Of a stretch of DNA of 64,000 nucleotides, positions 1 to 64,000 are shown in pieces. Position numbers and translations under genes: made by a program. The stretch's first letter is position 1. The number at the start of each line of letters is the position of its first letter. Where the stretch lies: positions 1-64,000 of IMG/VR virus record IMGVR_UViG_3300028840_006257; one strand, 5' to 3'. The notes below the pieces were generated by a model, which ran no database searches, had not been told where the DNA came from, and saw only the letters and a program-made list of their open reading frames with translations. Source of the stretch: a virus.

Positions 1-1
1 T

Positions 2-55
2 CAGGATGTCGGTGACGGGAAGTACGTGGTCAAGGACGAGAGCGCAGATACCTGA
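2..55 (+). CDS. C-terminal end of an unknown protein (cut by window start)
   Basis: The second reading frame is open from the window edge to a TGA and encodes only 17 residues ending KDESADT. It stops six bases before the -10-like hexamer of the next gene, so it is probably the tail of an upstream gene. Nothing about its function can be said. Confidence 0.45.
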   Translation, partial: QDVGDGKYVVKDESADT

Positions 56-60
56 AGGGG

Positions 61-66
61 TATAAG
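61..66 (+). promoter_or_regulatory. -10-like element TATAAG, leaderless arrangement
   Basis: TATAAG preceded by GGGG lies 7 nt before the ATG at 74. If it is a bacterial -10 box, transcription would begin at or next to the start codon. The same GGGGTATAA string recurs before other genes of the window. Confidence 0.5.
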
Positions 67-73
67 GACCGAG

Positions 74-250
74 ATGGAGTTGTCCGAGCGCATCAGGAGC
101 ATGACCGACGACGAGCTCGAGCGCGCGGCGGCGAAGTTGGAGGCGGAGGGAGGGAGCTGGCACGACGAGCCGGAGCGCGCCGCCCTCGTCCTCCTCCTGC
201 GGAACGAGCGCGAGAGGCGGGGGCGCGACGATGGGACGCCACGAGACTGA
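74..250 (+). CDS. Small charged hypothetical protein
   Basis: A 58-residue ORF starting with ATG immediately behind a TATAAG hexamer. It is rich in Glu and Arg (ELERAAAKLE, LLLRNERERR) and should be mostly helical. No family is recognised. Its last 20 bases overlap an ATG at 231 in another frame, which begins the interrupted reading frame of the next gene. The GC-rich third positions match the neighbouring genes, which supports it as real. Confidence 0.55.
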   Translation: MELSERIRSMTDDELERAAAKLEAEGGSWHDEPERAALVLLLRNERERRGRDDGTPRD

Positions 251-353
251 CTTCTACAAGCCCACCAGGGTGGAGAGCTAGGTCCTGCTTGAGCTGCTGG
301 GTCTCGCGTTCCTGACCCTCCGGGGGAACCGGTACGGCTCCCCGGAGGATGTC

Positions 354-551
354 GTGTCGCGGCAGTACCGGCTCGCGGACGGGCTCCACAATGTCCCGGA
401 CTTCCTGATGGGTCGGATGGTTCCAGAGGAGGCACGGAGGCACCTGGACTTCCTCGAGCGGGAGTTTCCACAGGAGATGGCAGCCGCCCGCGAGGCGCTG
501 AGGCAGTACCAGGATCGCCGCTACGAGGAGGACTCGTGGTCCTGTAAGTGA
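354..551 (+). CDS. Small hypothetical protein, possibly the 3' part of an amber-interrupted gene
   Basis: A 65-residue ORF with GTG start at 354 and a GGAGGA ribosome-binding site just upstream. The product is helical and charged (LDFLEREFPQEMAAAREALR). The same frame is open upstream from an ATG at 231, broken only by a TAG at 279-281, and the 24 codons between TAG and GTG look coding. So this may be the downstream part of a roughly 106-residue gene inactivated by, or read through, one amber codon. No function is recognised. Confidence 0.55.
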   Translation: MSRQYRLADGLHNVPDFLMGRMVPEEARRHLDFLEREFPQEMAAAREALRQYQDRRYEEDSWSCK

Positions 552-579
552 GGGGGGGGGATGGCGTGCCCTGGCGGGG

Positions 580-585
580 TAGAGT
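580..585 (+). promoter_or_regulatory. -10-like element TAGAGT, leaderless arrangement
   Basis: TAGAGT preceded by GGGG stands 6 nt before the ATG at 592, and no Shine-Dalgarno sequence lies between them. This is the same geometry as at several other starts. Confidence 0.4.
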
Positions 586-591
586 GACGGC

Positions 592-918
592 ATGACCGAA
601 TCCTGTCCCATTCCAGGCTGCGGCTATGCCTCCAACATGCGTCAGTTCGACGAGGAGGTGTGCCGTCCCCTGATCCTGCAGACGACCCGGTCCTGCGCAA
701 ACGCGGACGCCTGCCGAGACATGGACGGCTTCGACGTGGACGAGGAATTGGCGCGGCTCCGGCGGGCGATGAAGGAGGCCCGCCGCACTTCGCCGGAGGA
801 CAGTCCCGAGCTTTACAGGTTCGTCGCTGAGGCGTTCGAGAACGTCGACGAGTACCTGCTGCGACAGGGCACGCCGCCCAGCTCGTGGCAGCGTGGGGTG
901 TCCGAGCCGGTAGGATGA
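592..918 (+). CDS. Cysteine-containing hypothetical protein
   Basis: A 108-residue protein with five Cys in its first 45 residues (CPIPGCGY near the start, then three isolated Cys), possibly a small metal-binding head, followed by a charged helical tail containing the string NVDEYLL. A related NVDEYF string occurs in the protein from 1190, so the two may share a short motif. There is no Shine-Dalgarno but a -10-like TAGAGT 6 nt upstream. No family is recognised. Confidence 0.6.
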   Translation: MTESCPIPGCGYASNMRQFDEEVCRPLILQTTRSCANADACRDMDGFDVDEELARLRRAMKEARRTSPEDSPELYRFVAEAFENVDEYLLRQGTPPSSWQRGVSEPVG

Positions 919-950
919 CGTTCAAGCGGAAAAGCACGAGGCGTTGAACG

Positions 951-1193
951 ATGGAGGGCATCCCCAACAACGTCGTGGCGGTGCGGGTGGTCGAGCGGTC
1001 GACGCGGAGGGTGCTTGAGCACTTCGGTTGCCGCGGTCTCGTCTACCGACACGTTCTTCAGACCATCGATCAGGCGCGGCGCCTCGTTCAGATGAGCGTC
1101 GCGCGAGGAATCCTCGCTCCGCCCGTGGATCGGTACGTGGTGGAGTGGGTCGCGGACGACGCGGGTGAGGACGCGATTTCGAGGCCGAGATGA
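951..1193 (+). CDS. Hypothetical protein
   Basis: An 80-residue basic protein (RVVERSTRRVLEHFG, LQTIDQARRLVQ) predicted to be mostly helical, with one Cys. Its last bases overlap the ATG of the next gene (ATGA type), implying translational coupling. No family is recognised. Confidence 0.6.
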   Translation: MEGIPNNVVAVRVVERSTRRVLEHFGCRGLVYRHVLQTIDQARRLVQMSVARGILAPPVDRYVVEWVADDAGEDAISRPR

Positions 1194-1507
1194 AGAATCA
1201 CTGCGACCAGCACTCGAGCGCGACTCGTGGATGTCGGGAATGCTGGAGCATCGTTCACCAGAACGTCGACGAGTACTTCTGTCAGGCCGAGCGCGCCCGG
1301 AGGGAGGTTCGTGAAACTCGGGAGGAGGCCGTGAAGCGCCTGGCCGAGTGGAAGGCCTGGATCGCGGCCCAGGGCATTCACCCGCCCGCGAGGCTCTACC
1401 GGCCATTCGGCGAGTGCGGAGGGGACGGCTGTCCGGGTTGCATCGGTTGTCGCGAGAAAGCGAGCGTTGCTGCCGGTGCGACCGACCTCACGGAGTATAA
1501 TCCCTGA
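1190..1507 (+). CDS. Hypothetical protein with two cysteine clusters
   Basis: A 105-residue protein starting at the ATG that overlaps the previous stop. Cysteine/histidine clusters lie at both ends: CDQH then CREC near residues 5-18, and CGGDGCPGCIGC near residues 77-88. They suggest zinc or iron binding, with a charged helix (REVRETREEAVKRL) between. It shares an NVDEY string with the protein from 592. Function unknown. Confidence 0.6.
   Translation: MKNHCDQHSSATRGCRECWSIVHQNVDEYFCQAERARREVRETREEAVKRLAEWKAWIAAQGIHPPARLYRPFGECGGDGCPGCIGCREKASVAAGATDLTEYNP
1496..1501 (+). promoter_or_regulatory. Consensus -10 TATAAT, leaderless arrangement
   Basis: A perfect TATAAT overlaps the end of the preceding gene and lies 7 nt before the ATG at 1509. 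Confidence 0.5.
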
Positions 1508-1508
1508 G

Positions 1509-2102
1509 ATGGGCAGCGTCGTTTTCCAGTCTTACACCTTCAAGATCGCGTTCCACGACGTCCACAAGGACTACCGGATCTGGTCTCCACGTCTCCCAGG
1601 CCTCGTCGCGGGCGAGGAGATCAACCTGTTGGCTCAGGGCGGACGCCAGGCCGTCATCTCGTCGGATCCGTTCGGTGATCGCGAGGCCGTCCAGCGCGAG
1701 GTCGACGCGTTCGTGCTCGACGGCCTCGACGGCCTCATCAGGACCGAGACGGAGCGGGCCCTCAAGCTCGCCCGCATCCGCGTCGCGCCTCCGACGTACG
1801 AGATCGACGGCCACGTGGTTGCCGTCGGTCAGAGGGTGCTGGTACTGGGGCGCAAGAAGCCAGAGGATCCCTGGGAGGCCGAGCCTCACTGTATCGGAAA
1901 TGAAAAGGACTTCGACGGCGTGGACGTTCCGCTGGTCCTCCTCAGCTGCCGAAAGGGAGAGGGCAGGACGTGGAGCGTGACCCTCGGGTTGGAGAGCGAC
2001 TGGAGATGCCACACGGGCGCGTTCCAGGTCCCGTCCGGGACGGGGACGTGGCAGCGCAGGCTCCTCCCTCTGGACGTGCTGGTCTCGACCCAGATCACGT
2101 GA
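1509..2102 (+). CDS. Hypothetical protein
   Basis: A 197-residue protein. The frame is open a little further upstream, but ATG 1509 (MGSVVFQSYTFK) is preferred because a perfect TATAAT lies 7 nt upstream and the earlier codons overlap the previous gene. The sequence looks like a soluble alpha/beta protein (VAVGQRVLVLGRKKP, VDVPLVLLSC). No domain is recognised. Confidence 0.65.
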   Translation: MGSVVFQSYTFKIAFHDVHKDYRIWSPRLPGLVAGEEINLLAQGGRQAVISSDPFGDREAVQREVDAFVLDGLDGLIRTETERALKLARIRVAPPTYEIDGHVVAVGQRVLVLGRKKPEDPWEAEPHCIGNEKDFDGVDVPLVLLSCRKGEGRTWSVTLGLESDWRCHTGAFQVPSGTGTWQRRLLPLDVLVSTQIT

Positions 2103-2136
2103 TCCCCCTCTGGCGCGAATCGGGTCTCCGACGCAC

Positions 2137-2169
2137 TTTTCACGAGGAGCGGGCGTGATGGCGTAGAAT
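2137..2169 (+). promoter_or_regulatory. TTTTCACG element followed by TAGAAT
   Basis: TTTTCACG (2137-2144) and, 19 nt later, TAGAAT (2164-2169) precede the gene at 2196. The latter has a good AAGGAGG site, so here the transcript should carry a short leader. TTTTCACG recurs in other gaps of the window. Confidence 0.4.
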
Positions 2170-2195
2170 GGGCGTCCCCGAGAAGGAGGAAGCTG

Positions 2196-2489
2196 ATGAG
2201 ACTCCGTGAGAAGACAGCGTGGGTGCTCGTGGTGGGCCTGCTCGTCGCCCTGGGAACCCAGGCCATCCGAGCCCGCGAGACGAGGCTCGAGGCTGCCGGT
2301 CACCTCTACGAGTGTGGCAACGCCCTCGTCGCCTGCAACGAGAGGTGCATTCACGCCGGCGAGGTTGTCCAGCAGTTCGGTGACCGGATCGTCGAGTGCG
2401 TCGAGGACATCTGTCCCAAGAACGGATGGACGAAGCCTCCCGACTGGGAGGAGGAACTCGAGGCGGCTAGGGAGGGGAGGGCGCCGTGA
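2196..2489 (+). CDS. Small membrane-anchored or secreted hypothetical protein
   Basis: A 97-residue protein with an N-terminal Lys/Arg followed by one hydrophobic segment (about residues 8-23, WVLVVGLLVALGTQAI), a signal anchor or signal peptide. The exported part has five Cys (CGNALVACNERC, CVEDIC) that could form disulfides. AAGGAGG is well placed before the ATG, and the gene overlaps the next one by GTGA. No family is recognised. Confidence 0.65.
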   Translation: MRLREKTAWVLVVGLLVALGTQAIRARETRLEAAGHLYECGNALVACNERCIHAGEVVQQFGDRIVECVEDICPKNGWTKPPDWEEELEAAREGRAP

Positions 2490-3016
2490 ACGAGGAACTA
2501 GACGAGGTCTTCAAGAGGCTCAGAGAGAGCCTCGACGGGGCCGGGCGCGAGGCGCTTGAGGCCGCGGGCGCCTACCTCTTCATGTCGCAGGACGACGCCC
2601 GGAGGGAGCTGGAGAGGCTCCGTGCCGGGATAACGGAGGTCGTGAAGGCCGCGAACGCGGAAGCCGAGGAGGCCCGTCGGGAGCGAGACGAGGCCCTTCG
2701 CGACCGGAAGGAGGCTCGCGGACGAGTCGCGGCCGAGATCATCGAGTCTCTCACGCCCGTCAACGCCATCAGCAACCAAGTGCCCTACCGCTACTTCCAG
2801 GTCATCGAGGAGTACATCAGGAAGCAGTTCGGGCCGACCGACGAGCAAGTCAAGGAGACCTTCGAGATCGAGCACCGCAGGCGCGAGAGCTTTCAGAACC
2901 TTCAGGGCCGCGTCCGCGGCCTCGAGGCTCGGAACAACGAGGGACTGGACCGCCTCTACAGGGTCCAGGGCGAGCTCGAGGCGCTTCGCGAGATCCTCGG
3001 AGACGTCGAGCAGTGA
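2486..3016 (+). CDS. Coiled-coil hypothetical protein
   Basis: A 176-residue protein with GTG start inside the previous stop. Almost all of it is charged heptad-like helix (EAEEARRERDEALRDRKEAR, and LEARNNEGLDRLYRVQGELE near the end), predicting a long coiled coil. A less charged stretch lies around residues 90-115 (NQVPYRYFQVIEEYI). It is coupled to both neighbours by 4-base overlaps. It could be a structural or scaffold-like factor; function unknown. Confidence 0.65.
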   Translation: MNEELDEVFKRLRESLDGAGREALEAAGAYLFMSQDDARRELERLRAGITEVVKAANAEAEEARRERDEALRDRKEARGRVAAEIIESLTPVNAISNQVPYRYFQVIEEYIRKQFGPTDEQVKETFEIEHRRRESFQNLQGRVRGLEARNNEGLDRLYRVQGELEALREILGDVEQ

Positions 3017-4056
3017 CCGAGTACCTCGGCCAGTCGGGGCCCGGCATGTGCTGCATTTGCATCGCCATGTGCAACGCCCTGCGATTCTGGGGGTTGGCGT
3101 CTCCCGCACCCGACAACCTGGAGTGGGAGATCATGGTGGAGATCGCGGGTTGTCGCCACGGTTCCGCCATCCACGAGGGACTCGTCGCCGACTGGCTCGG
3201 GCTCGTTCGGGTGCCGACGTCGCTTCACTTCCTGCGTCGGGGCGAGCAGCTGCCGGCCATGATGAGCTTTCGGAGTCCCGAGTGTGGCCTGCACGCGGCC
3301 CTCGTGATCGACACCAAGGAGGGCAAGAGGCCCTGGGCCCCCGACCTTCATTTCGCGAACTACCGGGGCACCGACGAAGGCCCGGTGCTCGAGTGGGTCG
3401 AGTGGGACGAGGTCGCATGGCACGATGGCAACCGGGACCAGTCGCTTGGAAGCTGGCTCGTTCCGCGATGGTGTTCTCCTGGAGAGGACGTACGGTCGCC
3501 CGGAGTGCGGGCGTTCAAGAAGGCCCTGAAGGCGATGGAGGCGAGGAAGGGCGTTCAAGAAGGCCCTGAAGGCGATGGAGGCGAGGAAGGAGCAGAGGGC
3601 GAAGCAGCTGGAGGAGATGGAGGCGAGGAAGAAGTGACGGAGAACATCACCGAGATCGGTCCGTGCGCCCGTTGTGGGCGATCCTGTGAGCCGGACGAGG
3701 AGGGTCTGTGCTCGGATTGCCAGGTCGTCGCCCACGAGATGCTCGACGAGCTGAACGCCGGGCACGCCCGCATCGTGGGGGACCTGGCCGACTACCTTCG
3801 CGAGTCCCGTCGGGAGCAGGAAGAAGCCGGGGGCAAGTGGACCTGGCTCCTTTTCCCGGCCATGAACGCGTGGCTCCTCTACGTGGAGCCCGTGGACTAC
3901 GGCCTCGTCGTCCTCGTGACGAACGCCGTGGCGCTTCTCGTCCTGCTGGGTCTGAGGTACATCGAGCGCCTGGACGACGAGACGATCGCGAGGGGCGATG
4001 AGCTTCGGCGCCGGTACGGACACCTGCTGGCCGACCGGGTGAAGGAGAGCGTATGA
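3013..4056 (+). CDS. Fused ORF: cysteine-protease-like N-terminal protein joined to a zinc-ribbon membrane protein
   Basis: A 347-residue ORF, GTG start overlapping the previous stop. Residues 1-165 contain GQSGPGMCCICIAMCN near the start and CGLHAALVID and DLHF later, a Gln/Cys...His order reminiscent of papain-fold peptidases, but the assignment is weak. Residues 167-207 are a low-complexity stretch created by an exact 40-bp tandem duplication (3511-3590). Residues 208-347 hold a CARCGRSC...CSDC zinc ribbon and two hydrophobic segments (LLFPAMNAWLLYV and VLVTNAVALLVLLGL). Removing one 40-bp copy restores a stop at 3635-3637 overlapping a GTG start at 3634, so the ancestral state was almost certainly two coupled genes. 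Confidence 0.6.
   Translation: MTEYLGQSGPGMCCICIAMCNALRFWGLASPAPDNLEWEIMVEIAGCRHGSAIHEGLVADWLGLVRVPTSLHFLRRGEQLPAMMSFRSPECGLHAALVIDTKEGKRPWAPDLHFANYRGTDEGPVLEWVEWDEVAWHDGNRDQSLGSWLVPRWCSPGEDVRSPGVRAFKKALKAMEARKGVQEGPEGDGGEEGAEGEAAGGDGGEEEVTENITEIGPCARCGRSCEPDEEGLCSDCQVVAHEMLDELNAGHARIVGDLADYLRESRREQEEAGGKWTWLLFPAMNAWLLYVEPVDYGLVVLVTNAVALLVLLGLRYIERLDDETIARGDELRRRYGHLLADRVKESV
3511..3590 (+). repeat. Exact 40-bp tandem duplication
   Basis: Bases 3511-3550 and 3551-3590 are identical, both starting GCGTTCAAGAAGG. As 40 is not a multiple of three, the second copy is read in a shifted frame (GVQEGPEGDGGEE instead of FKKALKAMEARK). This removes the natural stop and fuses two genes. Confidence 0.95.
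3634..4056 (+). CDS. Zinc-ribbon, two-TM membrane protein (probable original separate gene)
   Basis: The GTG at 3634 sits in a GTGA overlap with the stop that would end the upstream gene if the 40-bp duplication were absent, and is preceded by GGAGGAGATGGAGG. The 140-residue product has a four-Cys ribbon (CARCGRSC, CSDC), a helical stretch, and a hydrophobic hairpin near residues 70-110. Translation could still begin here independently of the fused frame. Function unknown. Confidence 0.5.
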   Translation: MTENITEIGPCARCGRSCEPDEEGLCSDCQVVAHEMLDELNAGHARIVGDLADYLRESRREQEEAGGKWTWLLFPAMNAWLLYVEPVDYGLVVLVTNAVALLVLLGLRYIERLDDETIARGDELRRRYGHLLADRVKESV

Positions 4057-4285
4057 CGCTGCGAATCGAGCACGTGATGGGTCCTTCAGAGGTAAAGTGT
4101 AGGTCTTGATGCTCGGCGCATGGTGTCCGGGGAGATCCCGGGACGGAGCGCGGAAGGCCTGACCGCTTTCCGGGGGTTTTGCGTTGAGTCCCGACTGGCT
4201 CCCATGAAACACGTCGAGTCCCGGCGGGGAGGGGTCGTCTCCCTCCCGCGGCCGGGTCTGTGTGGTTTTCCCTGTATGAGAATTC
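4057..4285. other. 229-base intergenic region with a GC hairpin
   Basis: No coding ORF is convincing here. GGGAGGG (4227-4233) and CCCTCCC (4241-4247) form a 7-bp stem nested within CCGG/CCGG arms. There is no T-run, so terminator function is uncertain. TATGAG (4275-4280), after GGTTTTCCC, lies 5 nt before the next ATG and could be its -10 box. TAAAGT lies near 4091. Confidence 0.4.
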
Positions 4286-5374
4286 ATGGGCGTGAGGTGC
4301 GTCGCTGCTCGGATTCTCCGACTCGCGCTGGAACACCGCGGGTTCGCCCGAAGGCTCGCTAGGGAGCTCAGGACGCGCCCTGAGTTTCGCGAACACGTCG
4401 AGGGCAAGCGGTTCCGCAATCCCGAGACGGGCAACGAGGTGCTCTACGACAGTCTTCCCCAGCGTGAGCAGCGCCGCATCTACCTCGAGTGGTGGCGGAC
4501 TCGAAGGCGCGAAGAGCGCGGTGACGCCAGCGACCCCAAGAAACTCGAGGAGAGGCGACGTGAGGCCGAGCGGCGCAGTCCCTGGGCACTCCCTCTCTGG
4601 GAGTACTTCGACCGCGTGCAGGAGGGTGCTGGCAAGAAGCACCACGCGCCCGGCGCGATCGAGACGCGAACGGTCGCGGACCTGGCCCATCTCGGACCTC
4701 CCGAGGAGGACAAGGTCAAGATCGGCGAGAAGGAGCTCGGAGGGACCTCCTTCGACTTTTACCGGGGTACGCGGCCGCTTCACTACGTGAAGAAGGACGA
4801 GGACGGCAACATCGTCCGCGACCCGGAGACCGGCAACGCGACCTATCTCAGCGAGGAGGAGATGAGGGCGGAGAGACTTCCCTCCTTCGACACCTCCCTC
4901 TACGTCTACGAGGGCGACGAGCCCGTCGGCTTCGCCGCGGACGAGTGGGGGGCGAGCCTGGTCGTCGTCGCCGAGGAGCACCAGAAAAAGGGCGTCGGAA
5001 CGTTCCTGACGAAGCTGTGGCTGAAGGCGTTTCCCTTCAAGTCCTCAGGGGGCTTCAGCGATCAGGGATTGCAGACCTTCAAGCGAGTGCACCAGGGCAT
5101 GGTTCGCGAGGCGCTCGAGAGCGGCGAGTACGATCGCGGGATGAAGGAGGGTTGGCTCACGCGCGGCAGGTTCGAGGAGATCCTTCAGAGCGCGGGCCTG
5201 GACTCGAAGGGCAGACGGGTGGGCGAGCCCTCGGTGGAGAGGCCCGGGGAGTCCGAGCGCCGCGAGGAGGCGCAACGAAAGGCGGACGAACTTGCCGACA
5301 AGTACTGGAAGGCAAGAGAGCGCGGGGACGAGGAGGAGGCCCTTCGCATCATGAAGGAGATGCGCGAGGACTGA
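4286..5374 (+). CDS. GNAT-like acetyltransferase fused to phage module
   Basis: A 362-residue protein. The N-terminus carries two modules that recur in the giant virion proteins of this window: an LALEHRGFARRLARELR-type helix (residues 11-27) and VEGKRFRNPETGNEVLY (39-55) followed by LPQREQRRIY. Around residues 225-250, SLVVVAEEHQKKGVGTFL resembles GNAT motif A (V...Q/RxxGxGxxL, acetyl-CoA pyrophosphate loop). The C-terminus is a charged helix. The shared modules suggest a virion-associated or co-packaged enzyme. The substrate is unknown, and GNAT assignment rests mainly on this single motif. Confidence 0.6.
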   Translation: MGVRCVAARILRLALEHRGFARRLARELRTRPEFREHVEGKRFRNPETGNEVLYDSLPQREQRRIYLEWWRTRRREERGDASDPKKLEERRREAERRSPWALPLWEYFDRVQEGAGKKHHAPGAIETRTVADLAHLGPPEEDKVKIGEKELGGTSFDFYRGTRPLHYVKKDEDGNIVRDPETGNATYLSEEEMRAERLPSFDTSLYVYEGDEPVGFAADEWGASLVVVAEEHQKKGVGTFLTKLWLKAFPFKSSGGFSDQGLQTFKRVHQGMVREALESGEYDRGMKEGWLTRGRFEEILQSAGLDSKGRRVGEPSVERPGESERREEAQRKADELADKYWKARERGDEEEALRIMKEMRED

Positions 5375-5423
5375 CGCGGGGGTTTCACGTGGAACGTACG
5401 ACGGCCGCGCGCGCGCCGCGCTT

Positions 5424-5459
5424 CGTGAAAAGTCCCGAGAGTCGCCCGTGCGGTAAAAT
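5424..5459 (+). promoter_or_regulatory. CGTGAAAA element and TAAAAT -10-like box
   Basis: CGTGAAAA (5424-5431) is the reverse complement of the recurrent TTTTCACG. TAAAAT (5454-5459) starts exactly 28 nt before the conserved leader box at 5482, the same spacing as in the second leader copy (TATAGT 9580, box 9608). Confidence 0.45.
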
Positions 5460-5481
5460 GATCATGGGTGCGCCGCTCTGC

Positions 5482-5624
5482 CCCGACCTCCAAAGGCCGA
5501 CCCGCACTCGGTCTGCGACGGAGGCGAAGGACCCCCCAGAGTCCGAGTGACGTCTCCTCGTTCCTGGTCGGGCGACGGGGTCGAGCGTGCGGGGCCGATT
5601 CCCGAGCCCAGGCAAGGACCGAGG
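5482..5624 (+). ncRNA. Conserved 5' leader RNA candidate, copy A
   Basis: Three boxes are shared with the leader of the gene at 9748: CCCGACCTCCAAAG (5482-5495), TGCGACGGAGGC (5514-5525) and GGCGACGGGGTCGAGCG (5571-5587). Box-to-box and box-to-ATG distances are nearly identical (32, 57, 54 nt here; 33, 52, 55 nt there). CCTCC of box 1 can pair with GGAGG of box 2, enclosing a hairpin (GGCCGA with TCGGTC) whose sequence differs from copy B while pairing is kept. This suggests a structured RNA such as a riboswitch or autoregulatory leader. Confidence 0.55.
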
Positions 5625-6413
5625 ATGAGTAGGGAGCAAGATTTCAAGAAGCGCGTGCGCGAGCACGCCGAGAAGCACGGCATGAGCTACCAGGCGGCTC
5701 GGGAGCAGCTCGACAGATCCGAGATCTCGGGCCCTCGTGCGGCCAAGGTGCTGCGCGAGAAGATCGAGGCTGAGGTCGACGCCCGGAGAAAGAAGGCGTT
5801 CGAGGCCGTGTTCGAGACGTATCTTCAAGGGTCGCTAGCGCTGGATGACGTCATGGCCCTCCTCGGTCTTGACGCCGACGGCTGGCCGAAGTGCCTCTAC
5901 AAGTTGGCGCCGCCTGACGACGACAGGGCCACGGAGTCGGCTGACGAGGCGTTCGACAGCTGGACCAAGTACGCCGAGGAGCTCGAGAAGAAACTCAACA
6001 AATTCAAGGCACAGGCGGATCCGTTCGGGCCGCTCCCCGGACCCGGCGTCCACACCGTTCCGGAGATCACCGAGCACGCGTCTCCCCTCGGCCCTCAGGC
6101 GGAACTGGAGGCGCTCACTGAGCATTTTGCGAAAGGTGTTTGGTCGGACGCTAACCTGAAGCGACTTCGACATGAGGCGCTGCGCTTGGGAGAGCCTCGC
6201 GTGTTCGCCTCCCTAGAGCTCCGCAAGGTCCACGTGGGGCCGATGGACGAGGAGACGTTCGCGGAGTTCGTGGGGCGCCCTCCGAGGCACGACGACCTGG
6301 AACGCGTGAACTGCCTGGAGGCGGGGGACAAGGGTCATTTCCTGTGTGGCTGGTGCAGCGGGCACGAGAAGCCTCGTTTCGAGTGCGGGTGCCCGGCGCC
6401 CGGCAGATCGTGA
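5625..6413 (+). CDS. Hypothetical protein with TGxxY-type N-terminal motif and Cys-rich C-terminus
   Basis: A 262-residue protein. ATG 5625 is chosen over the upstream in-frame ATG because the intervening bases form a conserved leader. The N-terminus FKKRVREHAEKHGMSYQAAR resembles FKKAVRARMKQTGETYMQAR of the protein at 9748, a motif I know from many uncharacterised phage and plasmid proteins. The C-terminus has a probable zinc site (CLEAGDKGHFLCGWCSGHE, then CGC). The middle is helical (EELEKKLNKFKAQ). Function unknown; the shared leader and N-terminus suggest co-regulation with the gene at 9748. Confidence 0.65.
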   Translation: MSREQDFKKRVREHAEKHGMSYQAAREQLDRSEISGPRAAKVLREKIEAEVDARRKKAFEAVFETYLQGSLALDDVMALLGLDADGWPKCLYKLAPPDDDRATESADEAFDSWTKYAEELEKKLNKFKAQADPFGPLPGPGVHTVPEITEHASPLGPQAELEALTEHFAKGVWSDANLKRLRHEALRLGEPRVFASLELRKVHVGPMDEETFAEFVGRPPRHDDLERVNCLEAGDKGHFLCGWCSGHEKPRFECGCPAPGRS

Positions 6414-6430
6414 AAATCGCGGGGTATAAG
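6409..6430 (+). promoter_or_regulatory. CGTGAAAA element plus TATAAG, leaderless arrangement
   Basis: CGTGAAAA (6409-6416) overlaps the end of the preceding gene. TATAAG (6425-6430), preceded by GGGG, lies 7 nt before ATG 6438. Confidence 0.5.
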
Positions 6431-6437
6431 TGGAGTC

Positions 6438-7127
6438 ATGGATACTGCAGCACCGACGAATGACTTGACCGAGGTCGCCGTGGTCCTCGACCGCAGCGGC
6501 TCCATGCAGAAAATCAAGGACGACATGGAAGGGGGCCTGTGGGCCACCCTCGTCGAGCAGCACGGGCTCCCGGGCCGGTGCCGGGTGAGCCTCTACCAGT
6601 TCGATCACGAGTGGGAGGTCGTGTTCAGCGCCAGGCCCTCGGGCGACGTCAAGCAGGAGGATTGTCGTCTCGTGCCGCGGGGGAGCACGGCTCTGCACGA
6701 CGCCGTGGTCAAGTCCTTGGCCGACCTCGAGGCCCGCATCCTGGGCGAGCCGGAGACTGAGCGTCCGGGCCGTGTTGCCGTGATCGTCATCACGGATGGC
6801 TTCGAGAACGCGTCCAAGGAGAACAGGAAGAAGGACGTACGGGACGCGATCCAGCGGGCGACCGAGAAGTTCGGGTGGCGCTTCCTGTTCCTCGCCGCCG
6901 ATCCCGACGGTTTCGACGACGGGGTGCAGATGGTTCAGGGCTTCGTGGGGGCAGTCGCATGCGCCTACGACGCCGGGGACGTGAAGGGCATGTACGCCGG
7001 AACGAGCAGGGCGCTGGGCGACTTTCGATCTGGCGCGGCGGACAAGCTCGTCTACAAGGTCGGCAGCGACTCCGACGATTCTGACGACTCCTCGGGAGGC
7101 GCCGGAGGGCCCGGGGAGGTTCACTAG
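6438..7127 (+). CDS. VWA-domain protein
   Basis: A 229-residue protein made almost wholly of a von Willebrand factor A fold. The MIDAS metal site is intact: DRSGS at residues 18-22 after a hydrophobic strand (VAVVLD), a Thr in GSTALHD near residue 93, and Asp in VITDGFEN near residue 119. The C-terminus is an acidic Ser/Asp tail (DSDDSDDSSGG). VWA proteins mediate metal-dependent protein binding, often with MoxR-type ATPases; no such partner is in the window. The gene begins directly after a TATAAG hexamer and is followed one base later by the GTG of the next gene. No signal peptide, so probably cytoplasmic. Confidence 0.85.
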   Translation: MDTAAPTNDLTEVAVVLDRSGSMQKIKDDMEGGLWATLVEQHGLPGRCRVSLYQFDHEWEVVFSARPSGDVKQEDCRLVPRGSTALHDAVVKSLADLEARILGEPETERPGRVAVIVITDGFENASKENRKKDVRDAIQRATEKFGWRFLFLAADPDGFDDGVQMVQGFVGAVACAYDAGDVKGMYAGTSRALGDFRSGAADKLVYKVGSDSDDSDDSSGGAGGPGEVH

Positions 7128-7128
7128 C

Positions 7129-7362
7129 GTGGACGACGACGTAGAGGTTCAGGGCACGATCCGGTTAATGAGGGCCGTTCCGGTCGATGACCACAAGGCA
7201 GTGCTGAAGCGCATCGAAGAGCTAGAGGCCCGGATCGCCTGCAACCGTGTCTGTCCCGAGTGCGGCCCCGTGCAGATGGACGGCGAAGGCTGCTGTCCCA
7301 CGTGTGGCACGACGGTGGACGGCACGTTCATCAGGAAGTTGCTCGGAGAACAGCCGCTCTGA
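7129..7362 (+). CDS. Small zinc-ribbon protein
   Basis: A 77-residue protein, GTG start one base after the VWA gene stop. A short coiled-coil-like helix (VLKRIEELEARI) precedes a CPEC...CCPTCG zinc ribbon in the second half. Such ribbons bind nucleic acid or protein; a specific role cannot be assigned. The stop overlaps the next ATG (TGATG), so it forms a small operon with its neighbours. Confidence 0.65.
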   Translation: MDDDVEVQGTIRLMRAVPVDDHKAVLKRIEELEARIACNRVCPECGPVQMDGEGCCPTCGTTVDGTFIRKLLGEQPL

Positions 7363-7727
7363 TGGAGAGTTCCATGTACGAGGCGAGGCGTGAGGCCGCG
7401 AGGGCACGCAAGAGGGATCACCGATCCCTGACGTTGGAGGTCTCGGGGAAGAAGGTTCTCCTCCCCCTCGGTTGGGGTTCCTTGGCAGCCCAAAAGAGGG
7501 ACCTCTATCAGGGCTCTCCGGTCGCGGTGCGCAACGACCTTCAGGTCCGCGTCATCGTGACGGGGAAGCACCTTCGTTACACGGTGCAGCAGAAGCACGA
7601 GGGGACGTGGGTCGCGGTGTGCAAGCCAGGAGCACGGTCGAACTCGTACTTCGCGAGCATCTTGAGCGCGGTCGAGCACGGGGATCGGTACGGCCCTCCG
7701 CGAAGCGACCTGGAAGGGTCTGAATAG
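7362..7727 (+). CDS. Hypothetical basic protein
   Basis: A 121-residue protein with ATG inside the previous stop. It starts with a basic helix (YEARREAARARKRDHRS) and continues with beta-rich sequence (LTLEVSGKKVLLPLGWG, LRYTVQQKHEGTWVAV). Possibly nucleic-acid binding from its charge, but no family is recognised. Confidence 0.6.
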   Translation: MESSMYEARREAARARKRDHRSLTLEVSGKKVLLPLGWGSLAAQKRDLYQGSPVAVRNDLQVRVIVTGKHLRYTVQQKHEGTWVAVCKPGARSNSYFASILSAVEHGDRYGPPRSDLEGSE

Positions 7728-7746
7728 GCGCCTAGAGGTCTAGGGG

Positions 7747-7752
7747 TATAAC
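7747..7752 (+). promoter_or_regulatory. -10-like TATAAC, leaderless arrangement
   Basis: TATAAC preceded by GGGG lies 8 nt before the GTG at 7761 and follows the previous stop by about 20 nt. Confidence 0.45.
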
Positions 7753-7760
7753 TCCTTGAG

Positions 7761-8543
7761 GTGAAGGCGCGGCTCAAGCAGGACGTGGTTCGCGGCAACC
7801 GGATCTACCCGAGGGGACTCGAGTGCGAGTTGCTCGAGTCGTTCTACATGTACCGCCTCGGCGTCGGCGAAGGGGTCGTGCTGGAGGTCTGGGGCAACCT
7901 CGTGCGGATCGGCTGCGAGGTCCCCGGCTGCACGCGCGAGGCCACGCATGACTCTCCGCGACACTGGTGCAAGGTCCACTGGGACCAGTGGTTCAACCAT
8001 GACGGCGAGGAGGACGAGCCGGAGTGGATGGACCTGGAGAGGGATGGCTGGGAACCGAGCGACGCCTACAAGGAGCAGTGCGAGGCATACGGGAAGTGGG
8101 AAGAGGGACGGGTCGAGAAGATCGCCGAGCTCGTGGGCGAGATCGGGAAGACCCCGATGCCCGATGGTTGGGACCGAATTCTCGAGTTTCTTGCCACGAT
8201 CTCAGAGCGCCTACTGAACTCGGAGCGGCGCGTTCTCCGGACGCTTCGCATGCGGACGCTCGAGCAGGGGAGCATCGTCCTCATGAAGATGCCCGGAGAC
8301 GTCGAGCAGCTTCTGATGGGTCCTCACGAGGTCGCCGACGTCGACCCCTTCGCGTGCCCTCGCCTTCGCGACATGCGGCTGATCGACATCCTGGAGGAGC
8401 GCAGGGAACCCGCCGTGAAGAGGAAGGCCGGGGCCTCTCTGGGAGAGGTGTTCGACATGACGGTCTACTCCGTGAGGATGACCGGTCCGGTCTCCATGCT
8501 GGTTTTAGCGAGAAGTCTCGACAACCTGGAAGGACAGCGATGA
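7761..8543 (+). CDS. Hypothetical protein
   Basis: A 260-residue protein with GTG start. Residues 1-50 look beta-rich (VVLEVWGNLVRIGC). CEVPGCTREATHDSPRHWCKVH (in parts) near residues 53-74 is a plausible Cys2His2-type metal site. The remainder is helical and ends in a hydrophobic strand region (MTVYSVRMTGPVSMLVL). No known family is recognised. It precedes 8545 by one base. Confidence 0.6.
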   Translation: MKARLKQDVVRGNRIYPRGLECELLESFYMYRLGVGEGVVLEVWGNLVRIGCEVPGCTREATHDSPRHWCKVHWDQWFNHDGEEDEPEWMDLERDGWEPSDAYKEQCEAYGKWEEGRVEKIAELVGEIGKTPMPDGWDRILEFLATISERLLNSERRVLRTLRMRTLEQGSIVLMKMPGDVEQLLMGPHEVADVDPFACPRLRDMRLIDILEERREPAVKRKAGASLGEVFDMTVYSVRMTGPVSMLVLARSLDNLEGQR

Positions 8544-8544
8544 A

Positions 8545-9057
8545 ATGATGAGTCTCGAGGAGATGAAACTCACGGCTCGGATGGCACAGGAGGGCGACGA
8601 GCTAGATATCGACAAGTTCCGACGCGTCTTCACCCCAGAGGCCGTCCTCGGCCTGATCGACGAGCTGGAGGGGTGGGCTGGCACCATCGGCGTCGCCATG
8701 GTGCACGCGGGTCAGCCGGACGGGGTCGGAGGTCCGACGGAGGCCGCGCAAGCCATCGAGCGCCTGGCCGCGTCCTCGGAGAGCAGGGCCAAGGACTGGT
8801 GGGGGGGAGACCCCGCGACGTTGCCGGAACTCCCCGTCGGCTGGAGCTGGGACACGGAGGACGTGACGAGTCCGGTCCCCTGCTCGGACAATCAGGTCCG
8901 CGTGTTCGTCTCGGAGGACGAGCACGCGATGCGAGTCGGACTCTGGCAGGACAAGGGTGCCGTGGTGAATCTGGCCGTGACGGTGCCGCTGGGCGTCGTC
9001 CGTGCCGTGGCGGAGGTGCGGTTCGGAAAGAGGACGGTGGATGCCGATTCCGCTTGA
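8545..9057 (+). CDS. Hypothetical protein
   Basis: A 170-residue acidic protein; two consecutive ATG codons begin it. An N-terminal helical part includes FTPEAVLGLIDELEGW. It overlaps the next gene (ATG 9041) by 17 bases. The middle has a WSWDTEDVTSPVPCSDNQVRV segment (in parts) and predicted strands. No function can be assigned. Confidence 0.6.
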   Translation: MMSLEEMKLTARMAQEGDELDIDKFRRVFTPEAVLGLIDELEGWAGTIGVAMVHAGQPDGVGGPTEAAQAIERLAASSESRAKDWWGGDPATLPELPVGWSWDTEDVTSPVPCSDNQVRVFVSEDEHAMRVGLWQDKGAVVNLAVTVPLGVVRAVAEVRFGKRTVDADSA

Positions 9058-9250
9058 GGATCTCGAAGAGGGGGCCCGGGAGCTCGCCCAGACCATCCAG
9101 GAGGTGCTGCCCCCGGATGTCGGGTTCGTGTTGCTCCTGTTCGATTTCGGGGAGGACGGCAACCTGACGTACCTGTCGAACGCGCAGCGTGAGGACATGG
9201 TCAAGACCCTCAAAGAACTCGTCGCCAAGCTGGAGAAGCCGAGGAACTGA
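9041..9250 (+). CDS. Small conserved phage-type protein
   Basis: A 69-residue protein, ATG 9041 inside the end of the previous gene. The sequence (MPIPLEDLEEGARELAQ, LLLFDFGEDGNLTYLSNAQR, EDMVKTLKELV) resembles a short protein I recognise from many phages, with the FDFG..G...Y.SNA.RED pattern. To my knowledge it has no established function. Upstream codons in the frame overlap 8545 and are not preferred. Confidence 0.65.
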   Translation: MPIPLEDLEEGARELAQTIQEVLPPDVGFVLLLFDFGEDGNLTYLSNAQREDMVKTLKELVAKLEKPRN

Positions 9251-9253
9251 TCC

Positions 9254-9751
9254 GTGGCCGATGCGCCGATCGACCTGGAACTCCTGCTCAGAGCGCACGA
9301 TCCCGTGGTCCTCGACGCCGCCTTCGAGGAGATTTTCCGGGTCGTCGACGACGGACGGACTTCGGGCAACCTCGCGAGGGGCGAGCACCTGATCGCCTGG
9401 GCGGCCTGTTCGCACGTCGTGACCCAGCTCCATGTCGAGGTCCTCCTCGCCTGTCTCCGGCTGACTTACGAGGTTCGCGAGGGGATCCCGAGCTGGTCCG
9501 AACTCCTGGAGGCCACCGAGAGGGAATTGACGGTGCGCGGCGAGGACGTGGATGCCCTGCTTCACGGACTCAGGGAGGGTATAGTAGAGACGGGCGACCC
9601 GCTCGCGCCCGACCTCCAAAGCCTGTCCCCGCGGGCAGGATGCGACGGAGGCAGAGGGGCACCGCCTCGAGCTGGGATCTTCGAGCCTCGTCGGCGACGG
9701 GGTCGAGCGCGGGATCGGCACCTGTCGTCTAAGACGAAGGATCGAAGATGA
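9254..9751 (+). CDS. Hypothetical protein whose 3' end overlaps a leader RNA
   Basis: A 165-residue ORF with GTG start. Residues 1-108 look like a normal helical protein (IDLELLLRAHDPVVLDAAFE, WSELLEATERELTV). From about residue 110 the ORF becomes an arginine- and proline-rich string, because it runs through the promoter and conserved leader of the gene at 9748 and ends in an ATGA overlap with it. The tail may be translated but is constrained by the RNA element. Function unknown. Confidence 0.55.
   Translation: MADAPIDLELLLRAHDPVVLDAAFEEIFRVVDDGRTSGNLARGEHLIAWAACSHVVTQLHVEVLLACLRLTYEVREGIPSWSELLEATERELTVRGEDVDALLHGLREGIVETGDPLAPDLQSLSPRAGCDGGRGAPPRAGIFEPRRRRGRARDRHLSSKTKDRR
9561..9585 (+). 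promoter_or_regulatory. Internal promoter candidate (TTCACG, TATAGT)
   Basis: TTCACG (9561-9566) and TATAGT (9580-9585) lie inside the end of the 9254 ORF. TATAGT is 28 nt before box 1 of leader copy B, matching copy A. Confidence 0.4.
9608..9747 (+). ncRNA. Conserved 5' leader RNA candidate, copy B
   Basis: Box 1 CCCGACCTCCAAAG (9608-9621), box 2 TGCGACGGAGGC (9641-9652) and box 3 GGCGACGGGGTCGAGCG (9693-9709) match copy A at 5482. Between boxes 1 and 2, CCTGTCC pairs with GGGCAGG. Copy A has a different but also paired stem there, a sign of covariation. The element ends at the ATG of 9748. Confidence 0.55.
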
Positions 9752-11091
9752 CCCAGGACAAGAAGTTCAAGAAGGCCGTCCGCGCCCGCATGAAGCAGAC
9801 GGGCGAGACGTACATGCAGGCCCGCCGCGCGCTCGGGGGCGACGACCGCAAGGTGGAGAGGCCGCGGGACGCCCGCTACGTCCTCATCGGCTACTGGAAG
9901 AGCGTGCAGGAGCTGCACTGGCCCGATCCGCTCGAGATGGTGGACGCCTCGTGGGACGCGGAGGAGCGCGCCAAGGTGGTGAAGTACCTCAGGGCCGGCC
10001 GTGTCGTGGCGCATGAAATGGGCGAGTCGTGGTGCCGGCTCGGCTGCGGGACCGAGAGGGACATGGCGAGGGCCCGCACGGTCTTCCACGGCGACGGCAC
10101 CACGGACGCCGAGCTGGGCTGGGAGGAGCGCCTCGAGGCGCGGAAGCAGGCGGCGAGGCGTGCCGAGGACGCGAACATGACGGGCGCCCCGGTCGACATG
10201 GGGACGGGCGAGATCTCCGACGGCACGTACGTCTGGCCGGAGGGGCTCGCGCACTACGTCGAGGAGCACAACGTGCGCCTGCCGCAGAAGTTCGTGGACC
10301 ACGTTCTTGCCGGGGGCACGACCCTCCCCGAGGACACCGAGCCCACGGTGTCCTACGTCCGCGACGAGACGTGGTGGCGCCAGGAGGGAGTCGCGGCACG
10401 AATCAACCACAGAGGCAAGCGTCTTCTCGCCAGAATTCGTGCCGCGCTTGAACCCCAGAAAGCGAGCGGCGATCCGTTCAACCTCCTGCACGACAAGGAG
10501 GGTTGGGCCGCCACCGGAGGAAGCGAGGAGGAGCGTCTTGCCATCCTCAACGAGAGCCCGCGCGTCCTCGAGATCGCCACACCGTTCAACAAGGGATGGT
10601 ACTTCCACGACTCGGAGTATCCCGAGGAGGGGACTCAGGGCCCGTACAGGAGCCGCGAGGACGCGGAGCAGGCCGCGAGACTCGCGGGTTACGACCCCGA
10701 CTCGGTCACGTTCATCGAGCAGAAGGCTCCCGACTCGATCCTCCAGCGGTACGCGGTCGAGCACCTGCGGAGAGAGATCGCCGAGGCGATCGAGGGCGCC
10801 GAGGGCGAGACCGACGGTCTGGCGCTGCGGAGCGCCCTTCAAAGGCTCGTTGCCAAGCGGATGGGGGAGGCGGTCAAGGAGCTGAGGGGGCGCGGGGTAT
10901 TGGTACCTCCCGACGACGACGTCCAGATGGAGATGCTTCCTCCGACGGCCGAGGATCTCGACTGTCGGCAGGTGCGGATGAAGGTCACCATCACGAACCC
11001 GGAGCGCTACCCGGAGTTCGTCCGCGAGCTCGCGGAGGCGGGACTCATCGAGCCGCACGTTGCGTCGCTCAAATTCGGAGGGGGGAGGTAG
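9748..11091 (+). CDS. Large hypothetical protein with TGxxY N-terminal motif and YVWPEGLAHYV domain
   Basis: A 447-residue protein. The N-terminus FKKAVRARMKQTGETYMQAR is the same motif as in the protein at 5625. Around residues 160-185, SDGTYVWPEGLAHYVEEHN matches a small domain I have seen in uncharacterised bacterial proteins (YVWPEGLxHYVxxHxVRxP). The N-terminal region contains a WCRLGCG segment; the C-terminal 180 residues are helical and acidic (EHLRREIAEAIEGAEGE). No catalytic motif is seen. It follows a conserved leader that probably controls it. Confidence 0.65.
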   Translation: MTQDKKFKKAVRARMKQTGETYMQARRALGGDDRKVERPRDARYVLIGYWKSVQELHWPDPLEMVDASWDAEERAKVVKYLRAGRVVAHEMGESWCRLGCGTERDMARARTVFHGDGTTDAELGWEERLEARKQAARRAEDANMTGAPVDMGTGEISDGTYVWPEGLAHYVEEHNVRLPQKFVDHVLAGGTTLPEDTEPTVSYVRDETWWRQEGVAARINHRGKRLLARIRAALEPQKASGDPFNLLHDKEGWAATGGSEEERLAILNESPRVLEIATPFNKGWYFHDSEYPEEGTQGPYRSREDAEQAARLAGYDPDSVTFIEQKAPDSILQRYAVEHLRREIAEAIEGAEGETDGLALRSALQRLVAKRMGEAVKELRGRGVLVPPDDDVQMEMLPPTAEDLDCRQVRMKVTITNPERYPEFVRELAEAGLIEPHVASLKFGGGR

Positions 11092-11215
11092 GATCATGCC
11101 GAGAGGGCGCCTGGGAGACCCGCTAAGACGAGATCTGGCTACGGGCACATCCAGGTGCCCAGACAGCTCTGGGCCCACAGCGACGCTCAAAGGGGTGTAA
11201 AAGGAACGGAGGTCC

Positions 11216-11629
11216 ATGATGGCCGAACGACGAGTCGATCTCACTCCTCAGGTGGCACGCACTCTGCGCGACCTGCGCATCAAGGCGAAACTGTCGCAGT
11301 ACGACCTGGCCGAGAAGACGGGGCTCACGCGCCCGAAGATCAAGCGGATCGAGAAGCGCGAGATCGCGACGATGGCGGGCGCCGACTACGACGCCATCGT
11401 GCGCGTGCTCGGTCCCACCAAGGACCGGAAGTCGCAGCGCCACGGATCGAACGGAAAGCCCCCGCGTGCCAAGAGGGACAAGACCATTCAGGCCGAGGTC
11501 GACCGTCGGCTGCGCGGCTCCGTGCTGACCGTCATGCGGGACATGATCGGGAGTGGAGTGCGCACGCTCATGGAGAAGCACGCCCTGCAAGACGTGACGC
11601 TGGGGGAGCTGTTCGGCTCCGACGAGTAG
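11216..11629 (+). CDS. XRE-family helix-turn-helix regulator
   Basis: A 137-residue protein with GGAGG before the ATG. Residues 10-60 form a Cro/CI-type HTH: VARTLRDLRIKAKLSQYDLA then EKTGLTRPKIKRIEKRE, with the usual spacing of helices 2 and 3. A basic linker (RHGSNGKPPRAKRDK) and a helical C-terminal region, possibly for dimerisation, follow. Likely a DNA-binding transcriptional regulator; targets are unknown, but palindromic sites near 12207 and 15753 are candidates. TGTAAA about 20 nt upstream may be its -10 box. Confidence 0.85.
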   Translation: MMAERRVDLTPQVARTLRDLRIKAKLSQYDLAEKTGLTRPKIKRIEKREIATMAGADYDAIVRVLGPTKDRKSQRHGSNGKPPRAKRDKTIQAEVDRRLRGSVLTVMRDMIGSGVRTLMEKHALQDVTLGELFGSDE

Positions 11630-11632
11630 ACT
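11627..11632 (+). promoter_or_regulatory. -10-like TAGACT sharing the stop codon of the regulator
   Basis: TAGACT begins with the TAG stop of the XRE gene and lies 7 nt before ATG 11640, which has no Shine-Dalgarno. This suggests leaderless transcription. Confidence 0.35.
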
Positions 11633-11639
11633 GCTCTCG

Positions 11640-12191
11640 ATGGCTCGAGGCAAGAAGGCGCGCCGGGTCGAGGTGAGGACGACCGACGGAGACCTGCGCA
11701 CCATCAGGGTACAGGACCGCAAGGGGTCGGACTCCAAGGCACCTCCCTGGAGGCGAGGCCTCAAGACTCGAGAATGGCTGGACCTCACCGGCAAGGAACC
11801 CTCCCGAGACCACCTTCTCGTCGTCTGGAGAGAGGGACCGGAGCAGAACCGGCTGTTCCTCGTCCCCTTTGACCGCGTCCCGTACCTGTGGGGTCACGAC
11901 CTTCCCAACCTCGGCGACCTCTACCTTGACCTCGAGCACGAGGACGGAACGCCCGACGACCTGACGCGTTTGCTCGGACTCGTCTGCGTCGCCGTCGGCG
12001 CGTCCCGGCAGTACGGCAGCATAACGTACCGAGGGGTCACCTGGCCCCTCGGGGAGGTGAGTGGCCTGTGGACGAGGTACCAGGTGACGCCTGAGAAGGT
12101 GAGCAGCGCCCGCGTGGGGTTCGTCCTGTGCACCGGCACTCGGGCACCCCCCGCCGAGGAGGAGGAGGAGGAGGACGACGACTGGGACTAG
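11640..12191 (+). CDS. Hypothetical protein with acidic tail
   Basis: A 183-residue protein with a basic N-terminus (MARGKKARRVEVR), a central region with predicted strands (RDHLLVVWREGPEQNRLFLV) and a C-terminal run of Glu/Asp (EEEEEEDDDWD). Acidic tails of this kind are common in phage DNA-metabolism and DNA-mimic proteins, but no family is recognised. It directly follows the XRE regulator. Confidence 0.6.
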   Translation: MARGKKARRVEVRTTDGDLRTIRVQDRKGSDSKAPPWRRGLKTREWLDLTGKEPSRDHLLVVWREGPEQNRLFLVPFDRVPYLWGHDLPNLGDLYLDLEHEDGTPDDLTRLLGLVCVAVGASRQYGSITYRGVTWPLGEVSGLWTRYQVTPEKVSSARVGFVLCTGTRAPPAEEEEEEDDDWD

Positions 12192-12197
12192 CTGCTT

Positions 12198-12229
12198 CGT
12201 GAAAATCCTCCGAGTACAATCCTCGGAGG
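12198..12229 (+). promoter_or_regulatory. CGTGAAAA element and palindrome with TACAAT in its loop
   Basis: CGTGAAAA (12198-12205) is followed by an 8-bp perfect inverted repeat, CCTCCGAG (12207-12214) and CTCGGAGG (12222-12229), whose loop contains the -10-like TACAAT (12215-12220). The right arm includes GGAGG, the likely ribosome-binding site of the gene at 12240. It could be an operator over the promoter or an RNA hairpin hiding the ribosome-binding site. Confidence 0.5.
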
Positions 12230-12239
12230 TGCGAAGCGC

Positions 12240-12739
12240 ATGAGCTGCGACGTTTACGGTCGACTCATCGTCGGCGTCGAGGCCGACTGGGATGACTTCT
12301 GGAGAGACATCACCACGGGCCTCTTCAAGTGCCCCAACGGGCACCCACGGTCCGACGACAGCTTTAAGAACTGTCCCGAGTGTGGAGGGAGGTTCGCGGC
12401 GGAGGTCGTGGCGCATCCCACGAACCCGTTCAGGGCGTACTGCGCGAAGCAGGGGGAGAGGCCGGAACAGGTGTGGGAGGACTGGTGCGACTCGTGGCGC
12501 GTCGGACAGTTCGGTCTTCACAGGGCGGCCGCCGTCACCTCCTCGGAGGACGACGAACTTCTGCGCGTCTTCGGCAAGATGATGGCGGACACGGGCAACG
12601 CGCTGGAGGGGGCGGAGGGGAAGCGTCGTTCACCCCGAAGGAGATCGGGGACCAGCGTGCCGCGATCCAGGCGTTCGCGGCCGAGCTCGGGCTCGCGGCT
12701 CCGGTCAAGGTCTACCTGTCCTGCTACGTGAGCGTCTAG
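12240..12739 (+). CDS. Zinc-ribbon hypothetical protein with apparent -1 frameshift
   Basis: Zero frame runs from ATG 12240 to a stop at 12731 (163 residues). The first 127 residues look coding, with a ribbon FKCPNGHP...NCPECGGRF near residues 29-51. After about 12618, zero frame turns into a Ser/Arg string, while the -1 frame reads EASFTPKEIGDQRAAIQAFA and ends at 12739. The switch lies at GAGGGGAAG (12615-12623). Either one extra G arose in a G-run, or a -1 ribosomal slip occurs on G GGG AAG. The corrected product is about 166 residues. Function unknown. Confidence 0.6.
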
Positions 12740-12763
12740 CGTGCACTGACGCCGAGGATGAGG

Positions 12764-12769
12764 TATAAG
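12764..12769 (+). promoter_or_regulatory. -10-like TATAAG
   Basis: TATAAG lies 8 nt before ATG 12778, which is out of frame, and 37 nt before the preferred ATG 12807 of the next gene, giving about a 30-nt leader. Confidence 0.4.
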
Positions 12770-12806
12770 GCGGGAGAATGGCGGACCTCCTCGATCCGAC
12801 CGGAAG

Positions 12807-13097
12807 ATGGAATTCAGGACACCACCGGAAGAGTTCGGACTCGCGCGCGAGCTGGGCGACGAGATACGACGGCTCTACGTCGAGGAGCAGAAGACCATCA
12901 TCGAGACCGCGGCCGCGCTCTCCAGGCGGGCCGGACGGCCCGTCTCCAAGCACCGGGTCGCCGACTTCGTGAGGGCGAACGGCTGGACGCGGGGTTCGAG
13001 CTTCTACGCCAAGAGGAGTCCCTTCCACGGCCTGACCCGCGTGAGCCTCGAGGCCGCGAAGGCGGCGAAGAAGCGTCGGGGCGAGTGGGTCGACTGA
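12807..13097 (+). CDS. Homeodomain-like helix-turn-helix protein
   Basis: A 96-residue basic protein. Residues 10-60 (ELGDEIRRLYVEEQKTIIE, TAAALSRRAGRPVSKHRVAD, FVRANGWTR) fit the trihelical pattern of resolvase or Clr5-like HTH domains with a recognition helix followed by a GW turn. The basic C-terminus (EAAKAAKKRRGEW) may add DNA contacts. Probably a DNA-binding protein. The gene converges on the minus-strand pair at 13101-14239. Confidence 0.6.
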   Translation: MEFRTPPEEFGLARELGDEIRRLYVEEQKTIIETAAALSRRAGRPVSKHRVADFVRANGWTRGSSFYAKRSPFHGLTRVSLEAAKAAKKRRGEWVD

Positions 13098-13100
13098 GGT

Positions 13101-13748
13101 CTACCCGACGGTCGCGACCGAGCTCCGCGGGACCTCGAGGCACTCCTGAATCCCGTCGGCCTGCACCTCGACGAGGAGCGTGTCCTCGTCGGCCGTGGTA
13201 GAGACGATCACCGCACGGGTCCCGGCGGGGTACTCGTGGTCCTCGACGAGCTGGCTCGAGAGAGGGACCGTCGTCACGACATCCGCCATGCCCTCGGTGG
13301 GTTGCCACATGGTGCCCGCCATCGCGTCCTCGAGGAACAGCACGTCGCCGCGCACCACCCTGACGGGACGCCCGATCTCGTCGGGGTTGGGGTCGTGGCC
13401 GATCACGGTGCCCTCGACGACCACGTCGGTCTGGAACTGCGGATTGCGGTACTCGCCCGAGGAGGTGACCGGCTTCCGGCCGAAGAACGCTTGGACGACC
13501 GCGTTGTCCACGGGAAGGACGACGCGGTACCAGTCGACGCGCTGCTTGCCTGCCTGGTCGAGGACCTCGCTCGCGGCCGCGCCCAGGAGCATCTCGACCT
13601 CCTTCCGGTTCCGCGTATCGACGTTCACGCTGCTGACCATCGCGCCCACGACGTACGCGGGCTCGGGCTCGTCTAGCGGCGTCTCGGGAGGCGCCCACTC
13701 GTGTGCCTTCTTCTTGGGGCGTCGGCTCCACTTCGGCAGCTCGCTCAT
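13101..13748 (-). CDS. Hypothetical beta-rich protein
   Basis: A 215-residue minus-strand protein starting at the ATG (13746-13748) that overlaps the upstream gene stop. Earlier in-frame codons are rejected because they lie in that gene. A proline- and lysine-rich N-terminus (WSRRPKKKAHEWAPPETP) precedes alternating strand-like segments (AYVVGAMVSSVNVDTRNRKE, VVRGDVLFLED, AVIVSTTADEDTLLVEV). No family is recognised. It forms a two-gene operon with the membrane protein upstream. Confidence 0.65.
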   Translation of the reverse strand: MSELPKWSRRPKKKAHEWAPPETPLDEPEPAYVVGAMVSSVNVDTRNRKEVEMLLGAAASEVLDQAGKQRVDWYRVVLPVDNAVVQAFFGRKPVTSSGEYRNPQFQTDVVVEGTVIGHDPNPDEIGRPVRVVRGDVLFLEDAMAGTMWQPTEGMADVVTTVPLSSQLVEDHEYPAGTRAVIVSTTADEDTLLVEVQADGIQECLEVPRSSVATVG

Positions 13749-14239
13749 CAGCACACCCGACCCGGCACGGTGTTCCCGAGGGCGTCGATGCACACGCAGA
13801 CGCTCCCGAGAGGCTGCGGACCGTTCAGAATCACGCAGGAGACACCCACGGCACAGCACGTGGTGGACTGGTAGACGGGCCGCGGCTCGACGCCCGGCCG
13901 GGGCTCCGCACTCGGGTACGCCGGGGCCGACGACTCGGGTTCGTCGGAGCAGTCCTTCACGAGGCCGACCGTGGTGCTCACGATTCCGAGGATCGCCGCG
14001 ACGATAGTCACGATCTTCTTGGTCGTGTCGAGGCCCGAGTTCCGAGTTGCGGGCGGTGCGGCGGCGGCGGCGGCGTGGGCGTGGGTGGGAAATTGCGTGG
14101 CTGCCACGCGTTGCTCCTCGCGCCCCCGCCTCGTCAGGCGCGAGGCCAACCAGACCCAGAAGCCGATCTTGAGGGCCGCGCCCAGGGCTGCCAGGAGCAG
14201 CCCGAGGCCGACGAGGGTGAGGAGGCTCAGCTCGGACAT
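13748..14239 (-). CDS. Two-TM membrane protein with Cys-rich C-terminus
   Basis: A 163-residue protein with a hydrophobic segment at residues 4-32 (LLTLVGLGLLLAALGAALK, then FWVWLA) and a second near 75-93 (IVTIVAAILGIVSTTVGLV). The C-terminal 70 residues are Pro-rich and carry Cys residues (TTCCAVGVSC, CVCIDA), probably outside the membrane. It is divergent from the gene at 14294 and overlaps its downstream partner by ATGA. Function unknown. Confidence 0.65.
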   Translation of the reverse strand: MSELSLLTLVGLGLLLAALGAALKIGFWVWLASRLTRRGREEQRVAATQFPTHAHAAAAAAPPATRNSGLDTTKKIVTIVAAILGIVSTTVGLVKDCSDEPESSAPAYPSAEPRPGVEPRPVYQSTTCCAVGVSCVILNGPQPLGSVCVCIDALGNTVPGRVC

Positions 14240-14249
14240 CGTCGGGGTC

Positions 14250-14281
14250 TTTTCATGGAGACTTTACCCAGGGGGTACAAT
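14250..14281 (+). promoter_or_regulatory. TTTTCATG element and TACAAT -10-like box
   Basis: TTTTCATG (14250-14257) and TACAAT (14276-14281) are separated by 18 nt in the divergent gap between 14239 and 14294. This is a likely promoter for the rightward genes. Confidence 0.5.
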
Positions 14282-14293
14282 GACCGGGCTCCC

Positions 14294-14515
14294 ATGAACG
14301 GCGACGTTCTCAAGCGACTCCAACAGGTCGAGGGCGACGGCAGTCCCCTCGTGGTGGACGCCATGATCGATATTCAGTGCCTTCGGGACGGATCTAAGGC
14401 GGCGGTCGAGCAGCGTACTCGGGCCATCATGGCCTACCTCCGGGATCACGCGGGTGCCTACGGTCTCGTGATCTCGCGGGTCATCGCCGAGGAGTTCCTG
14501 GGAGAAGATCCCTAG
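14294..14515 (+). CDS. Small hypothetical protein
   Basis: A 73-residue protein starting at ATG 14294, 12 nt after TACAAT. The sequence is helical (GDVLKRLQQVEGD, AVEQRTRAIMAYLRDHAG). A longer open frame upstream overlaps the minus-strand membrane gene and is not preferred. Function unknown. Confidence 0.55.
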   Translation: MNGDVLKRLQQVEGDGSPLVVDAMIDIQCLRDGSKAAVEQRTRAIMAYLRDHAGAYGLVISRVIAEEFLGEDP

Positions 14516-14540
14516 CCGATTTTCACGAAGGAGGTGGGCG

Positions 14541-14693
14541 ATGTCCCGCAGCGAGGAGAAGCGAATCAGGAAGGATGAGCGCACGAGGACCGTCCGCGAG
14601 GTCGTGGACTGGATGCGTTCCATCCAGGGGTCGGAGTGTTCGTGGGCCTACGCGGTCGCGCGATGCTTCGGGCTGGAGAAGATGCCGAAGTGA
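14541..14693 (+). CDS. Very small basic protein
   Basis: A 50-residue ORF with a strong GAAGGAGGTGGGCG site right before the ATG, itself directly after TTTTCACG (14520-14527). It is Arg/Lys/Glu-rich at the N-terminus (EEKRIRKDERTRTVREVVDW) and has two Cys. Its stop overlaps the GTG of the next gene (GTGA), supporting that it is translated. Function unknown. Confidence 0.6.
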   Translation: MSRSEEKRIRKDERTRTVREVVDWMRSIQGSECSWAYAVARCFGLEKMPK

Positions 14694-15013
14694 CCGCTCT
14701 GCAGCACTGCGAGCGCGTCCGAGAGATCTGCCGTCAGATCTACGAGGATTCGTGCTTTCGCTCGGACTTCGCCCTCGACCATCCCCTGTACCGGGAGCTC
14801 GTGGGAATGGGGGAGGCGGTCGTCCCGGCTCTTTTGCGGCGGCTCGAGGACTTCGAGGACCCGGACAAGATGGCCATCTGGGAACCCATCTGCGCGCTCG
14901 CCCAGATCACCGGGGTGCAGGCCGTTCCCGTGGAGGATGCGGGGCGCCTGCTCAAGGTCATCGAGCACTGGCTTCGCTGGGGCCGCGAGCGGGGAATCTC
15001 GTGGGACGGCTGA
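14690..15013 (+). CDS. HEAT-like small conserved protein
   Basis: A 107-residue protein with GTG start in a GTGA overlap. The core (HPLYRELVGMGEAVVPALLR, then a tract ending ALAQITG and a PVP segment) follows the HPxYxxIIGMGxxAVPxLLRxLE...ALxxITG pattern of a widespread uncharacterised family with a HEAT-like helical pair. It probably mediates protein contacts. It overlaps the start of the RNase HII gene by 13 bases. Confidence 0.65.
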   Translation: MTALQHCERVREICRQIYEDSCFRSDFALDHPLYRELVGMGEAVVPALLRRLEDFEDPDKMAIWEPICALAQITGVQAVPVEDAGRLLKVIEHWLRWGRERGISWDG

Positions 15014-15672
15014 TCGGCATCGACGAGGCGGGTCGCGGGCCCGTCCTTGGACCCATGGTCATGGCCGCCGTGGCGGTGTCGGCGGAGCAGGCGGTCGAGC
15101 TTGCCAGGCTCGGCGTCAGGGACAGCAAGCGTTACGGGAGCGGCGAGGTGGCACGGAGGCGTCGGTTGGCCGCCCGGCCCGCCATCCAGATTCGCTCGGT
15201 CCACAAGGTGCTCGCGTTCTCGCCCGAGGAGGTCGACCGCTTCGCGAACAGAGGGCTCCTGAACGAGCTTGAGCGCGAGGGCGCCGTCAGGCTCCTTGAG
15301 GAGCTCGGAGCCGCCTCCGAGGACCAGATTTTCTGCGACGGCGCGAGCCTGTTCCACGACCTGCGGAACCGCTGGCCGAATCTCGTGGCCGAGAACAAGG
15401 CGGACGCCAGGTACTCGTGCGTCGCCGCGGCGTCGATCCTGGCGAAGGTCGCCCGGGACGAGGCGATGGAGGCCATCTGCCGGAAGTACGAGCCCGAGTT
15501 CGGCAAGATCACCGGAGGCGGCTACGTCAACGCAGGGACGCGGCGGTTCCTGACCGCCTACGAGGAGAAGCACGGCAGGCTCCCCCCCGAGGCGCGGACG
15601 AGCTGGAGGTGGCGCGAGAAGTCCCAAGCACGGACGCAACCCGACATCGCGAAGCTGCTTGATTTCCCTTGA
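15001..15672 (+). CDS. rnhB: Ribonuclease HII, archaeal-type sequence
   Basis: A 223-residue protein, GTG start (MGRLIGIDEAGRGPVLGP). RNase HII cleaves the RNA strand of RNA/DNA hybrids, for example primers or misinserted ribonucleotides. Asp8-Glu9 of DEAGRG, DSKRYGSG near residue 41, an Asp in ENKADARY and the Asp of ILAKVARDE supply the expected acidic active site. The C-terminal part (a GGGY turn, T..FL.AYEEKHG.LPPEAR.SW) resembles archaeal and eukaryotic RNase HII more than typical bacterial RnhB. Likely used in phage replication. In-frame codons upstream overlap the previous gene and are excluded. Confidence 0.9.
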   Translation: MGRLIGIDEAGRGPVLGPMVMAAVAVSAEQAVELARLGVRDSKRYGSGEVARRRRLAARPAIQIRSVHKVLAFSPEEVDRFANRGLLNELEREGAVRLLEELGAASEDQIFCDGASLFHDLRNRWPNLVAENKADARYSCVAAASILAKVARDEAMEAICRKYEPEFGKITGGGYVNAGTRRFLTAYEEKHGRLPPEARTSWRWREKSQARTQPDIAKLLDFP

Positions 15673-15752
15673 CGAGCCTCTGAAGCTCGGTTAGGTTGTC
15701 CAACGGTGGCGAGGGCACTACATCCTGACCTGCTAGGGAGGGGACCTCCGTG

Positions 15753-15772
15753 ACGTAGCGACTACGCTACGT
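15753..15772. repeat. Perfect 8-bp inverted repeat at a translation start
   Basis: ACGTAGCG (15753-15760) and CGCTACGT (15765-15772) flank ACTA, ending at the GTG/ATG start of the next gene. It could be an operator or a hairpin that controls translation, since a GGGAGGGG sequence lies about 32 nt before the start. Confidence 0.55.
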
Positions 15773-15773
15773 G

Positions 15774-16103
15774 ATGAAGAAGTCCACCCCCAACCAGAGT
15801 CAGAATCACAACCCGCGCAAGAGGAACGATCCCCGCTACGAGCGGGTGCTCATCGGAGAGCGCCTCGTGCCCATGCAGGCGCAGCACGTCGACCAGGTCG
15901 CCGCGACCGAGGACCGGCCGTTGTCCTGGTGGAACGAGATGAGTTCGGATCCGCGGTGCCCGAGGTGCTTCTTGCGTCTCCGCGACGGCCGACGTCCGCA
16001 CTTCTGCCGCTGGAACGTCGCCCGGGAGGGCCCGCGGGACCCCGACCCTCCCGTCGTCCGGGTCCCCATCTACCGATGGGTCCGTAAGGACGGTCCCCGG
16101 TAG
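15774..16103 (+). CDS. Small zinc-binding-type hypothetical protein
   Basis: A 109-residue basic protein; GTG 15771 is an alternative start one codon earlier. It begins with an Asn/Gln/Lys-rich segment and has CPRC followed by HFC near residues 70-88, a likely metal site. The C-terminus is Arg/Pro-rich. No family is recognised. Its stop TAG is also the first part of a -10-like TAGGGT before the next gene. Confidence 0.55.
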   Translation: MKKSTPNQSQNHNPRKRNDPRYERVLIGERLVPMQAQHVDQVAATEDRPLSWWNEMSSDPRCPRCFLRLRDGRRPHFCRWNVAREGPRDPDPPVVRVPIYRWVRKDGPR

Positions 16104-16112
16104 GGTGGGGGC

Positions 16113-16322
16113 ATGGACGCCACCGAGCTAGATCTCCGGTTCACCCACCACGCGCCGAAGGGCGACCAACCCCAGAAGTACGAGGCCCTCCGGGCCAAGG
16201 CCAAGGAGTTCGCCGCCCTGGTCCTGGAGCTCGCGCCCGACAGTCGCGAGCGGTCCCTCGCCATCACGAAGATCGAGGAGGCGGTTTTCTGGGCTAATGC
16301 GGCTACTGCTCGACGAGAGTAA
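16113..16322 (+). CDS. acb2: Acb2/Tad1-hairpin family protein (putative anti-CBASS cyclic-nucleotide sponge)
   Basis: A 69-residue protein: DLRFTHHAPKGDQPQKYEAL, LRAKAKEFAALVLEL, then PDSRERSLAITKIEEAVFWA. It fits the phage pattern FxxHxPKxxQxxxYxxIRxxAKxLAxxIxxxxPxSRExSLAxTxLExAVxWANAxIAR. Acb2 proteins form hexamers that bind cyclic di- and trinucleotides made by host CBASS (and some Thoeris) signalling, preventing effector activation. Length and motif order match the family. It starts 6 nt after a TAGGGT hexamer and overlaps the deacetylase gene by 26 bases. Ligand preference cannot be read from the sequence. Confidence 0.85.
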   Translation: MDATELDLRFTHHAPKGDQPQKYEALRAKAKEFAALVLELAPDSRERSLAITKIEEAVFWANAATARRE

Positions 16323-16992
16323 TTCGGTGACCTGGAGGACCACCTCGTTCTGCAAGGTGCTGGCTTTTCTGGCGCTCGCCATGAAGCCCGTGCACCATGG
16401 CGACCGGGACCGTCCGCTCGTGGCCTTGACGTTCGACGCGTGTCCCACGAGTCTGGACCTCGACCTGGGGATCGTGGACGTCCTCCGGGAGCACGAGGTG
16501 CCGGCGACGATGTTCCTCAGCGGTCGCTGGGTGGAGAGGCATCGCCGGGAGACGGTCGAGCTGGCGCAGCACTTCGAGATCGGCAACCACGGCTACGCGC
16601 ACGACGACGCGCGCCAGGGGAAGATGTCCTACGGCGAGGCGCTTCAAGACATCGACCGGGCGCAGAAGGTCATCGAGAAGGTCACGGGGGCGCGTCCGAG
16701 GTTCTATCGGCCGCCGGCGGTCAGGTACAACGACGAGATCCTCCGGGCGGCGAGGGACGCGGGTCTCAAGACCGTGCTGTACGACGTGGCCTCGGGCGAC
16801 CCGGATCCTCGTCTCAAGCCCGAGAAGATAGTGAGGTACGTCCTGTGGAAGTCGAAGCCCGGCTCCATCGTGATATTTCACGTGAACGGAAAGGGCTGGA
16901 CGACGGCCGAGACGTTGCCCAGGATCATCGATGGCCTCCGCTCTAGGGGACTCCGACTGGTCACCGTGGGCGATTTACTGTCTCGAGGCTGA
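16297..16992 (+). CDS. NodB-type polysaccharide deacetylase
   Basis: A 231-residue protein; GTG 16327 is an alternative start that would give a better signal-like N-terminus (TTSFCKVLAFLALAM). The NodB fold motifs are in order: TFDACPT near residue 46 (motif 1, metal Asp), GNHGYAHDD near 97 (motif 2 His), RFYRPPAVRYN near 136 (motif 3 Arg), and IVIFHVN near 190 (motif 5 His). Such enzymes remove N- or O-acetyl groups from peptidoglycan, chitin-like or exopolysaccharides. In a phage it could modify the host wall or block superinfection. Motif 1 has Ala-Cys where many members have Asp-Gly. Confidence 0.85.
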   Translation: MRLLLDESNSVTWRTTSFCKVLAFLALAMKPVHHGDRDRPLVALTFDACPTSLDLDLGIVDVLREHEVPATMFLSGRWVERHRRETVELAQHFEIGNHGYAHDDARQGKMSYGEALQDIDRAQKVIEKVTGARPRFYRPPAVRYNDEILRAARDAGLKTVLYDVASGDPDPRLKPEKIVRYVLWKSKPGSIVIFHVNGKGWTTAETLPRIIDGLRSRGLRLVTVGDLLSRG

Positions 16993-17001
16993 GATCCCGG
17001 C

Positions 17002-17027
17002 TTTTCACGAAACGGCCGGGGTATAAG
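17002..17027 (+). promoter_or_regulatory. TTTTCACG element plus TATAAG box
   Basis: TTTTCACGA (17002-17010) and TATAAG (17022-17027), separated by 12 nt from the end of TTTTCACG, lie just after the deacetylase gene and 4 nt before the GTG at 17032. It is the clearest joint instance of both recurring elements. Confidence 0.55.
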
Positions 17028-17031
17028 GGAC

Positions 17032-17406
17032 GTGGACGGTCCCGTCGAGCACCTCGAGACCCTTCTGCGTCTCCCGTGGCCGTGGACTCCCGAGTTTCAG
17101 GAGGCCGAGGCCAGGACCAGGTCGCCGATGTCGGACACGACGTGGGGCGGGTTGACGAGGAAACAGGCGGCGTCGCTCCTGGCCGAGCAGCAGAGGCGCG
17201 AGGCGAACTGGAAGCGTGTCAGAGAGGCGTCGGCCGTCGCCGTGGCCGAGACCCTAGACGTCGAGGTGGCTCGCGCTCACAAGCTGATGGCCGCGACGGC
17301 ATCCCTCACGCGCATGCGCGCTCGCAGCTCCGAGCCGGAGGAGCTGGCATCCCTCTGGTGGAAACTCATTCGCTTCGCGCACGAGGGGGGTACGGTGACG
17401 GCGTGA
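17032..17406 (+). CDS. Hypothetical protein
   Basis: A 124-residue protein with GTG start immediately after the TATAAG box. It is helical (RKQAASLLAEQQRREANWKR, ETLDVEVARAHKLMAATAS) with two aromatic-rich patches (LLRLPWPWTP, LASLWWKLIRFAH). No family is recognised. The true start could be a downstream codon because the -10 spacing to GTG 17032 is short. Confidence 0.55.
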   Translation: MDGPVEHLETLLRLPWPWTPEFQEAEARTRSPMSDTTWGGLTRKQAASLLAEQQRREANWKRVREASAVAVAETLDVEVARAHKLMAATASLTRMRARSSEPEELASLWWKLIRFAHEGGTVTA

Positions 17407-17425
17407 TCTTCAGGAGCGAGGAGCG

Positions 17426-17623
17426 ATGGCTAGGATGGACATCATCTCCGGAGTCTACATGGCGTGCAGCGTGTGCGAGACCCTGCTCGAGCGGGACGAC
17501 GAGGGCAACTACGTCTGTCCGAACCCCGCGTGCGGCAAGGGAGGACTGCGGTCCAAGGATGGGGTCAGCATCGTCGCCGACGAGAAGGGGAACGTCACCA
17601 TCAGGAACGGGAAGCCGTCGTAG
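17426..17623 (+). CDS. Small zinc-ribbon protein
   Basis: A 65-residue protein with ATG preceded by GAGCGAGGAGCG. A four-Cys ribbon (CSVC ... CPNPAC) spans residues 14-36, followed by a short beta segment. It may bind nucleic acid or a partner protein. No specific role can be assigned. It precedes ClpS. Confidence 0.65.
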   Translation: MARMDIISGVYMACSVCETLLERDDEGNYVCPNPACGKGGLRSKDGVSIVADEKGNVTIRNGKPS

Positions 17624-17671
17624 GGCGCTAGCCCTCCTATCCGACACCCGTAGTTGAGGACCGAGGCAGCG

Positions 17672-18001
17672 GTGGGCAATCCTAGGGAGAACGAGGACCA
17701 CGACGCGGGCGTCGCGATCAGGGAACGTCAGGACACGGGCGTCCAGAGGCCGCGCATGTACCGGGTCGTCCTCCTCAATGACGACTTCACGCCCATCGAC
17801 TTCGTGGTCGGGCTGGTGCGGGTCGTGTTCCGCAAGGACGAGGCGGAGGCCAGCCGCATCACGTTCGAGGTGCACGAGAGGGGCGCCTCGGTTTGCGGCG
17901 TGTACACGCACGAGATCGCCGAGACGAAGTGCGCGATGGTCCACCAGCACGCGGCGGCGGCGGGGCACCCGCTGATGGCCACGATGGAGCCCGAGACCTG
18001 A
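17672..18001 (+). CDS. clpS: ClpS-like ATP-dependent protease adaptor
   Basis: A 109-residue protein from GTG 17672; TTG 17654 is an alternative. The fold core is clear: MYRVVLLNDDFTPIDFVV (ClpA-contact and N-degron pocket strand), then VHERGASVCGVYTHEIAETK, with the conserved HPL near the end. ClpS binds substrates with bulky N-terminal residues and hands them to ClpAP, or redirects ClpAP specificity. A phage copy could steer host proteolysis during infection. The unstructured N-terminal extension that matters for ClpS activity is present (about 28 residues). Confidence 0.9.
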   Translation: MGNPRENEDHDAGVAIRERQDTGVQRPRMYRVVLLNDDFTPIDFVVGLVRVVFRKDEAEASRITFEVHERGASVCGVYTHEIAETKCAMVHQHAAAAGHPLMATMEPET

Positions 18002-18070
18002 TCCTCGGAAGATCGCGGTGATGGCCCGTGTGGGAGTGCCTTTCGTCCTATAGGCGCCCATACTTGGCAG

Positions 18071-18799
18071 ATGACCAAGCTACGTGACGGCTCCGAGGTG
18101 GCGGACCCCCGGCTCGCCCGACTGCGACATTTCGACGAGAGGTCGAGGAACTTTCCGATCCGGGCGACGGTCTCTCGCGGCAAGGGCCCGCGGAGCTACA
18201 CGTGGCGGTGCGTCTCGCACCTCGATCAGGGAGCCGAGGGCGCCTGCGTCGGGTTCGCGGCAACCCACGAGCTCGTCGCCAGGCCGATGGAGATCAGGCA
18301 CCTGAGCGCCGACTTCGCCAGGCAGATGATCTACTGGGAGGCGCAGAAAATCGACCCGTGGGAGGGCGGGAGCTACCCGGGCGCCGAGCCGCGCTACGAG
18401 GGCACCTCGGTCCTCGCGGGCATCAAGGTCCTCAAGACCCTCGGGTACATCGAGAGCTATCGCTGGGCCTTCGGTCTCAACGACCTCGTCATGGCCGTCG
18501 GCTACTGCGGTCCGGCTGTCCTGGGACTCCCCTGGTACGAGGGGATGTTCGAGCCGCGGTCGTGCCACCACCTCCACGTCGACGGCGAGCTCGCGGGAGG
18601 GCACGCCATCCTCTGCAAGGCGGTCGACATCAAAGCCCGGACCTTCGTCCTACACAACAGCTGGGGGCCCAGGTGGGGGGTCGACGGAGACGCGCTGATC
18701 TCGTGGGAGGAGATGGACCGTCTCCTCCACGAGGAGGGCGAGGCCGTGATCCCCCTCGGACGCAAGAAGGGACTTCTCTCACGGCTCATCGGACGGTAA
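18071..18799 (+). CDS. Papain-like (C1A) cysteine peptidase
   Basis: A 242-residue protein. The oxyanion-hole Gln53 and catalytic Cys59 lie in LDQGAEGACVGFAATHEL, catalytic His in LAGGHAILCKAV near residue 178, and Asn in VLHNSWGPRWG near residue 195. That is the complete Q-C-H-N set of papain-fold peptidases. No signal peptide or pro-domain is evident, so it would act in the host cytoplasm or in the virion. Phages often carry such single-domain C1A-like proteins; a maturation or host-takeover role is possible but not shown. A CATACT hexamer lies 6 nt before the ATG. Confidence 0.85.
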   Translation: MTKLRDGSEVADPRLARLRHFDERSRNFPIRATVSRGKGPRSYTWRCVSHLDQGAEGACVGFAATHELVARPMEIRHLSADFARQMIYWEAQKIDPWEGGSYPGAEPRYEGTSVLAGIKVLKTLGYIESYRWAFGLNDLVMAVGYCGPAVLGLPWYEGMFEPRSCHHLHVDGELAGGHAILCKAVDIKARTFVLHNSWGPRWGVDGDALISWEEMDRLLHEEGEAVIPLGRKKGLLSRLIGR

Positions 18800-18811
18800 G
18801 ATAACCGTCTG

Positions 18812-19420
18812 GTGGAACCCACTCTGAAAAAGGCGTCCAAGTTCCTGAGCCTCGTGCTCCGGCACGACCCGGGACGGATCGGTCTCGAACTCGACCAGGC
18901 CGGCTGGGTCGGCGTGGACGACTTGCTCGAGGGGATCAAGAGGAACAGGCGCGGGGTCTCGATGGATCGTGAAAAGCTGCGTCGGGTGGTCGAGACCAAC
19001 GACAAGGGGCGCTTCGAGTTCAGCGACGACGGTACTCGGATTCGAGCCCGCCAGGGGCACAGCGTGCACGTCGAGCTCGGGGACGAACCGCGCGAGCCGC
19101 CCGAGTGCCTGTACCACGGGACGCCCGAGAAGTTCGTAACGGCCATCCGTTCCGGGGGCCTGCTCAAGATGAGTCGCCACGCCGTGCACCTGTCGCCCGA
19201 CTACGAGACGGCCACGAAGGTCGGGGCCCGGCGTGGGAGGGCCGTCGTCATCAAGGTTCGCGCCCGACGGATGCACGAGGACGGACACGAGTTCCGCCTG
19301 ACGGGGAACGGCGTCTGGTACACGGACCACGTGCCGCCCGACTACCTCGTCTGGCCCGAGGAGCGTGCCTACTTCTCCCTCGGCAAGAAGATCTATCCGT
19401 CGGCGACCCGGCACGATTAG
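18812..19420 (+). CDS. kptA: RNA 2'-phosphotransferase (Tpt1/KptA family)
   Basis: A 202-residue protein, GTG start. The family moves an internal 2'-phosphate from RNA to NAD+, giving 2'-OH RNA, nicotinamide and ADP-ribose cyclic phosphate. Signatures seen: SKFLSLVLRHDPGRIGLELD near the start (catalytic Arg-His), RARQGHSV near residue 75, YHGT near 97 and HLSPDYETA near 125, covering the Arg-His-Arg-Arg active-site layout. The bacterial role is uncertain; in phage it could repair RNA ends or act on other NAD-dependent substrates. Its stop overlaps the stop of the convergent gene. Confidence 0.92.
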   Translation: MEPTLKKASKFLSLVLRHDPGRIGLELDQAGWVGVDDLLEGIKRNRRGVSMDREKLRRVVETNDKGRFEFSDDGTRIRARQGHSVHVELGDEPREPPECLYHGTPEKFVTAIRSGGLLKMSRHAVHLSPDYETATKVGARRGRAVVIKVRARRMHEDGHEFRLTGNGVWYTDHVPPDYLVWPEERAYFSLGKKIYPSATRHD

Positions 19421-20031
19421 CCCGTGCGCGGGGTGTAGAACCTGCCGAACTCCGCGCCGAACCGTTCGTTCAGGATCTCGTAGACCTTCGGCGTGCAGTA
19501 CGTCTGCCAGGGTTCCTTGCCCTCGGTCTCGTTGTGGCGACCGAGCCGGAAGGTCGGGAGACCGAGGCGCCGCATCAGGGCATCCAGTTCGACCTGCAGC
19601 TTCTCGTACCGGAGGATGCTGTGGCAGTCGTCGACGTGGTAGTAGATGCGACCGTCTCGCACGTAGGGGTCGTCCTGGTAGGAACGCGCGAACCCCTCGA
19701 AGCCCCGTCCTTGGCCTCGACGGACGTAGCAGCTCACGAAGAAGTCGTACGGGTTGCGGACGACCGTGAAGACGTGCTCGTCGCCCCGGAAGACGCTCGC
19801 GGGCATCTCGCCGAGGTGAGGGCGTCGATGGTCGTAGATCTTGGCGCGCCGTCGCTGGATCTGCTCGATGCGGACGGCGCCGGGCTTCCCGTGGACGTCC
19901 GCGAGACTCATGTGGTGGGGTCGCAGGTCCATCGCCTCGGGGAAGGCGTCCTGGAGCGCGAGCATCATGGAGCTCGAGGCCGTGTGTGGGTGCGCCAGGA
20001 AGACGAACCTGCCGGGAAGGACGACGGCCAT
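19417..20031 (-). CDS. Sulfotransferase-like P-loop protein
   Basis: A 204-residue minus-strand protein. FVFLAHPHTASSSMMLALQ at residues 9-27 resembles the 5'-PAPS-binding PSB loop of sulfotransferases, and VFTVVRNPYDFFVSCY near residues 87-102 matches the 3'-phosphate-binding RNPYDxxVS motif. Family members transfer sulfate from PAPS to sugars, proteins or small molecules. Its neighbour on the other strand is kptA, whose product also handles nucleotide phosphates; a link is only speculative. It could modify surface glycans. No membrane segment is seen. Confidence 0.75.
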   Translation of the reverse strand: MAVVLPGRFVFLAHPHTASSSMMLALQDAFPEAMDLRPHHMSLADVHGKPGAVRIEQIQRRRAKIYDHRRPHLGEMPASVFRGDEHVFTVVRNPYDFFVSCYVRRGQGRGFEGFARSYQDDPYVRDGRIYYHVDDCHSILRYEKLQVELDALMRRLGLPTFRLGRHNETEGKEPWQTYCTPKVYEILNERFGAEFGRFYTPRTG

Positions 20032-20101
20032 CGCACGGGCAGCCTACCGGCCCCGGCGCTTGATTTTCCCCTTATGGGCTCCCGTGGATGGGATACCTGC
20101 G

Positions 20102-21547
20102 ATGTCTGATCGCCGTCCACCTCTCGTCCCAGAACGCCGCCCTCCGGCTCCACTCGTTCGTGCGTTGATCGCGCGCGCCCGGGAGGACCCGGCGTTTCGT
20201 GAATCTCTGCGCCGCGTGGTCAGGGCGAAGGAGAAGCCGACGTACGAGGCGTACGTCGAGCGCAAGCGCAGGGAGGGGAAGCCGGCCCTTGAGCGCGAGC
20301 AGTGGGAACGCAAGGTCTTCGGCGTCCCGTCTTCGACGCCGACTTCGGAGCGTCCGGCTCAGCCAACATCGCCGGGCGTCTCCTGGAATCCGCGTCCCCT
20401 CTTCCCGGAGAGCGAGACGAGTCACCTTCCGCGGTGGGTCCTCCAGGAGAGCGACGATCCCGAGACCCTCTTCGAGGAGTCCAAGGAGGCTCACGAGCAG
20501 ATGGTCCACTGGCTGGACGAGGGGCGCGGCATCGACAGGACCATCGGTGCCAGGGTCGTGCGGCGCGACCAGGATCCACGCGCCGAGTTCGACCTCGATA
20601 CGCCGGGCCCCGTCGTCGTCATCGCGCCTCCGAAGAGCGAGGAGGCGGCGCGCGAGAAGGTCAAGACGCGGTACGGGGGCAGCTGGAGGGAGGGGGCAAT
20701 CGACCTCATACGCGCCACCATCGCCGTCGACAGATACGACGACCTGCAGCAGGTGGTCGACGCGCTCCGCGAGAGCGGAATGGACCTCGCCTCGAGTCCG
20801 CGCGACAGGTTCGCCAAGCCGACCGACGTCGGTTACCGCGACATCGTCTTCAACGTGCGCATGCCGAACGGGCACATCGTGGAGATGCAGCTGAATCTCA
20901 AGGAGATTCTCAAGGCGAAGGAGGAGGCCCACCCCTACTACACGAAGGTGAAGAATCGTCAGAAACAGCGACACCGCGACGGCAAGGGGCCCGACGAGAA
21001 GGAGATCGAGGAGGCAGCTCGGCGTCAGAGGGGCCTCTACGAACGGGCCTGGAAGGTCGTGCAGCCTTCGGAGGAGATCGAGCCGTATCCGGGCATGCTG
21101 CCCAAGGAGCTGGAGGAGGCCGAGAAAATGGAGGAGGCCCCGAAGCCGGAGAAGGTCGAGGACGTTGTTTCCCTTTTCACGGCGCCCGACAAGGGAAAGA
21201 AGAGGAAGACGGCAGGGGACGGAGAGGGGCGACGCGCCGGGCGCGGGGTGCTGTACTTCGAGCTGGACGGCCTCCCCGTGAGGTGGGCACCCTTGAAATG
21301 GCCACAGTATCACGGCGCCGGAGGGCCCCAGGACGTGGACGACATGGGGGCCTTCGTCGAGCGTCGCACTCCGATCTCAGAGGAGGAGTTCGACGAGATG
21401 GTGAGGGAGCGCAGGAGACTGCGAGCCCGGGCGACGACGCCGAAGAAGGGATCGCTTTCCGACCTGCTGCGGCGCCGCGCCGCGGAGGACCCGGCGTTTC
21501 GGAGAGGACTCCTGGACGCCCTGCGCGGACGGAACGAGGACTGCTGA
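20102..21547 (+). CDS. RelA/SpoT-like domain protein, probable virion-associated
   Basis: A 481-residue protein; ATG 20102 chosen, GTG 20084 possible. At the N-terminus LIARAREDPAFRESLRRVV, and at the C-terminus LLRRRAAEDPAFRRGLLDAL, are copies of the recurrent virion module. Residues 40-75 hold a YVERKRREGKPALEREQWE segment. Residues 190-290 (GAIDLIRATIAVDRYDDL, PRDRFAKPTDVGYRDIVFN, GHIVEMQLNLKEILKAKEE) match the RelA/SpoT nucleotidyltransferase fold, which transfers pyrophosphate from ATP to a nucleotide. If active it could make (p)ppGpp or a related alarmone, or modify RNA. The central-to-C-terminal part is a linker-like charged region. Confidence 0.7.
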   Translation: MSDRRPPLVPERRPPAPLVRALIARAREDPAFRESLRRVVRAKEKPTYEAYVERKRREGKPALEREQWERKVFGVPSSTPTSERPAQPTSPGVSWNPRPLFPESETSHLPRWVLQESDDPETLFEESKEAHEQMVHWLDEGRGIDRTIGARVVRRDQDPRAEFDLDTPGPVVVIAPPKSEEAAREKVKTRYGGSWREGAIDLIRATIAVDRYDDLQQVVDALRESGMDLASSPRDRFAKPTDVGYRDIVFNVRMPNGHIVEMQLNLKEILKAKEEAHPYYTKVKNRQKQRHRDGKGPDEKEIEEAARRQRGLYERAWKVVQPSEEIEPYPGMLPKELEEAEKMEEAPKPEKVEDVVSLFTAPDKGKKRKTAGDGEGRRAGRGVLYFELDGLPVRWAPLKWPQYHGAGGPQDVDDMGAFVERRTPISEEEFDEMVRERRRLRARATTPKKGSLSDLLRRRAAEDPAFRRGLLDALRGRNEDC

Positions 21548-21560
21548 CGGACGACGACCG

Positions 21561-24500
21561 ATGCAGGACTTCGACTGGCAGAGCTTCTTCGTGAACCTCG
21601 ACGGGCCCGAGTCGGAGAACCCTCGCGTCGCGAAGTGGACCCTGTTCGACGCGCCCCCGAAGGAATCCGGAAAGCCGAAGGCTCCGGAGAAGCCGAAGGA
21701 GCCCAAGACCGAGCCCTCCAAGCAGCCGGAGAAGGCGAAGGAACCTCCGGCGTACACCCTGTTCGAGGCCCCTCCCGTCTCGCCACCCGAGCTCGCCAAG
21801 CCGAAACCTGAGAAGCCAGCCAAGTGGGATCAGTTCCTCGAGCTGTTCTACGAGGGAGGCAAGAAGAAGGTCCCGAACCCGAACCCGAAGACGAAGAAGA
21901 AGTACCCCGAGGTCCAGGTCGACACGGCCCTGAAGGATCCCACCTTTCACGCGAAGGTGACGAAGGAGTACGAGGCGTGGCTCGCTCAGGGCGCCCAGGC
22001 GCCGAAGGAGCTCGAGAAGCCGAAGGAGAAGATCGAGCTGGGGGACAAGGTGTCCGTACCCTCCGAGGTCACGGTGGGAGAGTTCGTGCGGGGGAAGGAC
22101 GACGGTGAGGAGTGGACCGCCGTGGTCACGTACGTCGGTCCCGAAGGCATCATGTTCCAGCGCGTCGATCCGAAGACCGGGAAGGCGGTAGGGGCCTCGG
22201 ACGCCATCTCGAGCAAGCTGTTCGCCGATAAGGAGCTGAGGAAGGCCGAACCGGTCGACCTTGGCGGCAAGTTCAAGATCGGCGACGTCGTCAGGATGGG
22301 CCTCGGGGAGGAGGACATGCCGGTCGTGGCGCTCAAGCCGACCGAGCACGGCATCCAGGCGCTCTGCCGCGAGCCGGGCGGCCTCCTGTCATGGGTTCAC
22401 GAGAAGTATCTGAGGAAGTCTGAGGAGAAGAAGCCCGAGGAGAAGAAGCCCGAGGAGAAGAAGCCCGAGGAGAAGAAGCCCGAGAAGCCCAAGGGGAAGG
22501 CAGTCAGCAAGCCCGGCGACGTCGAGCGGTACGACGTGCTCCGCTGGATCTCCGACGAGCAGGAACGCTGGGGGGTCGTGAACGACAAGGGGCCGAACGG
22601 CGTCTGGGTCACGGAGTACGATCCCGAGACGGGAAAGGAGGTCGCCGAGGTCTGGTTCCCCGCCACCGGACTAGGAGGCTTGGGGACTGCCGGAGCGGAG
22701 AAGATCGACCCGAAAAAGGCCCCGAAGAGCGAGGGCGTCGTCGAGAAGATCAAGGAGAATTTTGGAGAGAAGGAGAAGAAGGAGAAGAAGGAGGAGCCCG
22801 AGGGCATGAAGGCCCTGACCGACGCCGAGAAGGACGAGATGTTCAAGGTCTTGGAGGAGTCGATCGACGCGTGGAACGGCTCGCCCTCGGACTTCACGAA
22901 CCTCAGGAAGGAGCTAGAGAAGCACTTCGGAGAGGCTGCCTCCGCGCTGTACCCGGACGCCCTCGAGCAGATCGAGGGGTACATGGAGGCGCAGCTCGAG
23001 GATGCCCAGGCGGAAAAGGACGAGCCGGCGATCGACCACTGGACGCATCTTCAGGATCAGGTCGGCAAGGAGATCGAGAAGGTACAGAAGGCCCTCGGGA
23101 AGGAGCGGAAGAAGAAGGAACCCGCAGAGAAGCCGAAGGGGATCGAGGCCCTGACGGAGGCCGAGAAGAAGGAGTTTCAAGAGAGCTGTGAAGCCCTGGC
23201 GGAAGACTGGGATGGACTGGAATTCGACTTCGAGTACTTGAAGAAGCGACTTGAGGAGGACCTCGGGGACAAGTTCACGCCCGAGGTCCACGTCGAGGCC
23301 CTTGAGAACGTCAGAAAGCGTCTAGTTCATAAGATAGACGAGGTCGATGAGGACGAAGCAGAATCTCTTGAGGATTACATCACGGGGCTGCGTGAGCGGA
23401 TCGATGCCATCAAGAAGTCCATCCACGAGAAGCTGGAGATTCCCGAGGGCAAGGCGAAGGTTGGCGACGAGGTGCTGGATGCCTCGCAGCTCGAGGAGGG
23501 GGACTGGATCCAGTCCGAGACCGATCCCGGCGACTTCTGGACGGGCAAGGTCGTGGAGGTCGGTCCCGACTACATCATGGTGCAGGACTACGTCCACGAC
23601 AAGATGACGCTCGCGGGCAAGCCCTGGAGGCTCGAGTCGCACGAGATCGCGAGCGAGCCGACCAAGAAGATCGAGCCGAAGAAGGTCAAGCAGAAGCTGC
23701 CGGGCAAGGAGGTCAAGTCTCTGAAGGGGCTCGAGGCCGGGGACGTCCTCAAGATGTACGACTACGACAAGGACGAGCTTCTGACCGGCCAGGTCACCGA
23801 CGCGAAGGACGACGGTTGGCGCGTCAAGCTGGTGGATCCGAAGACGGGCAAGGTGCTGGGTTCGCGCTTCCTCGATCCCGAGACCTTTGCCGACCGCTTC
23901 CAGGTACACAAGCTGCCCGCGTCCAAGATTCCGAAGAAGCTGAAGAAGCCGGAGAAGCAGGTCGGCGAGAAGATCGGAAACATCGGGGACGTCGCGGTCG
24001 GGGATCACCTGGTCCTCGCGCCGGTCGGCGACGAGGGCGAGAAGCTCCACGTACGGGTCCTCCACCTGCCCACGACGGCCATGCCCAGCCACGTCGAGGT
24101 GCAGCAATACGACCCCACGACGGGAGAGAAAAAGAGCCACCCGTACCTGATCTCCAAGTACGTCTTCGACGAGGGGAGGGTGTCGCGGGGGAAGCCACCC
24201 GAGAAGGAACCTGAGAAGCCGGAGGGGAAGCTGAAGGTCGGCGACAAGGTGACGGGTCCCGACGACCTCGAGGCCGGAATGGTCCTCGAGTACGGCGACA
24301 AGATCTACAAGATCATCAAGGAGGAGCCGTCGGGGCACTTCCGGATACGAGAGTTCAACCCGAAGACCGGGAAGTGGAAGACGAAGTCGAAGCTCCTTCA
24401 CAGAGCGTGGGTCGAGCACCACATGCCGAAGCAGGGCTGGACCGTCACCGAGGATCCGACGAAGCTCGAGCAGCCCGAGAAGGCCAAGGAGCCCGAGAAG

Positions 24501-27500
24501 GCCAAGGAGCCCGAGAAGAAGCCCAAGGGGAAGACGAAGGCCGTCGACGCGGGCAAGTGGAAGCTCAAGACGGAGCACGTGCCCTTCGAAGACATCAAGG
24601 CCGGAGACGTGGTCCACACCAAGGACTACGGGCCCCAGCGAGTCGTCGGAATCACCGGCACCGGCGTCCGGCTCGAGTCCGGGGTCGTCCTCACGAAGTC
24701 CAAGCTCGAGAAGGGAAAGAAGGAGCACAAGGGGAAGTTCGTGATCTCCCGCGGCGACAAGCCGCAGAAGGAGACGCCCCCAGAGCCGCCCGAGAGGCCC
24801 GAGGGCAAGCCGGTCACGGCGCCCGACCAGGTCGAGACCGGCGACGTGATCGAGTACGAGCACAACGGAGTGACGTACCGCGGAGAGGTGGTGTCCTGGG
24901 ACGAGCCCGGTCAGAAGTTCCGCGTCAGGGTCCTCTACCCGCCTCAGTACGTCGAGAAGTACGAGTCCTACGACGAGGAGACGGGCGAGAAGAAGTACAA
25001 GACGCCGTCCTTCGACCAGGCCAAGATCGACAAGAGGACGCCTCGGATCCTGACTAAGAACCAGATGGAGGCGTACGACGCGAAGGTCAAGGACTACACC
25101 GCGCAGCTCAAGCAGATCGACAAGAAGTACGCGGAGGACGTGGCCGAGTACGAGGCCGCGATGGCCGGCAAGAAGGAGGTCACGACCGGCGAGCTCAAGC
25201 ACGTCCACGTCCCCGAGACGTGGAACCGCGAGAGCACGATCGCGCGGGATGCCGACCGCTTCCTCGAGCAGTACAGGGCCATGATCTCGGACGACGTGAA
25301 GAAGATCGTCCACGGCATGTCCGCCGAGCAGAAGTACTGGCACGGCACGTCCCCGATGTGGAAGGAGATGAGCCAGGGAGAGCGGAAGCTCGCGGCCGCG
25401 GGGCACCTGGCGGCGTCGCAGTTCAAGAAACTTTTGACGGACGAGGAGTGGGAGGCCTGGAGAGGCGCCATCTCGTCCTGGCAGGGTTCGAGTGGGGCCC
25501 ACGCGGCCCACAAGCTCATGGGAGGACTGGAGACCCTCGGCGTCGAGGGCGGTCCGAAGTCGTTCGAGTCGGCCAACGTCCAGCACTATCGAGAGGAGGG
25601 ACGCAAGAACGAGGCCCTGCACCGCGCGATAGCCAAGGCGATGGCCTACAGCCAGCTCGTGTACGACGCGCTCGGCCTCGACCATGTGACCGTCTATCGC
25701 GGCACCAAGACCAAACCTGTCAAGGACGCCGCGGCTGGCAAGAAGATCAAGACGACCACGGCCCGCGAGCTCGCCTCGTTCTCCATCGATCCGCAGGTCG
25801 CCTACAACTTCGGGAGCGCCTCCGCCGGCAAGCGCGTGGTCCGGTACCGCGTGCCCGTACACCGCCTGTTCGCGTCGCCGGTCACCTACGGTCCGCTGTC
25901 GTCGGCGCAGAGCCCCTACAGCGAGAACGAGTACCTCGTCATGGGTCAGGACGGAATGGTGGGGAAGGTCATGCCCAAGAGCAAGGGAGATTTCAATGCC
26001 CAGACGATGAGCCTCGACTTCGACCCGGAGACCGAGAAGCTCGCCGCGTGGCTGCCGGACGACGACGAGGTCCTCGAGATCGAGTTCTCCGAGTACGAGG
26101 AGGACTGGCTGAGGCCGCACGTCATCCGCGACTGGTGGCGCCCCCTCGAGCCGCCTGCCGTGAGGACGGCGGCTCGTCTCCTCGAGCTCGCGCGGCAGGA
26201 CGTCGACTTCCGTCGGGCCGTGATCGGGGTCCTTGGACGGCCACGGAAGGCCCAGTACTCCCTGTTCGACGCGCCGCCGCAGACCCAGACAGAGTCCCAG
26301 GCGACGGCCGTGACGTTCGATCAGTGGTGGGCGAAGCGCTACGAGGGCGGCAAGAAGAAGATTCCTAACCCGAACCCGAAGACGAGGGACAAGTATCCGC
26401 AGATCCAGGCCGGCACGGCCATGAAGTATCCGGACTTCCGCAAGAAGGTGTTCGCGGAGTACCAGCAGGAGACCGGGCAGCAGCCCGCAGCACCGGAGCC
26501 GAAGAAGCCGAGGGTCGAGGAGGGTACGCCCGGGGTCCCCGAGGGGATGGAGCTGCCAGAGGAGTCCGTGAAGGGGCTCGCCAAGGTCTTCAAGGACATG
26601 GAGCAGAACCTCGAGAGCGCCGAGGGGCTCCAGCACTACGTGGAGGCCGTGGCCGAGGTGCTACCCCCGGACATCTCGGCCGAGGACAAGGAGCGCGTCC
26701 ACAGGGAACTGATGAGGGACCTCGCGGGGTCCTTCAAGGCGCAGGAGCAGGCGGCGACGGCCGAGGGGGACGAGGGCGCGGCCGCGATGTACAAGGGCGT
26801 CGCGGACGGCATCGAGAAGCGCTTGACCGAGATGGCCGGGAAGCCGAAGAAGAAGCCGAAGCCGAAGAAGGAGCCCGAGAAGCCGAAGAAGGAGCCGAAG
26901 ACAATCGACGTGGACTCCGGCGATTTCAAGCAGGTCGGGCCGCAGAGCGGCAGCAACCCTGGAGGCCTGTACGAGGCATCCGACGGCGCCCGCTACTACG
27001 TGAAGACCCCCCAGACGGAAGACCACGCCCGCAACGAGATCCTCACGGCCAAGCTCTACGAGCTCGGGAAGGGGTTCCGGACTCCCGACGTGGGCCCCGC
27101 CACCAGGAAGGGCAAGGTCAGCGTCTACAGCAGGATCATTCCCGACCTCGAACAGGACGAGCACGGGCTCAAGGAGGGCGACGTGCCGGGCGTCGGACGA
27201 GGCGTGGGCTTCGACGCGTGGCTCGCCAACTGGGATGTCGTGGGGCTCGAGTACGACAACCTGCTCCGGGACGAGGAGGGCGATGCCGTCCGCGTGGACA
27301 CGGGCGGGGGGCTCCGCTACCGGGCCATGGGAAAGCCGAAGGGCAACGCGTTCGGCCCTGAGGTCACGGAGATGGACACGTTCATGGATCCGAAGCGTCG
27401 CTCGGGGTCTATCCTGAGCCGGGCCCCGTGGAAGGAGATCAGCGAGGGGATCGACCAGGTGCTCGCCATCCCCGAGGACAAGATCCGAGACCTCGTGGAG

Positions 27501-27695
27501 GAGTGGGGTCCGAAGGACGACGCGGAGCGCGAAAAGCTCCTGAAGACCCTCCTGGCGCGGCGGGAGTCCCTGGGAAGGTGGCGCGACGAGCACGAGAAGA
27601 AGAAGAAGACGGCCCGCGAGCTCGTGCGCCTGGCGCTGATGCACGGAAAGTTCCGGGACGGGTTCCTCGGCGAGATGCGGAGGCTCGGGGCGTGA
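21561..27695 (+). CDS. Giant multidomain virion protein: SH3-like repeats, ADP-ribosyltransferase and kinase-like domains
   Basis: A 2044-residue protein. It starts with RVAKWTLFDAPP, shared with the next gene. It continues with YEGGKKKVPNPNPKTKKKYP, an EEKKP repeat, and roughly ten SH3/KOW-like units (VGDVVRMG..., DPKTGKVLG) joined by Pro/Lys linkers. Near residues 1250-1480 is an R-S-E ADP-ribosyltransferase: VTVYRGTK (about 1376), LASFSIDPQVAYNFG (1403) and YSENEYLV (1453, ExE). Near 1790-1985 is a kinase-like fold: GGLYEASDGARYYVKTPQTE and LANWDVVGLEYDNLL. It is probably an internal or ejected virion protein delivering effectors into the host. Function inferred from domains. Confidence 0.75.
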   Translation: MQDFDWQSFFVNLDGPESENPRVAKWTLFDAPPKESGKPKAPEKPKEPKTEPSKQPEKAKEPPAYTLFEAPPVSPPELAKPKPEKPAKWDQFLELFYEGGKKKVPNPNPKTKKKYPEVQVDTALKDPTFHAKVTKEYEAWLAQGAQAPKELEKPKEKIELGDKVSVPSEVTVGEFVRGKDDGEEWTAVVTYVGPEGIMFQRVDPKTGKAVGASDAISSKLFADKELRKAEPVDLGGKFKIGDVVRMGLGEEDMPVVALKPTEHGIQALCREPGGLLSWVHEKYLRKSEEKKPEEKKPEEKKPEEKKPEKPKGKAVSKPGDVERYDVLRWISDEQERWGVVNDKGPNGVWVTEYDPETGKEVAEVWFPATGLGGLGTAGAEKIDPKKAPKSEGVVEKIKENFGEKEKKEKKEEPEGMKALTDAEKDEMFKVLEESIDAWNGSPSDFTNLRKELEKHFGEAASALYPDALEQIEGYMEAQLEDAQAEKDEPAIDHWTHLQDQVGKEIEKVQKALGKERKKKEPAEKPKGIEALTEAEKKEFQESCEALAEDWDGLEFDFEYLKKRLEEDLGDKFTPEVHVEALENVRKRLVHKIDEVDEDEAESLEDYITGLRERIDAIKKSIHEKLEIPEGKAKVGDEVLDASQLEEGDWIQSETDPGDFWTGKVVEVGPDYIMVQDYVHDKMTLAGKPWRLESHEIASEPTKKIEPKKVKQKLPGKEVKSLKGLEAGDVLKMYDYDKDELLTGQVTDAKDDGWRVKLVDPKTGKVLGSRFLDPETFADRFQVHKLPASKIPKKLKKPEKQVGEKIGNIGDVAVGDHLVLAPVGDEGEKLHVRVLHLPTTAMPSHVEVQQYDPTTGEKKSHPYLISKYVFDEGRVSRGKPPEKEPEKPEGKLKVGDKVTGPDDLEAGMVLEYGDKIYKIIKEEPSGHFRIREFNPKTGKWKTKSKLLHRAWVEHHMPKQGWTVTEDPTKLEQPEKAKEPEKAKEPEKKPKGKTKAVDAGKWKLKTEHVPFEDIKAGDVVHTKDYGPQRVVGITGTGVRLESGVVLTKSKLEKGKKEHKGKFVISRGDKPQKETPPEPPERPEGKPVTAPDQVETGDVIEYEHNGVTYRGEVVSWDEPGQKFRVRVLYPPQYVEKYESYDEETGEKKYKTPSFDQAKIDKRTPRILTKNQMEAYDAKVKDYTAQLKQIDKKYAEDVAEYEAAMAGKKEVTTGELKHVHVPETWNRESTIARDADRFLEQYRAMISDDVKKIVHGMSAEQKYWHGTSPMWKEMSQGERKLAAAGHLAASQFKKLLTDEEWEAWRGAISSWQGSSGAHAAHKLMGGLETLGVEGGPKSFESANVQHYREEGRKNEALHRAIAKAMAYSQLVYDALGLDHVTVYRGTKTKPVKDAAAGKKIKTTTARELASFSIDPQVAYNFGSASAGKRVVRYRVPVHRLFASPVTYGPLSSAQSPYSENEYLVMGQDGMVGKVMPKSKGDFNAQTMSLDFDPETEKLAAWLPDDDEVLEIEFSEYEEDWLRPHVIRDWWRPLEPPAVRTAARLLELARQDVDFRRAVIGVLGRPRKAQYSLFDAPPQTQTESQATAVTFDQWWAKRYEGGKKKIPNPNPKTRDKYPQIQAGTAMKYPDFRKKVFAEYQQETGQQPAAPEPKKPRVEEGTPGVPEGMELPEESVKGLAKVFKDMEQNLESAEGLQHYVEAVAEVLPPDISAEDKERVHRELMRDLAGSFKAQEQAATAEGDEGAAAMYKGVADGIEKRLTEMAGKPKKKPKPKKEPEKPKKEPKTIDVDSGDFKQVGPQSGSNPGGLYEASDGARYYVKTPQTEDHARNEILTAKLYELGKGFRTPDVGPATRKGKVSVYSRIIPDLEQDEHGLKEGDVPGVGRGVGFDAWLANWDVVGLEYDNLLRDEEGDAVRVDTGGGLRYRAMGKPKGNAFGPEVTEMDTFMDPKRRSGSILSRAPWKEISEGIDQVLAIPEDKIRDLVEEWGPKDDAEREKLLKTLLARRESLGRWRDEHEKKKKTARELVRLALMHGKFRDGFLGEMRRLGA
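22422..22481 (+). repeat. Four tandem 15-bp coding repeats (EEKKP)
   Basis: GAGGAGAAGAAGCCC is repeated four times without change, encoding EEKKP units that form a flexible charged linker between two SH3-like units. Confidence 0.9.
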
Positions 27696-30600
27696 TCGAC
27701 TGGACGGACTACTTTGCCAGGTCTCCTCGCGTCGCGAAGTGGACGCTCTTCGACGCGCCCGAGCAGAAGGAGAAGCCCGAGCCGAAGGAGCCGAAGAAGA
27801 AACCCAAGCCTCCGAAGGAACCCCCGACGTACACCCTGTTCGAGGCACCTCCCGAGAAACCCGCCGAGCCCGCCGAGCCCGCCGAGGTGCCCCCGGCACC
27901 TCCCGCCGCGCCTCCGAAGGCACCCGAGAAACCCGCCGAGTGGGATCAGTTCCTCGACCTGTTCTACGAGGGGGGCAAGAAGAAGGTTCCCAACCCGAAC
28001 CCGAAGACGAAGAAGAAGTATCCCGAGGTCCAGGTCAGCACGGCCCTGAAGGATCCGACCTTTCACAAGAAGTTGGTGGCGGAGTACGAGGCGTGGCTGG
28101 CCAAGGAGAGCGACGTCGCGGCGAAGACGAAGAAGACGGAGGAGCCGATCAGCCCCCATCTCCAGGACCTGCACGACGAGCTCAAGGAGGAGATGAAGGG
28201 CGAGGCCCCCGAGGGCGAGGGGTTGGAAAAGCTGGAGGAGAAGAAGCAGGACTTCCTCGAGGAACTGCTCGAGGTCGTCGAGGAGATAGAGCAGGAACCC
28301 AAGCCGCTGAAGGAGGGGGAGCAGGTCGCGACCGTCTCGCAGCTTGCGGAGGGCGACTGGGTCGAGGGTTTGGCCGCGGGCGACAAGGACGATCCGTGGA
28401 TCGGCCAGGTGAGGAAGGTCGAGACGCAGGAGGAGGTCCCCTACGTGCGCGTCGCCATCTACGACCCGGGCGAGCACAAACTGACCGGCGTCACGTTCGT
28501 CATGCCGGAGTCGAAGGTGGAGGCCGAGAAGGTCAAGCTCGCGCCGGATCCCGACAAGGTCACGACGCCCTCGGACGTGAAGATGGGAGAGGTGATCGCC
28601 TACAAGTACAAGGGGAAGGACTACGTGGGACGGGTGGTCGCCTTCGAGGACGGGGATAAGAAGTTCCGCGTCGAGGTGCTCGATCCCGAGACGGGGGTGA
28701 TGGTTCAGAAGAAGCTGCCCTCCTTCGACGAGAAGAAGATCGGAGAGCGAGGCGTCGAGCTGGTCCGCGACTGGATGCCTTCCCTCGTCGAGAAGCACCC
28801 GGCGTCGGACGTCGACGTGGACGACATCGTCTACCTGGCAGGCAAGCCTCACAGGGTGAAGGACAAGGAACTCGATCCCGACCAGTTCGGATTCCGGTTC
28901 CGGCTGGAGAACGGGGTCTGGGTCAACCACATGGAGCTGGACCGGAAGCCGGGAACCAAGACCGACGAGGTCTACGTGTTGCCGGGCCCCGTCGCGAAGG
29001 AGAAGGGCGTCAAGCTAGCGCCGCCCGCGAAGCCGCAGGTCGGCCAGAAGGTGACGAGCATCGGACAGCTCGTCCCTGGTCTCGTCATGCAGTCCGCCTA
29101 CGGGACCTTCAGGATACAGAAGGTAGATCCTGACGGAAGCCTCATCGCTCGCAAGCTGGATCCGCACAGCAAGCAGTGGGCGGCACAGTCGAAGAAGCTG
29201 GACTCGAAGTGGCTTCACCACGTCTTTCCGAATCACGACTGGAAGGCCATCGAGGATCCCGCGCCCAAGCCGGAGACGCCCGATCCGTTCAAGATGATAG
29301 AGGGCCTCTCGGTGGGGAAGGCGGCGGAGCTGAAGGTCGGGGACTTCGTCTCCTACACGGAGAACGACAAGGAGAGCGTTGGCGAGGTCGCGGAGGTCGG
29401 TGACGGTCTCATCATGTTGCAAGACTACGACCGCGCAACGGGCGAGCCGTCCGGCAAACCTTGGCTCGTTCCTGAGGAGTCCTTCGAGCATCGCAAGATG
29501 AAGAGGGCCAAGAAGCCCGAGGTCAAGGCCAAACCCAAGGAAACGAAGCCCAAGAAGGAGGGACCCGCGCATCCCAAGCCGAAGAAGGGCACGCACCTGA
29601 CCGAGCCCGACGCGGCGAAGGTCGGAGACACCATCACCTGGGAACACGAGGGCAAGACCCACGTCGGGCGCGTCACCGAGGCCGAGGGACACCGCTTCTA
29701 CGTCCAGACCGCCGACCCGAAGACCGGGAAGTTGAAGGACTTCTACGTGCTCGCCCAGTACGACCTCGACCGTCTGCCCGTCGCCAAGGTGGACGAGAAG
29801 GACCTCCCTGAGATCAAGATGCCGGAGGTCCCTCCGAAGCCCAAGGAGCCCAAGATTCCGAAGCCGCCCGAGAAGCCGAAGGGGATCTCCAAGCCGTCCG
29901 ACGTGAAGATCGGGGACGAGGTGGAGTGGGAGCTCGGCGGGAAGACCTACCGCGGCAAGGTCGTGAAGTTCGAGGAGGACGGAAGATTCCGGGCCGAGGT
30001 CACGGGTCCGAAGGGGAGCAAGAGCCTCGGCAAGACGCCGTCGTTCGACGAGAAGAAGATCGCCGACCGCGACGTCCGGGTCTACGACCCCGAGAAGGCG
30101 AAGGCGTACGAGGAGGCCAAGGCCAAGCACGAGAAGGAGGTCGCGAAGCTCAAGGCCGATCACGCGGAGAAGATGCAGAAGTGGGAGGCGAAGAAGGCGG
30201 AGATCGAGGGGGCGAAGCACACCGCGAAGCGCCCGATCAAGAGGGAGTACGGGGAACACCTCCCCGACATCCCGGACGCGTGGGATCCGAACCACACGAC
30301 ACTCCTCCTGGCCGACACCCTAGTCCCGGTCTACGCCGAGAAGCACAAGAAGTTCCTGGAGGACACGCGCAGCAGCCTGCGCGAGATGATCAAGGTCCCC
30401 CCGGAGCTGAATACGACCGCCGCGGAGGAGATGTGGGAGGAGAGGCCGGAGGCCGAGAAGATGCTGGCGATGGGAGGCCACCTCTACGGCGACCAGTTCT
30501 TCGACCACGTCCTCACACCACAGGAGAGGGAGTCTCTCAGCAGCGCTCTCAAGTCCTGGCAGGGTAATCCGAAGCACCCCGGAGGACAGCGACTGCTGGG

Positions 30601-31357
30601 CGTGCTCGAGGGGATGGGCGTCGAGGGTCAGAAGAAGTCACACGACACCGGCGTGGAGGAGTACCGGGAGGAAGGGAGACACGACAAGGTCCTCCAGTCC
30701 GCCATCGCGAAGGCCATCGCCTACTCCCGGGCCGTGTTCGACAGCCTGGGCGTCGACCACATCACGCTCTATCGAGGGGGCCAGAACAAGGCCGTGGGAG
30801 CGGCGGAGCAGGGAGACATCGTCCCGATGCCCAACTCGCGCGAGCTCACGGGCTTCAGCACCAGCCCCCAGACGGCGTACGCGTTCGGAGACTACCGGAT
30901 GAAGGCCAAGGTGCCGGTCTCCCGCGTGTTCATCTCGCCGGTGACCGTCCCGCACCTCGGGGGTCCGGGCTCCAGCTCGGGGTACGACGAGAACGAGTTC
31001 CTCATCGCGGGCCTCGCCGGCGAGAAGGTCAAGCGGATGGGCGATCACATAGGCGACTACGACGCGGACCTCATGAAGATGGCGTCCAGGATCGTCCGCG
31101 GGACCTCCGTGGACGAGGACGAGGAGGACGAGCTCGGCTGGCACAGGCACATGCTCGAGATCCGAGAACGGGCGAAGAAGAAGCTCGAGAGAAAGGAGGC
31201 GTCGCGTCGGCTCGCGAAGCTCGCCGCCCGTCACCCCGGCTTCCGCGACGCACTTCTGTTCGAGCTGCGAGGGCTCTTGAGATCCGGCGTCGGGTGTGGA
31301 TTTGCTGTCCCACGCAGCGGAAGCGAGTGTGTCCCGATGAAGTGGACGCATACTTGA
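27692..31357 (+). CDS. Giant multidomain virion protein with SH3-like repeats and C-terminal ADP-ribosyltransferase
   Basis: A 1221-residue protein, GTG start in a GTGA overlap with the previous gene. It is paralogous to it: RVAKWTLFDAPEQKE, YEGGKKKVPNPNPKTKKKYP, then SH3-like units (VGDTITWEHEGKTHVGRV, IGDEVEWELGGKTYRGKV). Residues 900-1110 hold the ADP-ribosyltransferase: ITLYRGGQ near 1026, LTGFSTSPQTAYAFGDY near 1053 and YDENEFLI near 1098 (ExE catalytic pair). The C-terminus has RRLAKLAARHPGFRDALLFEL. It lacks the kinase-like domain of its neighbour. Likely ejected with the genome to ADP-ribosylate a host target; the target is unknown. Confidence 0.75.
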   Translation: MIDWTDYFARSPRVAKWTLFDAPEQKEKPEPKEPKKKPKPPKEPPTYTLFEAPPEKPAEPAEPAEVPPAPPAAPPKAPEKPAEWDQFLDLFYEGGKKKVPNPNPKTKKKYPEVQVSTALKDPTFHKKLVAEYEAWLAKESDVAAKTKKTEEPISPHLQDLHDELKEEMKGEAPEGEGLEKLEEKKQDFLEELLEVVEEIEQEPKPLKEGEQVATVSQLAEGDWVEGLAAGDKDDPWIGQVRKVETQEEVPYVRVAIYDPGEHKLTGVTFVMPESKVEAEKVKLAPDPDKVTTPSDVKMGEVIAYKYKGKDYVGRVVAFEDGDKKFRVEVLDPETGVMVQKKLPSFDEKKIGERGVELVRDWMPSLVEKHPASDVDVDDIVYLAGKPHRVKDKELDPDQFGFRFRLENGVWVNHMELDRKPGTKTDEVYVLPGPVAKEKGVKLAPPAKPQVGQKVTSIGQLVPGLVMQSAYGTFRIQKVDPDGSLIARKLDPHSKQWAAQSKKLDSKWLHHVFPNHDWKAIEDPAPKPETPDPFKMIEGLSVGKAAELKVGDFVSYTENDKESVGEVAEVGDGLIMLQDYDRATGEPSGKPWLVPEESFEHRKMKRAKKPEVKAKPKETKPKKEGPAHPKPKKGTHLTEPDAAKVGDTITWEHEGKTHVGRVTEAEGHRFYVQTADPKTGKLKDFYVLAQYDLDRLPVAKVDEKDLPEIKMPEVPPKPKEPKIPKPPEKPKGISKPSDVKIGDEVEWELGGKTYRGKVVKFEEDGRFRAEVTGPKGSKSLGKTPSFDEKKIADRDVRVYDPEKAKAYEEAKAKHEKEVAKLKADHAEKMQKWEAKKAEIEGAKHTAKRPIKREYGEHLPDIPDAWDPNHTTLLLADTLVPVYAEKHKKFLEDTRSSLREMIKVPPELNTTAAEEMWEERPEAEKMLAMGGHLYGDQFFDHVLTPQERESLSSALKSWQGNPKHPGGQRLLGVLEGMGVEGQKKSHDTGVEEYREEGRHDKVLQSAIAKAIAYSRAVFDSLGVDHITLYRGGQNKAVGAAEQGDIVPMPNSRELTGFSTSPQTAYAFGDYRMKAKVPVSRVFISPVTVPHLGGPGSSSGYDENEFLIAGLAGEKVKRMGDHIGDYDADLMKMASRIVRGTSVDEDEEDELGWHRHMLEIRERAKKKLERKEASRRLAKLAARHPGFRDALLFELRGLLRSGVGCGFAVPRSGSECVPMKWTHT

Positions 31358-31369
31358 AAGAAGGGTGGA

Positions 31370-31729
31370 TCAGGGGAAGGAATTTTCCCGGTTGATCTGT
31401 TCGACCCGCGGATCGTTCATGCCTGCCCCTCGGCACCAGGGGCTGTCTGAAGGAGACCATCGACATCTGGCCTCTCCTCGTTTTCTTTGTTTCAAATCCC
31501 TTTCCGCTTTCTGTGCCTCGGACCGGTTGGTGTAAGGCCCGAAAATGGCCTTCATCCGCCACGGCCGGTGCCGCGCGGTGTAGCGTCCTCCGTTGGGCTC
31601 GAGGCCGTTGTGCTGGCGCAGGCGTCTTGAGGGGTCGGTGGTCGAGCCCACGTAGTGGAAGCCCGGGAGGCGGCATCCCCGCTTCGTGAATCTCGGCTCC
31701 TGGCTCTCGATGACGTAGACCCACCACAC
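31370..31729 (-). CDS. GIY-YIG nuclease-domain protein
   Basis: A 119-residue minus-strand protein. WVYVIES and FHYVGSTTDPSRRLRQHNG carry the two-part GIY-YIG signature, with the Arg and His helix. GGRYTARHRPWRMKAIFGPY and a Glu in SEAQKAERDLK complete the URI/SLX1-like domain. It may be a solitary homing-type or structure-specific nuclease. It lies between the giant virion genes and the lipoprotein gene, on the opposite strand, a typical site for a mobile nuclease. The C-terminal 35 residues are low in structure. Confidence 0.85.
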   Translation of the reverse strand: MWWVYVIESQEPRFTKRGCRLPGFHYVGSTTDPSRRLRQHNGLEPNGGRYTARHRPWRMKAIFGPYTNRSEAQKAERDLKQRKRGEARCRWSPSDSPWCRGAGMNDPRVEQINRENSFP

Positions 31730-31776
31730 GGCGCTGTCGCCTCTATACCGGGCCCCTGGGAGAAGGAGCTGCGCTC

Positions 31777-32403
31777 ATGGCGAAGAGGTACCTGCTTCCC
31801 CTCGTGACGCTCGCCGTCCTCGGCTGTCCGGGCCTCGCCGGCCGGGTCCCGCGTCCTCCGACGTACGAGGAGTGCGTCCCGTCCCACTCGTTTTACCACG
31901 ACCTCGCCGCGAGCACCGAGGACCTCTCGGAGCCGGGGGAGATCCCGAGCGATCCGCACGAGGCCCTCCTCCTGGTCGAGCAGGAGCTCGCGGACCTGGG
32001 CATCAGCATCGAGCCGAAGGCCCAGGGGATGGAGGACTGGTCGAAGTTCACGACGACCTTCCCCGACACGATTTTCGTCTCGGTCAGCTTCCCCGACATG
32101 GAGGAGGCCGAGAAGGCCGAGATCCTCTGGCACGAGCGTGCCCACGTGCAGCAGTACGACAGGTTCGGCGTCGAGGACTTCATCGTCGTGTACGCCTTCG
32201 CGGAGGGTAGGTGGGCGCTCGAGGTCGCGGCCTACAGAGAGAGCGACAGGGTCGCGCGCCTGTTCGGAGCGACCGAGGAGCAGATCCAGGCCCGGGCGGC
32301 TCGGAGGGCCGACAACCTCTACGACGAGTACGAGCTAGGCCTTATGCCGCGCGAGTGCGCCGTGTCGCGGGCCGTGGAGGTCTGGGCCCTCGACGGCAGG
32401 TAG
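31777..32403 (+). CDS. Putative lipoprotein with HExxH metalloprotease motif
   Basis: A 208-residue protein. The N-terminus MAKRYLLPLVTLAVLGC has a signal peptide ending in a possible lipobox (AVLGC). Residues 113-122, WHERAHVQQY, contain HERAH (HExxH), followed about 20 residues on by FAEGRWALEVAAYRES, which can supply the third zinc ligand. This is the layout of small zincin-like proteins. A ribosome-binding site GAAGGAG is present. It may be an exported phage peptidase acting on the envelope or on another phage. Active-site status is inferred only. Confidence 0.65.
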   Translation: MAKRYLLPLVTLAVLGCPGLAGRVPRPPTYEECVPSHSFYHDLAASTEDLSEPGEIPSDPHEALLLVEQELADLGISIEPKAQGMEDWSKFTTTFPDTIFVSVSFPDMEEAEKAEILWHERAHVQQYDRFGVEDFIVVYAFAEGRWALEVAAYRESDRVARLFGATEEQIQARAARRADNLYDEYELGLMPRECAVSRAVEVWALDGR

Positions 32404-32404
32404 G

Positions 32405-32968
32405 GTGTCCCGCGTGGCTCGCGGCCAGATCGTCACGCGCGCGGACCTCGAGGAGCGCTACCGAGACGCCGAGGTCGACGCGTTCGAGCCTACACACCAC
32501 GTCCGCGTGCTGTCCCCGTCGGAGGACGCCATGTTGCGCGAGGACTATGCCAGGCTGGACGATGGGGACGGAAAGGTCCGTTACGCCTTCGTCCCGGGAC
32601 AGGAGGAGCCCGTCTACGCCGTGCTCTCGACTGGACTCTGGCAGTGTCTCGCGATACACGGTCGCGTGCGTGCCCGCGAGGTTCGATACAAGGTCGAGCA
32701 CGTTCCTCAGTCGGAGCTGTGTGGCCTCGTGTACTTCGTGCAGTCGGGCGACGACGGCCCGATCAAGATCGGCTGGTCGCGGGACGTCGTGCGACGCGTC
32801 GCGGAGCTGCAGACGGCCAACGCCCACGCCCTGGTTCTGCTCGGGGCCGTGCCCGGTACGATGGAGGACGAGGCGGCGATGCACGCCCGCTTCGCCCACC
32901 TGCGGATGGAGGCCGAGTGGTTCCGCAACTCCCCTGAAATTCACGCTTTTCTGCGGGAGCGTCGGTGA
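32405..32968 (+). CDS. T5orf172/Mug113-like GIY-YIG-domain protein
   Basis: A 187-residue protein, GTG start two bases after the previous stop. Residues 105-185 (GLVYFVQSGDDGPIKIGWSR, RVAELQTANAHALVLLGAV, then DEAAMHARFAHLRMEAEWF) match the Mug113/T5orf172 version of the GIY-YIG fold, in which strands VYFVQ and IKIGWS replace GIY and YIG. Such domains occur in phage and viral proteins, often fused to KilA-N or Bro-N. The N-terminal 100 residues are not recognised. A nuclease or nucleic-acid-binding role is likely. Confidence 0.75.
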   Translation: MSRVARGQIVTRADLEERYRDAEVDAFEPTHHVRVLSPSEDAMLREDYARLDDGDGKVRYAFVPGQEEPVYAVLSTGLWQCLAIHGRVRAREVRYKVEHVPQSELCGLVYFVQSGDDGPIKIGWSRDVVRRVAELQTANAHALVLLGAVPGTMEDEAAMHARFAHLRMEAEWFRNSPEIHAFLRERR

Positions 32969-33016
32969 ATTCCTTATAAAGACCACCTACTTAGCAGGGA
33001 CCTGAGAAACGCTGTC

Positions 33017-33313
33017 ATGCCAGAGTCAGCCCGCATAACTAGCGTGAGCGTCGAGTCGGCCGTCAAGTTCGGTCAGTTCGCGAACGCCTTTCGGGTGGTC
33101 GAGGAGGTCGGACCCGACTGCCTCCTCGACTTCATGATCTACTCCGCGGCCGAGGACGCCGCGAGGGTGGTCGCCCGCATTCGCGTGCGGCGGGACTTTC
33201 TTGAGCCTATAAGGCAGAGCCTCGGCGACGCGATACTTGAGTTTGACGGCGACGACGACCGCGCACCGGCCGCCGGAGACATCGTCTTCCGGGACGTGCG
33301 GCCACTCAACTGA
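33017..33313 (+). CDS. Small conserved phage-type protein
   Basis: A 98-residue protein. The stretch FANAFRVVEEVGPDCLLDFM, then AARVVARIRVRRDFLEPIRQSL, resembles a small family I have seen in phages, with strand-rich N-terminus and RVRVxxxFLxxIRxxL helix. Function is not established. TATAAA-type sequence near 32972 and a TTAG-rich gap upstream may be its promoter. Confidence 0.65.
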   Translation: MPESARITSVSVESAVKFGQFANAFRVVEEVGPDCLLDFMIYSAAEDAARVVARIRVRRDFLEPIRQSLGDAILEFDGDDDRAPAAGDIVFRDVRPLN

Positions 33314-33378
33314 GACGCGGGTCCGCGACGCCGGTAAGGTGGAGCCGAATCGGTTTTCACCAACCGGGACTCGACCTC

Positions 33379-34950
33379 ATGTCCGAGATCGACTTTCAAG
33401 TCAACGAATTTCGCAAGTACGAGGCCGTCGTCGACGGGATCTCCTTCGGTTTCATCGACTCAGGCGCGGGCGGCTACAGTCCGCGCAAGGGAGAAGTCGT
33501 TCAGTACGACGGCACGACCGTGGTCCTCAAGGACGGCCGCGAGTTCACCGACGTTCCGCAGCTGCGCACCGCGATAGTCGAGGGATGGTTCGTGCCCATC
33601 GGAAAGGGGACCACGGGCTACCGCCCGAAGGCGGCGGGCGTGAGGGTCAGCGCCACCGAGACGCGAGGTCAGGAGCGTCCCGTCAAGACGACCATCGAGA
33701 CGACCGACGCCGAGGAGCGCGAGGTCGGCAGCGTCGAGGAACGTCGTGAGAGCCGCGAGCGCACGAACCGCGAGGCCACCCGACGCGTGCCCCTCGAGAG
33801 CCAGGCGGCCAAGGACGCGATGGCCCGAACGCCGGGTTGGGACAGCGGGGACCCCGACGTCAACGACTTCGTCGAGACGCTCGAGGGCGCCATCGAGGCG
33901 GAGCTCATGCTCCGGGAGATGATGGCGGAGAACGAGGCGCAGGAGGAGGCTCAGCGAGATCGCGAGGAGAAGGAGCGCGCCAGGGACGAGGCGGACATCC
34001 TGGCTATGCTGAACTCCGTGGAGGACTCTCCGTCGAGGTCCGCCAGGTCGCTCCCGGTGGAGAGGGACGATGACCGGCTGGAGATGCCCATAGTGCGCGA
34101 GGATCCGAGCGAGAACGCGGGCGACGTCGTCGGGAGCGTCAGCAGGCGCAACGAGCTCGTCGTGGAGCGCGAGCAGGAGATCACCCTCGACGTGGCCCCT
34201 GCCGCGCCCGAGCGCAAGGCTCCGAGTCCCAGGCCGAGGATCGGAGGCGCGGGGGCCGTCGTCGTGGACGAGCAGCGCGAGGTCGGACAGATCGCGCTCT
34301 CGGGAAGCGCAGCTCCCGTGCGGCTCGACGAGAGTGCCGAGGTTCGTCCGAGCGGCACCGACTCGATCAGGATGGGGGAGGTGGAGGTCGGAGGCCGGAA
34401 GAAGGTCGCGACCGCGGAGTCGCAGGACGGCGTCGCGGTGGGTCGCGTGCTGTCGCCCACGCAGCAGAGTTTCACGGCCACCGACGCGAACACCTCGAGC
34501 ACGGCGATCCAGCGCACGGCCGAGGGCAGACGGGTCCAGGTCGAGAAGTTTGCGGTTGACAGGGACCAGGAGGTGGCGGCCACCTCCGAGAAGGGCGGCG
34601 CGGTGGCGACCGGGGACGTGCAGGAGCCTCGCGCGGGCGACGACTTGACCGACCTGCTGCCGGATGCCGCGAGGGGAGCCGAGCCCGAGCCGAGGGCGGA
34701 CGCGGCCTACGTGGCCGTCAAGATGATGCTTCCCGAGTTCGAGTGGAATAGGGACCGCCCTCTCGCGCAGCGCGTCGAGGACGCGATGAAACACGTCAAG
34801 AACCCGATGTACGTGAAGGGCATCCTGGCGGTGGAGACCGAGCACGGACGCGAGGCGATCAAGAAGGCCCTGGCGGACGAGCTGTCGGGAAAAAAGGCCA
34901 AGAAGGCCAAGAAGAACGTGAAGGGCAAGGAGGCGGCCGCGAAGGCCTGA
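33379..34950 (+). CDS. Hypothetical phage structural-type protein with long disordered region
   Basis: A 523-residue protein. The N-terminal 90 residues (KYEAVVDGISFGFIDSGAGG, PRKGEVVQYDGTTVVLKDGR, QLRTAIVEGWFVPIGKG) resemble a conserved phage domain. Residues 90-430 are low-complexity, Glu/Arg-rich and probably extended or coiled. Residues 450-510 (EFEWNRDRPLAQRVEDAMKH, YVKGILAVETEHGREAIKKA) form a helical C-terminal domain, and the last 25 residues are poly-Lys/Ala. The position within the structural block suggests a virion or scaffold role. TTTTCACC lies about 25 nt before the ATG. Confidence 0.6.
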   Translation: MSEIDFQVNEFRKYEAVVDGISFGFIDSGAGGYSPRKGEVVQYDGTTVVLKDGREFTDVPQLRTAIVEGWFVPIGKGTTGYRPKAAGVRVSATETRGQERPVKTTIETTDAEEREVGSVEERRESRERTNREATRRVPLESQAAKDAMARTPGWDSGDPDVNDFVETLEGAIEAELMLREMMAENEAQEEAQRDREEKERARDEADILAMLNSVEDSPSRSARSLPVERDDDRLEMPIVREDPSENAGDVVGSVSRRNELVVEREQEITLDVAPAAPERKAPSPRPRIGGAGAVVVDEQREVGQIALSGSAAPVRLDESAEVRPSGTDSIRMGEVEVGGRKKVATAESQDGVAVGRVLSPTQQSFTATDANTSSTAIQRTAEGRRVQVEKFAVDRDQEVAATSEKGGAVATGDVQEPRAGDDLTDLLPDAARGAEPEPRADAAYVAVKMMLPEFEWNRDRPLAQRVEDAMKHVKNPMYVKGILAVETEHGREAIKKALADELSGKKAKKAKKNVKGKEAAAKA

Positions 34951-34970
34951 CCTCGGTTTTCGGCCGATGA

Positions 34971-34991
34971 GGGCTCTTCTTGTGAGAGCCC
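34971..34991 (+). terminator. Rho-independent-type hairpin
   Basis: GGGCTCT (34971-34977) and AGAGCCC (34985-34991) form a 7-bp stem with loop TCTTGTG. It follows the 34950 stop by about 20 nt, and a T5 run begins at 35001, about 9 nt after the stem. Strength is moderate. Confidence 0.45.
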
Positions 34992-34996
34992 CCGCC

Positions 34997-35413
34997 GTGT
35001 CTTTTTCACGTAACGCAGGCAGCCAGGCCGGATGGGCCCTGATCTCCGGGGGCGTGAGCGCCGCCAGGGTCGAGGCGCACCGTCTTCACCAGATGATCAA
35101 CAAGGTCCTGAAGCTCGTGGAGGCGAGCCCCGAGAAGGAGCACCTGTACCGTCTTGCCGGGGACCTGATCGTGGACGTGCCCCGGCGCCTCGAGAACCTC
35201 GAGAAGGAGCTCGACCAGACGAGTTACGCGTTGTCCATTATGGGCAAGGACCACCTCAAAGACCGCCTGCCGATCTCGAACCGCAACCTCGTGGACGAGA
35301 CGGTTCAAGGGGCCAGGGCGTTCGGAGTGCCGATGAGGCGCGGCTCTCCGCGGAAAGTCCTTGAGCGCCACCTCGCGCGCCGCGTGGCCCGTCGCAGTCT
35401 CGGGAGGGGGTGA
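34997..35413 (+). CDS. Conserved phage helical protein
   Basis: A 138-residue protein. Start is uncertain: GTG 34997 is chosen, ATG 34967 would sit inside the hairpin, and GTG 35054 is possible. The core (GGVSAARVEAHRLHQMINKV, SPEKEHLYRLAGDLIVDVPR, RLENLEKELDQTSYALSIMG) matches a helical phage family I recognise from virion gene clusters (SGVSAARVEAHRL...EHLY..AGD.I...P.RL..LE..LD.TSYAL). Probably structural or assembly-related. Directly followed by the large ParB/SWIM protein. Confidence 0.6.
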   Translation: MSFSRNAGSQAGWALISGGVSAARVEAHRLHQMINKVLKLVEASPEKEHLYRLAGDLIVDVPRRLENLEKELDQTSYALSIMGKDHLKDRLPISNRNLVDETVQGARAFGVPMRRGSPRKVLERHLARRVARRSLGRG

Positions 35414-35414
35414 C

Positions 35415-38400
35415 GTGCCCGACTTCGGGATCCGACTGGCGCTGTCCGAGTTCGGAAAGGCCGTCGAGGGGAAGCGCTTCAGGCACCCTGAGACGGGGAA
35501 CATGGTGCTCTACACGTCGCTCCCCATGGCGGAGCAGCATCGGATCTACGAGGCCTGGAAGGCGTACAGGCAGGGGATCGCCGACGCGCCGAAGCAGGGC
35601 ACGAAAGTCGACGACGTGACGAGCCTCGGCGTCGGCGACCGGATCCGGGTGCTGGGACCAACCCAGACCGTCGACGCCGTCGTGACGCAGACGGGAGCCT
35701 CGAGCGCGTTCGTGCGCCGAGTGGACCCGAAGACGGGCAAGCCGAGCGGCAAGACGTTCAACGTGACGCAGGACGCGGTGGAGGCGTTCGAGATCCAGAA
35801 GCTCCCGGAGGGGAAGGTCCCCGAGTCCGAGAAGAAGAAGCCTCCTCCAAGGCCCGAACCCCCGCCGTTCAAGATCGACGACCGGTGGGACCGCCTTGAA
35901 CTCGATGATGTGTTCGAGGACGACGTCGTGGCCTACCGGGAGGGGGACAAGACGTACATGGGTCGGGTCATGCGGATAGATCTGCCGCATGAGAAGGCCA
36001 AGAAGGCGACCGGGATCTGGGTCGCGCGGATCGATCCGAAGACGGGCAAGCGGACCGACAAGAAGATGCACATGTTCGGTCCGAAGAGTCTCAAGGACTC
36101 GAACGTGAGGCTCGTCCCTATCGAGGAGCATCCGCAGGCGTGGAGCGGCTACGCGGACTATGGCTACCCGCAGGGGTGGGGCGGCTACGAGGACGTCTAC
36201 TCGGGCCCGATGCCGAAGCACAAGCCGAAGCCGCTCACTCCCGAGGAGAAGGCCGAGCTCGAGGAGAAGCGGAAGGAGCAGGAGGAGGAGAGGAAGCGAC
36301 GCGAGAAGGCGCGGAAGAAGGCCGTCGAGCGCATGGGCGAGACTGGCGAGCCCCTGAAGGCGGTGAAGGACGCTAAGGAGGGGGACGTGATCGCGTTCCA
36401 CTGGGACGGCGACGTGGTCCACGCCCGCGTGATCGAGGCCAAACCCGACGTGTTCTTCACCATCGACGTCGACCCGAAGACCGGCGAGGTGCTCGAGGAG
36501 ACACGGTACGACAGCTGGCGCTCCTACGACCTCGACAAGCACGACGTGCACGAGGTCGACGACGAGCACAAGCCCGACGACCCGTGGAAGGAGAACGTCC
36601 GCAAGATCCTGAAGTCCCTCAAGCGTCTGCCCGAGGATCCGAAGAAGTTCTTCCGGCAGGACAAGGAGGCCGAGCTCGTCGACCTCAGCAAGATCAAGCC
36701 GGCGAAGATCCGCCTCAAGGGCGTGATGAGCGCGAACAACTTGATGGCGAGCGCCGAGGAGGGCAAGTTCCAGAAGCGCAAGCCCATCTCGCTCGTCGAC
36801 AACGGAGACGGCACCTACACCGTCCGGGACGGGAACTCGACGTACACGAACGCACGCCTATCTCAGTGGGAGCAGATCCCCGCCGTCGTCCGCACGGCCG
36901 AGGAGTGGGACCGCATCGACAAGGAGGAGGAGGAGCGTCGCAAGAAGCAGATCGAGCGGGCGAAGGAACTCGCGAAGCACCGCCCTCCCGGACTCACCTG
37001 GACCGGCTTGGCCGAGCAGTACGGATTGGGACAGCAGCAGGGTCTCATGTTCCCCTCCGTTCACGGCGGTCCCGCGGGCGGCAAGTGGAAGCCCTCCAAG
37101 AAGCCGCCCAAAGGACTTCCAGCTGGGTTCGAGGGACCTCCCGTCGGCGAGGTCAAGGAGCTGAACAAGGGAGACCTGTTCGGGTGGAAGGCCACTGACG
37201 ACACCTGGTACGTGGGGCGCGTCGTCGGGCGCAAGGGGAAGTCCCACGCGACGTTCGAGGTCCTGCACCCCGAGACAGGACGGCCCCTGGAGAAGCGCAC
37301 CCGCACCCTTCGCGACACCCTGCTCGAGAAGATGAAGGTGTGCCACCTGTCGGACTACGAGTTTCCCAAGGGCATGCAGAAGGGGCCCAAGAAGCGCCCG
37401 AAGGAGGTCAAGGGACCCGTCATCTCCGACGCCATGGGAGCCGAGGAGGGCGACTGGCTCGGCTACGATCACAAGGGCCGCTGGTACGTGGCGCAGGTCT
37501 CCAAGGCGTACAAGGACGGGCTGGACGTCGAGGTCTATCATCCCGAGACCGGCGAGCGCATCAGGGGCCGCGACAGCCTCCTCACGGACCACGACATCCA
37601 CGATAAGGTCATCCGGCTGCTCAAGGACTTCAAACCACCAAAGAAGAAGCAGGCCGCGGTCGAGGAGATGCGGCGCGTGCTGGCCGAGCTCAGGACGGCC
37701 TACCGTCCCCGGTGGCAGGATGTGCCCGGCTACAAGACGCTGGTGGACGAGGACTCCGAGAAGGGGATCCTGCCCTCGCAGACGGAGTCCGCACCGCCCG
37801 ACCCGGGCCAGGACAGGCTGGACGCCATGTGGCCCGTCGAGGCTCCGAGGCCGCGCGAGAAGGAGCGCGCCCTCCCGCTGCCCTCGGATCACGACCGCCT
37901 CCGCGACAAGAGGATAGGTCCTACCTATTACAACAAGCCGCGCAAGGTGCCCTACCGCACCCTCTCCGTACCCGGCGAGGACTACGGCCACCCGACGAAG
38001 TTCGACTATTACTTCCCCACACGACGCCACGAGAACCTGGCGGCCGAGACAGACGACCCGTACGAGGAGGAGCCGACCGATGACCAGCTCGAGGTCGAGG
38101 GGGCGGGACCCTTCCCCACGCAGCACCAGAAGAACCAGGGAGGTACCGCGAAGACCTACTCGCGGCGCCGGTACATGCGAGAGCGCGAGAAGAAGAAGAG
38201 GGAGGAACGCAAGGAGTATCGGACGCGCGGGAAGCGACTCCCGGCGGAAAAGCTCAAGCGGAAGTACAGGCGCATGTACCCGCACAGGTACGAGCGCAGG
38301 GGCATCGGGGTAACGACGCCGGCCGAGCGCAGCCGAGAGTGGCGCCGCGAGCAGGGGGAGGAGAAGGAGCGCGAGGAGAGGCGTCGGAGTGCCAGCCTCG

Positions 38401-39356
38401 AGGCCCTAGCCGACGCCGTCGCGATCCTCGGCCTCGAGCTCGACGCGGCGAACTGGCCCGTCAACTGGAACACGCACGTCAAGAAGACGAAGCCTCCCGA
38501 GCAGCTCGACCAGAACTACCAGAGTCCCGGAAGCGTGCCGCGCGACGACCCCTCCAAGCAGAGGGGGGAGTCCCTGCGCGCCCCAGACCTTCCGGCCAAG
38601 CCGCAGCGCGGCCTGAAGTGGGAGGTCGAGCCCCCAGCCCCGGGCGGGCTCGACTACCCCATCACGGACATCAACAACCCCACGGACGGCTCGGGGAGGG
38701 TCATCCCGATGTCCTACTACACGGAGCTCGTGAACCGGACCCAGGCCGAGCCCGATCCGCGCCAGGACAGGTACCTGCGCAACGACAACTTCGAGGTGAA
38801 GGTCGCCTACACGCTGCCCGAGATCCTCAAGCGCGTGGACTCGAAGATCAAGATGCGGGCACAGGACTACGTGCCGAGGCTCGCGCGGACGGACACGAAG
38901 AACTGGATCTGGCACTGGAAGGTCGGGGACCACACTGTGAAGGTCCAGGCGTTCAAGCGGGGCCGGGCCGAGAAGCTCCCCAAGCTCAACCTCAGGATCT
39001 CCTGCTCGTGCCCCTACTGGCGATGGTGGGGCCCGGCGCACTGGGCGACGCGGAACGACTACCAGAGCGGCACCGCGCCGGGGACGGCCACCTATCCCCG
39101 CGTCCGAGATCCCGCCCACTGGCGCCCCCTCTGCAAGCATGCCTACGCCGTCCTCCAGAAGTCGCTGGACTTCTTCGTGCGACCCGAGAAGAGCCCGCTC
39201 AGGAAGCTGGGAATCCGGTTTTCCTTCGATGGGGAGGACGCAGTAGAGGTCGAACCCGTGAGCGACGACTCAGCGGTGCGCGTGGCGCGGACGACGGTCG
39301 AGCGCGAGCTCGGACGCCGGGTGGCTGCCCGGTATCTTGGCCGGAAGGAGACCTAG
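35415..39356 (+). CDS. Giant protein with ParB-like, SH3-like and SWIM zinc-finger domains
   Basis: A 1313-residue protein, GTG 35415 behind GGGAGGGGG. The N-terminus has FGKAVEGKRFRHPETGNMVL (module shared with the 4286 gene), then SH3-like units with DPKTGKPSGK-type tails. Around residues 415-495, VDLSKIKPAKIRLKGVMS, KPISLVDNGDGTYTVRDGNS and IPAVVRT match a ParB/Srx-like fold. More SH3-like units follow, then a long Arg/Lys-rich segment. Around 1190-1255, LNLRISCSCPYWRWWGPAHW and LCKHAYAVLQ give a SWIM-type CxC...CxH zinc finger. Likely a virion or nucleic-acid-associated phage protein; an NTPase or nuclease activity of the ParB-like part is untested. Confidence 0.7.
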   Translation: MPDFGIRLALSEFGKAVEGKRFRHPETGNMVLYTSLPMAEQHRIYEAWKAYRQGIADAPKQGTKVDDVTSLGVGDRIRVLGPTQTVDAVVTQTGASSAFVRRVDPKTGKPSGKTFNVTQDAVEAFEIQKLPEGKVPESEKKKPPPRPEPPPFKIDDRWDRLELDDVFEDDVVAYREGDKTYMGRVMRIDLPHEKAKKATGIWVARIDPKTGKRTDKKMHMFGPKSLKDSNVRLVPIEEHPQAWSGYADYGYPQGWGGYEDVYSGPMPKHKPKPLTPEEKAELEEKRKEQEEERKRREKARKKAVERMGETGEPLKAVKDAKEGDVIAFHWDGDVVHARVIEAKPDVFFTIDVDPKTGEVLEETRYDSWRSYDLDKHDVHEVDDEHKPDDPWKENVRKILKSLKRLPEDPKKFFRQDKEAELVDLSKIKPAKIRLKGVMSANNLMASAEEGKFQKRKPISLVDNGDGTYTVRDGNSTYTNARLSQWEQIPAVVRTAEEWDRIDKEEEERRKKQIERAKELAKHRPPGLTWTGLAEQYGLGQQQGLMFPSVHGGPAGGKWKPSKKPPKGLPAGFEGPPVGEVKELNKGDLFGWKATDDTWYVGRVVGRKGKSHATFEVLHPETGRPLEKRTRTLRDTLLEKMKVCHLSDYEFPKGMQKGPKKRPKEVKGPVISDAMGAEEGDWLGYDHKGRWYVAQVSKAYKDGLDVEVYHPETGERIRGRDSLLTDHDIHDKVIRLLKDFKPPKKKQAAVEEMRRVLAELRTAYRPRWQDVPGYKTLVDEDSEKGILPSQTESAPPDPGQDRLDAMWPVEAPRPREKERALPLPSDHDRLRDKRIGPTYYNKPRKVPYRTLSVPGEDYGHPTKFDYYFPTRRHENLAAETDDPYEEEPTDDQLEVEGAGPFPTQHQKNQGGTAKTYSRRRYMREREKKKREERKEYRTRGKRLPAEKLKRKYRRMYPHRYERRGIGVTTPAERSREWRREQGEEKEREERRRSASLEALADAVAILGLELDAANWPVNWNTHVKKTKPPEQLDQNYQSPGSVPRDDPSKQRGESLRAPDLPAKPQRGLKWEVEPPAPGGLDYPITDINNPTDGSGRVIPMSYYTELVNRTQAEPDPRQDRYLRNDNFEVKVAYTLPEILKRVDSKIKMRAQDYVPRLARTDTKNWIWHWKVGDHTVKVQAFKRGRAEKLPKLNLRISCSCPYWRWWGPAHWATRNDYQSGTAPGTATYPRVRDPAHWRPLCKHAYAVLQKSLDFFVRPEKSPLRKLGIRFSFDGEDAVEVEPVSDDSAVRVARTTVERELGRRVAARYLGRKET

Positions 39357-39358
39357 GG

Positions 39359-39748
39359 ATGCCGCTCTACAGCTACCACTGCGAATCCTGCGACCGCGAC
39401 TTCGACGAGATGGCGAGGCTGGCCCAGTACCAGGACCCTCAGCCGTGCCCCCTCTGCGGAGCGATGGCGCCTCGCGTGATCGGGGGTCGATTCCCGGGCT
39501 TCATCCTCGCGGGCGACGGGTGGGCGAGCAAGAACGAGCGCATCCGGGGCCAGATGCAGAAGAAGAACGAGCGCCTGGCGGCCAAGGAGCGTGAGATGAG
39601 GGGAGACGGCATGCTGCCGTCGCTCCAGCCCAACGTGGGAGGCGAACGCACGAAGTCCTGGGCAGACGCCGCCAAGCTCGCCAAGGAGAAGGGCAAGGAC
39701 ACGAGCGGGTACGAGCGGCTCGCCCGTCAGGAGGGTAAGTCCGCATGA
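39359..39748 (+). CDS. FmdB-type zinc-ribbon protein
   Basis: A 129-residue protein with ATG just after the previous stop. MPLYSYHCESCDRDFDEMAR, then CPLCG, form a CxxC...CxxC ribbon identical in layout to the FmdB regulatory-protein family. The rest is charged and helical (KNERIRGQMQKKNERLAAKE), ending with RQEGKSA. It overlaps the next gene by ATGA. Its role in a phage virion cluster is unknown. Confidence 0.75.
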   Translation: MPLYSYHCESCDRDFDEMARLAQYQDPQPCPLCGAMAPRVIGGRFPGFILAGDGWASKNERIRGQMQKKNERLAAKEREMRGDGMLPSLQPNVGGERTKSWADAAKLAKEKGKDTSGYERLARQEGKSA

Positions 39749-40491
39749 GCTTCCCGATCCCCACCCCCAACGTCCTGGACCGGTCCGCGGGACACGCGGT
39801 GCTCCAGTACGTCAACGATCCCAACATCCTCGGATACCGGCTCAGGGTGGCCGATAACCTGGACAACGCCTACGGGGCCGCGAACGGCGTGGGCGGTGCG
39901 GGGACGTTCGCCCTGACGGCCCTGGACGCGAACCGCGGAACCGTCCACGTGACGAAGACAATTCGCATGCGCCGGACGGCGCTGTCGGGCGACTCGGTTC
40001 GAGGCCAGACTCGCATGGTCTTCGATCCCGGCGAGTTCTTCGGCGCGAGTCCGGTGGTGCCCCCCGACAGCAGCCTGTGGTTCGTTCGAACGCAGATCCG
40101 GACGGTGGCGTCCCCCACGTTTCCCGTGGGAGCGGACAACACGAACCAGTCGATCATCAGCATCGTGCAGGACCCCGAGTTCTTCTCCGTGCCCCGACCG
40201 GCCCTGACGCTCTACGGAACCGCGCCCGCCATCGGGGCCGTTCCGGGCCTCCCGGCCCCGCCTCAGGCGATGGTGTTCGGAGTCCCGGCGTTCGCGGACG
40301 CCATGGTCGTCACCAACCACGGAGCAGCTCCTCTCTACTTCGGCGCCGCCCTGGATCAACCTCTCATGCAGATCGACGCCGGGACCAACATCTCGCACGC
40401 GAGCGGCATGAAGGACGAGATCGTGATCTGTGCCGCGGGCGCCAACCCACAGTTCTCGGTGCTGCTCTCCACCGTCACGGGGATGCGCTAA
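39745..40491 (+). CDS. Virion structural-type protein, tandem paralog 1
   Basis: A 248-residue protein with ATG in the previous stop. It begins SFPIPTPNVLDRSAGHAVLQ and shares most of its sequence with the next gene (YVNDPNILGYR, LWFVRTQIRTVASP, QDPEFFSVPRPALTL, IDAGTNISHASGMKDE). I recognise this as a family of phage structural proteins found in gene clusters for virion components; the exact part is uncertain. Strand-rich, no enzyme motif. Confidence 0.7.
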   Translation: MSFPIPTPNVLDRSAGHAVLQYVNDPNILGYRLRVADNLDNAYGAANGVGGAGTFALTALDANRGTVHVTKTIRMRRTALSGDSVRGQTRMVFDPGEFFGASPVVPPDSSLWFVRTQIRTVASPTFPVGADNTNQSIISIVQDPEFFSVPRPALTLYGTAPAIGAVPGLPAPPQAMVFGVPAFADAMVVTNHGAAPLYFGAALDQPLMQIDAGTNISHASGMKDEIVICAAGANPQFSVLLSTVTGMR

Positions 40492-40504
40492 AGGCTGGCT
40501 CGGC

Positions 40505-41260
40505 ATGAGTTTTCCGATTCCCACCCCGAACGTGCTGGACAGGTCCAAGGGCTTCATGCTCCTCCAGTACATCAACGACCCCAACATCCTCGGCTACCGG
40601 GTCCGGGTCGCGAACAGCCTCAACGAAGCTTACGGGCCGTTCAACGGGTTGCCGCTCGCCCTGGCAGGCACGACGGCGCTCTTCGACGTGGACCGAGACT
40701 GCACGTTCATCTCCAAGGCGATTCGTCAGCGAAGGACGGGCATCTCCGGGGACACGACTCGAGGGCAGACGCGGGCCATCTTCGATCCCAACGAGTTCTT
40801 CGGTCTGAGCGCGCAGGTTCCCCCGGACAGCGGGCTGTGGTTCGTTCGAACGCAGATCCGGACGGTGGCCAGTCCGGCCTTTCCCGGTGCGCCCGCGGAC
40901 AACACGAACCAGTCGATCATCGACATCGTCCAGGACCCTGAGTTCTTCTCCGTGCCGCGTCCGGCGCTGACCCTGCACGGGAGAGCGCCCGACCTGCCCG
41001 GGGCAGCTCCCGGGTCCCCTGCGCCACCTCAGGCGATGGTGTTCGGGGTTCCCGCGTTCGCGGACGCCATGGTCATCACGAACCACGACGCGGCATTCCC
41101 GCTGTACTTCGCCGCCGCCCTAGACCAACCCCTCATGCAGATCGACGCCGGGACCAACATCTCGCACGCGAGCGGCATGAAGGACGAGATGGTCATCTGC
41201 TCGACCGGCGGGAATCCCGACTTCTCGCTCCTGATCTCCACCGTGACCGGGATGCGCTAG
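40505..41260 (+). CDS. Virion structural-type protein, tandem paralog 2
   Basis: A 251-residue paralog of the preceding gene; ATG 40505 chosen to match it (SFPIPTPNVLDRSKGFMLLQ). The two are similar along their whole length with many substitutions, so the duplication is not recent. C-terminal halves are most alike (AFADAMVITNHDA, QPLMQIDAGTNISHASGMKD, STVTGMR). The pair may form alternative or hetero-oligomeric structural subunits. Confidence 0.7.
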   Translation: MSFPIPTPNVLDRSKGFMLLQYINDPNILGYRVRVANSLNEAYGPFNGLPLALAGTTALFDVDRDCTFISKAIRQRRTGISGDTTRGQTRAIFDPNEFFGLSAQVPPDSGLWFVRTQIRTVASPAFPGAPADNTNQSIIDIVQDPEFFSVPRPALTLHGRAPDLPGAAPGSPAPPQAMVFGVPAFADAMVITNHDAAFPLYFAAALDQPLMQIDAGTNISHASGMKDEMVICSTGGNPDFSLLISTVTGMR

Positions 41261-41290
41261 CGCCGCGCTATCGGTTATCCGTTTATAGGC

Positions 41291-41309
41291 CCCTTCAATA
41301 CAGGAAGGG
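41291..41309 (+). repeat. Inverted repeat in intergenic gap
   Basis: CCCTTC (41291-41296) and GAAGGG (41304-41309) with a 7-nt loop, following TTTATAGG. It could be a hairpin or operator before the next structural operon. The gene at 41351 has a GGAGG site. Confidence 0.35.
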
Positions 41310-41350
41310 ACAGCCTTCTGCCCTCAGTCCGGCAACGGAGGAGTTTCACG

Positions 41351-42016
41351 ATGCCATTCATCATCATGCGGAGGAGCGACATCCCGAACGGGGTCCTGCA
41401 GGTCGACGACCTCAAGCCGAACGACTCGCAGCGTAACTACACGCTAGATCCCCCGGGCCAGAGTGGGTACGTCCGAAACATCCCCGCGAACGAGACCGTC
41501 GTCACGGTCGGCGCGGGACCGATCCTCATCCTGCGCGACGTCTGCGGGCTCGCAGGCTACCTGATCGACAACGTGGAGGACAGCGCCGGGACGGCCATCA
41601 CGGCAGCGGTCGCCAACACCGCGTCGGCGGCGATCATAGTCCGGGCGCAGGCGGCCCTCACGGTTCAGACGGCCGACGTCGACGCGGAGCTCGTCGCCGC
41701 CGGTGCAGGGGCCGGCACGGGCCTCACGGCTGGCAACTCGACCGGTCTCCTCGTGGAGTTGCTGAGCCTGCTCTCCGGCGCGGTGTACGACCTTCCGGCG
41801 GGCAGCGAGGTCGAGACGGCGGCCAACCTCTTCAACGCGACCCGCATGGGTTCGTTCGTGACGACGCCCGGAGTCAAGTTCGTTCGACAGACGGGCGCCT
41901 TCAACGTCTCGAACGGCGCGGGGGACCTGTTCAGGTACAAGCAGGCGAACTTCGAGTACGCCGGCGTGCTTGGCCCCGCCATCACGGTCTACAGCAACAC
42001 GGGCGCCATCCTGTAA
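41351..42016 (+). CDS. Virion structural protein, paralog family B member 1
   Basis: A 221-residue protein with GGAGGAG before the ATG. The N-terminal signature FIIMRRSDIPNGVLQVDDLK, then a Gln-rich GQSGYV motif, repeats in the next two genes. An Ala/Thr-rich helical centre (ANTASAAIIVRAQAALTVQ) and a C-terminal beta segment (YAGVLGPAITVYSNTG) follow. Position next to other structural genes and family resemblance suggest a capsid- or tail-associated component, possibly a major one. Confidence 0.65.
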   Translation: MPFIIMRRSDIPNGVLQVDDLKPNDSQRNYTLDPPGQSGYVRNIPANETVVTVGAGPILILRDVCGLAGYLIDNVEDSAGTAITAAVANTASAAIIVRAQAALTVQTADVDAELVAAGAGAGTGLTAGNSTGLLVELLSLLSGAVYDLPAGSEVETAANLFNATRMGSFVTTPGVKFVRQTGAFNVSNGAGDLFRYKQANFEYAGVLGPAITVYSNTGAIL

Positions 42017-42028
42017 GGAGGTCTGAAG

Positions 42029-43111
42029 ATGCCGTACATCATCATGAAGCGGAACGACATTCCCGACGGGACGCTCCAGGTCACCGACCTCGAGCCCAAC
42101 ACCTCGCAGCGGAACCTCACGCTGGAGCCCGTGGGTCAGACGGGTTACGTCAACGCGGTCCAGAACGACACCGTGGTGCTGTACCAGCCGGGCGGCGGCG
42201 GGACCCCGATCCTGCTCCGCTGGCAGGCGAGGGGGCTCGGCGCGTGGCTCGGGACCAACGTGAACGACGGGACCGGCGTCCAGGCTCAGGGGGTGATGAC
42301 TCCGACGCTCACGCCGCTGACCGGAATCGGCGCCCCGTACTTCACGATCAACGGGGTCATCTTCGTGGCGACGGCCGGTCCCATCCCCCCCGGAATCCCG
42401 GGGGTGTTCGACGCCACGCTTCCGCTAGGGCCCGGTCCCGGCACCATGAGCTGGGACATCGCCACGCGGATCAACGACGTCGTCAACGGGCTGAACGGCA
42501 TCGTCGTCGCCACGCCGGACGTGCCCGCACCCGGCGACGTCCTGGTTCAGGCCGTGGCCGTCGGCACCGCCGGCAACGCCATCGACTTCACGGACGTGTC
42601 TCCGTTCCCCGGCGAGATCGCGATGGTGCCTCCGGGCGGGTTCCTGGCCGGGGGCGCGGACGCCGACTCGCTCACGGCCGCGGAGATCAACACGAGCTCG
42701 GCGGCCATCCTGGCCCTGTACGCGTACGGAAACCTCACGGCCGGCGCGGGAGTCCTCAACCTGGCGGCCATCAACGGCGCGATGGCGGCGGGCGCCATCA
42801 CGGCGGCACAGCTGCCCGAGGTGCTCGACATCCTGGCAGGTCGTCGCTACGTCTGTCCCAAGGACGTGCAGATCGACGCGGACGGGACCACGTTCGACGT
42901 GCAGCCCCCCGTCGGCACCACGGGCGGCCCGGGCTTCGTGGCCGGGAGCTATCGCAACCTGTTCGCGAACGACGGCCTTCCGCTCTCGTTCGTCGTCGGC
43001 CAGCTTGCCCAATTCCGCGACAACGGCTTCATCTACCGCGGCGTCGCGGGCAACCCGAACGGAGAGGCCGTGGTCGTCTACAACGACGACGGAACCCTGT
43101 ACACCCCGTAA
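42029..43111 (+). CDS. Virion structural protein, paralog family B member 2 with inserted domain
   Basis: A 360-residue paralog (YIIMKRNDIPDGTLQVTDLE, TSQRNLTLEPVGQTGYV). Relative to its neighbours it has about 130 extra residues near positions 100-210: YFTINGVIFVATAG, DIATRINDVVNGLNGIVV, VAVGTAGNAIDFTD. This resembles surface-decoration or flagellin-like insertion domains. The C-terminal region again ends in a beta strand (YRGVAGNPNGEAVVVYNDDG). Virion structural role inferred. Confidence 0.65.
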   Translation: MPYIIMKRNDIPDGTLQVTDLEPNTSQRNLTLEPVGQTGYVNAVQNDTVVLYQPGGGGTPILLRWQARGLGAWLGTNVNDGTGVQAQGVMTPTLTPLTGIGAPYFTINGVIFVATAGPIPPGIPGVFDATLPLGPGPGTMSWDIATRINDVVNGLNGIVVATPDVPAPGDVLVQAVAVGTAGNAIDFTDVSPFPGEIAMVPPGGFLAGGADADSLTAAEINTSSAAILALYAYGNLTAGAGVLNLAAINGAMAAGAITAAQLPEVLDILAGRRYVCPKDVQIDADGTTFDVQPPVGTTGGPGFVAGSYRNLFANDGLPLSFVVGQLAQFRDNGFIYRGVAGNPNGEAVVVYNDDGTLYTP

Positions 43112-43123
43112 GGAGATCAGGAA

Positions 43124-43804
43124 ATGGCTGAAGTTTTCCTCATCATGCGCCGCACGGACATCCCCGACGGGGTACTCCAGGTGGTGGACCTCTGGCCCAA
43201 CACGTCGAGCAAGAACTACATCTACCCGCCGGGCCTCGGCCAGACGGGATACGTTCACAACATCCCGACGCCGGTCATCGCGGGCAGCGTGGCCGCGGGT
43301 CCGCCGGTCGCCGCGACGGCGGATCTGACCGGAGTCGCGGCCTACCTGATCGGCAACATCGACACCACCGCCGGTGCGGGGAGTCCCCCGTTCACGGGGG
43401 CCCAGGCCGCCGCGGCCGCCGCGGGTCTGGTCGCCATCGCCCAGGCGGGAACCGTTCTCAATCTGGCGGCCGTGGACGCCGTCCTGGCGGCCGTCGTCGC
43501 GGGCACCTCCCTGACCGGTGGTGGCTCGACGGGCGTCCTCACGGAGCTCCTGAGCGTCATGGCGGGTGCCGGGTACGAGATCACGAGTGGCACCGCGATC
43601 TCGGACGGGGCCGGAAACTTCGCCGGTCGCGTGGGCGCCTTCGTGCCGGGCGTCTACAAGCAGCTCTACGACACCGGGTACTTCCTGCTCTCGAGCTGGA
43701 ACGGGAACATCTCGCTGATGGAAGGCCCGAACTTCACCTACGGCGGAGTCACGGGAGCGGCGATCACGACCTACTCCGCCACCGGCACCATCGTCGTGCC
43801 GTAG
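43124..43804 (+). CDS. Virion structural protein, paralog family B member 3
   Basis: A 226-residue paralog (FLIMRRTDIPDGVLQVVDLW, YPPGLGQTGYVHNIPTPVI) without the insertion of its neighbour. It has an Ala-rich helical centre (AQAAAAAAGLVAIAQAGTVL) and a C-terminal strand region (FTYGGVTGAAITTYSATG). Followed by a strong hairpin, so it likely ends a transcription unit that starts at 41351. Confidence 0.65.
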   Translation: MAEVFLIMRRTDIPDGVLQVVDLWPNTSSKNYIYPPGLGQTGYVHNIPTPVIAGSVAAGPPVAATADLTGVAAYLIGNIDTTAGAGSPPFTGAQAAAAAAGLVAIAQAGTVLNLAAVDAVLAAVVAGTSLTGGGSTGVLTELLSVMAGAGYEITSGTAISDGAGNFAGRVGAFVPGVYKQLYDTGYFLLSSWNGNISLMEGPNFTYGGVTGAAITTYSATGTIVVP

Positions 43805-43811
43805 GTCTTCG

Positions 43812-43840
43812 GGACGCCGGCCACGTGCGGGTCGGCGTCC
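43812..43840 (+). terminator. Rho-independent-type terminator hairpin
   Basis: GGACGCCG (43812-43819) and CGGCGTCC (43833-43840) form an 8-bp perfect stem, followed by TTCTCCTCCCCCT. It lies 8 nt after the stop of the third paralog and before the ribosome-binding site of the next gene. Confidence 0.6.
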
Positions 43841-43890
43841 TTCTCCTCCCCCTCTCGGGGACGGCCAAACCAGACATAGGAGATGGAATC

Positions 43891-44166
43891 ATGACGGACA
43901 GACCAGACGAGAAGGGCAACGGGTACAGGACGAGCGACCTGTACTACGCCGCGTACCTGAAGGTGGCGGGAGTGAACCTGCTTGGCACCAAGAGAGAAGG
44001 CGGCCGCGTCTTCTTCCTGTTCGAGGACGGAGAGGGCCTCCGCGACCTCAAGCAGCAGTACTACAACCGCTCGAGCAAGGTGCCGGCCCTGACGTACGCG
44101 GACGAGATCAAGGTCATGAAGGCCCTGACCCACGACGACAGAGGAGACGGTGCCCGTGCGCCTTGA
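43891..44166 (+). CDS. DUF5659-type small phage protein
   Basis: A 91-residue protein. ATG 43891 is preferred (AGGAGATGGAATC before it). The sequence YRTSDLYYAAYLKVAGVNLL, GGRVFFLFEDGEGLRDLKQQ and YADEIKVMKALTH fits the small phage DUF5659 family. The function of that family is not established. Its end overlaps the next gene. Confidence 0.7.
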   Translation: MTDRPDEKGNGYRTSDLYYAAYLKVAGVNLLGTKREGGRVFFLFEDGEGLRDLKQQYYNRSSKVPALTYADEIKVMKALTHDDRGDGARAP

Positions 44167-44680
44167 GCAGCTGATCGACGGCAACGACGAGGTCCAGCAG
44201 CACGTCGCCGCCGAGCGACGAAAGCAGGGTCTCACCGCCGTCTCCCCCATGGCCCGTCGGGCGATAGAGAAGGAGATCCTGCCCCAGATCGAGGAGAGTG
44301 TGATCTCGGCGGAGAGCGCGGAGGACCTGTGCGCCTCGACCAAGCGCTCCATCGAGGCCGCGTTCAGCTACAAGAACGAGATCTACACGCGCCTCGTCAG
44401 CTACAAGGGCATCGACCAGTCCGACCAGCAGTTCCTCGCCGACCTCGTGATCGTCATGGACGAGTGGCTCCGCGGCGTCAAGGCGGCCCTCGAGAGGAAG
44501 GAAGAGGAGGAGGAGGTCGAGGAGGAGCCCGAGAAGCGGGAGGTCGAGGTCACCGTGAAGGTCGAGACCGAGGCCTCGAAGGAGCGGGAAGGGGTCGTCG
44601 TCAAGGACGTCGAGGGCGGCGCCGAGATCGACGAGCGCGACCCCTCCGCCGTGTTCGACCTCAGAGACGTGAGGTTGTAG
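44150..44680 (+). CDS. Hypothetical phage protein with acidic C-terminus
   Basis: A 176-residue protein, GTG start inside the previous gene. The N-terminal part (QLIDGNDEVQQHVAAERRK) and middle (CASTKRSIEAAFSYKNEIYT) are helical. The last 60 residues are a Glu/Lys/Val-rich tract (KEEEEEVEEEPEKREVEVT). Probably a scaffold or structural accessory protein; no motif recognised. Confidence 0.55.
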   Translation: MPVRLEQLIDGNDEVQQHVAAERRKQGLTAVSPMARRAIEKEILPQIEESVISAESAEDLCASTKRSIEAAFSYKNEIYTRLVSYKGIDQSDQQFLADLVIVMDEWLRGVKAALERKEEEEEVEEEPEKREVEVTVKVETEASKEREGVVVKDVEGGAEIDERDPSAVFDLRDVRL

Positions 44681-44683
44681 CCC

Positions 44684-45475
44684 GTGTCGGTCTCGTTCAA
44701 CGTCGGCCAGGAGCTCGGCCGGAACGACCTCTCCATCTTCCTCGTGGACGAGTTCGGCGTTCCGGTGAACGCCGCCGAGATCAGCTTCGCCATCTACTTC
44801 GTGGACAAGAGCTCGGGTCCGCCGGGCGTCGAGGTGCTGATCCCCCCGCTCGAGCGAACTCCCGTGAACCCGGCCGTCGGGGAGTACTACGCTGCCGTTC
44901 TCGTCCCTCCCGGGGCCTCTCCCGGTGACTACCGGATACGCTGGAGCTTCAGGAGGACCCTCGCGGACGAGATCCAGGAGGTCGTGCAGGAGTTCGGGGT
45001 GAGCGATCCCTCCGCCTGCACGGACGGGCAGCCGCTCTTCTCGGCCTGCGTGGCGAGCCTGGTGGACAAGTTCAGGTACGCCGTCCGAGACGCGAACCCG
45101 GACCGCAACTACCACTTCCGGCCCCCCGAGCAGGAGGGAGTCGTCAAGAAGTACAACCGGGTCTTCGGCTACATCTGGGAGGACCACGAGATCGTGGTCT
45201 TCCTTGAGATGTCCCTCGACTGGTTCAACTCTCTTCCGCCCGAGACGGCCGAGATCAGCACCCTCGACATGCTGTGTGCGCGCAAGCCCAACTGGCGCAC
45301 CTTCATCATCTGGGGGGCCATCGTCCACGCCATGTTCGCGTTGGCGGCGAATTGGGTCGCCGACGAATTCTCCGTGGACGGCGAGACTCTCGTACGCGTA
45401 CACTTGCCGGAGGGGGGCACGTGTGAGCTTCCGATTTCCGAACTCTACGAGATCTGTGTAGAGGATGCTGACTAA
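44684..45475 (+). CDS. Phage structural protein N-half carrying the N-terminal part of a split intein
   Basis: A 263-residue protein, GTG start. Residues 1-229 are the N-extein: strand-rich first part (NVGQELGRNDLSIFLVDEFG), then helical phage part (DKFRYAVRDANPDRNYHFRP, WEDHEIVVFLEMSLDWFNSL, WGAIVHAMFALAANW). Residues 230-263 are the N-intein, beginning SVDGETLVRV (block A, Ser at position 1) and ending ELYEICVEDAD. The mature protein is predicted to be trans-spliced to the C-extein from 46820 to give about 302 residues. A neck or head-tail role is plausible from the family but not proved. It overlaps the endonuclease gene. Confidence 0.75.
   Translation: MSVSFNVGQELGRNDLSIFLVDEFGVPVNAAEISFAIYFVDKSSGPPGVEVLIPPLERTPVNPAVGEYYAAVLVPPGASPGDYRIRWSFRRTLADEIQEVVQEFGVSDPSACTDGQPLFSACVASLVDKFRYAVRDANPDRNYHFRPPEQEGVVKKYNRVFGYIWEDHEIVVFLEMSLDWFNSLPPETAEISTLDMLCARKPNWRTFIIWGAIVHAMFALAANWVADEFSVDGETLVRVHLPEGGTCELPISELYEICVEDAD
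45371..45472 (+). other. N-terminal half of atypically split intein (34 residues)
   Basis: SVDGETLVRV, then LPEGG and PISELY, align by eye with the block A of very short N-inteins such as that of AceL-TerL, which also starts xVxGxTxV and ends xIxxLY. Residue 1 is Ser rather than the usual Cys. The half ends at the ORF stop. Confidence 0.75.
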
Positions 45476-46418
45476 GCGACAGGTTCTTCAAGAGTACGGC
45501 TTCAACGCGAAGACGTTCGACGCGTTGATCGAGACCGGCATCGTAAAGGTCGTTGTGCGCCCAGGAAAACGGAAAACCGTCTTCGTCCCGAAGGCGAGCT
45601 TAGACAGTCTCCTTGAGGGTGAGCACTATGTCGTGTGTCGGTGTTGTGGTTCCCGTCAGGCACAGATCTCGACCAAACACCTACGGTCTTGTGCTGGCGT
45701 TTCCCTTCAAGAATATCGTGAAAAGTACCCGGACGCGTTTCTTATGGCTCGTTGGACGGCTAGGAGGCGGTGCAAGACTCCGGTACAGCGCGCGGCGCAA
45801 AGCGAGAAACTGAAGGCTAGATTCACGACCAAGGTCGGAGAGGAGACGAGGCGCGTCATCTCCGAAGCGTCGAAGCGTATGCACGAGAAGGGGTACCGAG
45901 ACCGTGCCACCGTGCATCTAAAATCTCTGAACCAGTCTCCCGAGATGAGGGAGATGCACAGGACACACACTCAGGCGCGCTGGAATCAGGGAACCTTACG
46001 AGAGACGGTGACCTCGTGGCATGCCGAGAACCGTGAGCGATCCCTGGCTTCAATCGCCCATGCCCGTAGACATCTCCAAAGGATAAGCAGGCCTCACCGA
46101 AAGATGAAGGCGGCGATGAAGGAGGCGGGCTTGCAGGAGTTCCAGACGGAGTACCCGGTCGCCTGGTATTCCATCGACGAGGCAATGCCCGGTCTGCGTC
46201 TCGCTGTCGAAGTGGACGGTTGTTACTGGCACGGGTGTGAAAGTTGTGGGATGCCTGGGACGTCTCGGATTCGTCGCATTGACAAGTCCAAGCAGACTTA
46301 CCTGGAAAACCGAGGGTGGACGGTGCTCAGATTCCCGGAACACCGGATCAACCGGGATGTCCAGGGTTGCGTCGCGGAGTTGTTGACCATCGTGAATGAG
46401 ATGGGAGGGCCGTCGTGA
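45465..46418 (+). CDS. Vsr-like/EDxHD homing endonuclease
   Basis: A 317-residue protein whose ATG overlaps the N-intein ORF. The N-terminus looks like an HTH (KRQVLQEYGFNAKTFDALIE), then CRCCGSRQAQISTKHLRSC may bind zinc. The C-terminal nuclease core is LRLAVEVDGCYWHGCESCG, then RRIDKSKQTYLENRGWTVLR and EHRIN, the Vsr-like arrangement (E/D...DGxxWHG, later H). It likely cuts intein-free copies of the host gene so the split intein spreads by repair. The stop overlaps the GTG of the C-intein ORF. Confidence 0.85.
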   Translation: MLTKRQVLQEYGFNAKTFDALIETGIVKVVVRPGKRKTVFVPKASLDSLLEGEHYVVCRCCGSRQAQISTKHLRSCAGVSLQEYREKYPDAFLMARWTARRRCKTPVQRAAQSEKLKARFTTKVGEETRRVISEASKRMHEKGYRDRATVHLKSLNQSPEMREMHRTHTQARWNQGTLRETVTSWHAENRERSLASIAHARRHLQRISRPHRKMKAAMKEAGLQEFQTEYPVAWYSIDEAMPGLRLAVEVDGCYWHGCESCGMPGTSRIRRIDKSKQTYLENRGWTVLRFPEHRINRDVQGCVAELLTIVNEMGGPS

Positions 46419-46819
46419 TCGAAAACGACATACGTCGCGCCATCAGGGAGGCATACAGGGCTGGCACCCTTGCGGTGGAAGCGGTGGAACCGGACTCTGG
46501 TCGCGTGGTTCGACGGCCACTGGAGAAAGTGATGCGCCACGACGTGCGTCACAAGCGGGCTTTTCGCGTGGCTACCGAGAGGGGAGACGTCATCGCGACG
46601 GAGGACCACTCCTTGTTCCTTCGGGCCGAAAATGGCATCAGAGAAGTCCAGACGAGCCACCTCGTGGCCGGAGACCGGATTGTCGCTGTCGCAGACGGTG
46701 ATGTGGTGGGGTTGGAAGTTGTTCACATCGAGGAGGTTGATACGCGGCAGCACATGTATGATCTGTCGGTTCCTGGACCGGAGAATTTCGTGATCGCGAA
46801 CGGAATAGTGGCGCACAAC
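46415..46819 (+). other. C-terminal half of atypically split intein (135 residues)
   Basis: The long C-half carries blocks B, F and G. The split falls between blocks A and B, so this is an S1-type split (short N, long C), not the common split near block B/F. Confidence 0.75.
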
Positions 46820-47041
46820 TCGTATAGCATCGGAGGAATCAGCCTCGATCTCGAGCGGTCGTCGAAGTACGAGAGCCTCAAGTCCAACGCCGAGGGACAG
46901 CTCGACAAGGCTGCCGAGGCCAAGGCGCGGACCGTGAAGTTCATCCGCGGTCTACAGCAGCCGAAGTTTGGATTCGGCGTGAGGTCGTCCTTCGGCCCCC
47001 AGGTGGGTCGAGGGGTTTTGTCGCCCCGCTCGTTCGTTTAG
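46415..47041 (+). CDS. C-intein fused to C-extein of the phage structural protein
   Basis: A 208-residue ORF, GTG start in a GTGA overlap. Residues 1-135 are the C-intein: block B TERGDVIATEDHSLF (TxxH), block F HMYDLSVPGPENFV, and block G VAHN, with the penultimate His and terminal Asn. The +1 residue is Ser. Residues 136-208 are the C-extein (SYSIGGISLDLERSSKYESL, RTVKFIRGLQQPKFGFGVRS). Block A is absent here, as expected if it lies on the 45371-45472 piece. Confidence 0.8.
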   Translation: MIENDIRRAIREAYRAGTLAVEAVEPDSGRVVRRPLEKVMRHDVRHKRAFRVATERGDVIATEDHSLFLRAENGIREVQTSHLVAGDRIVAVADGDVVGLEVVHIEEVDTRQHMYDLSVPGPENFVIANGIVAHNSYSIGGISLDLERSSKYESLKSNAEGQLDKAAEAKARTVKFIRGLQQPKFGFGVRSSFGPQVGRGVLSPRSFV

Positions 47042-47087
47042 TGAGGTTTCTCACATCGGCTTGATTTCCTTCATCCTCCTGACTCGG

Positions 47088-47093
47088 TTACAT
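47088..47093 (+). promoter_or_regulatory. -10-like TTACAT, leaderless arrangement
   Basis: TTACAT lies 8 nt before GTG 47102, and TTGATT occurs at 47061-47066, 21 nt further up. No Shine-Dalgarno is seen. This could give independent expression of the endonuclease gene. Confidence 0.35.
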
Positions 47094-47101
47094 TGTTACG
47101 A

Positions 47102-49411
47102 GTGACCGAGATTCGCTGTCCCGCGTGTCAGAAGCTCCTCTCGTCTCCCAAGGCCGTCCCCAAGCACACGAACGGCTGCCCAAAGTGGGACGAGGTGATC
47201 GGTGTGCCGCCGTCAGAGTTCGACTTCGACAGGCACTTCCGGCGGGGTCTCTGGGCTCCTGAGAAGGTCGAGAACGAGGACTACGTCCGTTGCCTGCTCT
47301 GTGCCGCCGAGGGCGCAGAGGTCCGCGTGAAGCGTCTGAGCGACCACCTCAAGCGCGTGCACGACGGCATGGAGCGCAGGGGGTACGAGGAGCGGTTCCC
47401 CCGAGCCCCGGTCGTCGCCCGTTCGTCGGGGGCAAAGCGGAAAGAGACGACCCGACGGAAGTACGGCGTGGACAACGTAGGGCAGAGCGATGGGGTCAAG
47501 GAGAAGACGCGCCGGGCTGCCCGAGAGAAGTACGGGGTCGATCACCACCTCCAGGCCGAGGAGGTGAAGAAGCGTCGGGCCGAGACGAACCTTGAGCGCT
47601 ACGGGGCCGAGAATGTGTTCAGGGCGGAAGGTGTGAAGGAGAAGATCCGCACATCGATGCTCGAGCGTCACGGGGCCGAGAATCCTCAGCGGGTTCCCGA
47701 GATTCGGCAACGCACGCGGCGGACCATGTTGGAGCGGTACGGGGCCGTCTCGTTCCTCCAGTCCGCAGCTTGGCACGCCGCGCTGGCGCGTGCTCGGGGA
47801 GAGCGCGAAAAGGCCCGGAGAGAGGGGTTGATCGCCTCGGGCCGCTACGAGGTCTGTCCCCACTGCGACGAGGTGTTCACCAAGGTCACGAGCCGTCACA
47901 AGGCCGTCTGCCAGGGTTGGCCCGACACGGAGGACCCGGAGCCGTGCCTGTGCGGACACGAGAGTACGAGCCTGACGCAGATGAAGCGCCATCGTCAGGT
48001 GTGCGTGGTGTGGCAGACGAGGGACGCGGACGCGGTGGCCCGTGCCCGTCGTGTTCGGACGATGCGGGAGCGTCACGGCGTGGAGAACCCGATGCAGTCG
48101 GAGGAGTTCCGTGCCCGGGCGGCGCGGACGAACCTCGAACGGTACGGGGCCGAGAGCGTGTTCGCCCGTGAGTCCAGCAAGTTCGACGAGCTGCAGGCGT
48201 CGCTCGAGGGCAAGCGCCCGGTGCTGCGTGGTGAGGACAACCCGTTCTCGAGACCCGAGGTCCAGGAGAAGATCCGGGAGACGATGCGCGAGCGCCACGG
48301 GGCCGAGAATCCTCAGCAGGTTCCCGAGATCCGTGCCCGGACGAGGGCGACCAACCTCGAGCGGTGCGGGCACGAGGAGACGCTGGCGTCTCCCGAGATT
48401 CGCGAGCGCATCGCGGCGACGAACGAGGAGCGCTACGGAGGACCCGCGCCGTCGTGCTCTCCCGAGGTGGTCGAGCGGCAGCGTCGGACGAACCTGGAGC
48501 GCTACGGGGTCCCGTGGACGGCGATGGACCCCGAGGTGCGACGCAAGCAGCTCGAGACGATGGAGGCGAGATACGGTTCGCACTTCTTCGCCTCCGGGGA
48601 GGGCAAGCGTCGCGTGGTCGAGGGCATGCAGGCCAAGTACGGCGTGGACTACTACGCGCAGGTCGAAGGGTTCTGGGAGCAGCAGGTCGAGCGGTTCGTG
48701 GAGAAGTACGGGGTCACGCATCCGCTCCAGCTCGCGGAGTTCTTGGACAAGCGCCGGGAGACCTGCCAGGAGCGCTACGGTGTGGACAACCCGCTCCAGA
48801 GCCCGGAGATCATGGCGAAGGTCGTGGCCACCTGTTTGGATAGGTATGGGGCCCCGACAGCTCAAGAGGCACCGCAGGTCAGAGAGAAGACCATCCGCAC
48901 CTGTCTTGCCAAGGTCGGCAAGACGTTCCCGGAGTACGAGATTCCCGCATCCTCCGAGGAGAACCTGATCGAGCGCTACGGCGTCACGCATCCCCAGAGC
49001 GACCGAGACTACGCATCCTACTTCCTGCACCAGATGGGCGAGTCCACGAAGTTCGGCCCGAACGGCCTCGAGCGTCGCGTGGCCAAGTTGGAACCTCGGC
49101 TCGTGTACACGGGCAATCGGAGGTTCTGGCGGTGGCTCCCGAAACTCGGTCACCACAAGAACCCCGACTTCATCCTGCCGGGACCCGATCCCGGTAAGCC
49201 GAAGAAGGGCGTGACGAGGGTCGTCGAGGCGTTCGGCGACTTCTGGCACTCGCGGATGTTCACGGGAAGGGCGCCGTTCGACCACGAGCAGGAGCTCGTC
49301 GAGGCGTACGCCGAGGTCGGGCTCGAGTGCCTGGTCGTCTGGGAGTCCGAGGTCAAGGAGGATCCCGACGACGTCCGCGAGCGCCTGGCGTCGTTCGTCG
49401 AGGTTCGATGA
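47102..49411 (+). CDS. Giant repeat-type homing endonuclease
   Basis: A 769-residue protein from GTG 47102 (MTEIRCPACQ). It has N-terminal and middle zinc-finger-like CxxC/H motifs (CPACQ, CLLC, CPHCDEVF). It has at least a dozen repeats of about 25-40 residues with the pattern T..E.YG..NP.Q.PE...K, as in DUF7487-type phage nucleases, probably each a small DNA-binding element. The C-terminal nuclease part NPDFILPGPDPGK, VVEAFGDFWHSRMF, AEVGLECLVVWESEV resembles EDxHD/Vsr nucleases (D, E-x-x-GD-x-WH, H). Likely a homing endonuclease that inserted beside the split intein. Confidence 0.8.
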   Translation: MTEIRCPACQKLLSSPKAVPKHTNGCPKWDEVIGVPPSEFDFDRHFRRGLWAPEKVENEDYVRCLLCAAEGAEVRVKRLSDHLKRVHDGMERRGYEERFPRAPVVARSSGAKRKETTRRKYGVDNVGQSDGVKEKTRRAAREKYGVDHHLQAEEVKKRRAETNLERYGAENVFRAEGVKEKIRTSMLERHGAENPQRVPEIRQRTRRTMLERYGAVSFLQSAAWHAALARARGEREKARREGLIASGRYEVCPHCDEVFTKVTSRHKAVCQGWPDTEDPEPCLCGHESTSLTQMKRHRQVCVVWQTRDADAVARARRVRTMRERHGVENPMQSEEFRARAARTNLERYGAESVFARESSKFDELQASLEGKRPVLRGEDNPFSRPEVQEKIRETMRERHGAENPQQVPEIRARTRATNLERCGHEETLASPEIRERIAATNEERYGGPAPSCSPEVVERQRRTNLERYGVPWTAMDPEVRRKQLETMEARYGSHFFASGEGKRRVVEGMQAKYGVDYYAQVEGFWEQQVERFVEKYGVTHPLQLAEFLDKRRETCQERYGVDNPLQSPEIMAKVVATCLDRYGAPTAQEAPQVREKTIRTCLAKVGKTFPEYEIPASSEENLIERYGVTHPQSDRDYASYFLHQMGESTKFGPNGLERRVAKLEPRLVYTGNRRFWRWLPKLGHHKNPDFILPGPDPGKPKKGVTRVVEAFGDFWHSRMFTGRAPFDHEQELVEAYAEVGLECLVVWESEVKEDPDDVRERLASFVEVR

Positions 49412-49445
49412 TCGCTTGATGGGATCCTCTCCGTAGGAACCCTCC

Positions 49446-49652
49446 TTGAACTGGACCGTCGACCTGCGAGAGGGAGACACCTCCTACACGTACACGTGGG
49501 ACGAGTACGAGCTCCGACCGACGATGTCGGATCGCACGGGAAAGTACCTCATCGTCTTTCGAGGCGTCCCCCTCGACGGCAAGCCCCGGTGCCTGAGCCT
49601 CTCCCGACGACGGGCGCTGGAGCACGCGGCCCGGAGGGGGGTCCGTGAGTAG
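49446..49652 (+). CDS. Small hypothetical protein
   Basis: A 68-residue ORF, TTG start; the ribosome-binding site is weak. A beta-rich first half (WTVDLREGDTSYTYTWDEYE, KYLIVFRGV) and a basic helical end (SLSRRRALEHAARRG). Its end overlaps the next gene by a few bases. Function unknown. Confidence 0.5.
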   Translation: MNWTVDLREGDTSYTYTWDEYELRPTMSDRTGKYLIVFRGVPLDGKPRCLSLSRRRALEHAARRGVRE

Positions 49653-49863
49653 GCCCAAGAGGCAGGTAGGTCCGAGGCCCGTCGTCTCCAAGGTGCCGCG
49701 TCCGAAGGTCGTCGTGCCGCTCCCGATCAAGGGACAGCTCGGCGCGGGAGACCTCGTCAAGAAGGTCACGACTGCCCTGGGAATCCGATCCTGCTCGGGC
49801 TGCGAGCAGCGCCGCCGGAGGTTGAACCGAGCGCTGGTGTTCGGGCGCAGGCGAGCCCGCTGA
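49645..49863 (+). CDS. Small conserved phage protein with CxxC motif
   Basis: A 72-residue basic protein, GTG start. The segment LGAGDLVKKVTTALGIRSCS, then GCEQRRRRLNR, matches a short motif I recognise from phages (GLGDxVKxxTxAxGIxxCxGCxxRxxxLN). To my knowledge its function is not known. It ends at a hairpin-forming gap. Confidence 0.65.
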   Translation: MSRPKRQVGPRPVVSKVPRPKVVVPLPIKGQLGAGDLVKKVTTALGIRSCSGCEQRRRRLNRALVFGRRRAR

Positions 49864-49881
49864 CGCCTTCGTGAAAAGGCG
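49864..49881. promoter_or_regulatory. Inverted repeat around CGTGAA
   Basis: CGCCTT (49864-49869) and AAGGCG (49876-49881) flank CGTGAA, so here the recurrent CGTGAAAA motif sits in a perfect 6-bp hairpin loop, within the 100-base gap before the tail-fibre gene block. Confidence 0.45.
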
Positions 49882-49963
49882 ATGACGGCCCCGTGGCGGC
49901 CGGTAATCGCTGAATAAGCCGGAGTAGGCAGGGGCCGGTGCGCCCCGCGCCCGGATCTTCGCA

Positions 49964-51622
49964 GTGGCCCAGAGCAACATCGTCGCCGTCCTGATCGTCC
50001 GGTGCACCCACACCGGGGTCTACGCTGACGGACGCCCCAACACGGCGTCGGTGACCCTCTACGACCTCGACGAGATCACCATCCAGAAGAACCGGACCCG
50101 CGCGGTGCCGGTGCCTCCGGGCGGCTACGTGGACATCCCCATCTCCACGCGCACCTTCGTCAGCTACCACGAGGGTGCGATCTGCAAGCACGTCGCGAAC
50201 GGCGAAATCACTGCCGAGGTCATCTTTCAGATGCGGGAGGCGGGCAACTGCGGAGGGCCCGCCGGGACGGGACAGGCGCTTCGACCCGCGGTCCTGAACG
50301 CCGAGCGCGTCGCCGACGAGCTCAGGCTCGTCATCCCCGACAACGTCGTTCCGACGAACCTCGACTCGGTCGGCTTCCTCGAGGGCGAGGCCGTCACGAT
50401 CACCGGCCTGACGGGCGCCTTCCAAGGTCTCGACGGGGACTACGTCATCGAGGAGGTGGCGCTGGGCACAGGCCTCGCGGGGGCGCAGGCCGGGAGCTAC
50501 CTGGTCGTGGTCCCCTCCGTGGGACCGGACATCGCCGCCGCGACGCTGTCGGGCGTCAACCTGTGCCTCACCTCGGAGTGCGGCGGCGGTCGGGTCGTCG
50601 CGCAGTTCAACAGCGGAGGCGACACGGGCGGTCTGGGTCCCGACGTCTACGGATACATCGGCGGCCAGCTGTTTCCGAACGCCGGAGGCGGCGGAGCTCC
50701 CGTCGACGCGACCTACGTGACGATGTCGCTCAACCCGACGCTGACGCAGGAGCGCGTCCTGACGCCCGGCACCGGCGTCGGCATCGTGGACGGGGGCGCC
50801 AACAATCCTGTCACCGTCAGCGTCACCGCGACGCTCTCGCAGATCCTCGGCAACGGGAACTCCACGGGCGGCTTCGACATCGTCGTCTCGACCGGGGACC
50901 GGATCGTCGGACAGACGGACCTGGTGCTCGATCCCGGCGCGGGACCCGGCGACAACGTGGTCATCGACGGCCTGACGTGGCCCTCGGCCGACGGCCTGGC
51001 GGGGCAGGCAGTCGTCACGAACGGGCTCGGCGTCCTGAGCTTCGCGAACCCGGCCCCAGCCCTCCACGCCCCGACCCACGTCCATCTCGGCACGGACGAG
51101 GTCGACGGAGACAAACTCGACATCGACTTCGTCCCGGTGAACTACGTGCGCACCCCCGTCGCGCCGTGGTCGACTAGCGTCGAGGAGCTCGCCTCGCACC
51201 TCAAGGGCATCGACAACGCCCTGGCGGCCGCGGGCACCACGGCGGTCCTCCAATGGGGCAACGAGAACGTCGGCAGCAGCACGGCGACCAGGTACCTCGA
51301 TCCCGGATACGAGCAGCGCCTGGCCCCCCTCGGCACGGGCCTCATACAGCTGAGAACCCCGCGAGCCGGGACCCTCCGGAATCTCTACATCCGGCACAAC
51401 AGTCCGGGCGGCACGGGAGTCACCATCACCTACACGGTCCGCGTCAACGGGGTGGCGAGCGCCCTGGCGGTGGGACTCGCGAGCACGGCAGCCAACGCCC
51501 AGAACACGGTCAGCTCGGTCGTCGTCGCGGCCGGTGACCTCGTCGACATCGAGGTCACGAAGATCGCCGTCGCCGGGGGAGCCTCGATAGCCCCCGAGGC
51601 CACGGTGGAGGTGGCCGCGTGA
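49964..51622 (+). CDS. Virion structural/tail-appendage protein
   Basis: A 552-residue protein, GTG start. The first 100 residues contain VLIVRCTHTGVYADGRPNT and a Pro/Gly turn (VPVPPGGYVDIPI). The middle is Gly-rich and strand-like (GNSTGGFDIVVSTGDRIVGQ). The C-terminal 150 residues include HAPTHVHLGTDEVDGDKLDI, common in phage fibre proteins, then a strand-rich end (RNLYIRHNSPGGTGVTITYT). Coupled by ATGA-type overlap to the next gene. Likely tail or fibre component. Confidence 0.65.
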   Translation: MAQSNIVAVLIVRCTHTGVYADGRPNTASVTLYDLDEITIQKNRTRAVPVPPGGYVDIPISTRTFVSYHEGAICKHVANGEITAEVIFQMREAGNCGGPAGTGQALRPAVLNAERVADELRLVIPDNVVPTNLDSVGFLEGEAVTITGLTGAFQGLDGDYVIEEVALGTGLAGAQAGSYLVVVPSVGPDIAAATLSGVNLCLTSECGGGRVVAQFNSGGDTGGLGPDVYGYIGGQLFPNAGGGGAPVDATYVTMSLNPTLTQERVLTPGTGVGIVDGGANNPVTVSVTATLSQILGNGNSTGGFDIVVSTGDRIVGQTDLVLDPGAGPGDNVVIDGLTWPSADGLAGQAVVTNGLGVLSFANPAPALHAPTHVHLGTDEVDGDKLDIDFVPVNYVRTPVAPWSTSVEELASHLKGIDNALAAAGTTAVLQWGNENVGSSTATRYLDPGYEQRLAPLGTGLIQLRTPRAGTLRNLYIRHNSPGGTGVTITYTVRVNGVASALAVGLASTAANAQNTVSSVVVAAGDLVDIEVTKIAVAGGASIAPEATVEVAA

Positions 51623-52593
51623 GCACCTTCCGCTACCGCTGGATCGGGATCTCGTCGAGCAACCTGGACAACCTGGTCGAGGCTGGCTCGGGCGCGAGCC
51701 GAACGGCGCTCTTCCGGGCCCCGTTCGAGGAGGTCACGCTGGCCGACGACACCCGGTCGCCCGAGCTCGACTACCTCATGGGACAGCTCGGATACTCCCC
51801 CGACTCGACGGGTCCGACCGTGGTCGTCACCTCGGGTCCCTACACGGTCGGCACGGAGTACAACGTCCTCGTCAACGCGTCCACGGGGCCCGTCTTCGTC
51901 GACCTGCCGCTCACGGCGAGCCGGCTCGGGAACGACGTGCTGGTCATGAAGATCGACGCGAGCACCAACGCGGTCACGGTGCGCAGGTCGGGGGCCGAAA
52001 CCATCGACGGGCAGACCACGCAGGTCCTCGACCAGCAGAACGAGGCGCTCCTCCTGATCGGAGACGCCTCGACCGCGAACTGGCACATCTCGGCCAGTCG
52101 CCGGGGCTCGGACATCTCCTACGACAACAGCCTGACGACGACGATCACGGCGACCGATGTCCAGAACGCCATCCAGGAGATCGTCAACAACGACCTCACG
52201 GCGCTCGAGGTGTTCACGGCCGGGGAGGCGCTTCAGGTCGGGGACGTGCTCACTCTCAACTCCGCCGGGAACGTCATTCGCGCGAATTCTTCTATCGCGG
52301 GCGCCATCTGGGAGGTGATCGGGGTGTCTAGGCAGGCCGTCCTCGGCGGCTCTCTCGTCGAGGTCTTCACGAAGTCCGGATCGAGTCCGAACGCTCGATT
52401 CGGCGTGGTTCCGGGGGCGGCGCTGAACGGGCGCATCGTGTTTCTGGACTCTGCCTCGGGGCAGGCGACCACGACGCCACCCACGTCAAATGGGAACACA
52501 CTTTTCACGATCGGGACGCTGCGAGGCGCGAACGGGGTGACGCTCACCCCCACGATCGTGTTCCGTCCGCAGTTCGTCGCGTTCCGAACCTAG
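51619..52593 (+). CDS. Tail-fibre/appendage protein with shared C-terminal module
   Basis: A 324-residue protein, GTG start overlapping the preceding stop. The first half is strand-rich (GPTVVVTSGPYTVGTEYNVL, VDLPLTASRLGNDVLVMKID). The C-terminal 120 residues (GEALQVGDVLTLNSAGNVIR, TPPTSNGNTLFTIGTLRGAN, FRPQFVAFRT) match the C-terminus of the next protein. Probably a surface appendage subunit. Confidence 0.65.
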   Translation: MSTFRYRWIGISSSNLDNLVEAGSGASRTALFRAPFEEVTLADDTRSPELDYLMGQLGYSPDSTGPTVVVTSGPYTVGTEYNVLVNASTGPVFVDLPLTASRLGNDVLVMKIDASTNAVTVRRSGAETIDGQTTQVLDQQNEALLLIGDASTANWHISASRRGSDISYDNSLTTTITATDVQNAIQEIVNNDLTALEVFTAGEALQVGDVLTLNSAGNVIRANSSIAGAIWEVIGVSRQAVLGGSLVEVFTKSGSSPNARFGVVPGAALNGRIVFLDSASGQATTTPPTSNGNTLFTIGTLRGANGVTLTPTIVFRPQFVAFRT

Positions 52594-52602
52594 AGGTGTG
52601 CT

Positions 52603-54729
52603 ATGAGCGGAAACCAGACCGACAACCTTCTCCTGCTCGATCTCACCACGGGGTTGGCGCGCACGCCAGAGGTGGGCGGCACCCCGGACACGATCCAGCT
52701 GTCCACCGACGTGGAGCTGATCTCGGGCGCCAACATGCTGGTCGACGGAGACCTGACGGTCAACGGGACCACGACGACGGTCCACTCCCAGCAAGTCAAC
52801 ATCAGGGACAACCACCTCTACCTGAACGCGGACTACACGACCACGGTGGCGGAGACGGGTGGCCTCGTCATCAACGTCCTGCCGACGGCCACCGCGGACA
52901 CCGTCGCGGCCGGAGGCTTCACGGCGGGCAACGGCGGCGTCAGCAACCCCACGGTCGTCACCACGGGCTCGGGCACGTTCTCGGCCGGCGACATCATCCA
53001 GGTCGCCGGCGCCAACGACCAGAGCAACGACGGGATCTTCGAGGTCTGGACCCACGTCGGAAACACGCTGACGATCAAGGGCATCGGGATCACGGGTGCG
53101 ACCGTCCCGTGGGTGCTGAACGACTTCGCGACCGACGCGACGGCCGGCGGCGACATCCGCGTCGTCAACGTGAACGTCCTTGAGGGCAACTCGAGCGGTG
53201 ACTGGCAGACGGCGATGGTCAATACCACGACGGGAATCGCCTACAGCACGCTCACGAAGCAGGGCATCGTCGACCTCCAGGAGGCGTACGAGCAGGGCAA
53301 CACGATCACGACGAGCGCTACCTATGGCAACGTGGTGATCGCGGGCACCCAGCTGCTCCAGGTGACGGCGACCGGAGGCATCGACCTGAACACGCAGTTC
53401 GACGCGGACGTGACTGTGTTCGACGTGCAGATGACCGGGACGAATGGGTTCAGCATCGATGGCACCGCGACATCGAACATCGGCGTCGACTCCGGGAACC
53501 TGGATCTGGCGACGACGACGACGGGGGACATCAACATCAGCGCGATCCAGGAGCTCGACTTGGATGCCGGGACGACCCTGGTCGGGAACACCGCGAACGA
53601 CGCCGACGCCTCGGGTCACGACATTACCTTCACGGCCGGTTCCTCGACAGCGGGAGGGGCGAATGGGGCATCCATCATCCTGACTCCGGGCGATGGGAAC
53701 GTTGCTGGGGTGGCCGGTTCGGTGGACGTCACGGGACCGAACGACGAGGACGAGGCCATCTTCACCTTGGAGACGACGGGAACCAACGGCGACAAGATCG
53801 AGATGTTCGTCGGGGACTCGGACCCCAGCGGCGTGATTACCGGCTTGGCGGGCTCGCTGTTCTTCCGGGACACGGGAACCGGGGCGGAGGTGTACCTGAA
53901 CACCTCCGCGAATTCGGGAACCGCCTGGACGGCACTGTCGACCGCGGCGGGCGCCACCCTCCAGTCGGCGTACGAGGCCGGGAACACGATCACGACGAGC
54001 GCCACCGAGGGGGACATCACGTTTCAGGGGACGGAGGACTTCATCGTGGGGGGCGGCGTCACCGTCGACTTCGACACGACGGACGCCATCAGCTTCGACG
54101 CCGACGTGGCCTCGAACTTCACGGTCGACGGCGGGAATCTGACGCTGAGCACCACGACCTCGGGAACGCTCGCCCTCACGTCGGCCGATGACATCCAGGT
54201 GACGTTCGAGGCCGGCAATGCCTCGGCCATGGTGTTCGACGACGGAGTCAACAACTACATCACCCTTGACTCGACGGCGGCGAACCAGGCCGTCGAACTC
54301 AACCAGTTCCTGGACCTCGTCGGCAAGGGGGGCGGCATCACCCTCACGGCTGGCGAGAGCCTGACGGCCGGCGACGTGGTCACGATTGAGGACACGACGG
54401 GGGACTGCATCAAGGCGGACTCCAACACGGGCGTAACCATTGACGGCCTCTGCATCGGGATCGTCGCCATCGGGGCCAACGACACGAATCCCGTGAAGGT
54501 GTTCACGGTTCCGGGGAGTCTGATCCCCGTGACCTTCGCGGCGGCTCCGGCCGCCAACCGCAACGGCGATCCCGTGTGGGTGAGCCAGACGCCGGGGGTC
54601 GCCACCCTCACGCCCCCCACGGCCTCCGGGAATGTCCAGTACGTGATCGGCATCCTCCAGGGGGCGGACGGGGCCAACACGAGCCCGCTCATCGTGTTCC
54701 AGCCGCAGTTCATCGCGGTGCGGCCCTAA
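52603..54729 (+). CDS. Large tail-fibre-like protein
   Basis: A 708-residue Gly/Thr/Asp-rich, beta-repeat protein. Early fibre-type signature: LSTDVELISGANMLVDGDLT, then VNGTTTTVHSQQVNIRDNHL. Recurrent segments with internal similarity (LQEAYEQGNTITTSATYGNV and LQSAYEAGNTITTSATEGDI) flank a central region. The C-terminus (GESLTAGDVVTIEDTTGDC, TASGNVQYVIGILQGADG, QPQFIAVRP) matches the previous protein. Likely a trimeric fibre or spike. Confidence 0.7.
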   Translation: MSGNQTDNLLLLDLTTGLARTPEVGGTPDTIQLSTDVELISGANMLVDGDLTVNGTTTTVHSQQVNIRDNHLYLNADYTTTVAETGGLVINVLPTATADTVAAGGFTAGNGGVSNPTVVTTGSGTFSAGDIIQVAGANDQSNDGIFEVWTHVGNTLTIKGIGITGATVPWVLNDFATDATAGGDIRVVNVNVLEGNSSGDWQTAMVNTTTGIAYSTLTKQGIVDLQEAYEQGNTITTSATYGNVVIAGTQLLQVTATGGIDLNTQFDADVTVFDVQMTGTNGFSIDGTATSNIGVDSGNLDLATTTTGDINISAIQELDLDAGTTLVGNTANDADASGHDITFTAGSSTAGGANGASIILTPGDGNVAGVAGSVDVTGPNDEDEAIFTLETTGTNGDKIEMFVGDSDPSGVITGLAGSLFFRDTGTGAEVYLNTSANSGTAWTALSTAAGATLQSAYEAGNTITTSATEGDITFQGTEDFIVGGGVTVDFDTTDAISFDADVASNFTVDGGNLTLSTTTSGTLALTSADDIQVTFEAGNASAMVFDDGVNNYITLDSTAANQAVELNQFLDLVGKGGGITLTAGESLTAGDVVTIEDTTGDCIKADSNTGVTIDGLCIGIVAIGANDTNPVKVFTVPGSLIPVTFAAAPAANRNGDPVWVSQTPGVATLTPPTASGNVQYVIGILQGADGANTSPLIVFQPQFIAVRP

Positions 54730-54742
54730 GGAGTCTTGAACC

Positions 54743-54955
54743 ATGAAGGTCACGCTCAACGTCGAGTTCAAGGTGGAGCCCGAGAAGGAGCTCACGAGGA
54801 AGGAGGAGGCCAACATCACGGGGATGATGGTCCGGATCGTGAGGCGTCGACTCGGCGCGCTGATCGGGCGCCGACTCGGTGGCGAGGTGCAGCCTGTCGG
54901 ATGGGAGGTAACCGTCCAGGGCGTCGAGGTCTCTGGACAGAGCAGGATGAGGTGA
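54743..54955 (+). CDS. Small basic hypothetical protein
   Basis: A 70-residue protein. A strand (KVTLNVEFKVEP) precedes a basic helix (TRKEEANITGMMVRIVRRRL) and a final strand (WEVTVQGVEVSG). It lies between two fibre-type genes and could be a fibre-assembly or chaperone-like protein, but this is only inferred from position. Confidence 0.5.
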   Translation: MKVTLNVEFKVEPEKELTRKEEANITGMMVRIVRRRLGALIGRRLGGEVQPVGWEVTVQGVEVSGQSRMR

Positions 54956-54965
54956 AGCCGCTCAG

Positions 54966-55958
54966 ATGGCGAACCAGGTCGACAATCTGACGCTCAACGA
55001 CGACACGACGGGACTCATCCGCACCGTCGACGTCGCCAACGACGACCTGTTCCTGTCGGTTGACCTCACCCTCCAGAGCGGTGCCGTCCTCACCGCGGAC
55101 AATGTCAAGAGAGGAACTGCCGATCCCAACGCGGGCGGCGGAACGCCCGGCAACGAGGGGGACATCTATCAGCGCATACTGGCCGCCACCGGCGAGCTGT
55201 ACGTCAACACCGATGGGACGAACACGGGCTGGGCGAAGCTCCTGACCGTCGCCGGCGCCACGCCGACCTGGGCGCAGGTTCTCGCCGCGGGCAACGTCTC
55301 CGGGGGCACGGACGCCGAGATCTCGAACGGGGACTCGATCGTGGGAGAGGACAACGCGGCCGGAGACGGCCACGACCTCCCCATCACGGCGGGAAACTCC
55401 ACGGGGGGTGGCGGGGACGGCGGCGACGTGGTCATCAGCCCGGGGACGGGGAACGGGGATGGTTTTGACGGCGTCGTCGTCGTCAACGGAACCAAGCACT
55501 ACGCGGACTCGGCTACCGATCCGACCGATCCTGCGCCAGCGCAAGGAGATCGCTACTACAACACGGCCCTCGAGATGGAGATGCGCTATGACGGCACCCG
55601 AACCAAGTGGCTCTCGATCGAGTCGGGGACGGTCGACGCGTCGGACAACGGCACCGTCGCGAGCGGGACATACCTCAGGGTGGGATGGCTTCGCATGGCT
55701 GGTGCGCTCGGCTTCACGGCCCATTTCAGCGGGACGGTCGTAAGCCTGGGCTACACGCGGAGCGATGCGGACGCCGCGAACTTCGCCGTGACCGCGGACG
55801 GCGTGACGATCGCCACGGTCGCGTCGGCCGCCGTCTCCGGCTACAGCACGACCCTGAACGCGGACTTCGATCAGGGGGACGTCCTGGGAATTCGTAACGA
55901 CGGGGCCAACGCGATGAAGGATCCGATCGTGTGGATCCGCGTGAAGTGGAGGATTTGA
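54966..55958 (+). CDS. Tail-fibre-like protein
   Basis: A 330-residue Gly/Asp/Thr-rich protein. The N-terminus ANQVDNLTLNDDTTGLIRTV is related to that of the protein at 52603 (NQTDNLLLLDLTTGLARTPE), suggesting a common attachment domain. The C-terminal third is beta-rich (LRMAGALGFTAHFSGTVVSL, DQGDVLGIRNDGANAMKDPI). Its stop overlaps the next start by one base (TGATG). Confidence 0.65.
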   Translation: MANQVDNLTLNDDTTGLIRTVDVANDDLFLSVDLTLQSGAVLTADNVKRGTADPNAGGGTPGNEGDIYQRILAATGELYVNTDGTNTGWAKLLTVAGATPTWAQVLAAGNVSGGTDAEISNGDSIVGEDNAAGDGHDLPITAGNSTGGGGDGGDVVISPGTGNGDGFDGVVVVNGTKHYADSATDPTDPAPAQGDRYYNTALEMEMRYDGTRTKWLSIESGTVDASDNGTVASGTYLRVGWLRMAGALGFTAHFSGTVVSLGYTRSDADAANFAVTADGVTIATVASAAVSGYSTTLNADFDQGDVLGIRNDGANAMKDPIVWIRVKWRI

Positions 55959-58900
55959 TGGCGATTCCCGTCATTCAACTAGACAATCAGACGGATTCCC
56001 CGATCGTGCTCGTGCAGCTCGGGGTCACGGTGCCCGCGAGCGGAAGCATCGCGATCACGGGACAGGACGGGAACGTCTATGTCAGCGAGGTACGGGACGA
56101 TCGCGAGCTGTATGCCGAGGTCGATGCGGGCCACATCACGCTGACGGTCGACGGGGTGGCGCTGACGACGGAACAGTCGAAGGCTTACCTCAATCCCGCT
56201 GCTCCCAAACGTGAGGTGAAGGTCAACGTCGCGACCTCCGATCCCACGGTGGACGACGACGATACCGCGGGGTACATCGAGGGTTCTCACTGGATCAATA
56301 CGTCGGCGCGGAAGGACTGGGTTCTCGTCGATCCGGGTACGGGGGCGGCGGTCTGGAGAAACGTCTCCAACCCGAGCTACCATAACGTTGTCACGGTAGG
56401 CATCTCAGGTAGCGACGTCGATTTTACCACCATCAAGGATGCCGTCGACTACGTGGTGGCCCAAGGTGCCAGCGGCTCCAACCCATGGTTCGTCTGGGTG
56501 ACGCCGGGATCCTACGTCGAGGTGAACCCGATCACCGTCCCGGCGGGTGTGTTGGTATCTTCGTTCCACCCCACGCAGGTCCCGGACGTTATGGTTTCGC
56601 CCGTGACCGCTACCGACTATCTGTTCGTGTTGTCGGGAGGATCCCTCTTCGGACTTCACATGTCCGGGGTGACCGACGCGACGCGAGCTTGTGTGACAGT
56701 TACCGCGCAGTCGGAGATTGGAATCTGTTCGTTCAGCAATTGTTCGGTTGGGTTGCTCGTGGGAAGTGGAGTGCCGTGTCTTGCTGCGAATCTCACGATC
56801 TCCATCGTAGCACCAGGCGTTCCAATCACGAATGCCGCCGTCAAGGTCGACGGGGGCCTTCTGTTGAGCGAGAACATGGTGATACAGGTTCCACCGGACA
56901 TTCTGCCAGCCTACAGCGTAAACCCCGTTCAGGTGGGTCTTCGGGTCGAGAACGGGGGCGCGGTGACGCAGACCGGGGGGGCCTACGCCATCGCCGCGAA
57001 GGACACGACCCAGGTATCCGTCCAGGCTGACTCTGGTTCCCGCGTCGCCCTCACCAGCATCGTGTTCAAGGACTCCGAGACGGCTGTTCAGGTGGGCGCC
57101 GGAGGAAGCGGCACCGTCGTTCACTGTTCGGGTAGCAGCTTTCGCGACAACACAGTGAACTTCGATGTGCTGTCGTCTACTGCGAAGGTATTCGTGGGTG
57201 TGTCGGTGGACTCCATCAAGCGATCAGTTGTCGCAGGAGCGACCTTCAGCGGGTTTGTCCAGGAGGACGAGGTTGACAGCACGACGTTCCTCGGTGGCGT
57301 TCTCTACGAGTACCCCTCCGGCAAAGAGGCAAATTTCGGGTTGTTCTTCCACGACCAGCAGTCCAGCGGACTCGTCAGCGGGGGCGTCGTCACGGACGCG
57401 GGGGGTCTGACCGTAGACGTCTCTGCTGGGACCGGATGGATTCAGCGCAATCTGAGCAACGACGACGCCTTCAACGTGTCGTGGGACGCGGCGTCCGGCA
57501 TGTCTCTCACGGCCTCGGCCACGAACTACGTCTTCTACAACGGCAACACGGATGCCCTGGTCGTCTCCACCTCCCCTCCCGGAGACGAGAGCATTGGCCT
57601 GGCCGCGGTCGTCACTGATGGAAGCGGGATCCGCTACAACCATCTCTACACGAATCGCGTGGACTCCCCCGACTACCGCCTCCACGAGTACCTCGTCAGC
57701 ACGCAGAAGATCCGGCACAGGAGTGGCCTGGCGACCTCCGTCGGCACGACGAACCGGAACGTCGATGTCGGTTCCGGCATGTACTACCGCGCGCTCACGA
57801 CGATCTCCTATGCCGGGGCCGCCGACGCGACGTTCTCGTACTTCTACGGGACCAACGGAGCGAACGAGATCTCCGGCCAGACCCTCGTGGACATCACGCA
57901 GTACGACGACTCGGGGACCCTGACGGCGATGACGGCCGGATACTTCCGGTCGGACACGGTGATCCTCACGTCGGACGGTCGCGTCAACGTCATCTACGGC
58001 ACGGAGGAGTTCGACATTCAGACGGGAGCCGAGGAGACGGCGACCGTTCCCACGACCCCGACCTTCATGGGGCACTCGGGCTTCCGAATCGCGCGCCTGA
58101 TCGTCGAGCAGGGAAACGGAATTGTCTCCGTCGTGGACGAGCGCACGCCGACCGGAACGGGAGCCGGAGGCACCGGAATCACCGTCCACGGCCTGTTGTC
58201 TGGCCTCGACGCCGACGACCACCAGCAGTACCTGCTCGTGGACGGATCCAGGGCCATGTCGGGCAGCCTCGACGTGGGAGGAAGCAGCGTCACCAACGTC
58301 AACCTCGTGGACGGCGTCGACGTCTCCAATCACAGCAGCCGCCACGACCCGGGAGGTGTGGATGCGCTGACCACGGCCGCCCCCTCGGCGGGGGCCGTCC
58401 AGGTCGGGAACACGGCCGCCGAGGGATCGGCCGCGAGTTACGCGAGGAGCGACCACGTCCACACGGTGACGCCCGGCAATCCGGTCGCCATCACGGACTC
58501 GACCAGCGCCCAGGGAACGGCCTCGACCTTCTCTCGCAGCGACCACCAGCACGCGCACGGGAATCGCGGCGGCGGCTTTCTGCACGCGCTTGTCACGACG
58601 AGCGTGGCCGGCTTCATGAGCGCGGCGGACAAGACGAAGCTCGACGGGATGACCGGAAACAGCGCGAGCCACGGTTCGACGTTCGTCTCGGGAGACGCCT
58701 CCACGTCCTCGATCACGTTCGTGGACGGCCTCGCCGGATCTACCGTGAGCCCGCCCGTGAGCGGGACTTACGTCGTGCTCCTCAATGCCAACGCCGTTTC
58801 GAGCACGGGCAGTACCGAGATGGCCTTCGGGATTTCCAAAAACAGTCTGACCGACTGCATCTCGGACTCCATTCGACGCGCGCAGGGCAACGGCGGAGAC

Positions 58901-59038
58901 AACATCCCGATATCGACGCACACAGTCCTGACCGGGCTGGTGACAGGAGATCTGATTCGCGTGCTCTTCCGAGTGAGCGACGGTTCGGGTTCCGTAATAC
59001 TACGGGATCGCCGAGTGACGATGATGCGGGTGAGCTGA
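55958..59038 (+). CDS. Tail-spike-like protein with parallel beta-helix and fibre repeats
   Basis: A 1026-residue protein; ATG 55958 overlaps the previous stop. The N-terminal region IPVIQLDNQTDSPIVLVQLG is followed by a beta-helix-like part (residues 150-430) with FTTIKDAVDYVV, then TPGSYVEVNPITVPAGVLVS, like pectin-lyase-fold phage spikes. The C-terminal part holds fibre signatures: HGLLSGLDADDHQQYLLVDG, SRAMSGSLDVGGSSVTNVNL, and two YARSDHVH/SRSDHQH motifs, then GFMSAADKTKLDGM. Probably a host-surface-binding or depolymerising spike; catalytic residues cannot be picked out. Confidence 0.75.
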   Translation: MAIPVIQLDNQTDSPIVLVQLGVTVPASGSIAITGQDGNVYVSEVRDDRELYAEVDAGHITLTVDGVALTTEQSKAYLNPAAPKREVKVNVATSDPTVDDDDTAGYIEGSHWINTSARKDWVLVDPGTGAAVWRNVSNPSYHNVVTVGISGSDVDFTTIKDAVDYVVAQGASGSNPWFVWVTPGSYVEVNPITVPAGVLVSSFHPTQVPDVMVSPVTATDYLFVLSGGSLFGLHMSGVTDATRACVTVTAQSEIGICSFSNCSVGLLVGSGVPCLAANLTISIVAPGVPITNAAVKVDGGLLLSENMVIQVPPDILPAYSVNPVQVGLRVENGGAVTQTGGAYAIAAKDTTQVSVQADSGSRVALTSIVFKDSETAVQVGAGGSGTVVHCSGSSFRDNTVNFDVLSSTAKVFVGVSVDSIKRSVVAGATFSGFVQEDEVDSTTFLGGVLYEYPSGKEANFGLFFHDQQSSGLVSGGVVTDAGGLTVDVSAGTGWIQRNLSNDDAFNVSWDAASGMSLTASATNYVFYNGNTDALVVSTSPPGDESIGLAAVVTDGSGIRYNHLYTNRVDSPDYRLHEYLVSTQKIRHRSGLATSVGTTNRNVDVGSGMYYRALTTISYAGAADATFSYFYGTNGANEISGQTLVDITQYDDSGTLTAMTAGYFRSDTVILTSDGRVNVIYGTEEFDIQTGAEETATVPTTPTFMGHSGFRIARLIVEQGNGIVSVVDERTPTGTGAGGTGITVHGLLSGLDADDHQQYLLVDGSRAMSGSLDVGGSSVTNVNLVDGVDVSNHSSRHDPGGVDALTTAAPSAGAVQVGNTAAEGSAASYARSDHVHTVTPGNPVAITDSTSAQGTASTFSRSDHQHAHGNRGGGFLHALVTTSVAGFMSAADKTKLDGMTGNSASHGSTFVSGDASTSSITFVDGLAGSTVSPPVSGTYVVLLNANAVSSTGSTEMAFGISKNSLTDCISDSIRRAQGNGGDNIPISTHTVLTGLVTGDLIRVLFRVSDGSGSVILRDRRVTMMRVS

Positions 59039-59991
59039 TGGCACAGACGTACACATACTCGATCTCGACGGACTTCCCGAACCAAAAGGTCGCGGCGGAC
59101 TCGCTCACGAAGGAGATCGAGGGTTCCGACATCTCCTCGGCCACGCTCGACCACATCGACGTGGCTGTCTCGGCGCCCGACAACTGCGACATCGTGTTCG
59201 ACGCGGCGCTGTCGGCCCCCGACGTCACGATCCTCGACGGCATCGTGGCCGCGCACCAGGGCGATCCGCTGCCCCAGTTTGTCCAGCTTGACGCGGCCGC
59301 TGTCACGTTCAAGATCGTTGGCTTCTCCGGGAACACGGTCCCGATATTCACGATCGAGCAGAAGAACGAGGCCGGAGAGTTCGCGTACATGAAGAACGCC
59401 TTCGGAGAGCATGTCTTCCGGTTTCGGCAGTCGGTGACGGGTCAGCCGAATTTCTCGATCTACGACGCGTCCGGAGTGCAGAAGATACAGCTTCGTCCCG
59501 ACAGCGACAGCTTCATCATCAGCGATGCAGGCTTCGGCGTCGGGACCTCGGCTCCGAACCCGAATTACGGGATCGACGTGACGGGGAACGTGAACGCGAC
59601 GGCCGGCTACCTGGTGGGAGGTACCGTCGTCGTCAACTCGACTCGTGGTCTCACCAACGTGAAGACGGCGGACTTCGGTTCGGAATACGCCAACGGTTCC
59701 CAGAGCGGTCCGAGTTACACGCTGGACTGGGCGAACGGGCAGAAGCAGGCGATCACCCTCGCGGGAAACATCACGTCGTTGACTATCACGGCGCCTCCGG
59801 GGGTCGGGAACTTCCTGCTCCGCATCCTCCAGGACGCGACCGGGGGACGGACGATCACGTGGCCCGGCTCGGTGAAGTGGGCCGGGGGCGCGGCACCGAC
59901 TCTTTCTGTGGGAGCCAACGCAGTTGACATCGTGACCTTCTACTACAACGGCACCAACTACTTCGGGGTCGCGTCCCTGAACTTCGCGTAG
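59038..59991 (+). CDS. Tail-fibre-like protein
   Basis: A 317-residue protein, ATG overlapping the previous stop. The N-terminal part TYSISTDFPNQKVAADSLTK resembles phage fibre proteins, and the C-terminus (QAITLAGNITSLTITAPPGV, GGRTITWPGSVKWAGGAAPT, VDIVTFYYNGTNYFGV) is a typical phage fibre end domain. Binding specificity unknown. Confidence 0.7.
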   Translation: MAQTYTYSISTDFPNQKVAADSLTKEIEGSDISSATLDHIDVAVSAPDNCDIVFDAALSAPDVTILDGIVAAHQGDPLPQFVQLDAAAVTFKIVGFSGNTVPIFTIEQKNEAGEFAYMKNAFGEHVFRFRQSVTGQPNFSIYDASGVQKIQLRPDSDSFIISDAGFGVGTSAPNPNYGIDVTGNVNATAGYLVGGTVVVNSTRGLTNVKTADFGSEYANGSQSGPSYTLDWANGQKQAITLAGNITSLTITAPPGVGNFLLRILQDATGGRTITWPGSVKWAGGAAPTLSVGANAVDIVTFYYNGTNYFGVASLNFA

Positions 59992-60003
59992 GAGTGATCA
60001 GCC

Positions 60004-60330
60004 ATGAGTCTCCAGCAGCAGCTCAACGTTTCCCAAGATACAACCTTTCAAGGTCGAGTTCGTATGAGCGCGTTCCGTGCTGCCGATGCGGTTGTGGCAG
60101 AGGACCGGCAGACGCTCGGATATGGCGAGGCAAAAGCCACAAAGCGCCATCTACTCGGCGTGACGGTTCTGTCAGGAAATCACACTATCCTTGTCTCGTT
60201 CTACAGTTCGGTAGCAGCGCAAATTGGTGACGTGGATGACCAGGCCGACCTTACAGATGTTCAGATTGATACCGCCGTGGATGCGGTTTGGGACGACATC
60301 GCGGGGGTGACGTACGAGGAGAATCAGTGA
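60004..60330 (+). CDS. Small virion-associated-type protein
   Basis: A 108-residue protein. It starts SLQQQLNVSQDTTFQGRVRM, has a strand-rich centre (ATKRHLLGVTVLSGNHTILV) and an acidic end. It lies within the fibre block and reads as structural or accessory. The coding sequence has a lower GC content than its neighbours, which may mark an independent origin. Confidence 0.55.
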   Translation: MSLQQQLNVSQDTTFQGRVRMSAFRAADAVVAEDRQTLGYGEAKATKRHLLGVTVLSGNHTILVSFYSSVAAQIGDVDDQADLTDVQIDTAVDAVWDDIAGVTYEENQ

Positions 60331-60361
60331 TCGTTGGACTAGGACTACTGACCCGAGCAAC

Positions 60362-60392
<31 letters not shown>

Positions 60393-60398
60393 GAAACC

Positions 60399-60869
60399 AT
60401 GGCAGCAGATAGTCAAGTATATGCGGTGCTTATCAACCCCGCCGGAAACCTGATCCAGCGGAGCGTGAGTTTCAACCCGACCAACGGAAGCGCGAACGTG
60501 GAGGCGCTCGTCAAATCCGCCCTGCAGGTCGTCGCCGTGTTCGTGAAACGCGACATCAACGGAGACCAGGGCGGTCCCTTCTGGGACGAGTACAGCGGCA
60601 ACGACCAGTACTGCGTCGCGGAGGCATACGACGGCATCCAGATGAAGGTGCGCGACGTGAAGGGACCGGGTACTCAGCCGAGTGTCAGGGTCAAGAGCTA
60701 CTTCAACGACCTGACAAACCCCACCGGCTTCACGTACCTGGATGCGGTGTTCCATGAGTCCGTCATGGGAGCCGGATCCAATTGGATCGTCTTCGATGCG
60801 GGAGAGGGGTCTCTGTATGAACAGAAGCTCGCCGAGGCCCGGACCTTGGTAGGGTATCCTGGCGCGTAG
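60399..60869 (+). CDS. Virion-associated-type hypothetical protein
   Basis: A 156-residue protein, ATG 60399 behind the AG repeat. Strand-rich (VYAVLINPAGNLIQRSVSFN, KSALQVVAVFVKRDINGDQG) with a C-terminal helix (SLYEQKLAEARTLVGY). The stop touches the next ATG. It may be a tail or baseplate protein by position; no motif is recognised. Confidence 0.55.
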   Translation: MAADSQVYAVLINPAGNLIQRSVSFNPTNGSANVEALVKSALQVVAVFVKRDINGDQGGPFWDEYSGNDQYCVAEAYDGIQMKVRDVKGPGTQPSVRVKSYFNDLTNPTGFTYLDAVFHESVMGAGSNWIVFDAGEGSLYEQKLAEARTLVGYPGA

Positions 60870-62012
60870 ATGCGCATCCTGTACCAGCCCACTCAGGCGA
60901 GTCCAACCGGATGGAAGGAGGTCGACTCCTCCGGGTGGGCTGGTCTCGATCCGTTCACGTGCCACGCCCTGTGTGTTCAGGGCGTCGTCCTCGACGGCGC
61001 CGACCACTACTCGGTCGAGCCCGTCATGACCGGGATCGTACGGGTTGTTCTTTGGAATGATGATTTAGATGACTGGCCTGTGGGCCAACGATGGGCACGC
61101 GAAGTCTATTTCCATCATCTCGCTCCCGACTCGGACCCGCGACTCGGCGGCGCGATCAACACGAATCAGACCCACGTCATCTACGCCGAAAGCGCCATTA
61201 AAGGTGCCCTAGAGGCCGCGTACGGCGAGAATCCGAAAGTCGTCGTCAGGGACTGGGCGGACTTCGATCCGAGGCGTGCGAATCCAATGCACGGGCTATG
61301 GGTTGCGGACGCCGCACATGCCGGGCACCAGAAACAACAAGCAGTTCATGGGTGGAGAACCTGGACGGAGGGTCTTGATCCGGCCGAGCTGGATGCTCAG
61401 GGTCGCGTGAGAGTTCAGCGTGCCGTGGGACGCTATGAGGCCGCGAAGGGAACGCGGACGTACTACCACAATGCAGTGGCGCTTTCGATTCCAGTTTATG
61501 CGGCCAACTATGAGAATGAGTTAGGACTGGCGGAAGCGGGGGCTGCGAATCAGACCACTTCCGTAAGTCATCAGGGTGCCTTTGCTTGGGCTGCGGCAAC
61601 TCCGGTTGGCGAACCCGCTTCGGCAGCCTGGCCTACCTCCGGTACATATCGGTGTCAGATTGATTGTGTGGCGGCCGGTGTTGACCTGACGTTTGGTCTT
61701 CTGAATCAAGGCGGTTACATGGGAGGATTCACCCGGCTCAGCGGCGCTCTCGATACGGAACTCCAGCTCATCGCGCAAAGTCAATCTGCTTTTTCTGGAA
61801 GCGGTCTGCATCTGGCGTCGATTACTAACCCCGCATGGACCGCCGGGGCTAGTTCTGACCACTTCGCGATCAAGATCGCGGCGACTCGTCCTATCGGACA
61901 TGGCAGTCAGACGATGACTCTCCAGCTCGGCGAGATGGACGACTTTGTAGATGGTCCGTGGTTCGCGGGGGCACCCATGAGAAACGCCGTCTTCTTCGGC
62001 ACCCACTTCTGA
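60870..62012 (+). CDS. Appendage-type virion protein
   Basis: A 380-residue protein starting directly after the previous stop. The first 130 residues look globular (LYQPTQASPTGWKEVDSSGW, RVVLWNDDLDDWPVGQRWAR). The C-terminal half is Gly/Thr/Ser-rich and beta-like (GLLNQGGYMGGFTRLSGALD, SQTMTLQLGEMDDFVDG), compatible with a carbohydrate-binding fibre tip. Codon GC is lower than that of the rest of the block. Confidence 0.6.
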   Translation: MRILYQPTQASPTGWKEVDSSGWAGLDPFTCHALCVQGVVLDGADHYSVEPVMTGIVRVVLWNDDLDDWPVGQRWAREVYFHHLAPDSDPRLGGAINTNQTHVIYAESAIKGALEAAYGENPKVVVRDWADFDPRRANPMHGLWVADAAHAGHQKQQAVHGWRTWTEGLDPAELDAQGRVRVQRAVGRYEAAKGTRTYYHNAVALSIPVYAANYENELGLAEAGAANQTTSVSHQGAFAWAAATPVGEPASAAWPTSGTYRCQIDCVAAGVDLTFGLLNQGGYMGGFTRLSGALDTELQLIAQSQSAFSGSGLHLASITNPAWTAGASSDHFAIKIAATRPIGHGSQTMTLQLGEMDDFVDGPWFAGAPMRNAVFFGTHF

Positions 62013-62115
62013 TTTTCATGAAGAAAAGGTTCCATCAACCCGTGACGGCGCTCGGTAGTGCGCCTATGTTTCACTATGGTTGGTCTCACGTGACCTGAAA
62101 GGGCAGTCGACCGCG

Positions 62116-62475
62116 ATGGCACGCCGCGAACCCCAGACGAAACCTCTCCTGCAGGGGGACCTCACCCCTCGCATGACGGACGGGACGGACCTGCGGAACG
62201 ACAACGCGGGCGACTACCAGAAGCAGGCCCGGAGCCTCGTGATCCGGTATCTCGAGAGCCTCCCGGCCGAGGCCACGGTGGACGTCGCGACGATGGCGCG
62301 GGACATCGAGCGGCACTATCCTTTCCACGGAGAGGGAGAGGGCTTCTTCAACAAGATCGTGAACGGCCTCGCGAAGGAGGGCTGGGTCAAGAAGGAGGGC
62401 AGTCAGGTCCACCTCCACAAGATCGCCCGCGTGACGCGCCGGTTCCTCTTGGCGAGCTGCGAGAAGTCCCGATAG
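62116..62475 (+). CDS. Small wHTH-like hypothetical protein
   Basis: A 119-residue protein. ATG 62116 is preferred; ATG 62080 is an alternative in frame. It has a basic N-terminus (MARREPQTKP), a helical middle (YQKQARSLVIRYLESLPAEA, TMARDIERHYPFHGEGEGFF) and a beta-wing-like end (KEEGWVKKEGS-like, VHLHKIARVTRRFL), which suggests a winged-helix domain. Weak assignment. TTTTCATG lies about 100 nt upstream. Confidence 0.55.
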   Translation: MARREPQTKPLLQGDLTPRMTDGTDLRNDNAGDYQKQARSLVIRYLESLPAEATVDVATMARDIERHYPFHGEGEGFFNKIVNGLAKEGWVKKEGSQVHLHKIARVTRRFLLASCEKSR

Positions 62476-62554
62476 CGCCTCTATAGCAGATCCTCTGTAG
62501 GAGTTCTGCGTCCAGATGCCCTCTAGCTCGACCATCGCGACGAAGGAAGGCGCC

Positions 62555-62815
62555 ATGAGGTTCTTCGACATTGCGCTGAAAGTCCTCTCGATGCTCGTGA
62601 TCCCGGTCATCATCTGGGCCGTGAAGCTCGAGGTGAAGAACGCGATCCAGGACGAGAGGATCGTCGAACTTCAGGAGGACCTGGACAAGCTGTCCGACGT
62701 GACGAACGTGGTCCAGGCGAACTCCCTCGCGCTGGTCCGGCTCGAGGGAAAGCTCGACAACGTCGACGAGAAGATCAGTGAGGTCAAGACGCTGCTTCGC
62801 GACCGCGGTCAGTAG
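62555..62815 (+). CDS. Small membrane protein with coiled coil (candidate i-spanin or holin-like)
   Basis: An 86-residue protein; ATG 62555 chosen over 62516 because GAAGGAAGG precedes it. An N-terminal TM segment (residues 2-22, FFDIALKVLSMLVIPVIIWA) is followed by a long heptad helix (VELQEDLDKLSDVTNVVQAN, LEGKLDNVDEKISEVKTLL). The 3' end overlaps the next gene by 38 bases. The TM-then-coiled-coil layout and overlap resemble inner-membrane spanins, but some holins and other phage TM proteins look similar. Confidence 0.6.
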   Translation: MRFFDIALKVLSMLVIPVIIWAVKLEVKNAIQDERIVELQEDLDKLSDVTNVVQANSLALVRLEGKLDNVDEKISEVKTLLRDRGQ

Positions 62816-63326
62816 CCTCCTTCTGCTCGCGATTGCCTGCGAGGGCGCCGAACCGAGGGACGCCACGGTCCCGGCTCGCGCGGCGGGCGGGGGCGAGGTC
62901 GAGCACAAGGAACCGCCTCCACCTCCGGTGCCCGGAGCTCCGCCGTCCGAGGCTCCCGAGCAGACCGGAGTCGAGGACGATCCTCCGCCCGAAAACGCGG
63001 ATCCTGGCTCGCCGCCGGAGGACGGTGTCTCTAAGACCAAGCGGCCCGAGCGAGGGAGGGACGGCTGCCGCCTGGGCGAGATGCGATTCGAGGGCGAGTG
63101 CTGGTCGAAGAAGTACGTGAAGATGCTGCTCAAGCGGCGCGAGCAGGAGGCCCTGGAGAAGGTCCAGAAGGCGCGGGACGTCGCCGACGCCGCGCAGGGA
63201 GCCCGCGACCTGCTCGAGCAGAAGACGGTCCAGATGGATAAGGTCGAGGACGACCTGGACGAGATCCTCGACGAGTTCAGGCGCCAGCAGGAGGAAGAGA
63301 AGAACAAGAAGGAGGAGGGCCCCTGA
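62778..63326 (+). CDS. Pro-rich lipoprotein with coiled-coil tail (candidate o-spanin-like)
   Basis: A 182-residue protein; GTG 62778 lies within the preceding gene. The N-terminus RCFATAVSSLLLLAIAC ends in a plausible lipobox (LAIAC). Residues 40-95 are Pro/Glu-rich (EPPPPPVPGAPPSEAP), and residues 120-175 are a charged coiled coil (EALEKVQKARDVADAAQGAR, DKVEDDLDEILDEFRRQQEE). The embedded start and lipobox suit the outer-membrane partner of a spanin pair. It is longer than typical o-spanins, so this is a hypothesis. Confidence 0.6.
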   Translation: MRSRRCFATAVSSLLLLAIACEGAEPRDATVPARAAGGGEVEHKEPPPPPVPGAPPSEAPEQTGVEDDPPPENADPGSPPEDGVSKTKRPERGRDGCRLGEMRFEGECWSKKYVKMLLKRREQEALEKVQKARDVADAAQGARDLLEQKTVQMDKVEDDLDEILDEFRRQQEEEKNKKEEGP

Positions 63327-63329
63327 CGG

Positions 63330-63363
63330 TTTTCACGAAGGGATTTTCGCCGGTCGGTAGAGT
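63330..63363 (+). promoter_or_regulatory. TTTTCACG element plus TAGAGT box, leaderless arrangement
   Basis: TTTTCACG (63330-63337) and TAGAGT (63358-63363) lie between the lipoprotein gene and GTG 63370. TAGAGT ends 6 nt before the start codon. Confidence 0.45.
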
Positions 63364-63369
63364 TCCGGC

Positions 63370-63738
63370 GTGTCAGAGACCGAGATGAACACCCCACCCG
63401 AGACACCACCAAGCGACGACGGCGCCGCGACGCCGCCCGAGGATCCAGACGTGATCGGCAAGGTCACGCCCGAGGAGCAGGCGGCCATGATGGCGATTCG
63501 CGGCGAGCAGCAGCAGCTCATGCTGAAGATCGGAGAGCAGGAGTTCCTGAAGACGCGCATCCTCGCGCGACTGGACGAGCTCGAGCGCAAGCAGCAGGAG
63601 TTCGTCAACGGAATCTCGCAGCGCCTCGGCATCAAGGAGGGGCAGCAGTGGGTCGCCGTCGCCGACGGGACCATCCGGCTGGTCAAGCGCGGCGAGCCGG
63701 TCCAGACTCAGGAGGGAGCAGGACCACCCTCAGGATAG
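63370..63738 (+). CDS. Hypothetical protein with Pro-rich N-terminus and coiled coil
   Basis: A 122-residue protein, GTG start. A Pro/Thr/Asp-rich N-terminus (TPPETPPSDDGAATPPEDP) leads to a helix (TRILARLDELERKQQEFVNG) and ends with a short beta/Pro tail. Likely a virion-associated or assembly protein; no family is recognised. Confidence 0.55.
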   Translation: MSETEMNTPPETPPSDDGAATPPEDPDVIGKVTPEEQAAMMAIRGEQQQLMLKIGEQEFLKTRILARLDELERKQQEFVNGISQRLGIKEGQQWVAVADGTIRLVKRGEPVQTQEGAGPPSG

Positions 63739-63744
63739 GTGTCC

Positions 63745-64000
63745 ATGACGTGCGTGAACAGCGGCAAGGAACCGTGGGCCAGCAAGGCTAATCCCCTGGA
63801 GCCGGCCTCGTGCGACGACGGTGACACGCCGCCCGACACGCCGCCGTGTCCCGATCCGTCGCCCAGTCCGGGTCCCTTCGGACCGGGCTGCGTGGGTTGG
63901 GAAGTTGGTCCCAACGAGTGCCCGGTTCCGCCGACCAACGTCCAGGTCGTGAGCCCGCTGTTCGCGGGAACCCTCGACGTCCGGTGGGATGATCCCGCGA
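63745..64000 (+). CDS. Unknown protein with Cys/Pro-rich N-terminus and possible Fn3-like domain (cut by window end)
   Basis: ATG 63745 opens a frame to the window edge (85 codons). The N-terminus has five Cys in a Pro/Asp/Gly-rich stretch (CDDGDTPPDTPPCPDPSPSP). From residue 62 on, PPTNVQVVSPLFAGTLDVRW starts like a fibronectin-III strand A-B. Length beyond the window is unknown. Possibly a tail appendage protein. Confidence 0.55.
   Translation, partial: MTCVNSGKEPWASKANPLEPASCDDGDTPPDTPPCPDPSPSPGPFGPGCVGWEVGPNECPVPPTNVQVVSPLFAGTLDVRWDDPA

What the first reader, a model, noticed from the sequence alone, without database searches (positions are those of the whole stretch)
44684..47041. Atypical S1-split intein with a Vsr-like homing endonuclease gene between its halves, in a phage structural protein
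The N-half ORF ends in a 34-residue piece starting SVDGETLVRV (block A). A separate ORF begins with a 135-residue piece holding TEDHS (block B), blocks F and G, and ends VAHN before +1 Ser. Joining the exteins gives ...NWVADEF-SYSIGGISLDLE. Between them is a free-standing Vsr/EDxHD endonuclease gene, with overlapping stops and starts at both junctions (45465-45475, 46415-46418). Split inteins with intervening EDxHD nucleases are known as fractured genes, and very short N-inteins are known from AceL-TerL-type phage genes. The combination here, with Ser at position 1, is unusual.
Basis: partly seen in the sequence, partly recalled or inferred. Interest (0 to 1): 0.95.

Follow-up and report, generated by a model that had tools for sequence, protein, structure and literature searches.

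The report
Phage gene broken by split intein
A large phage's head-tail connector-like gene is cut in two by a self-splicing protein element whose halves flank a DNA-cutting homing gene; related phages carry a second such element in the same gene, uncut versions, and copies broken into three pieces, which makes the origin of split inteins open to study.

Summary
Window 44684-47041 holds a head-tail connector-like gene split by a Ser1/Ser+1 intein with a 34-aa N piece and a 135-aa C piece. A free-standing EDxHD/Vsr-type endonuclease gene lies between them. About 45 uninterrupted homologues confirm the extein junction. Related phage contigs carry the same intein as one continuous ORF (159-191 aa), including two close split/continuous pairs, so the pieces are one intein. 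The continuous form models as a HINT fold (pLDDT 96). The His that marks Ser1 inteins (motif NX) is present in 24/24 members at this site and absent in 13/13 Cys1 inteins at a second site in the same gene.

The wider pattern is the real interest. This gene is a two-site intein hotspot: about a third of close homologues carry one. The splits fall after 29-43 aa. Six contigs have both sites split, so three polypeptides must be joined. Site b uses EDxHD nucleases; site a TnsA-like or HNH ones. Nuclease-decay and re-fusion intermediates survive. Ser1 atypically split inteins are reported as nearly unique (PolB16). Splicing and homing remain untested. Verdict: real; a new variant of a known kind.

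The parts
44684..45370 (+). N-extein: residues 1-229 of a head-tail connector-like virion protein, ending NWVADEF
   Evidence: Joined extein (302 aa) aligns without a gap to intein-free homologues at 47-78% identity; Tunturi_5 head-tail connector 29% identity over 94%
45371..45472 (+). N-intein, 34 aa, catalytic Ser1 at 45371-45373; ORF stop at 45473-45475
   Evidence: HMM of continuous relatives' N regions: E=7e-6, next best 0.96; 50% identity over 26 aa to residues 1-26 of the continuous intein L039b
45465..46418 (+). Free-standing EDxHD/Vsr-type homing endonuclease gene (317 aa): ROS/MucR-like zinc finger region, middle repeats, C-terminal nuclease domain
   Evidence: DUF559 5e-8, MTES_1575 3e-6, Vsr 0.003; 16-member profile hits I-Bth0305I 3r3p at 7.6e-5 and Vsr 1cw0 at 0.008; E229, D238, H256 and D273 invariant in 16/16
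46403..46409 (+). Shine-Dalgarno-like GGGAGGG, 5 nt before the GTG start of the C-half, inside the endonuclease ORF
   Evidence: Read directly from the sequence
46415..46819 (+). C-intein, 135 aa: motif NX His 46538-46540, block B TEDHS His 46607-46609, block F Asp 46760-46762, penultimate His 46814-46816, terminal Asn 46817-46819
   Evidence: Pfam Intein_splicing 2.1e-13, TIGR01443 4.8e-9; alignments
46820..47041 (+). C-extein, 73 aa, +1 Ser (SYSIGGISLDLE...) and stop
   Evidence: 84-92% identical to intein-free homologues over residues 129/137-208 of the C-half; lies in the most conserved block of the protein
47093..49411 (+). Adjacent free-standing DUF7487 homing-type endonuclease; a neighbour, not part of the split intein
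   Evidence: PF24308 5e-68, PHROG homing endonuclease 3e-51; found beside intein-free alleles as well, 12 of 32

Best explanation
The gene is a 'fractured' head-tail connector-like gene. Three overlapping ORFs make (i) N-extein plus a 34-aa N-intein, (ii) an EDxHD/Vsr-type homing endonuclease, (iii) a 135-aa C-intein plus C-extein. The intein pieces bind, form a HINT domain and join the exteins in trans through oxyester chemistry (Ser1, Ser+1, C-terminal Asn), restoring the 302-residue protein. The endonuclease is expected to cut intein-free alleles at the DEF|DYS site, so repair copies in the intein, its own gene and the +1 Ser. Shown here: anatomy, homology, conserved catalytic residues, an uninterrupted host protein, natural continuous forms of the same intein, and purifying selection in relatives. 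Inferred: trans-splicing, DNA cleavage and homing, translational coupling.
For: Intein profiles. Intein-free continuous homologues. Continuous alleles L086b vs split L080b/L081b (about 90% identical) and L094b vs split L099b (94% in the C part). AF2 of the continuous form: pLDDT 96.4, HINT fold, inteins as top structural hits. NX-motif His 24/24 at site b against 0/13 in Cys1 site-a inteins, matching PMC10189870. N-piece HMM. dN/dS 0.05-0.24 in site-b relatives, nuclease included. EDxHD profile hit. +1 residue differs between carriers and non-carriers.
Against: No expression, splicing or cleavage data. dS is saturated between the window and its nearest dissected relative, so selection on the window copy itself is not measured. 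The endonuclease start has a poorly spaced Shine-Dalgarno. Extein function rests on weak profile hits and one annotation; its structure model is poor (pLDDT 71).
Confidence: 0.87

Rival explanations
1. A decayed intein: the gene was broken by an intein that no longer splices, and the two halves now work as separate subunits.
For: No splicing test exists. Endonuclease decay is seen in several relatives.
Against: Catalytic residues (Ser1, NX His, block B His, block F Asp, terminal His-Asn) are conserved in all 24 site-b members. dN/dS is well below 1 in both pieces of relatives. Copies that lost the endonuclease keep intact intein pieces (L004, L058, L080a). The break lies in the most conserved block of the extein.
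Confidence: 0.07
2. The 34-aa tail is an unrelated C-terminal extension and the C piece is a lone C-cleaving HINT domain.
For: The tail is short and, taken alone, drew no hit from general libraries.
Against: The tail matches the first 29 positions of continuous inteins, starting exactly at the extein junction. Continuous alleles carry both parts in one ORF.
Confidence: 0.02
3. The two halves are joined at the RNA or translation level (intron, frameshift, bypassing) rather than by protein splicing.
For: ORF starts and stops overlap.
Against: About 940 nt holding a conserved endonuclease lie between the halves. Both pieces are intein-like at the protein level, and an intein spanning the junction accounts for everything.
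Confidence: 0.02

Closest known systems
Fractured genes with split inteins and EDxHD/Vsr-like endonucleases (Dassa et al. 2009; paper not held, known here from citations and memory)
   Same: Host gene broken by a split intein with a free-standing Vsr-like endonuclease gene between the halves
   Different: Here a virion head-tail connector-like gene instead of DNA-metabolism enzymes (as I recall that paper); break after about 34 aa instead of the usual endonuclease position; two sites in one gene; TnsA-like and HNH nucleases at the second site; continuous alleles alongside
PolB16 OarG split intein (PMC10189870)
   Same: Natural atypical split with a short N piece, Ser1/Ser+1, NX-motif His
   Different: N piece 15 aa against 34 aa; DNA polymerase host; PolB16 matches the intein profile only at E=0.004; block B His dispensable there
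AceL-TerL, GOS-TerL and Cat-TerL split inteins (PMC11766414, PMC13014065)
   Same: Natural short N pieces (25-37 aa) in phage genes; GOS-TerL has Ser1
   Different: Terminase host; Cys at +1 in GOS-TerL; no sequence comparison could be made here
Aes123 PolB1 / CL intein (PDB 9hth)
   Same: Ser1 cysteine-independent intein; fold and profile match
   Different: Natural split at the endonuclease position (120 + 39 aa); the short-N form is engineered
I-Bth0305I (PDB 3r3p) and Vsr (1cw0)
   Same: Nuclease domain of the intervening gene matches both by profile
   Different: I-Bth0305I is intron-encoded; Vsr is a mismatch-repair nuclease

Membership tests
Class 1 intein | HINT fold with intein splicing motifs A, B, F, G | tested here: met
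   continuous relative modelled as HINT
Class 1 intein | Nucleophiles at 1 and +1, C-terminal Asn | tested here: met
   Ser1, Ser+1, His-Asn in the window; S or T at +1 in all site-b carriers dissected
Class 1 intein | Protein splicing activity | not testable with these tools
   Needs expression
Naturally split intein, atypical N-terminal split | N and C pieces in separate ORFs, short N piece | tested here: met
   34 + 135 aa; 29-43 aa N pieces in the split relatives
Naturally split intein, atypical N-terminal split | Pieces belong to one intein | tested here: met
   Continuous alleles at the same site
Cysteine-independent (Ser1) inteins | Ser1 with Ser/Thr+1 and motif NX His | tested here: met
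   NX His 24/24 site b, 0/13 site a; preceding R/K in 22/24
Cysteine-independent (Ser1) inteins | No cysteine anywhere in the intein (strict 'cysteine-less') | tested here: not met
   Window N piece has two non-catalytic Cys; only L099b has none
AceL-TerL / GOS-TerL family | Sequence homology and TerL host | not tested
Fractured gene arrangement | Host gene broken by split intein with free-standing endonuclease between | tested here: met
EDxHD homing endonucleases | EDxHD/Vsr-type nuclease domain | tested here: met
   Profile hits 3r3p 7.6e-5, Vsr 1cw0 0.008; E229, D238, H256, D273 invariant in 16/16; assignment of these as the catalytic set is inference
EDxHD homing endonucleases | Site-specific cleavage of the intein-free allele | not testable with these tools
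   Needs a cleavage assay

The most novel reading that the evidence does not exclude
This phage gene runs a full fracture cycle at two sites. Short-N inteins gain and lose free-standing endonucleases, stay split without them, re-fuse by deletion between ribosome-binding-site-like repeats, and in some phages are split at both sites at once, so that one virion protein is assembled from three polypeptides by two different (Cys1 and Ser1), mutually specific trans-splicing reactions.
Probability: 0.6. Interest if true: 0.85.

Novelty: new variant of a known kind. Interest (0 to 1): 0.72.

Why it matters
How natural split inteins arise and why they persist is open. One gene family here holds every stage: intein-free, continuous, split with endonuclease, split with decayed or no endonuclease, and doubly split. 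Close split/continuous pairs (L080b/L081b against L086b; L099b against L094b) allow direct tests of what splitting costs. Site b also supplies at least 19 natural Ser1 short-N split inteins, where a 2026 paper (PMC13014065) counted one, including a fully cysteine-free one (L099b): useful for protein labelling. The homologous Cys1 and Ser1 inteins in one gene give a natural control for the NX-motif histidine.

Tried and rejected
Foldseek of the extein model gave nothing meaningful (pLDDT 71, no match at E<=0.001). PHROGs and Pfam on the neighbouring virion-region ORFs gave almost nothing. The DUF7487 nuclease downstream was considered as part of the system and rejected: it sits beside intein-free alleles too, 12/32 against 18/37. 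dN/dS between the window and L023 is saturated and was not used. Dassa 2009, Carvajal-Vallejos 2012 and Bachmann 2015 are not held, so statements on them rest on other papers or memory. Literature searches for natural doubly split genes found only engineered cases. Some genome-contig hits (L141-L146) are ordinary inteins in other genes.

Full report
What is there. The window is bases 1-64000 of a 213-kb virus record. At 44684-47041 three overlapping ORFs lie head to tail. The first is 263 aa, its last 34 being SVDGETLVRVHLPEGGTCELPISELYEICVEDAD. The second is a 317-aa nuclease. The third is 208 aa: a 135-aa C-intein ending in His-Asn, then SYSIGGISL.... The C piece is a clear intein (Pfam 2e-13; TIGR01443 5e-9).

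The host protein. Joining the exteins gives 302 residues that align end to end with uninterrupted homologues at 47-78% identity. Intein-free alleles are the majority. Function: Tunturiibacter phage Tunturi_5 annotates its homologue as head-tail connector (29% identity over 94%), beside minor tail, tail terminator and sheath genes. PHROG 17327, head-tail connector, is hit by 9 of 33 homologues, best E 1e-4. I call it head-tail connector-like. The fold model (pLDDT 71) did not help.

The two pieces are one intein. Profile scans with the C-intein brought in relatives in the same gene; I dissected 36 representative contigs, plus LR745208, a 485-kb huge-phage genome carrying a site-a copy. At the window's site (site b, NWVADEF|SYS) 19 are split and 5 are continuous ORFs (159-191 aa). 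An HMM made only from N regions of continuous inteins picks the window's N tail out of 1121 six-frame ORFs with E=7e-6; the next is 0.96. L086b is continuous and about 90% identical to split L080b and L081b; L094b is continuous and 94% identical in the C part to split L099b. The continuous L086b models at pLDDT 96.4 as a HINT domain, with inteins as best structural hits. The break falls in the loop at about residues 31-37, between two helices.

Ser1 chemistry. Published work describes a motif NX histidine, preceded by Arg or Lys, that marks Ser1 inteins (PMC10189870). Here it is present in 24 of 24 site-b inteins (Ser1; R/K before it in 22) and in 0 of 13 site-a inteins (Cys1), although the two groups are homologous. 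A 2026 paper states that PolB16 is the only known natural cysteine-less, atypically split intein (PMC13014065). In the sense used for PolB16, which has non-catalytic cysteines, the window and its split relatives are further examples; only L099b lacks cysteine entirely.

A second site. Site a lies after extein residue 137-138 (LRD[NQ]|[SC]PD). Its inteins have Cys1 and N pieces of 29-37 aa; two are continuous (L059, L120). The a and b inteins form separate clades with 100/100 support. Nucleases differ by site: EDxHD/Vsr-like at b; TnsA-like (PF08722; four of five scanned members above or one below cut-off) or HNH (L003) at a. The b-site nucleases share 34 invariant residues, including E229, D238, H256 and D273, and their profile hits the EDxHD enzyme I-Bth0305I (3r3p, 7.6e-5) and Vsr; EDxHD as a homing family with I-Bth0305I as exemplar is in PMC3943268.

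Both sites at once. Six contigs have both sites split (L057, L058, L076, L078, L080, L085); two have site a split and b continuous (L086, L094). In the six, the middle polypeptide carries a C-intein at its start and an N-intein at its end, and two trans-splicing events would be needed. I found no natural precedent in the held literature; key older papers are not held, so this is absence of evidence.

Decay and re-fusion. DNA at the junctions shows L080a and L058a/b with endonuclease ORFs reduced by internal deletion to about 29-37 codons that still overlap or abut the flanking ORFs; L126a and L085a with partial endonucleases; L004a with a 119-nt remnant. In L086b the N half runs straight into the C half at AAAGAGGAG|CGTATGATGG, where the split relatives have AAAGAGGAGGG at the N end and GCAAAGGAGCGTATGATGG before the C start. 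This looks like a deletion between two ribosome-binding-site-like repeats. L086b sits inside a supported split clade (100/100), so re-fusion is the simpler direction. The tree needs at least 7 split/continuous changes, 5 of them at site b; several forks are poorly resolved.

Mobility signs. At site b, intein-free alleles have Asp at +1 in 28 of 33; carriers have Ser or Thr. At site a, Asn in 31 of 34 against Ser or Cys. The nucleophile therefore seems to travel with the intein, as co-conversion during homing would do. Among the 80 best matches (of 253) to the uninterrupted C-extein, 25 carry an intein, 54 none, one unclear; a few are near-duplicates. Site b lies at the most conserved block of the protein.

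Selection. dN/dS is 0.05-0.27 for N pieces, C pieces and one nuclease pair in relatives; Nei-Gojobori values with high dS are rough.

Assessment. Identification as a split intein with intervening EDxHD endonuclease is secure; splicing and homing are inferred. Each element has a known precedent; the combination and the two-site, all-stages series are new as far as I could check.

Noticed in passing
G000 63739-66468 (L136:1240-3969), L137:2722-6870, L138:1153-5421: The same virus carries four further, continuous LAGLIDADG-bearing inteins: one in an unidentified protein just 3' of the window, two in a SNF2-type helicase, one in DNA polymerase A.
   Followed up: partly
47093-49411: 772-aa DUF7487 repeat protein with a nuclease-like C-terminus directly 3' of the C-half; the same neighbour occurs in 12/32 intein-free and 18/37 intein-bearing loci.
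   Followed up: partly
L140:4596-5621: In a contig binned as an Altiarchaeales MAG, the Vsr-like nuclease domain is in frame with the C-intein in one ORF, unlike the free-standing arrangement. The contig is probably phage DNA.
   Followed up: no
L029, L030, L049, L051: Four intein-free alleles have Ser instead of Asp at b+1; a-only carriers L003, L060 and L127 do as well. These may be footprints of lost inteins.
   Followed up: no
L058:4512-4601, L058:5354-5464, L080:3177-3290: Mini-ORFs of about 29-37 codons left by endonuclease deletions keep near-overlapping stops and starts, as if retained for translational coupling.
   Followed up: partly
41351-43804: Three consecutive paralogous ORFs (41351-42016, 42029-43111, 43124-43804) beginning MP[FY]IIM[RK]R.DIP.G.LQV.DL just upstream; tandem duplication of an unidentified virion-region gene.
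   Followed up: no
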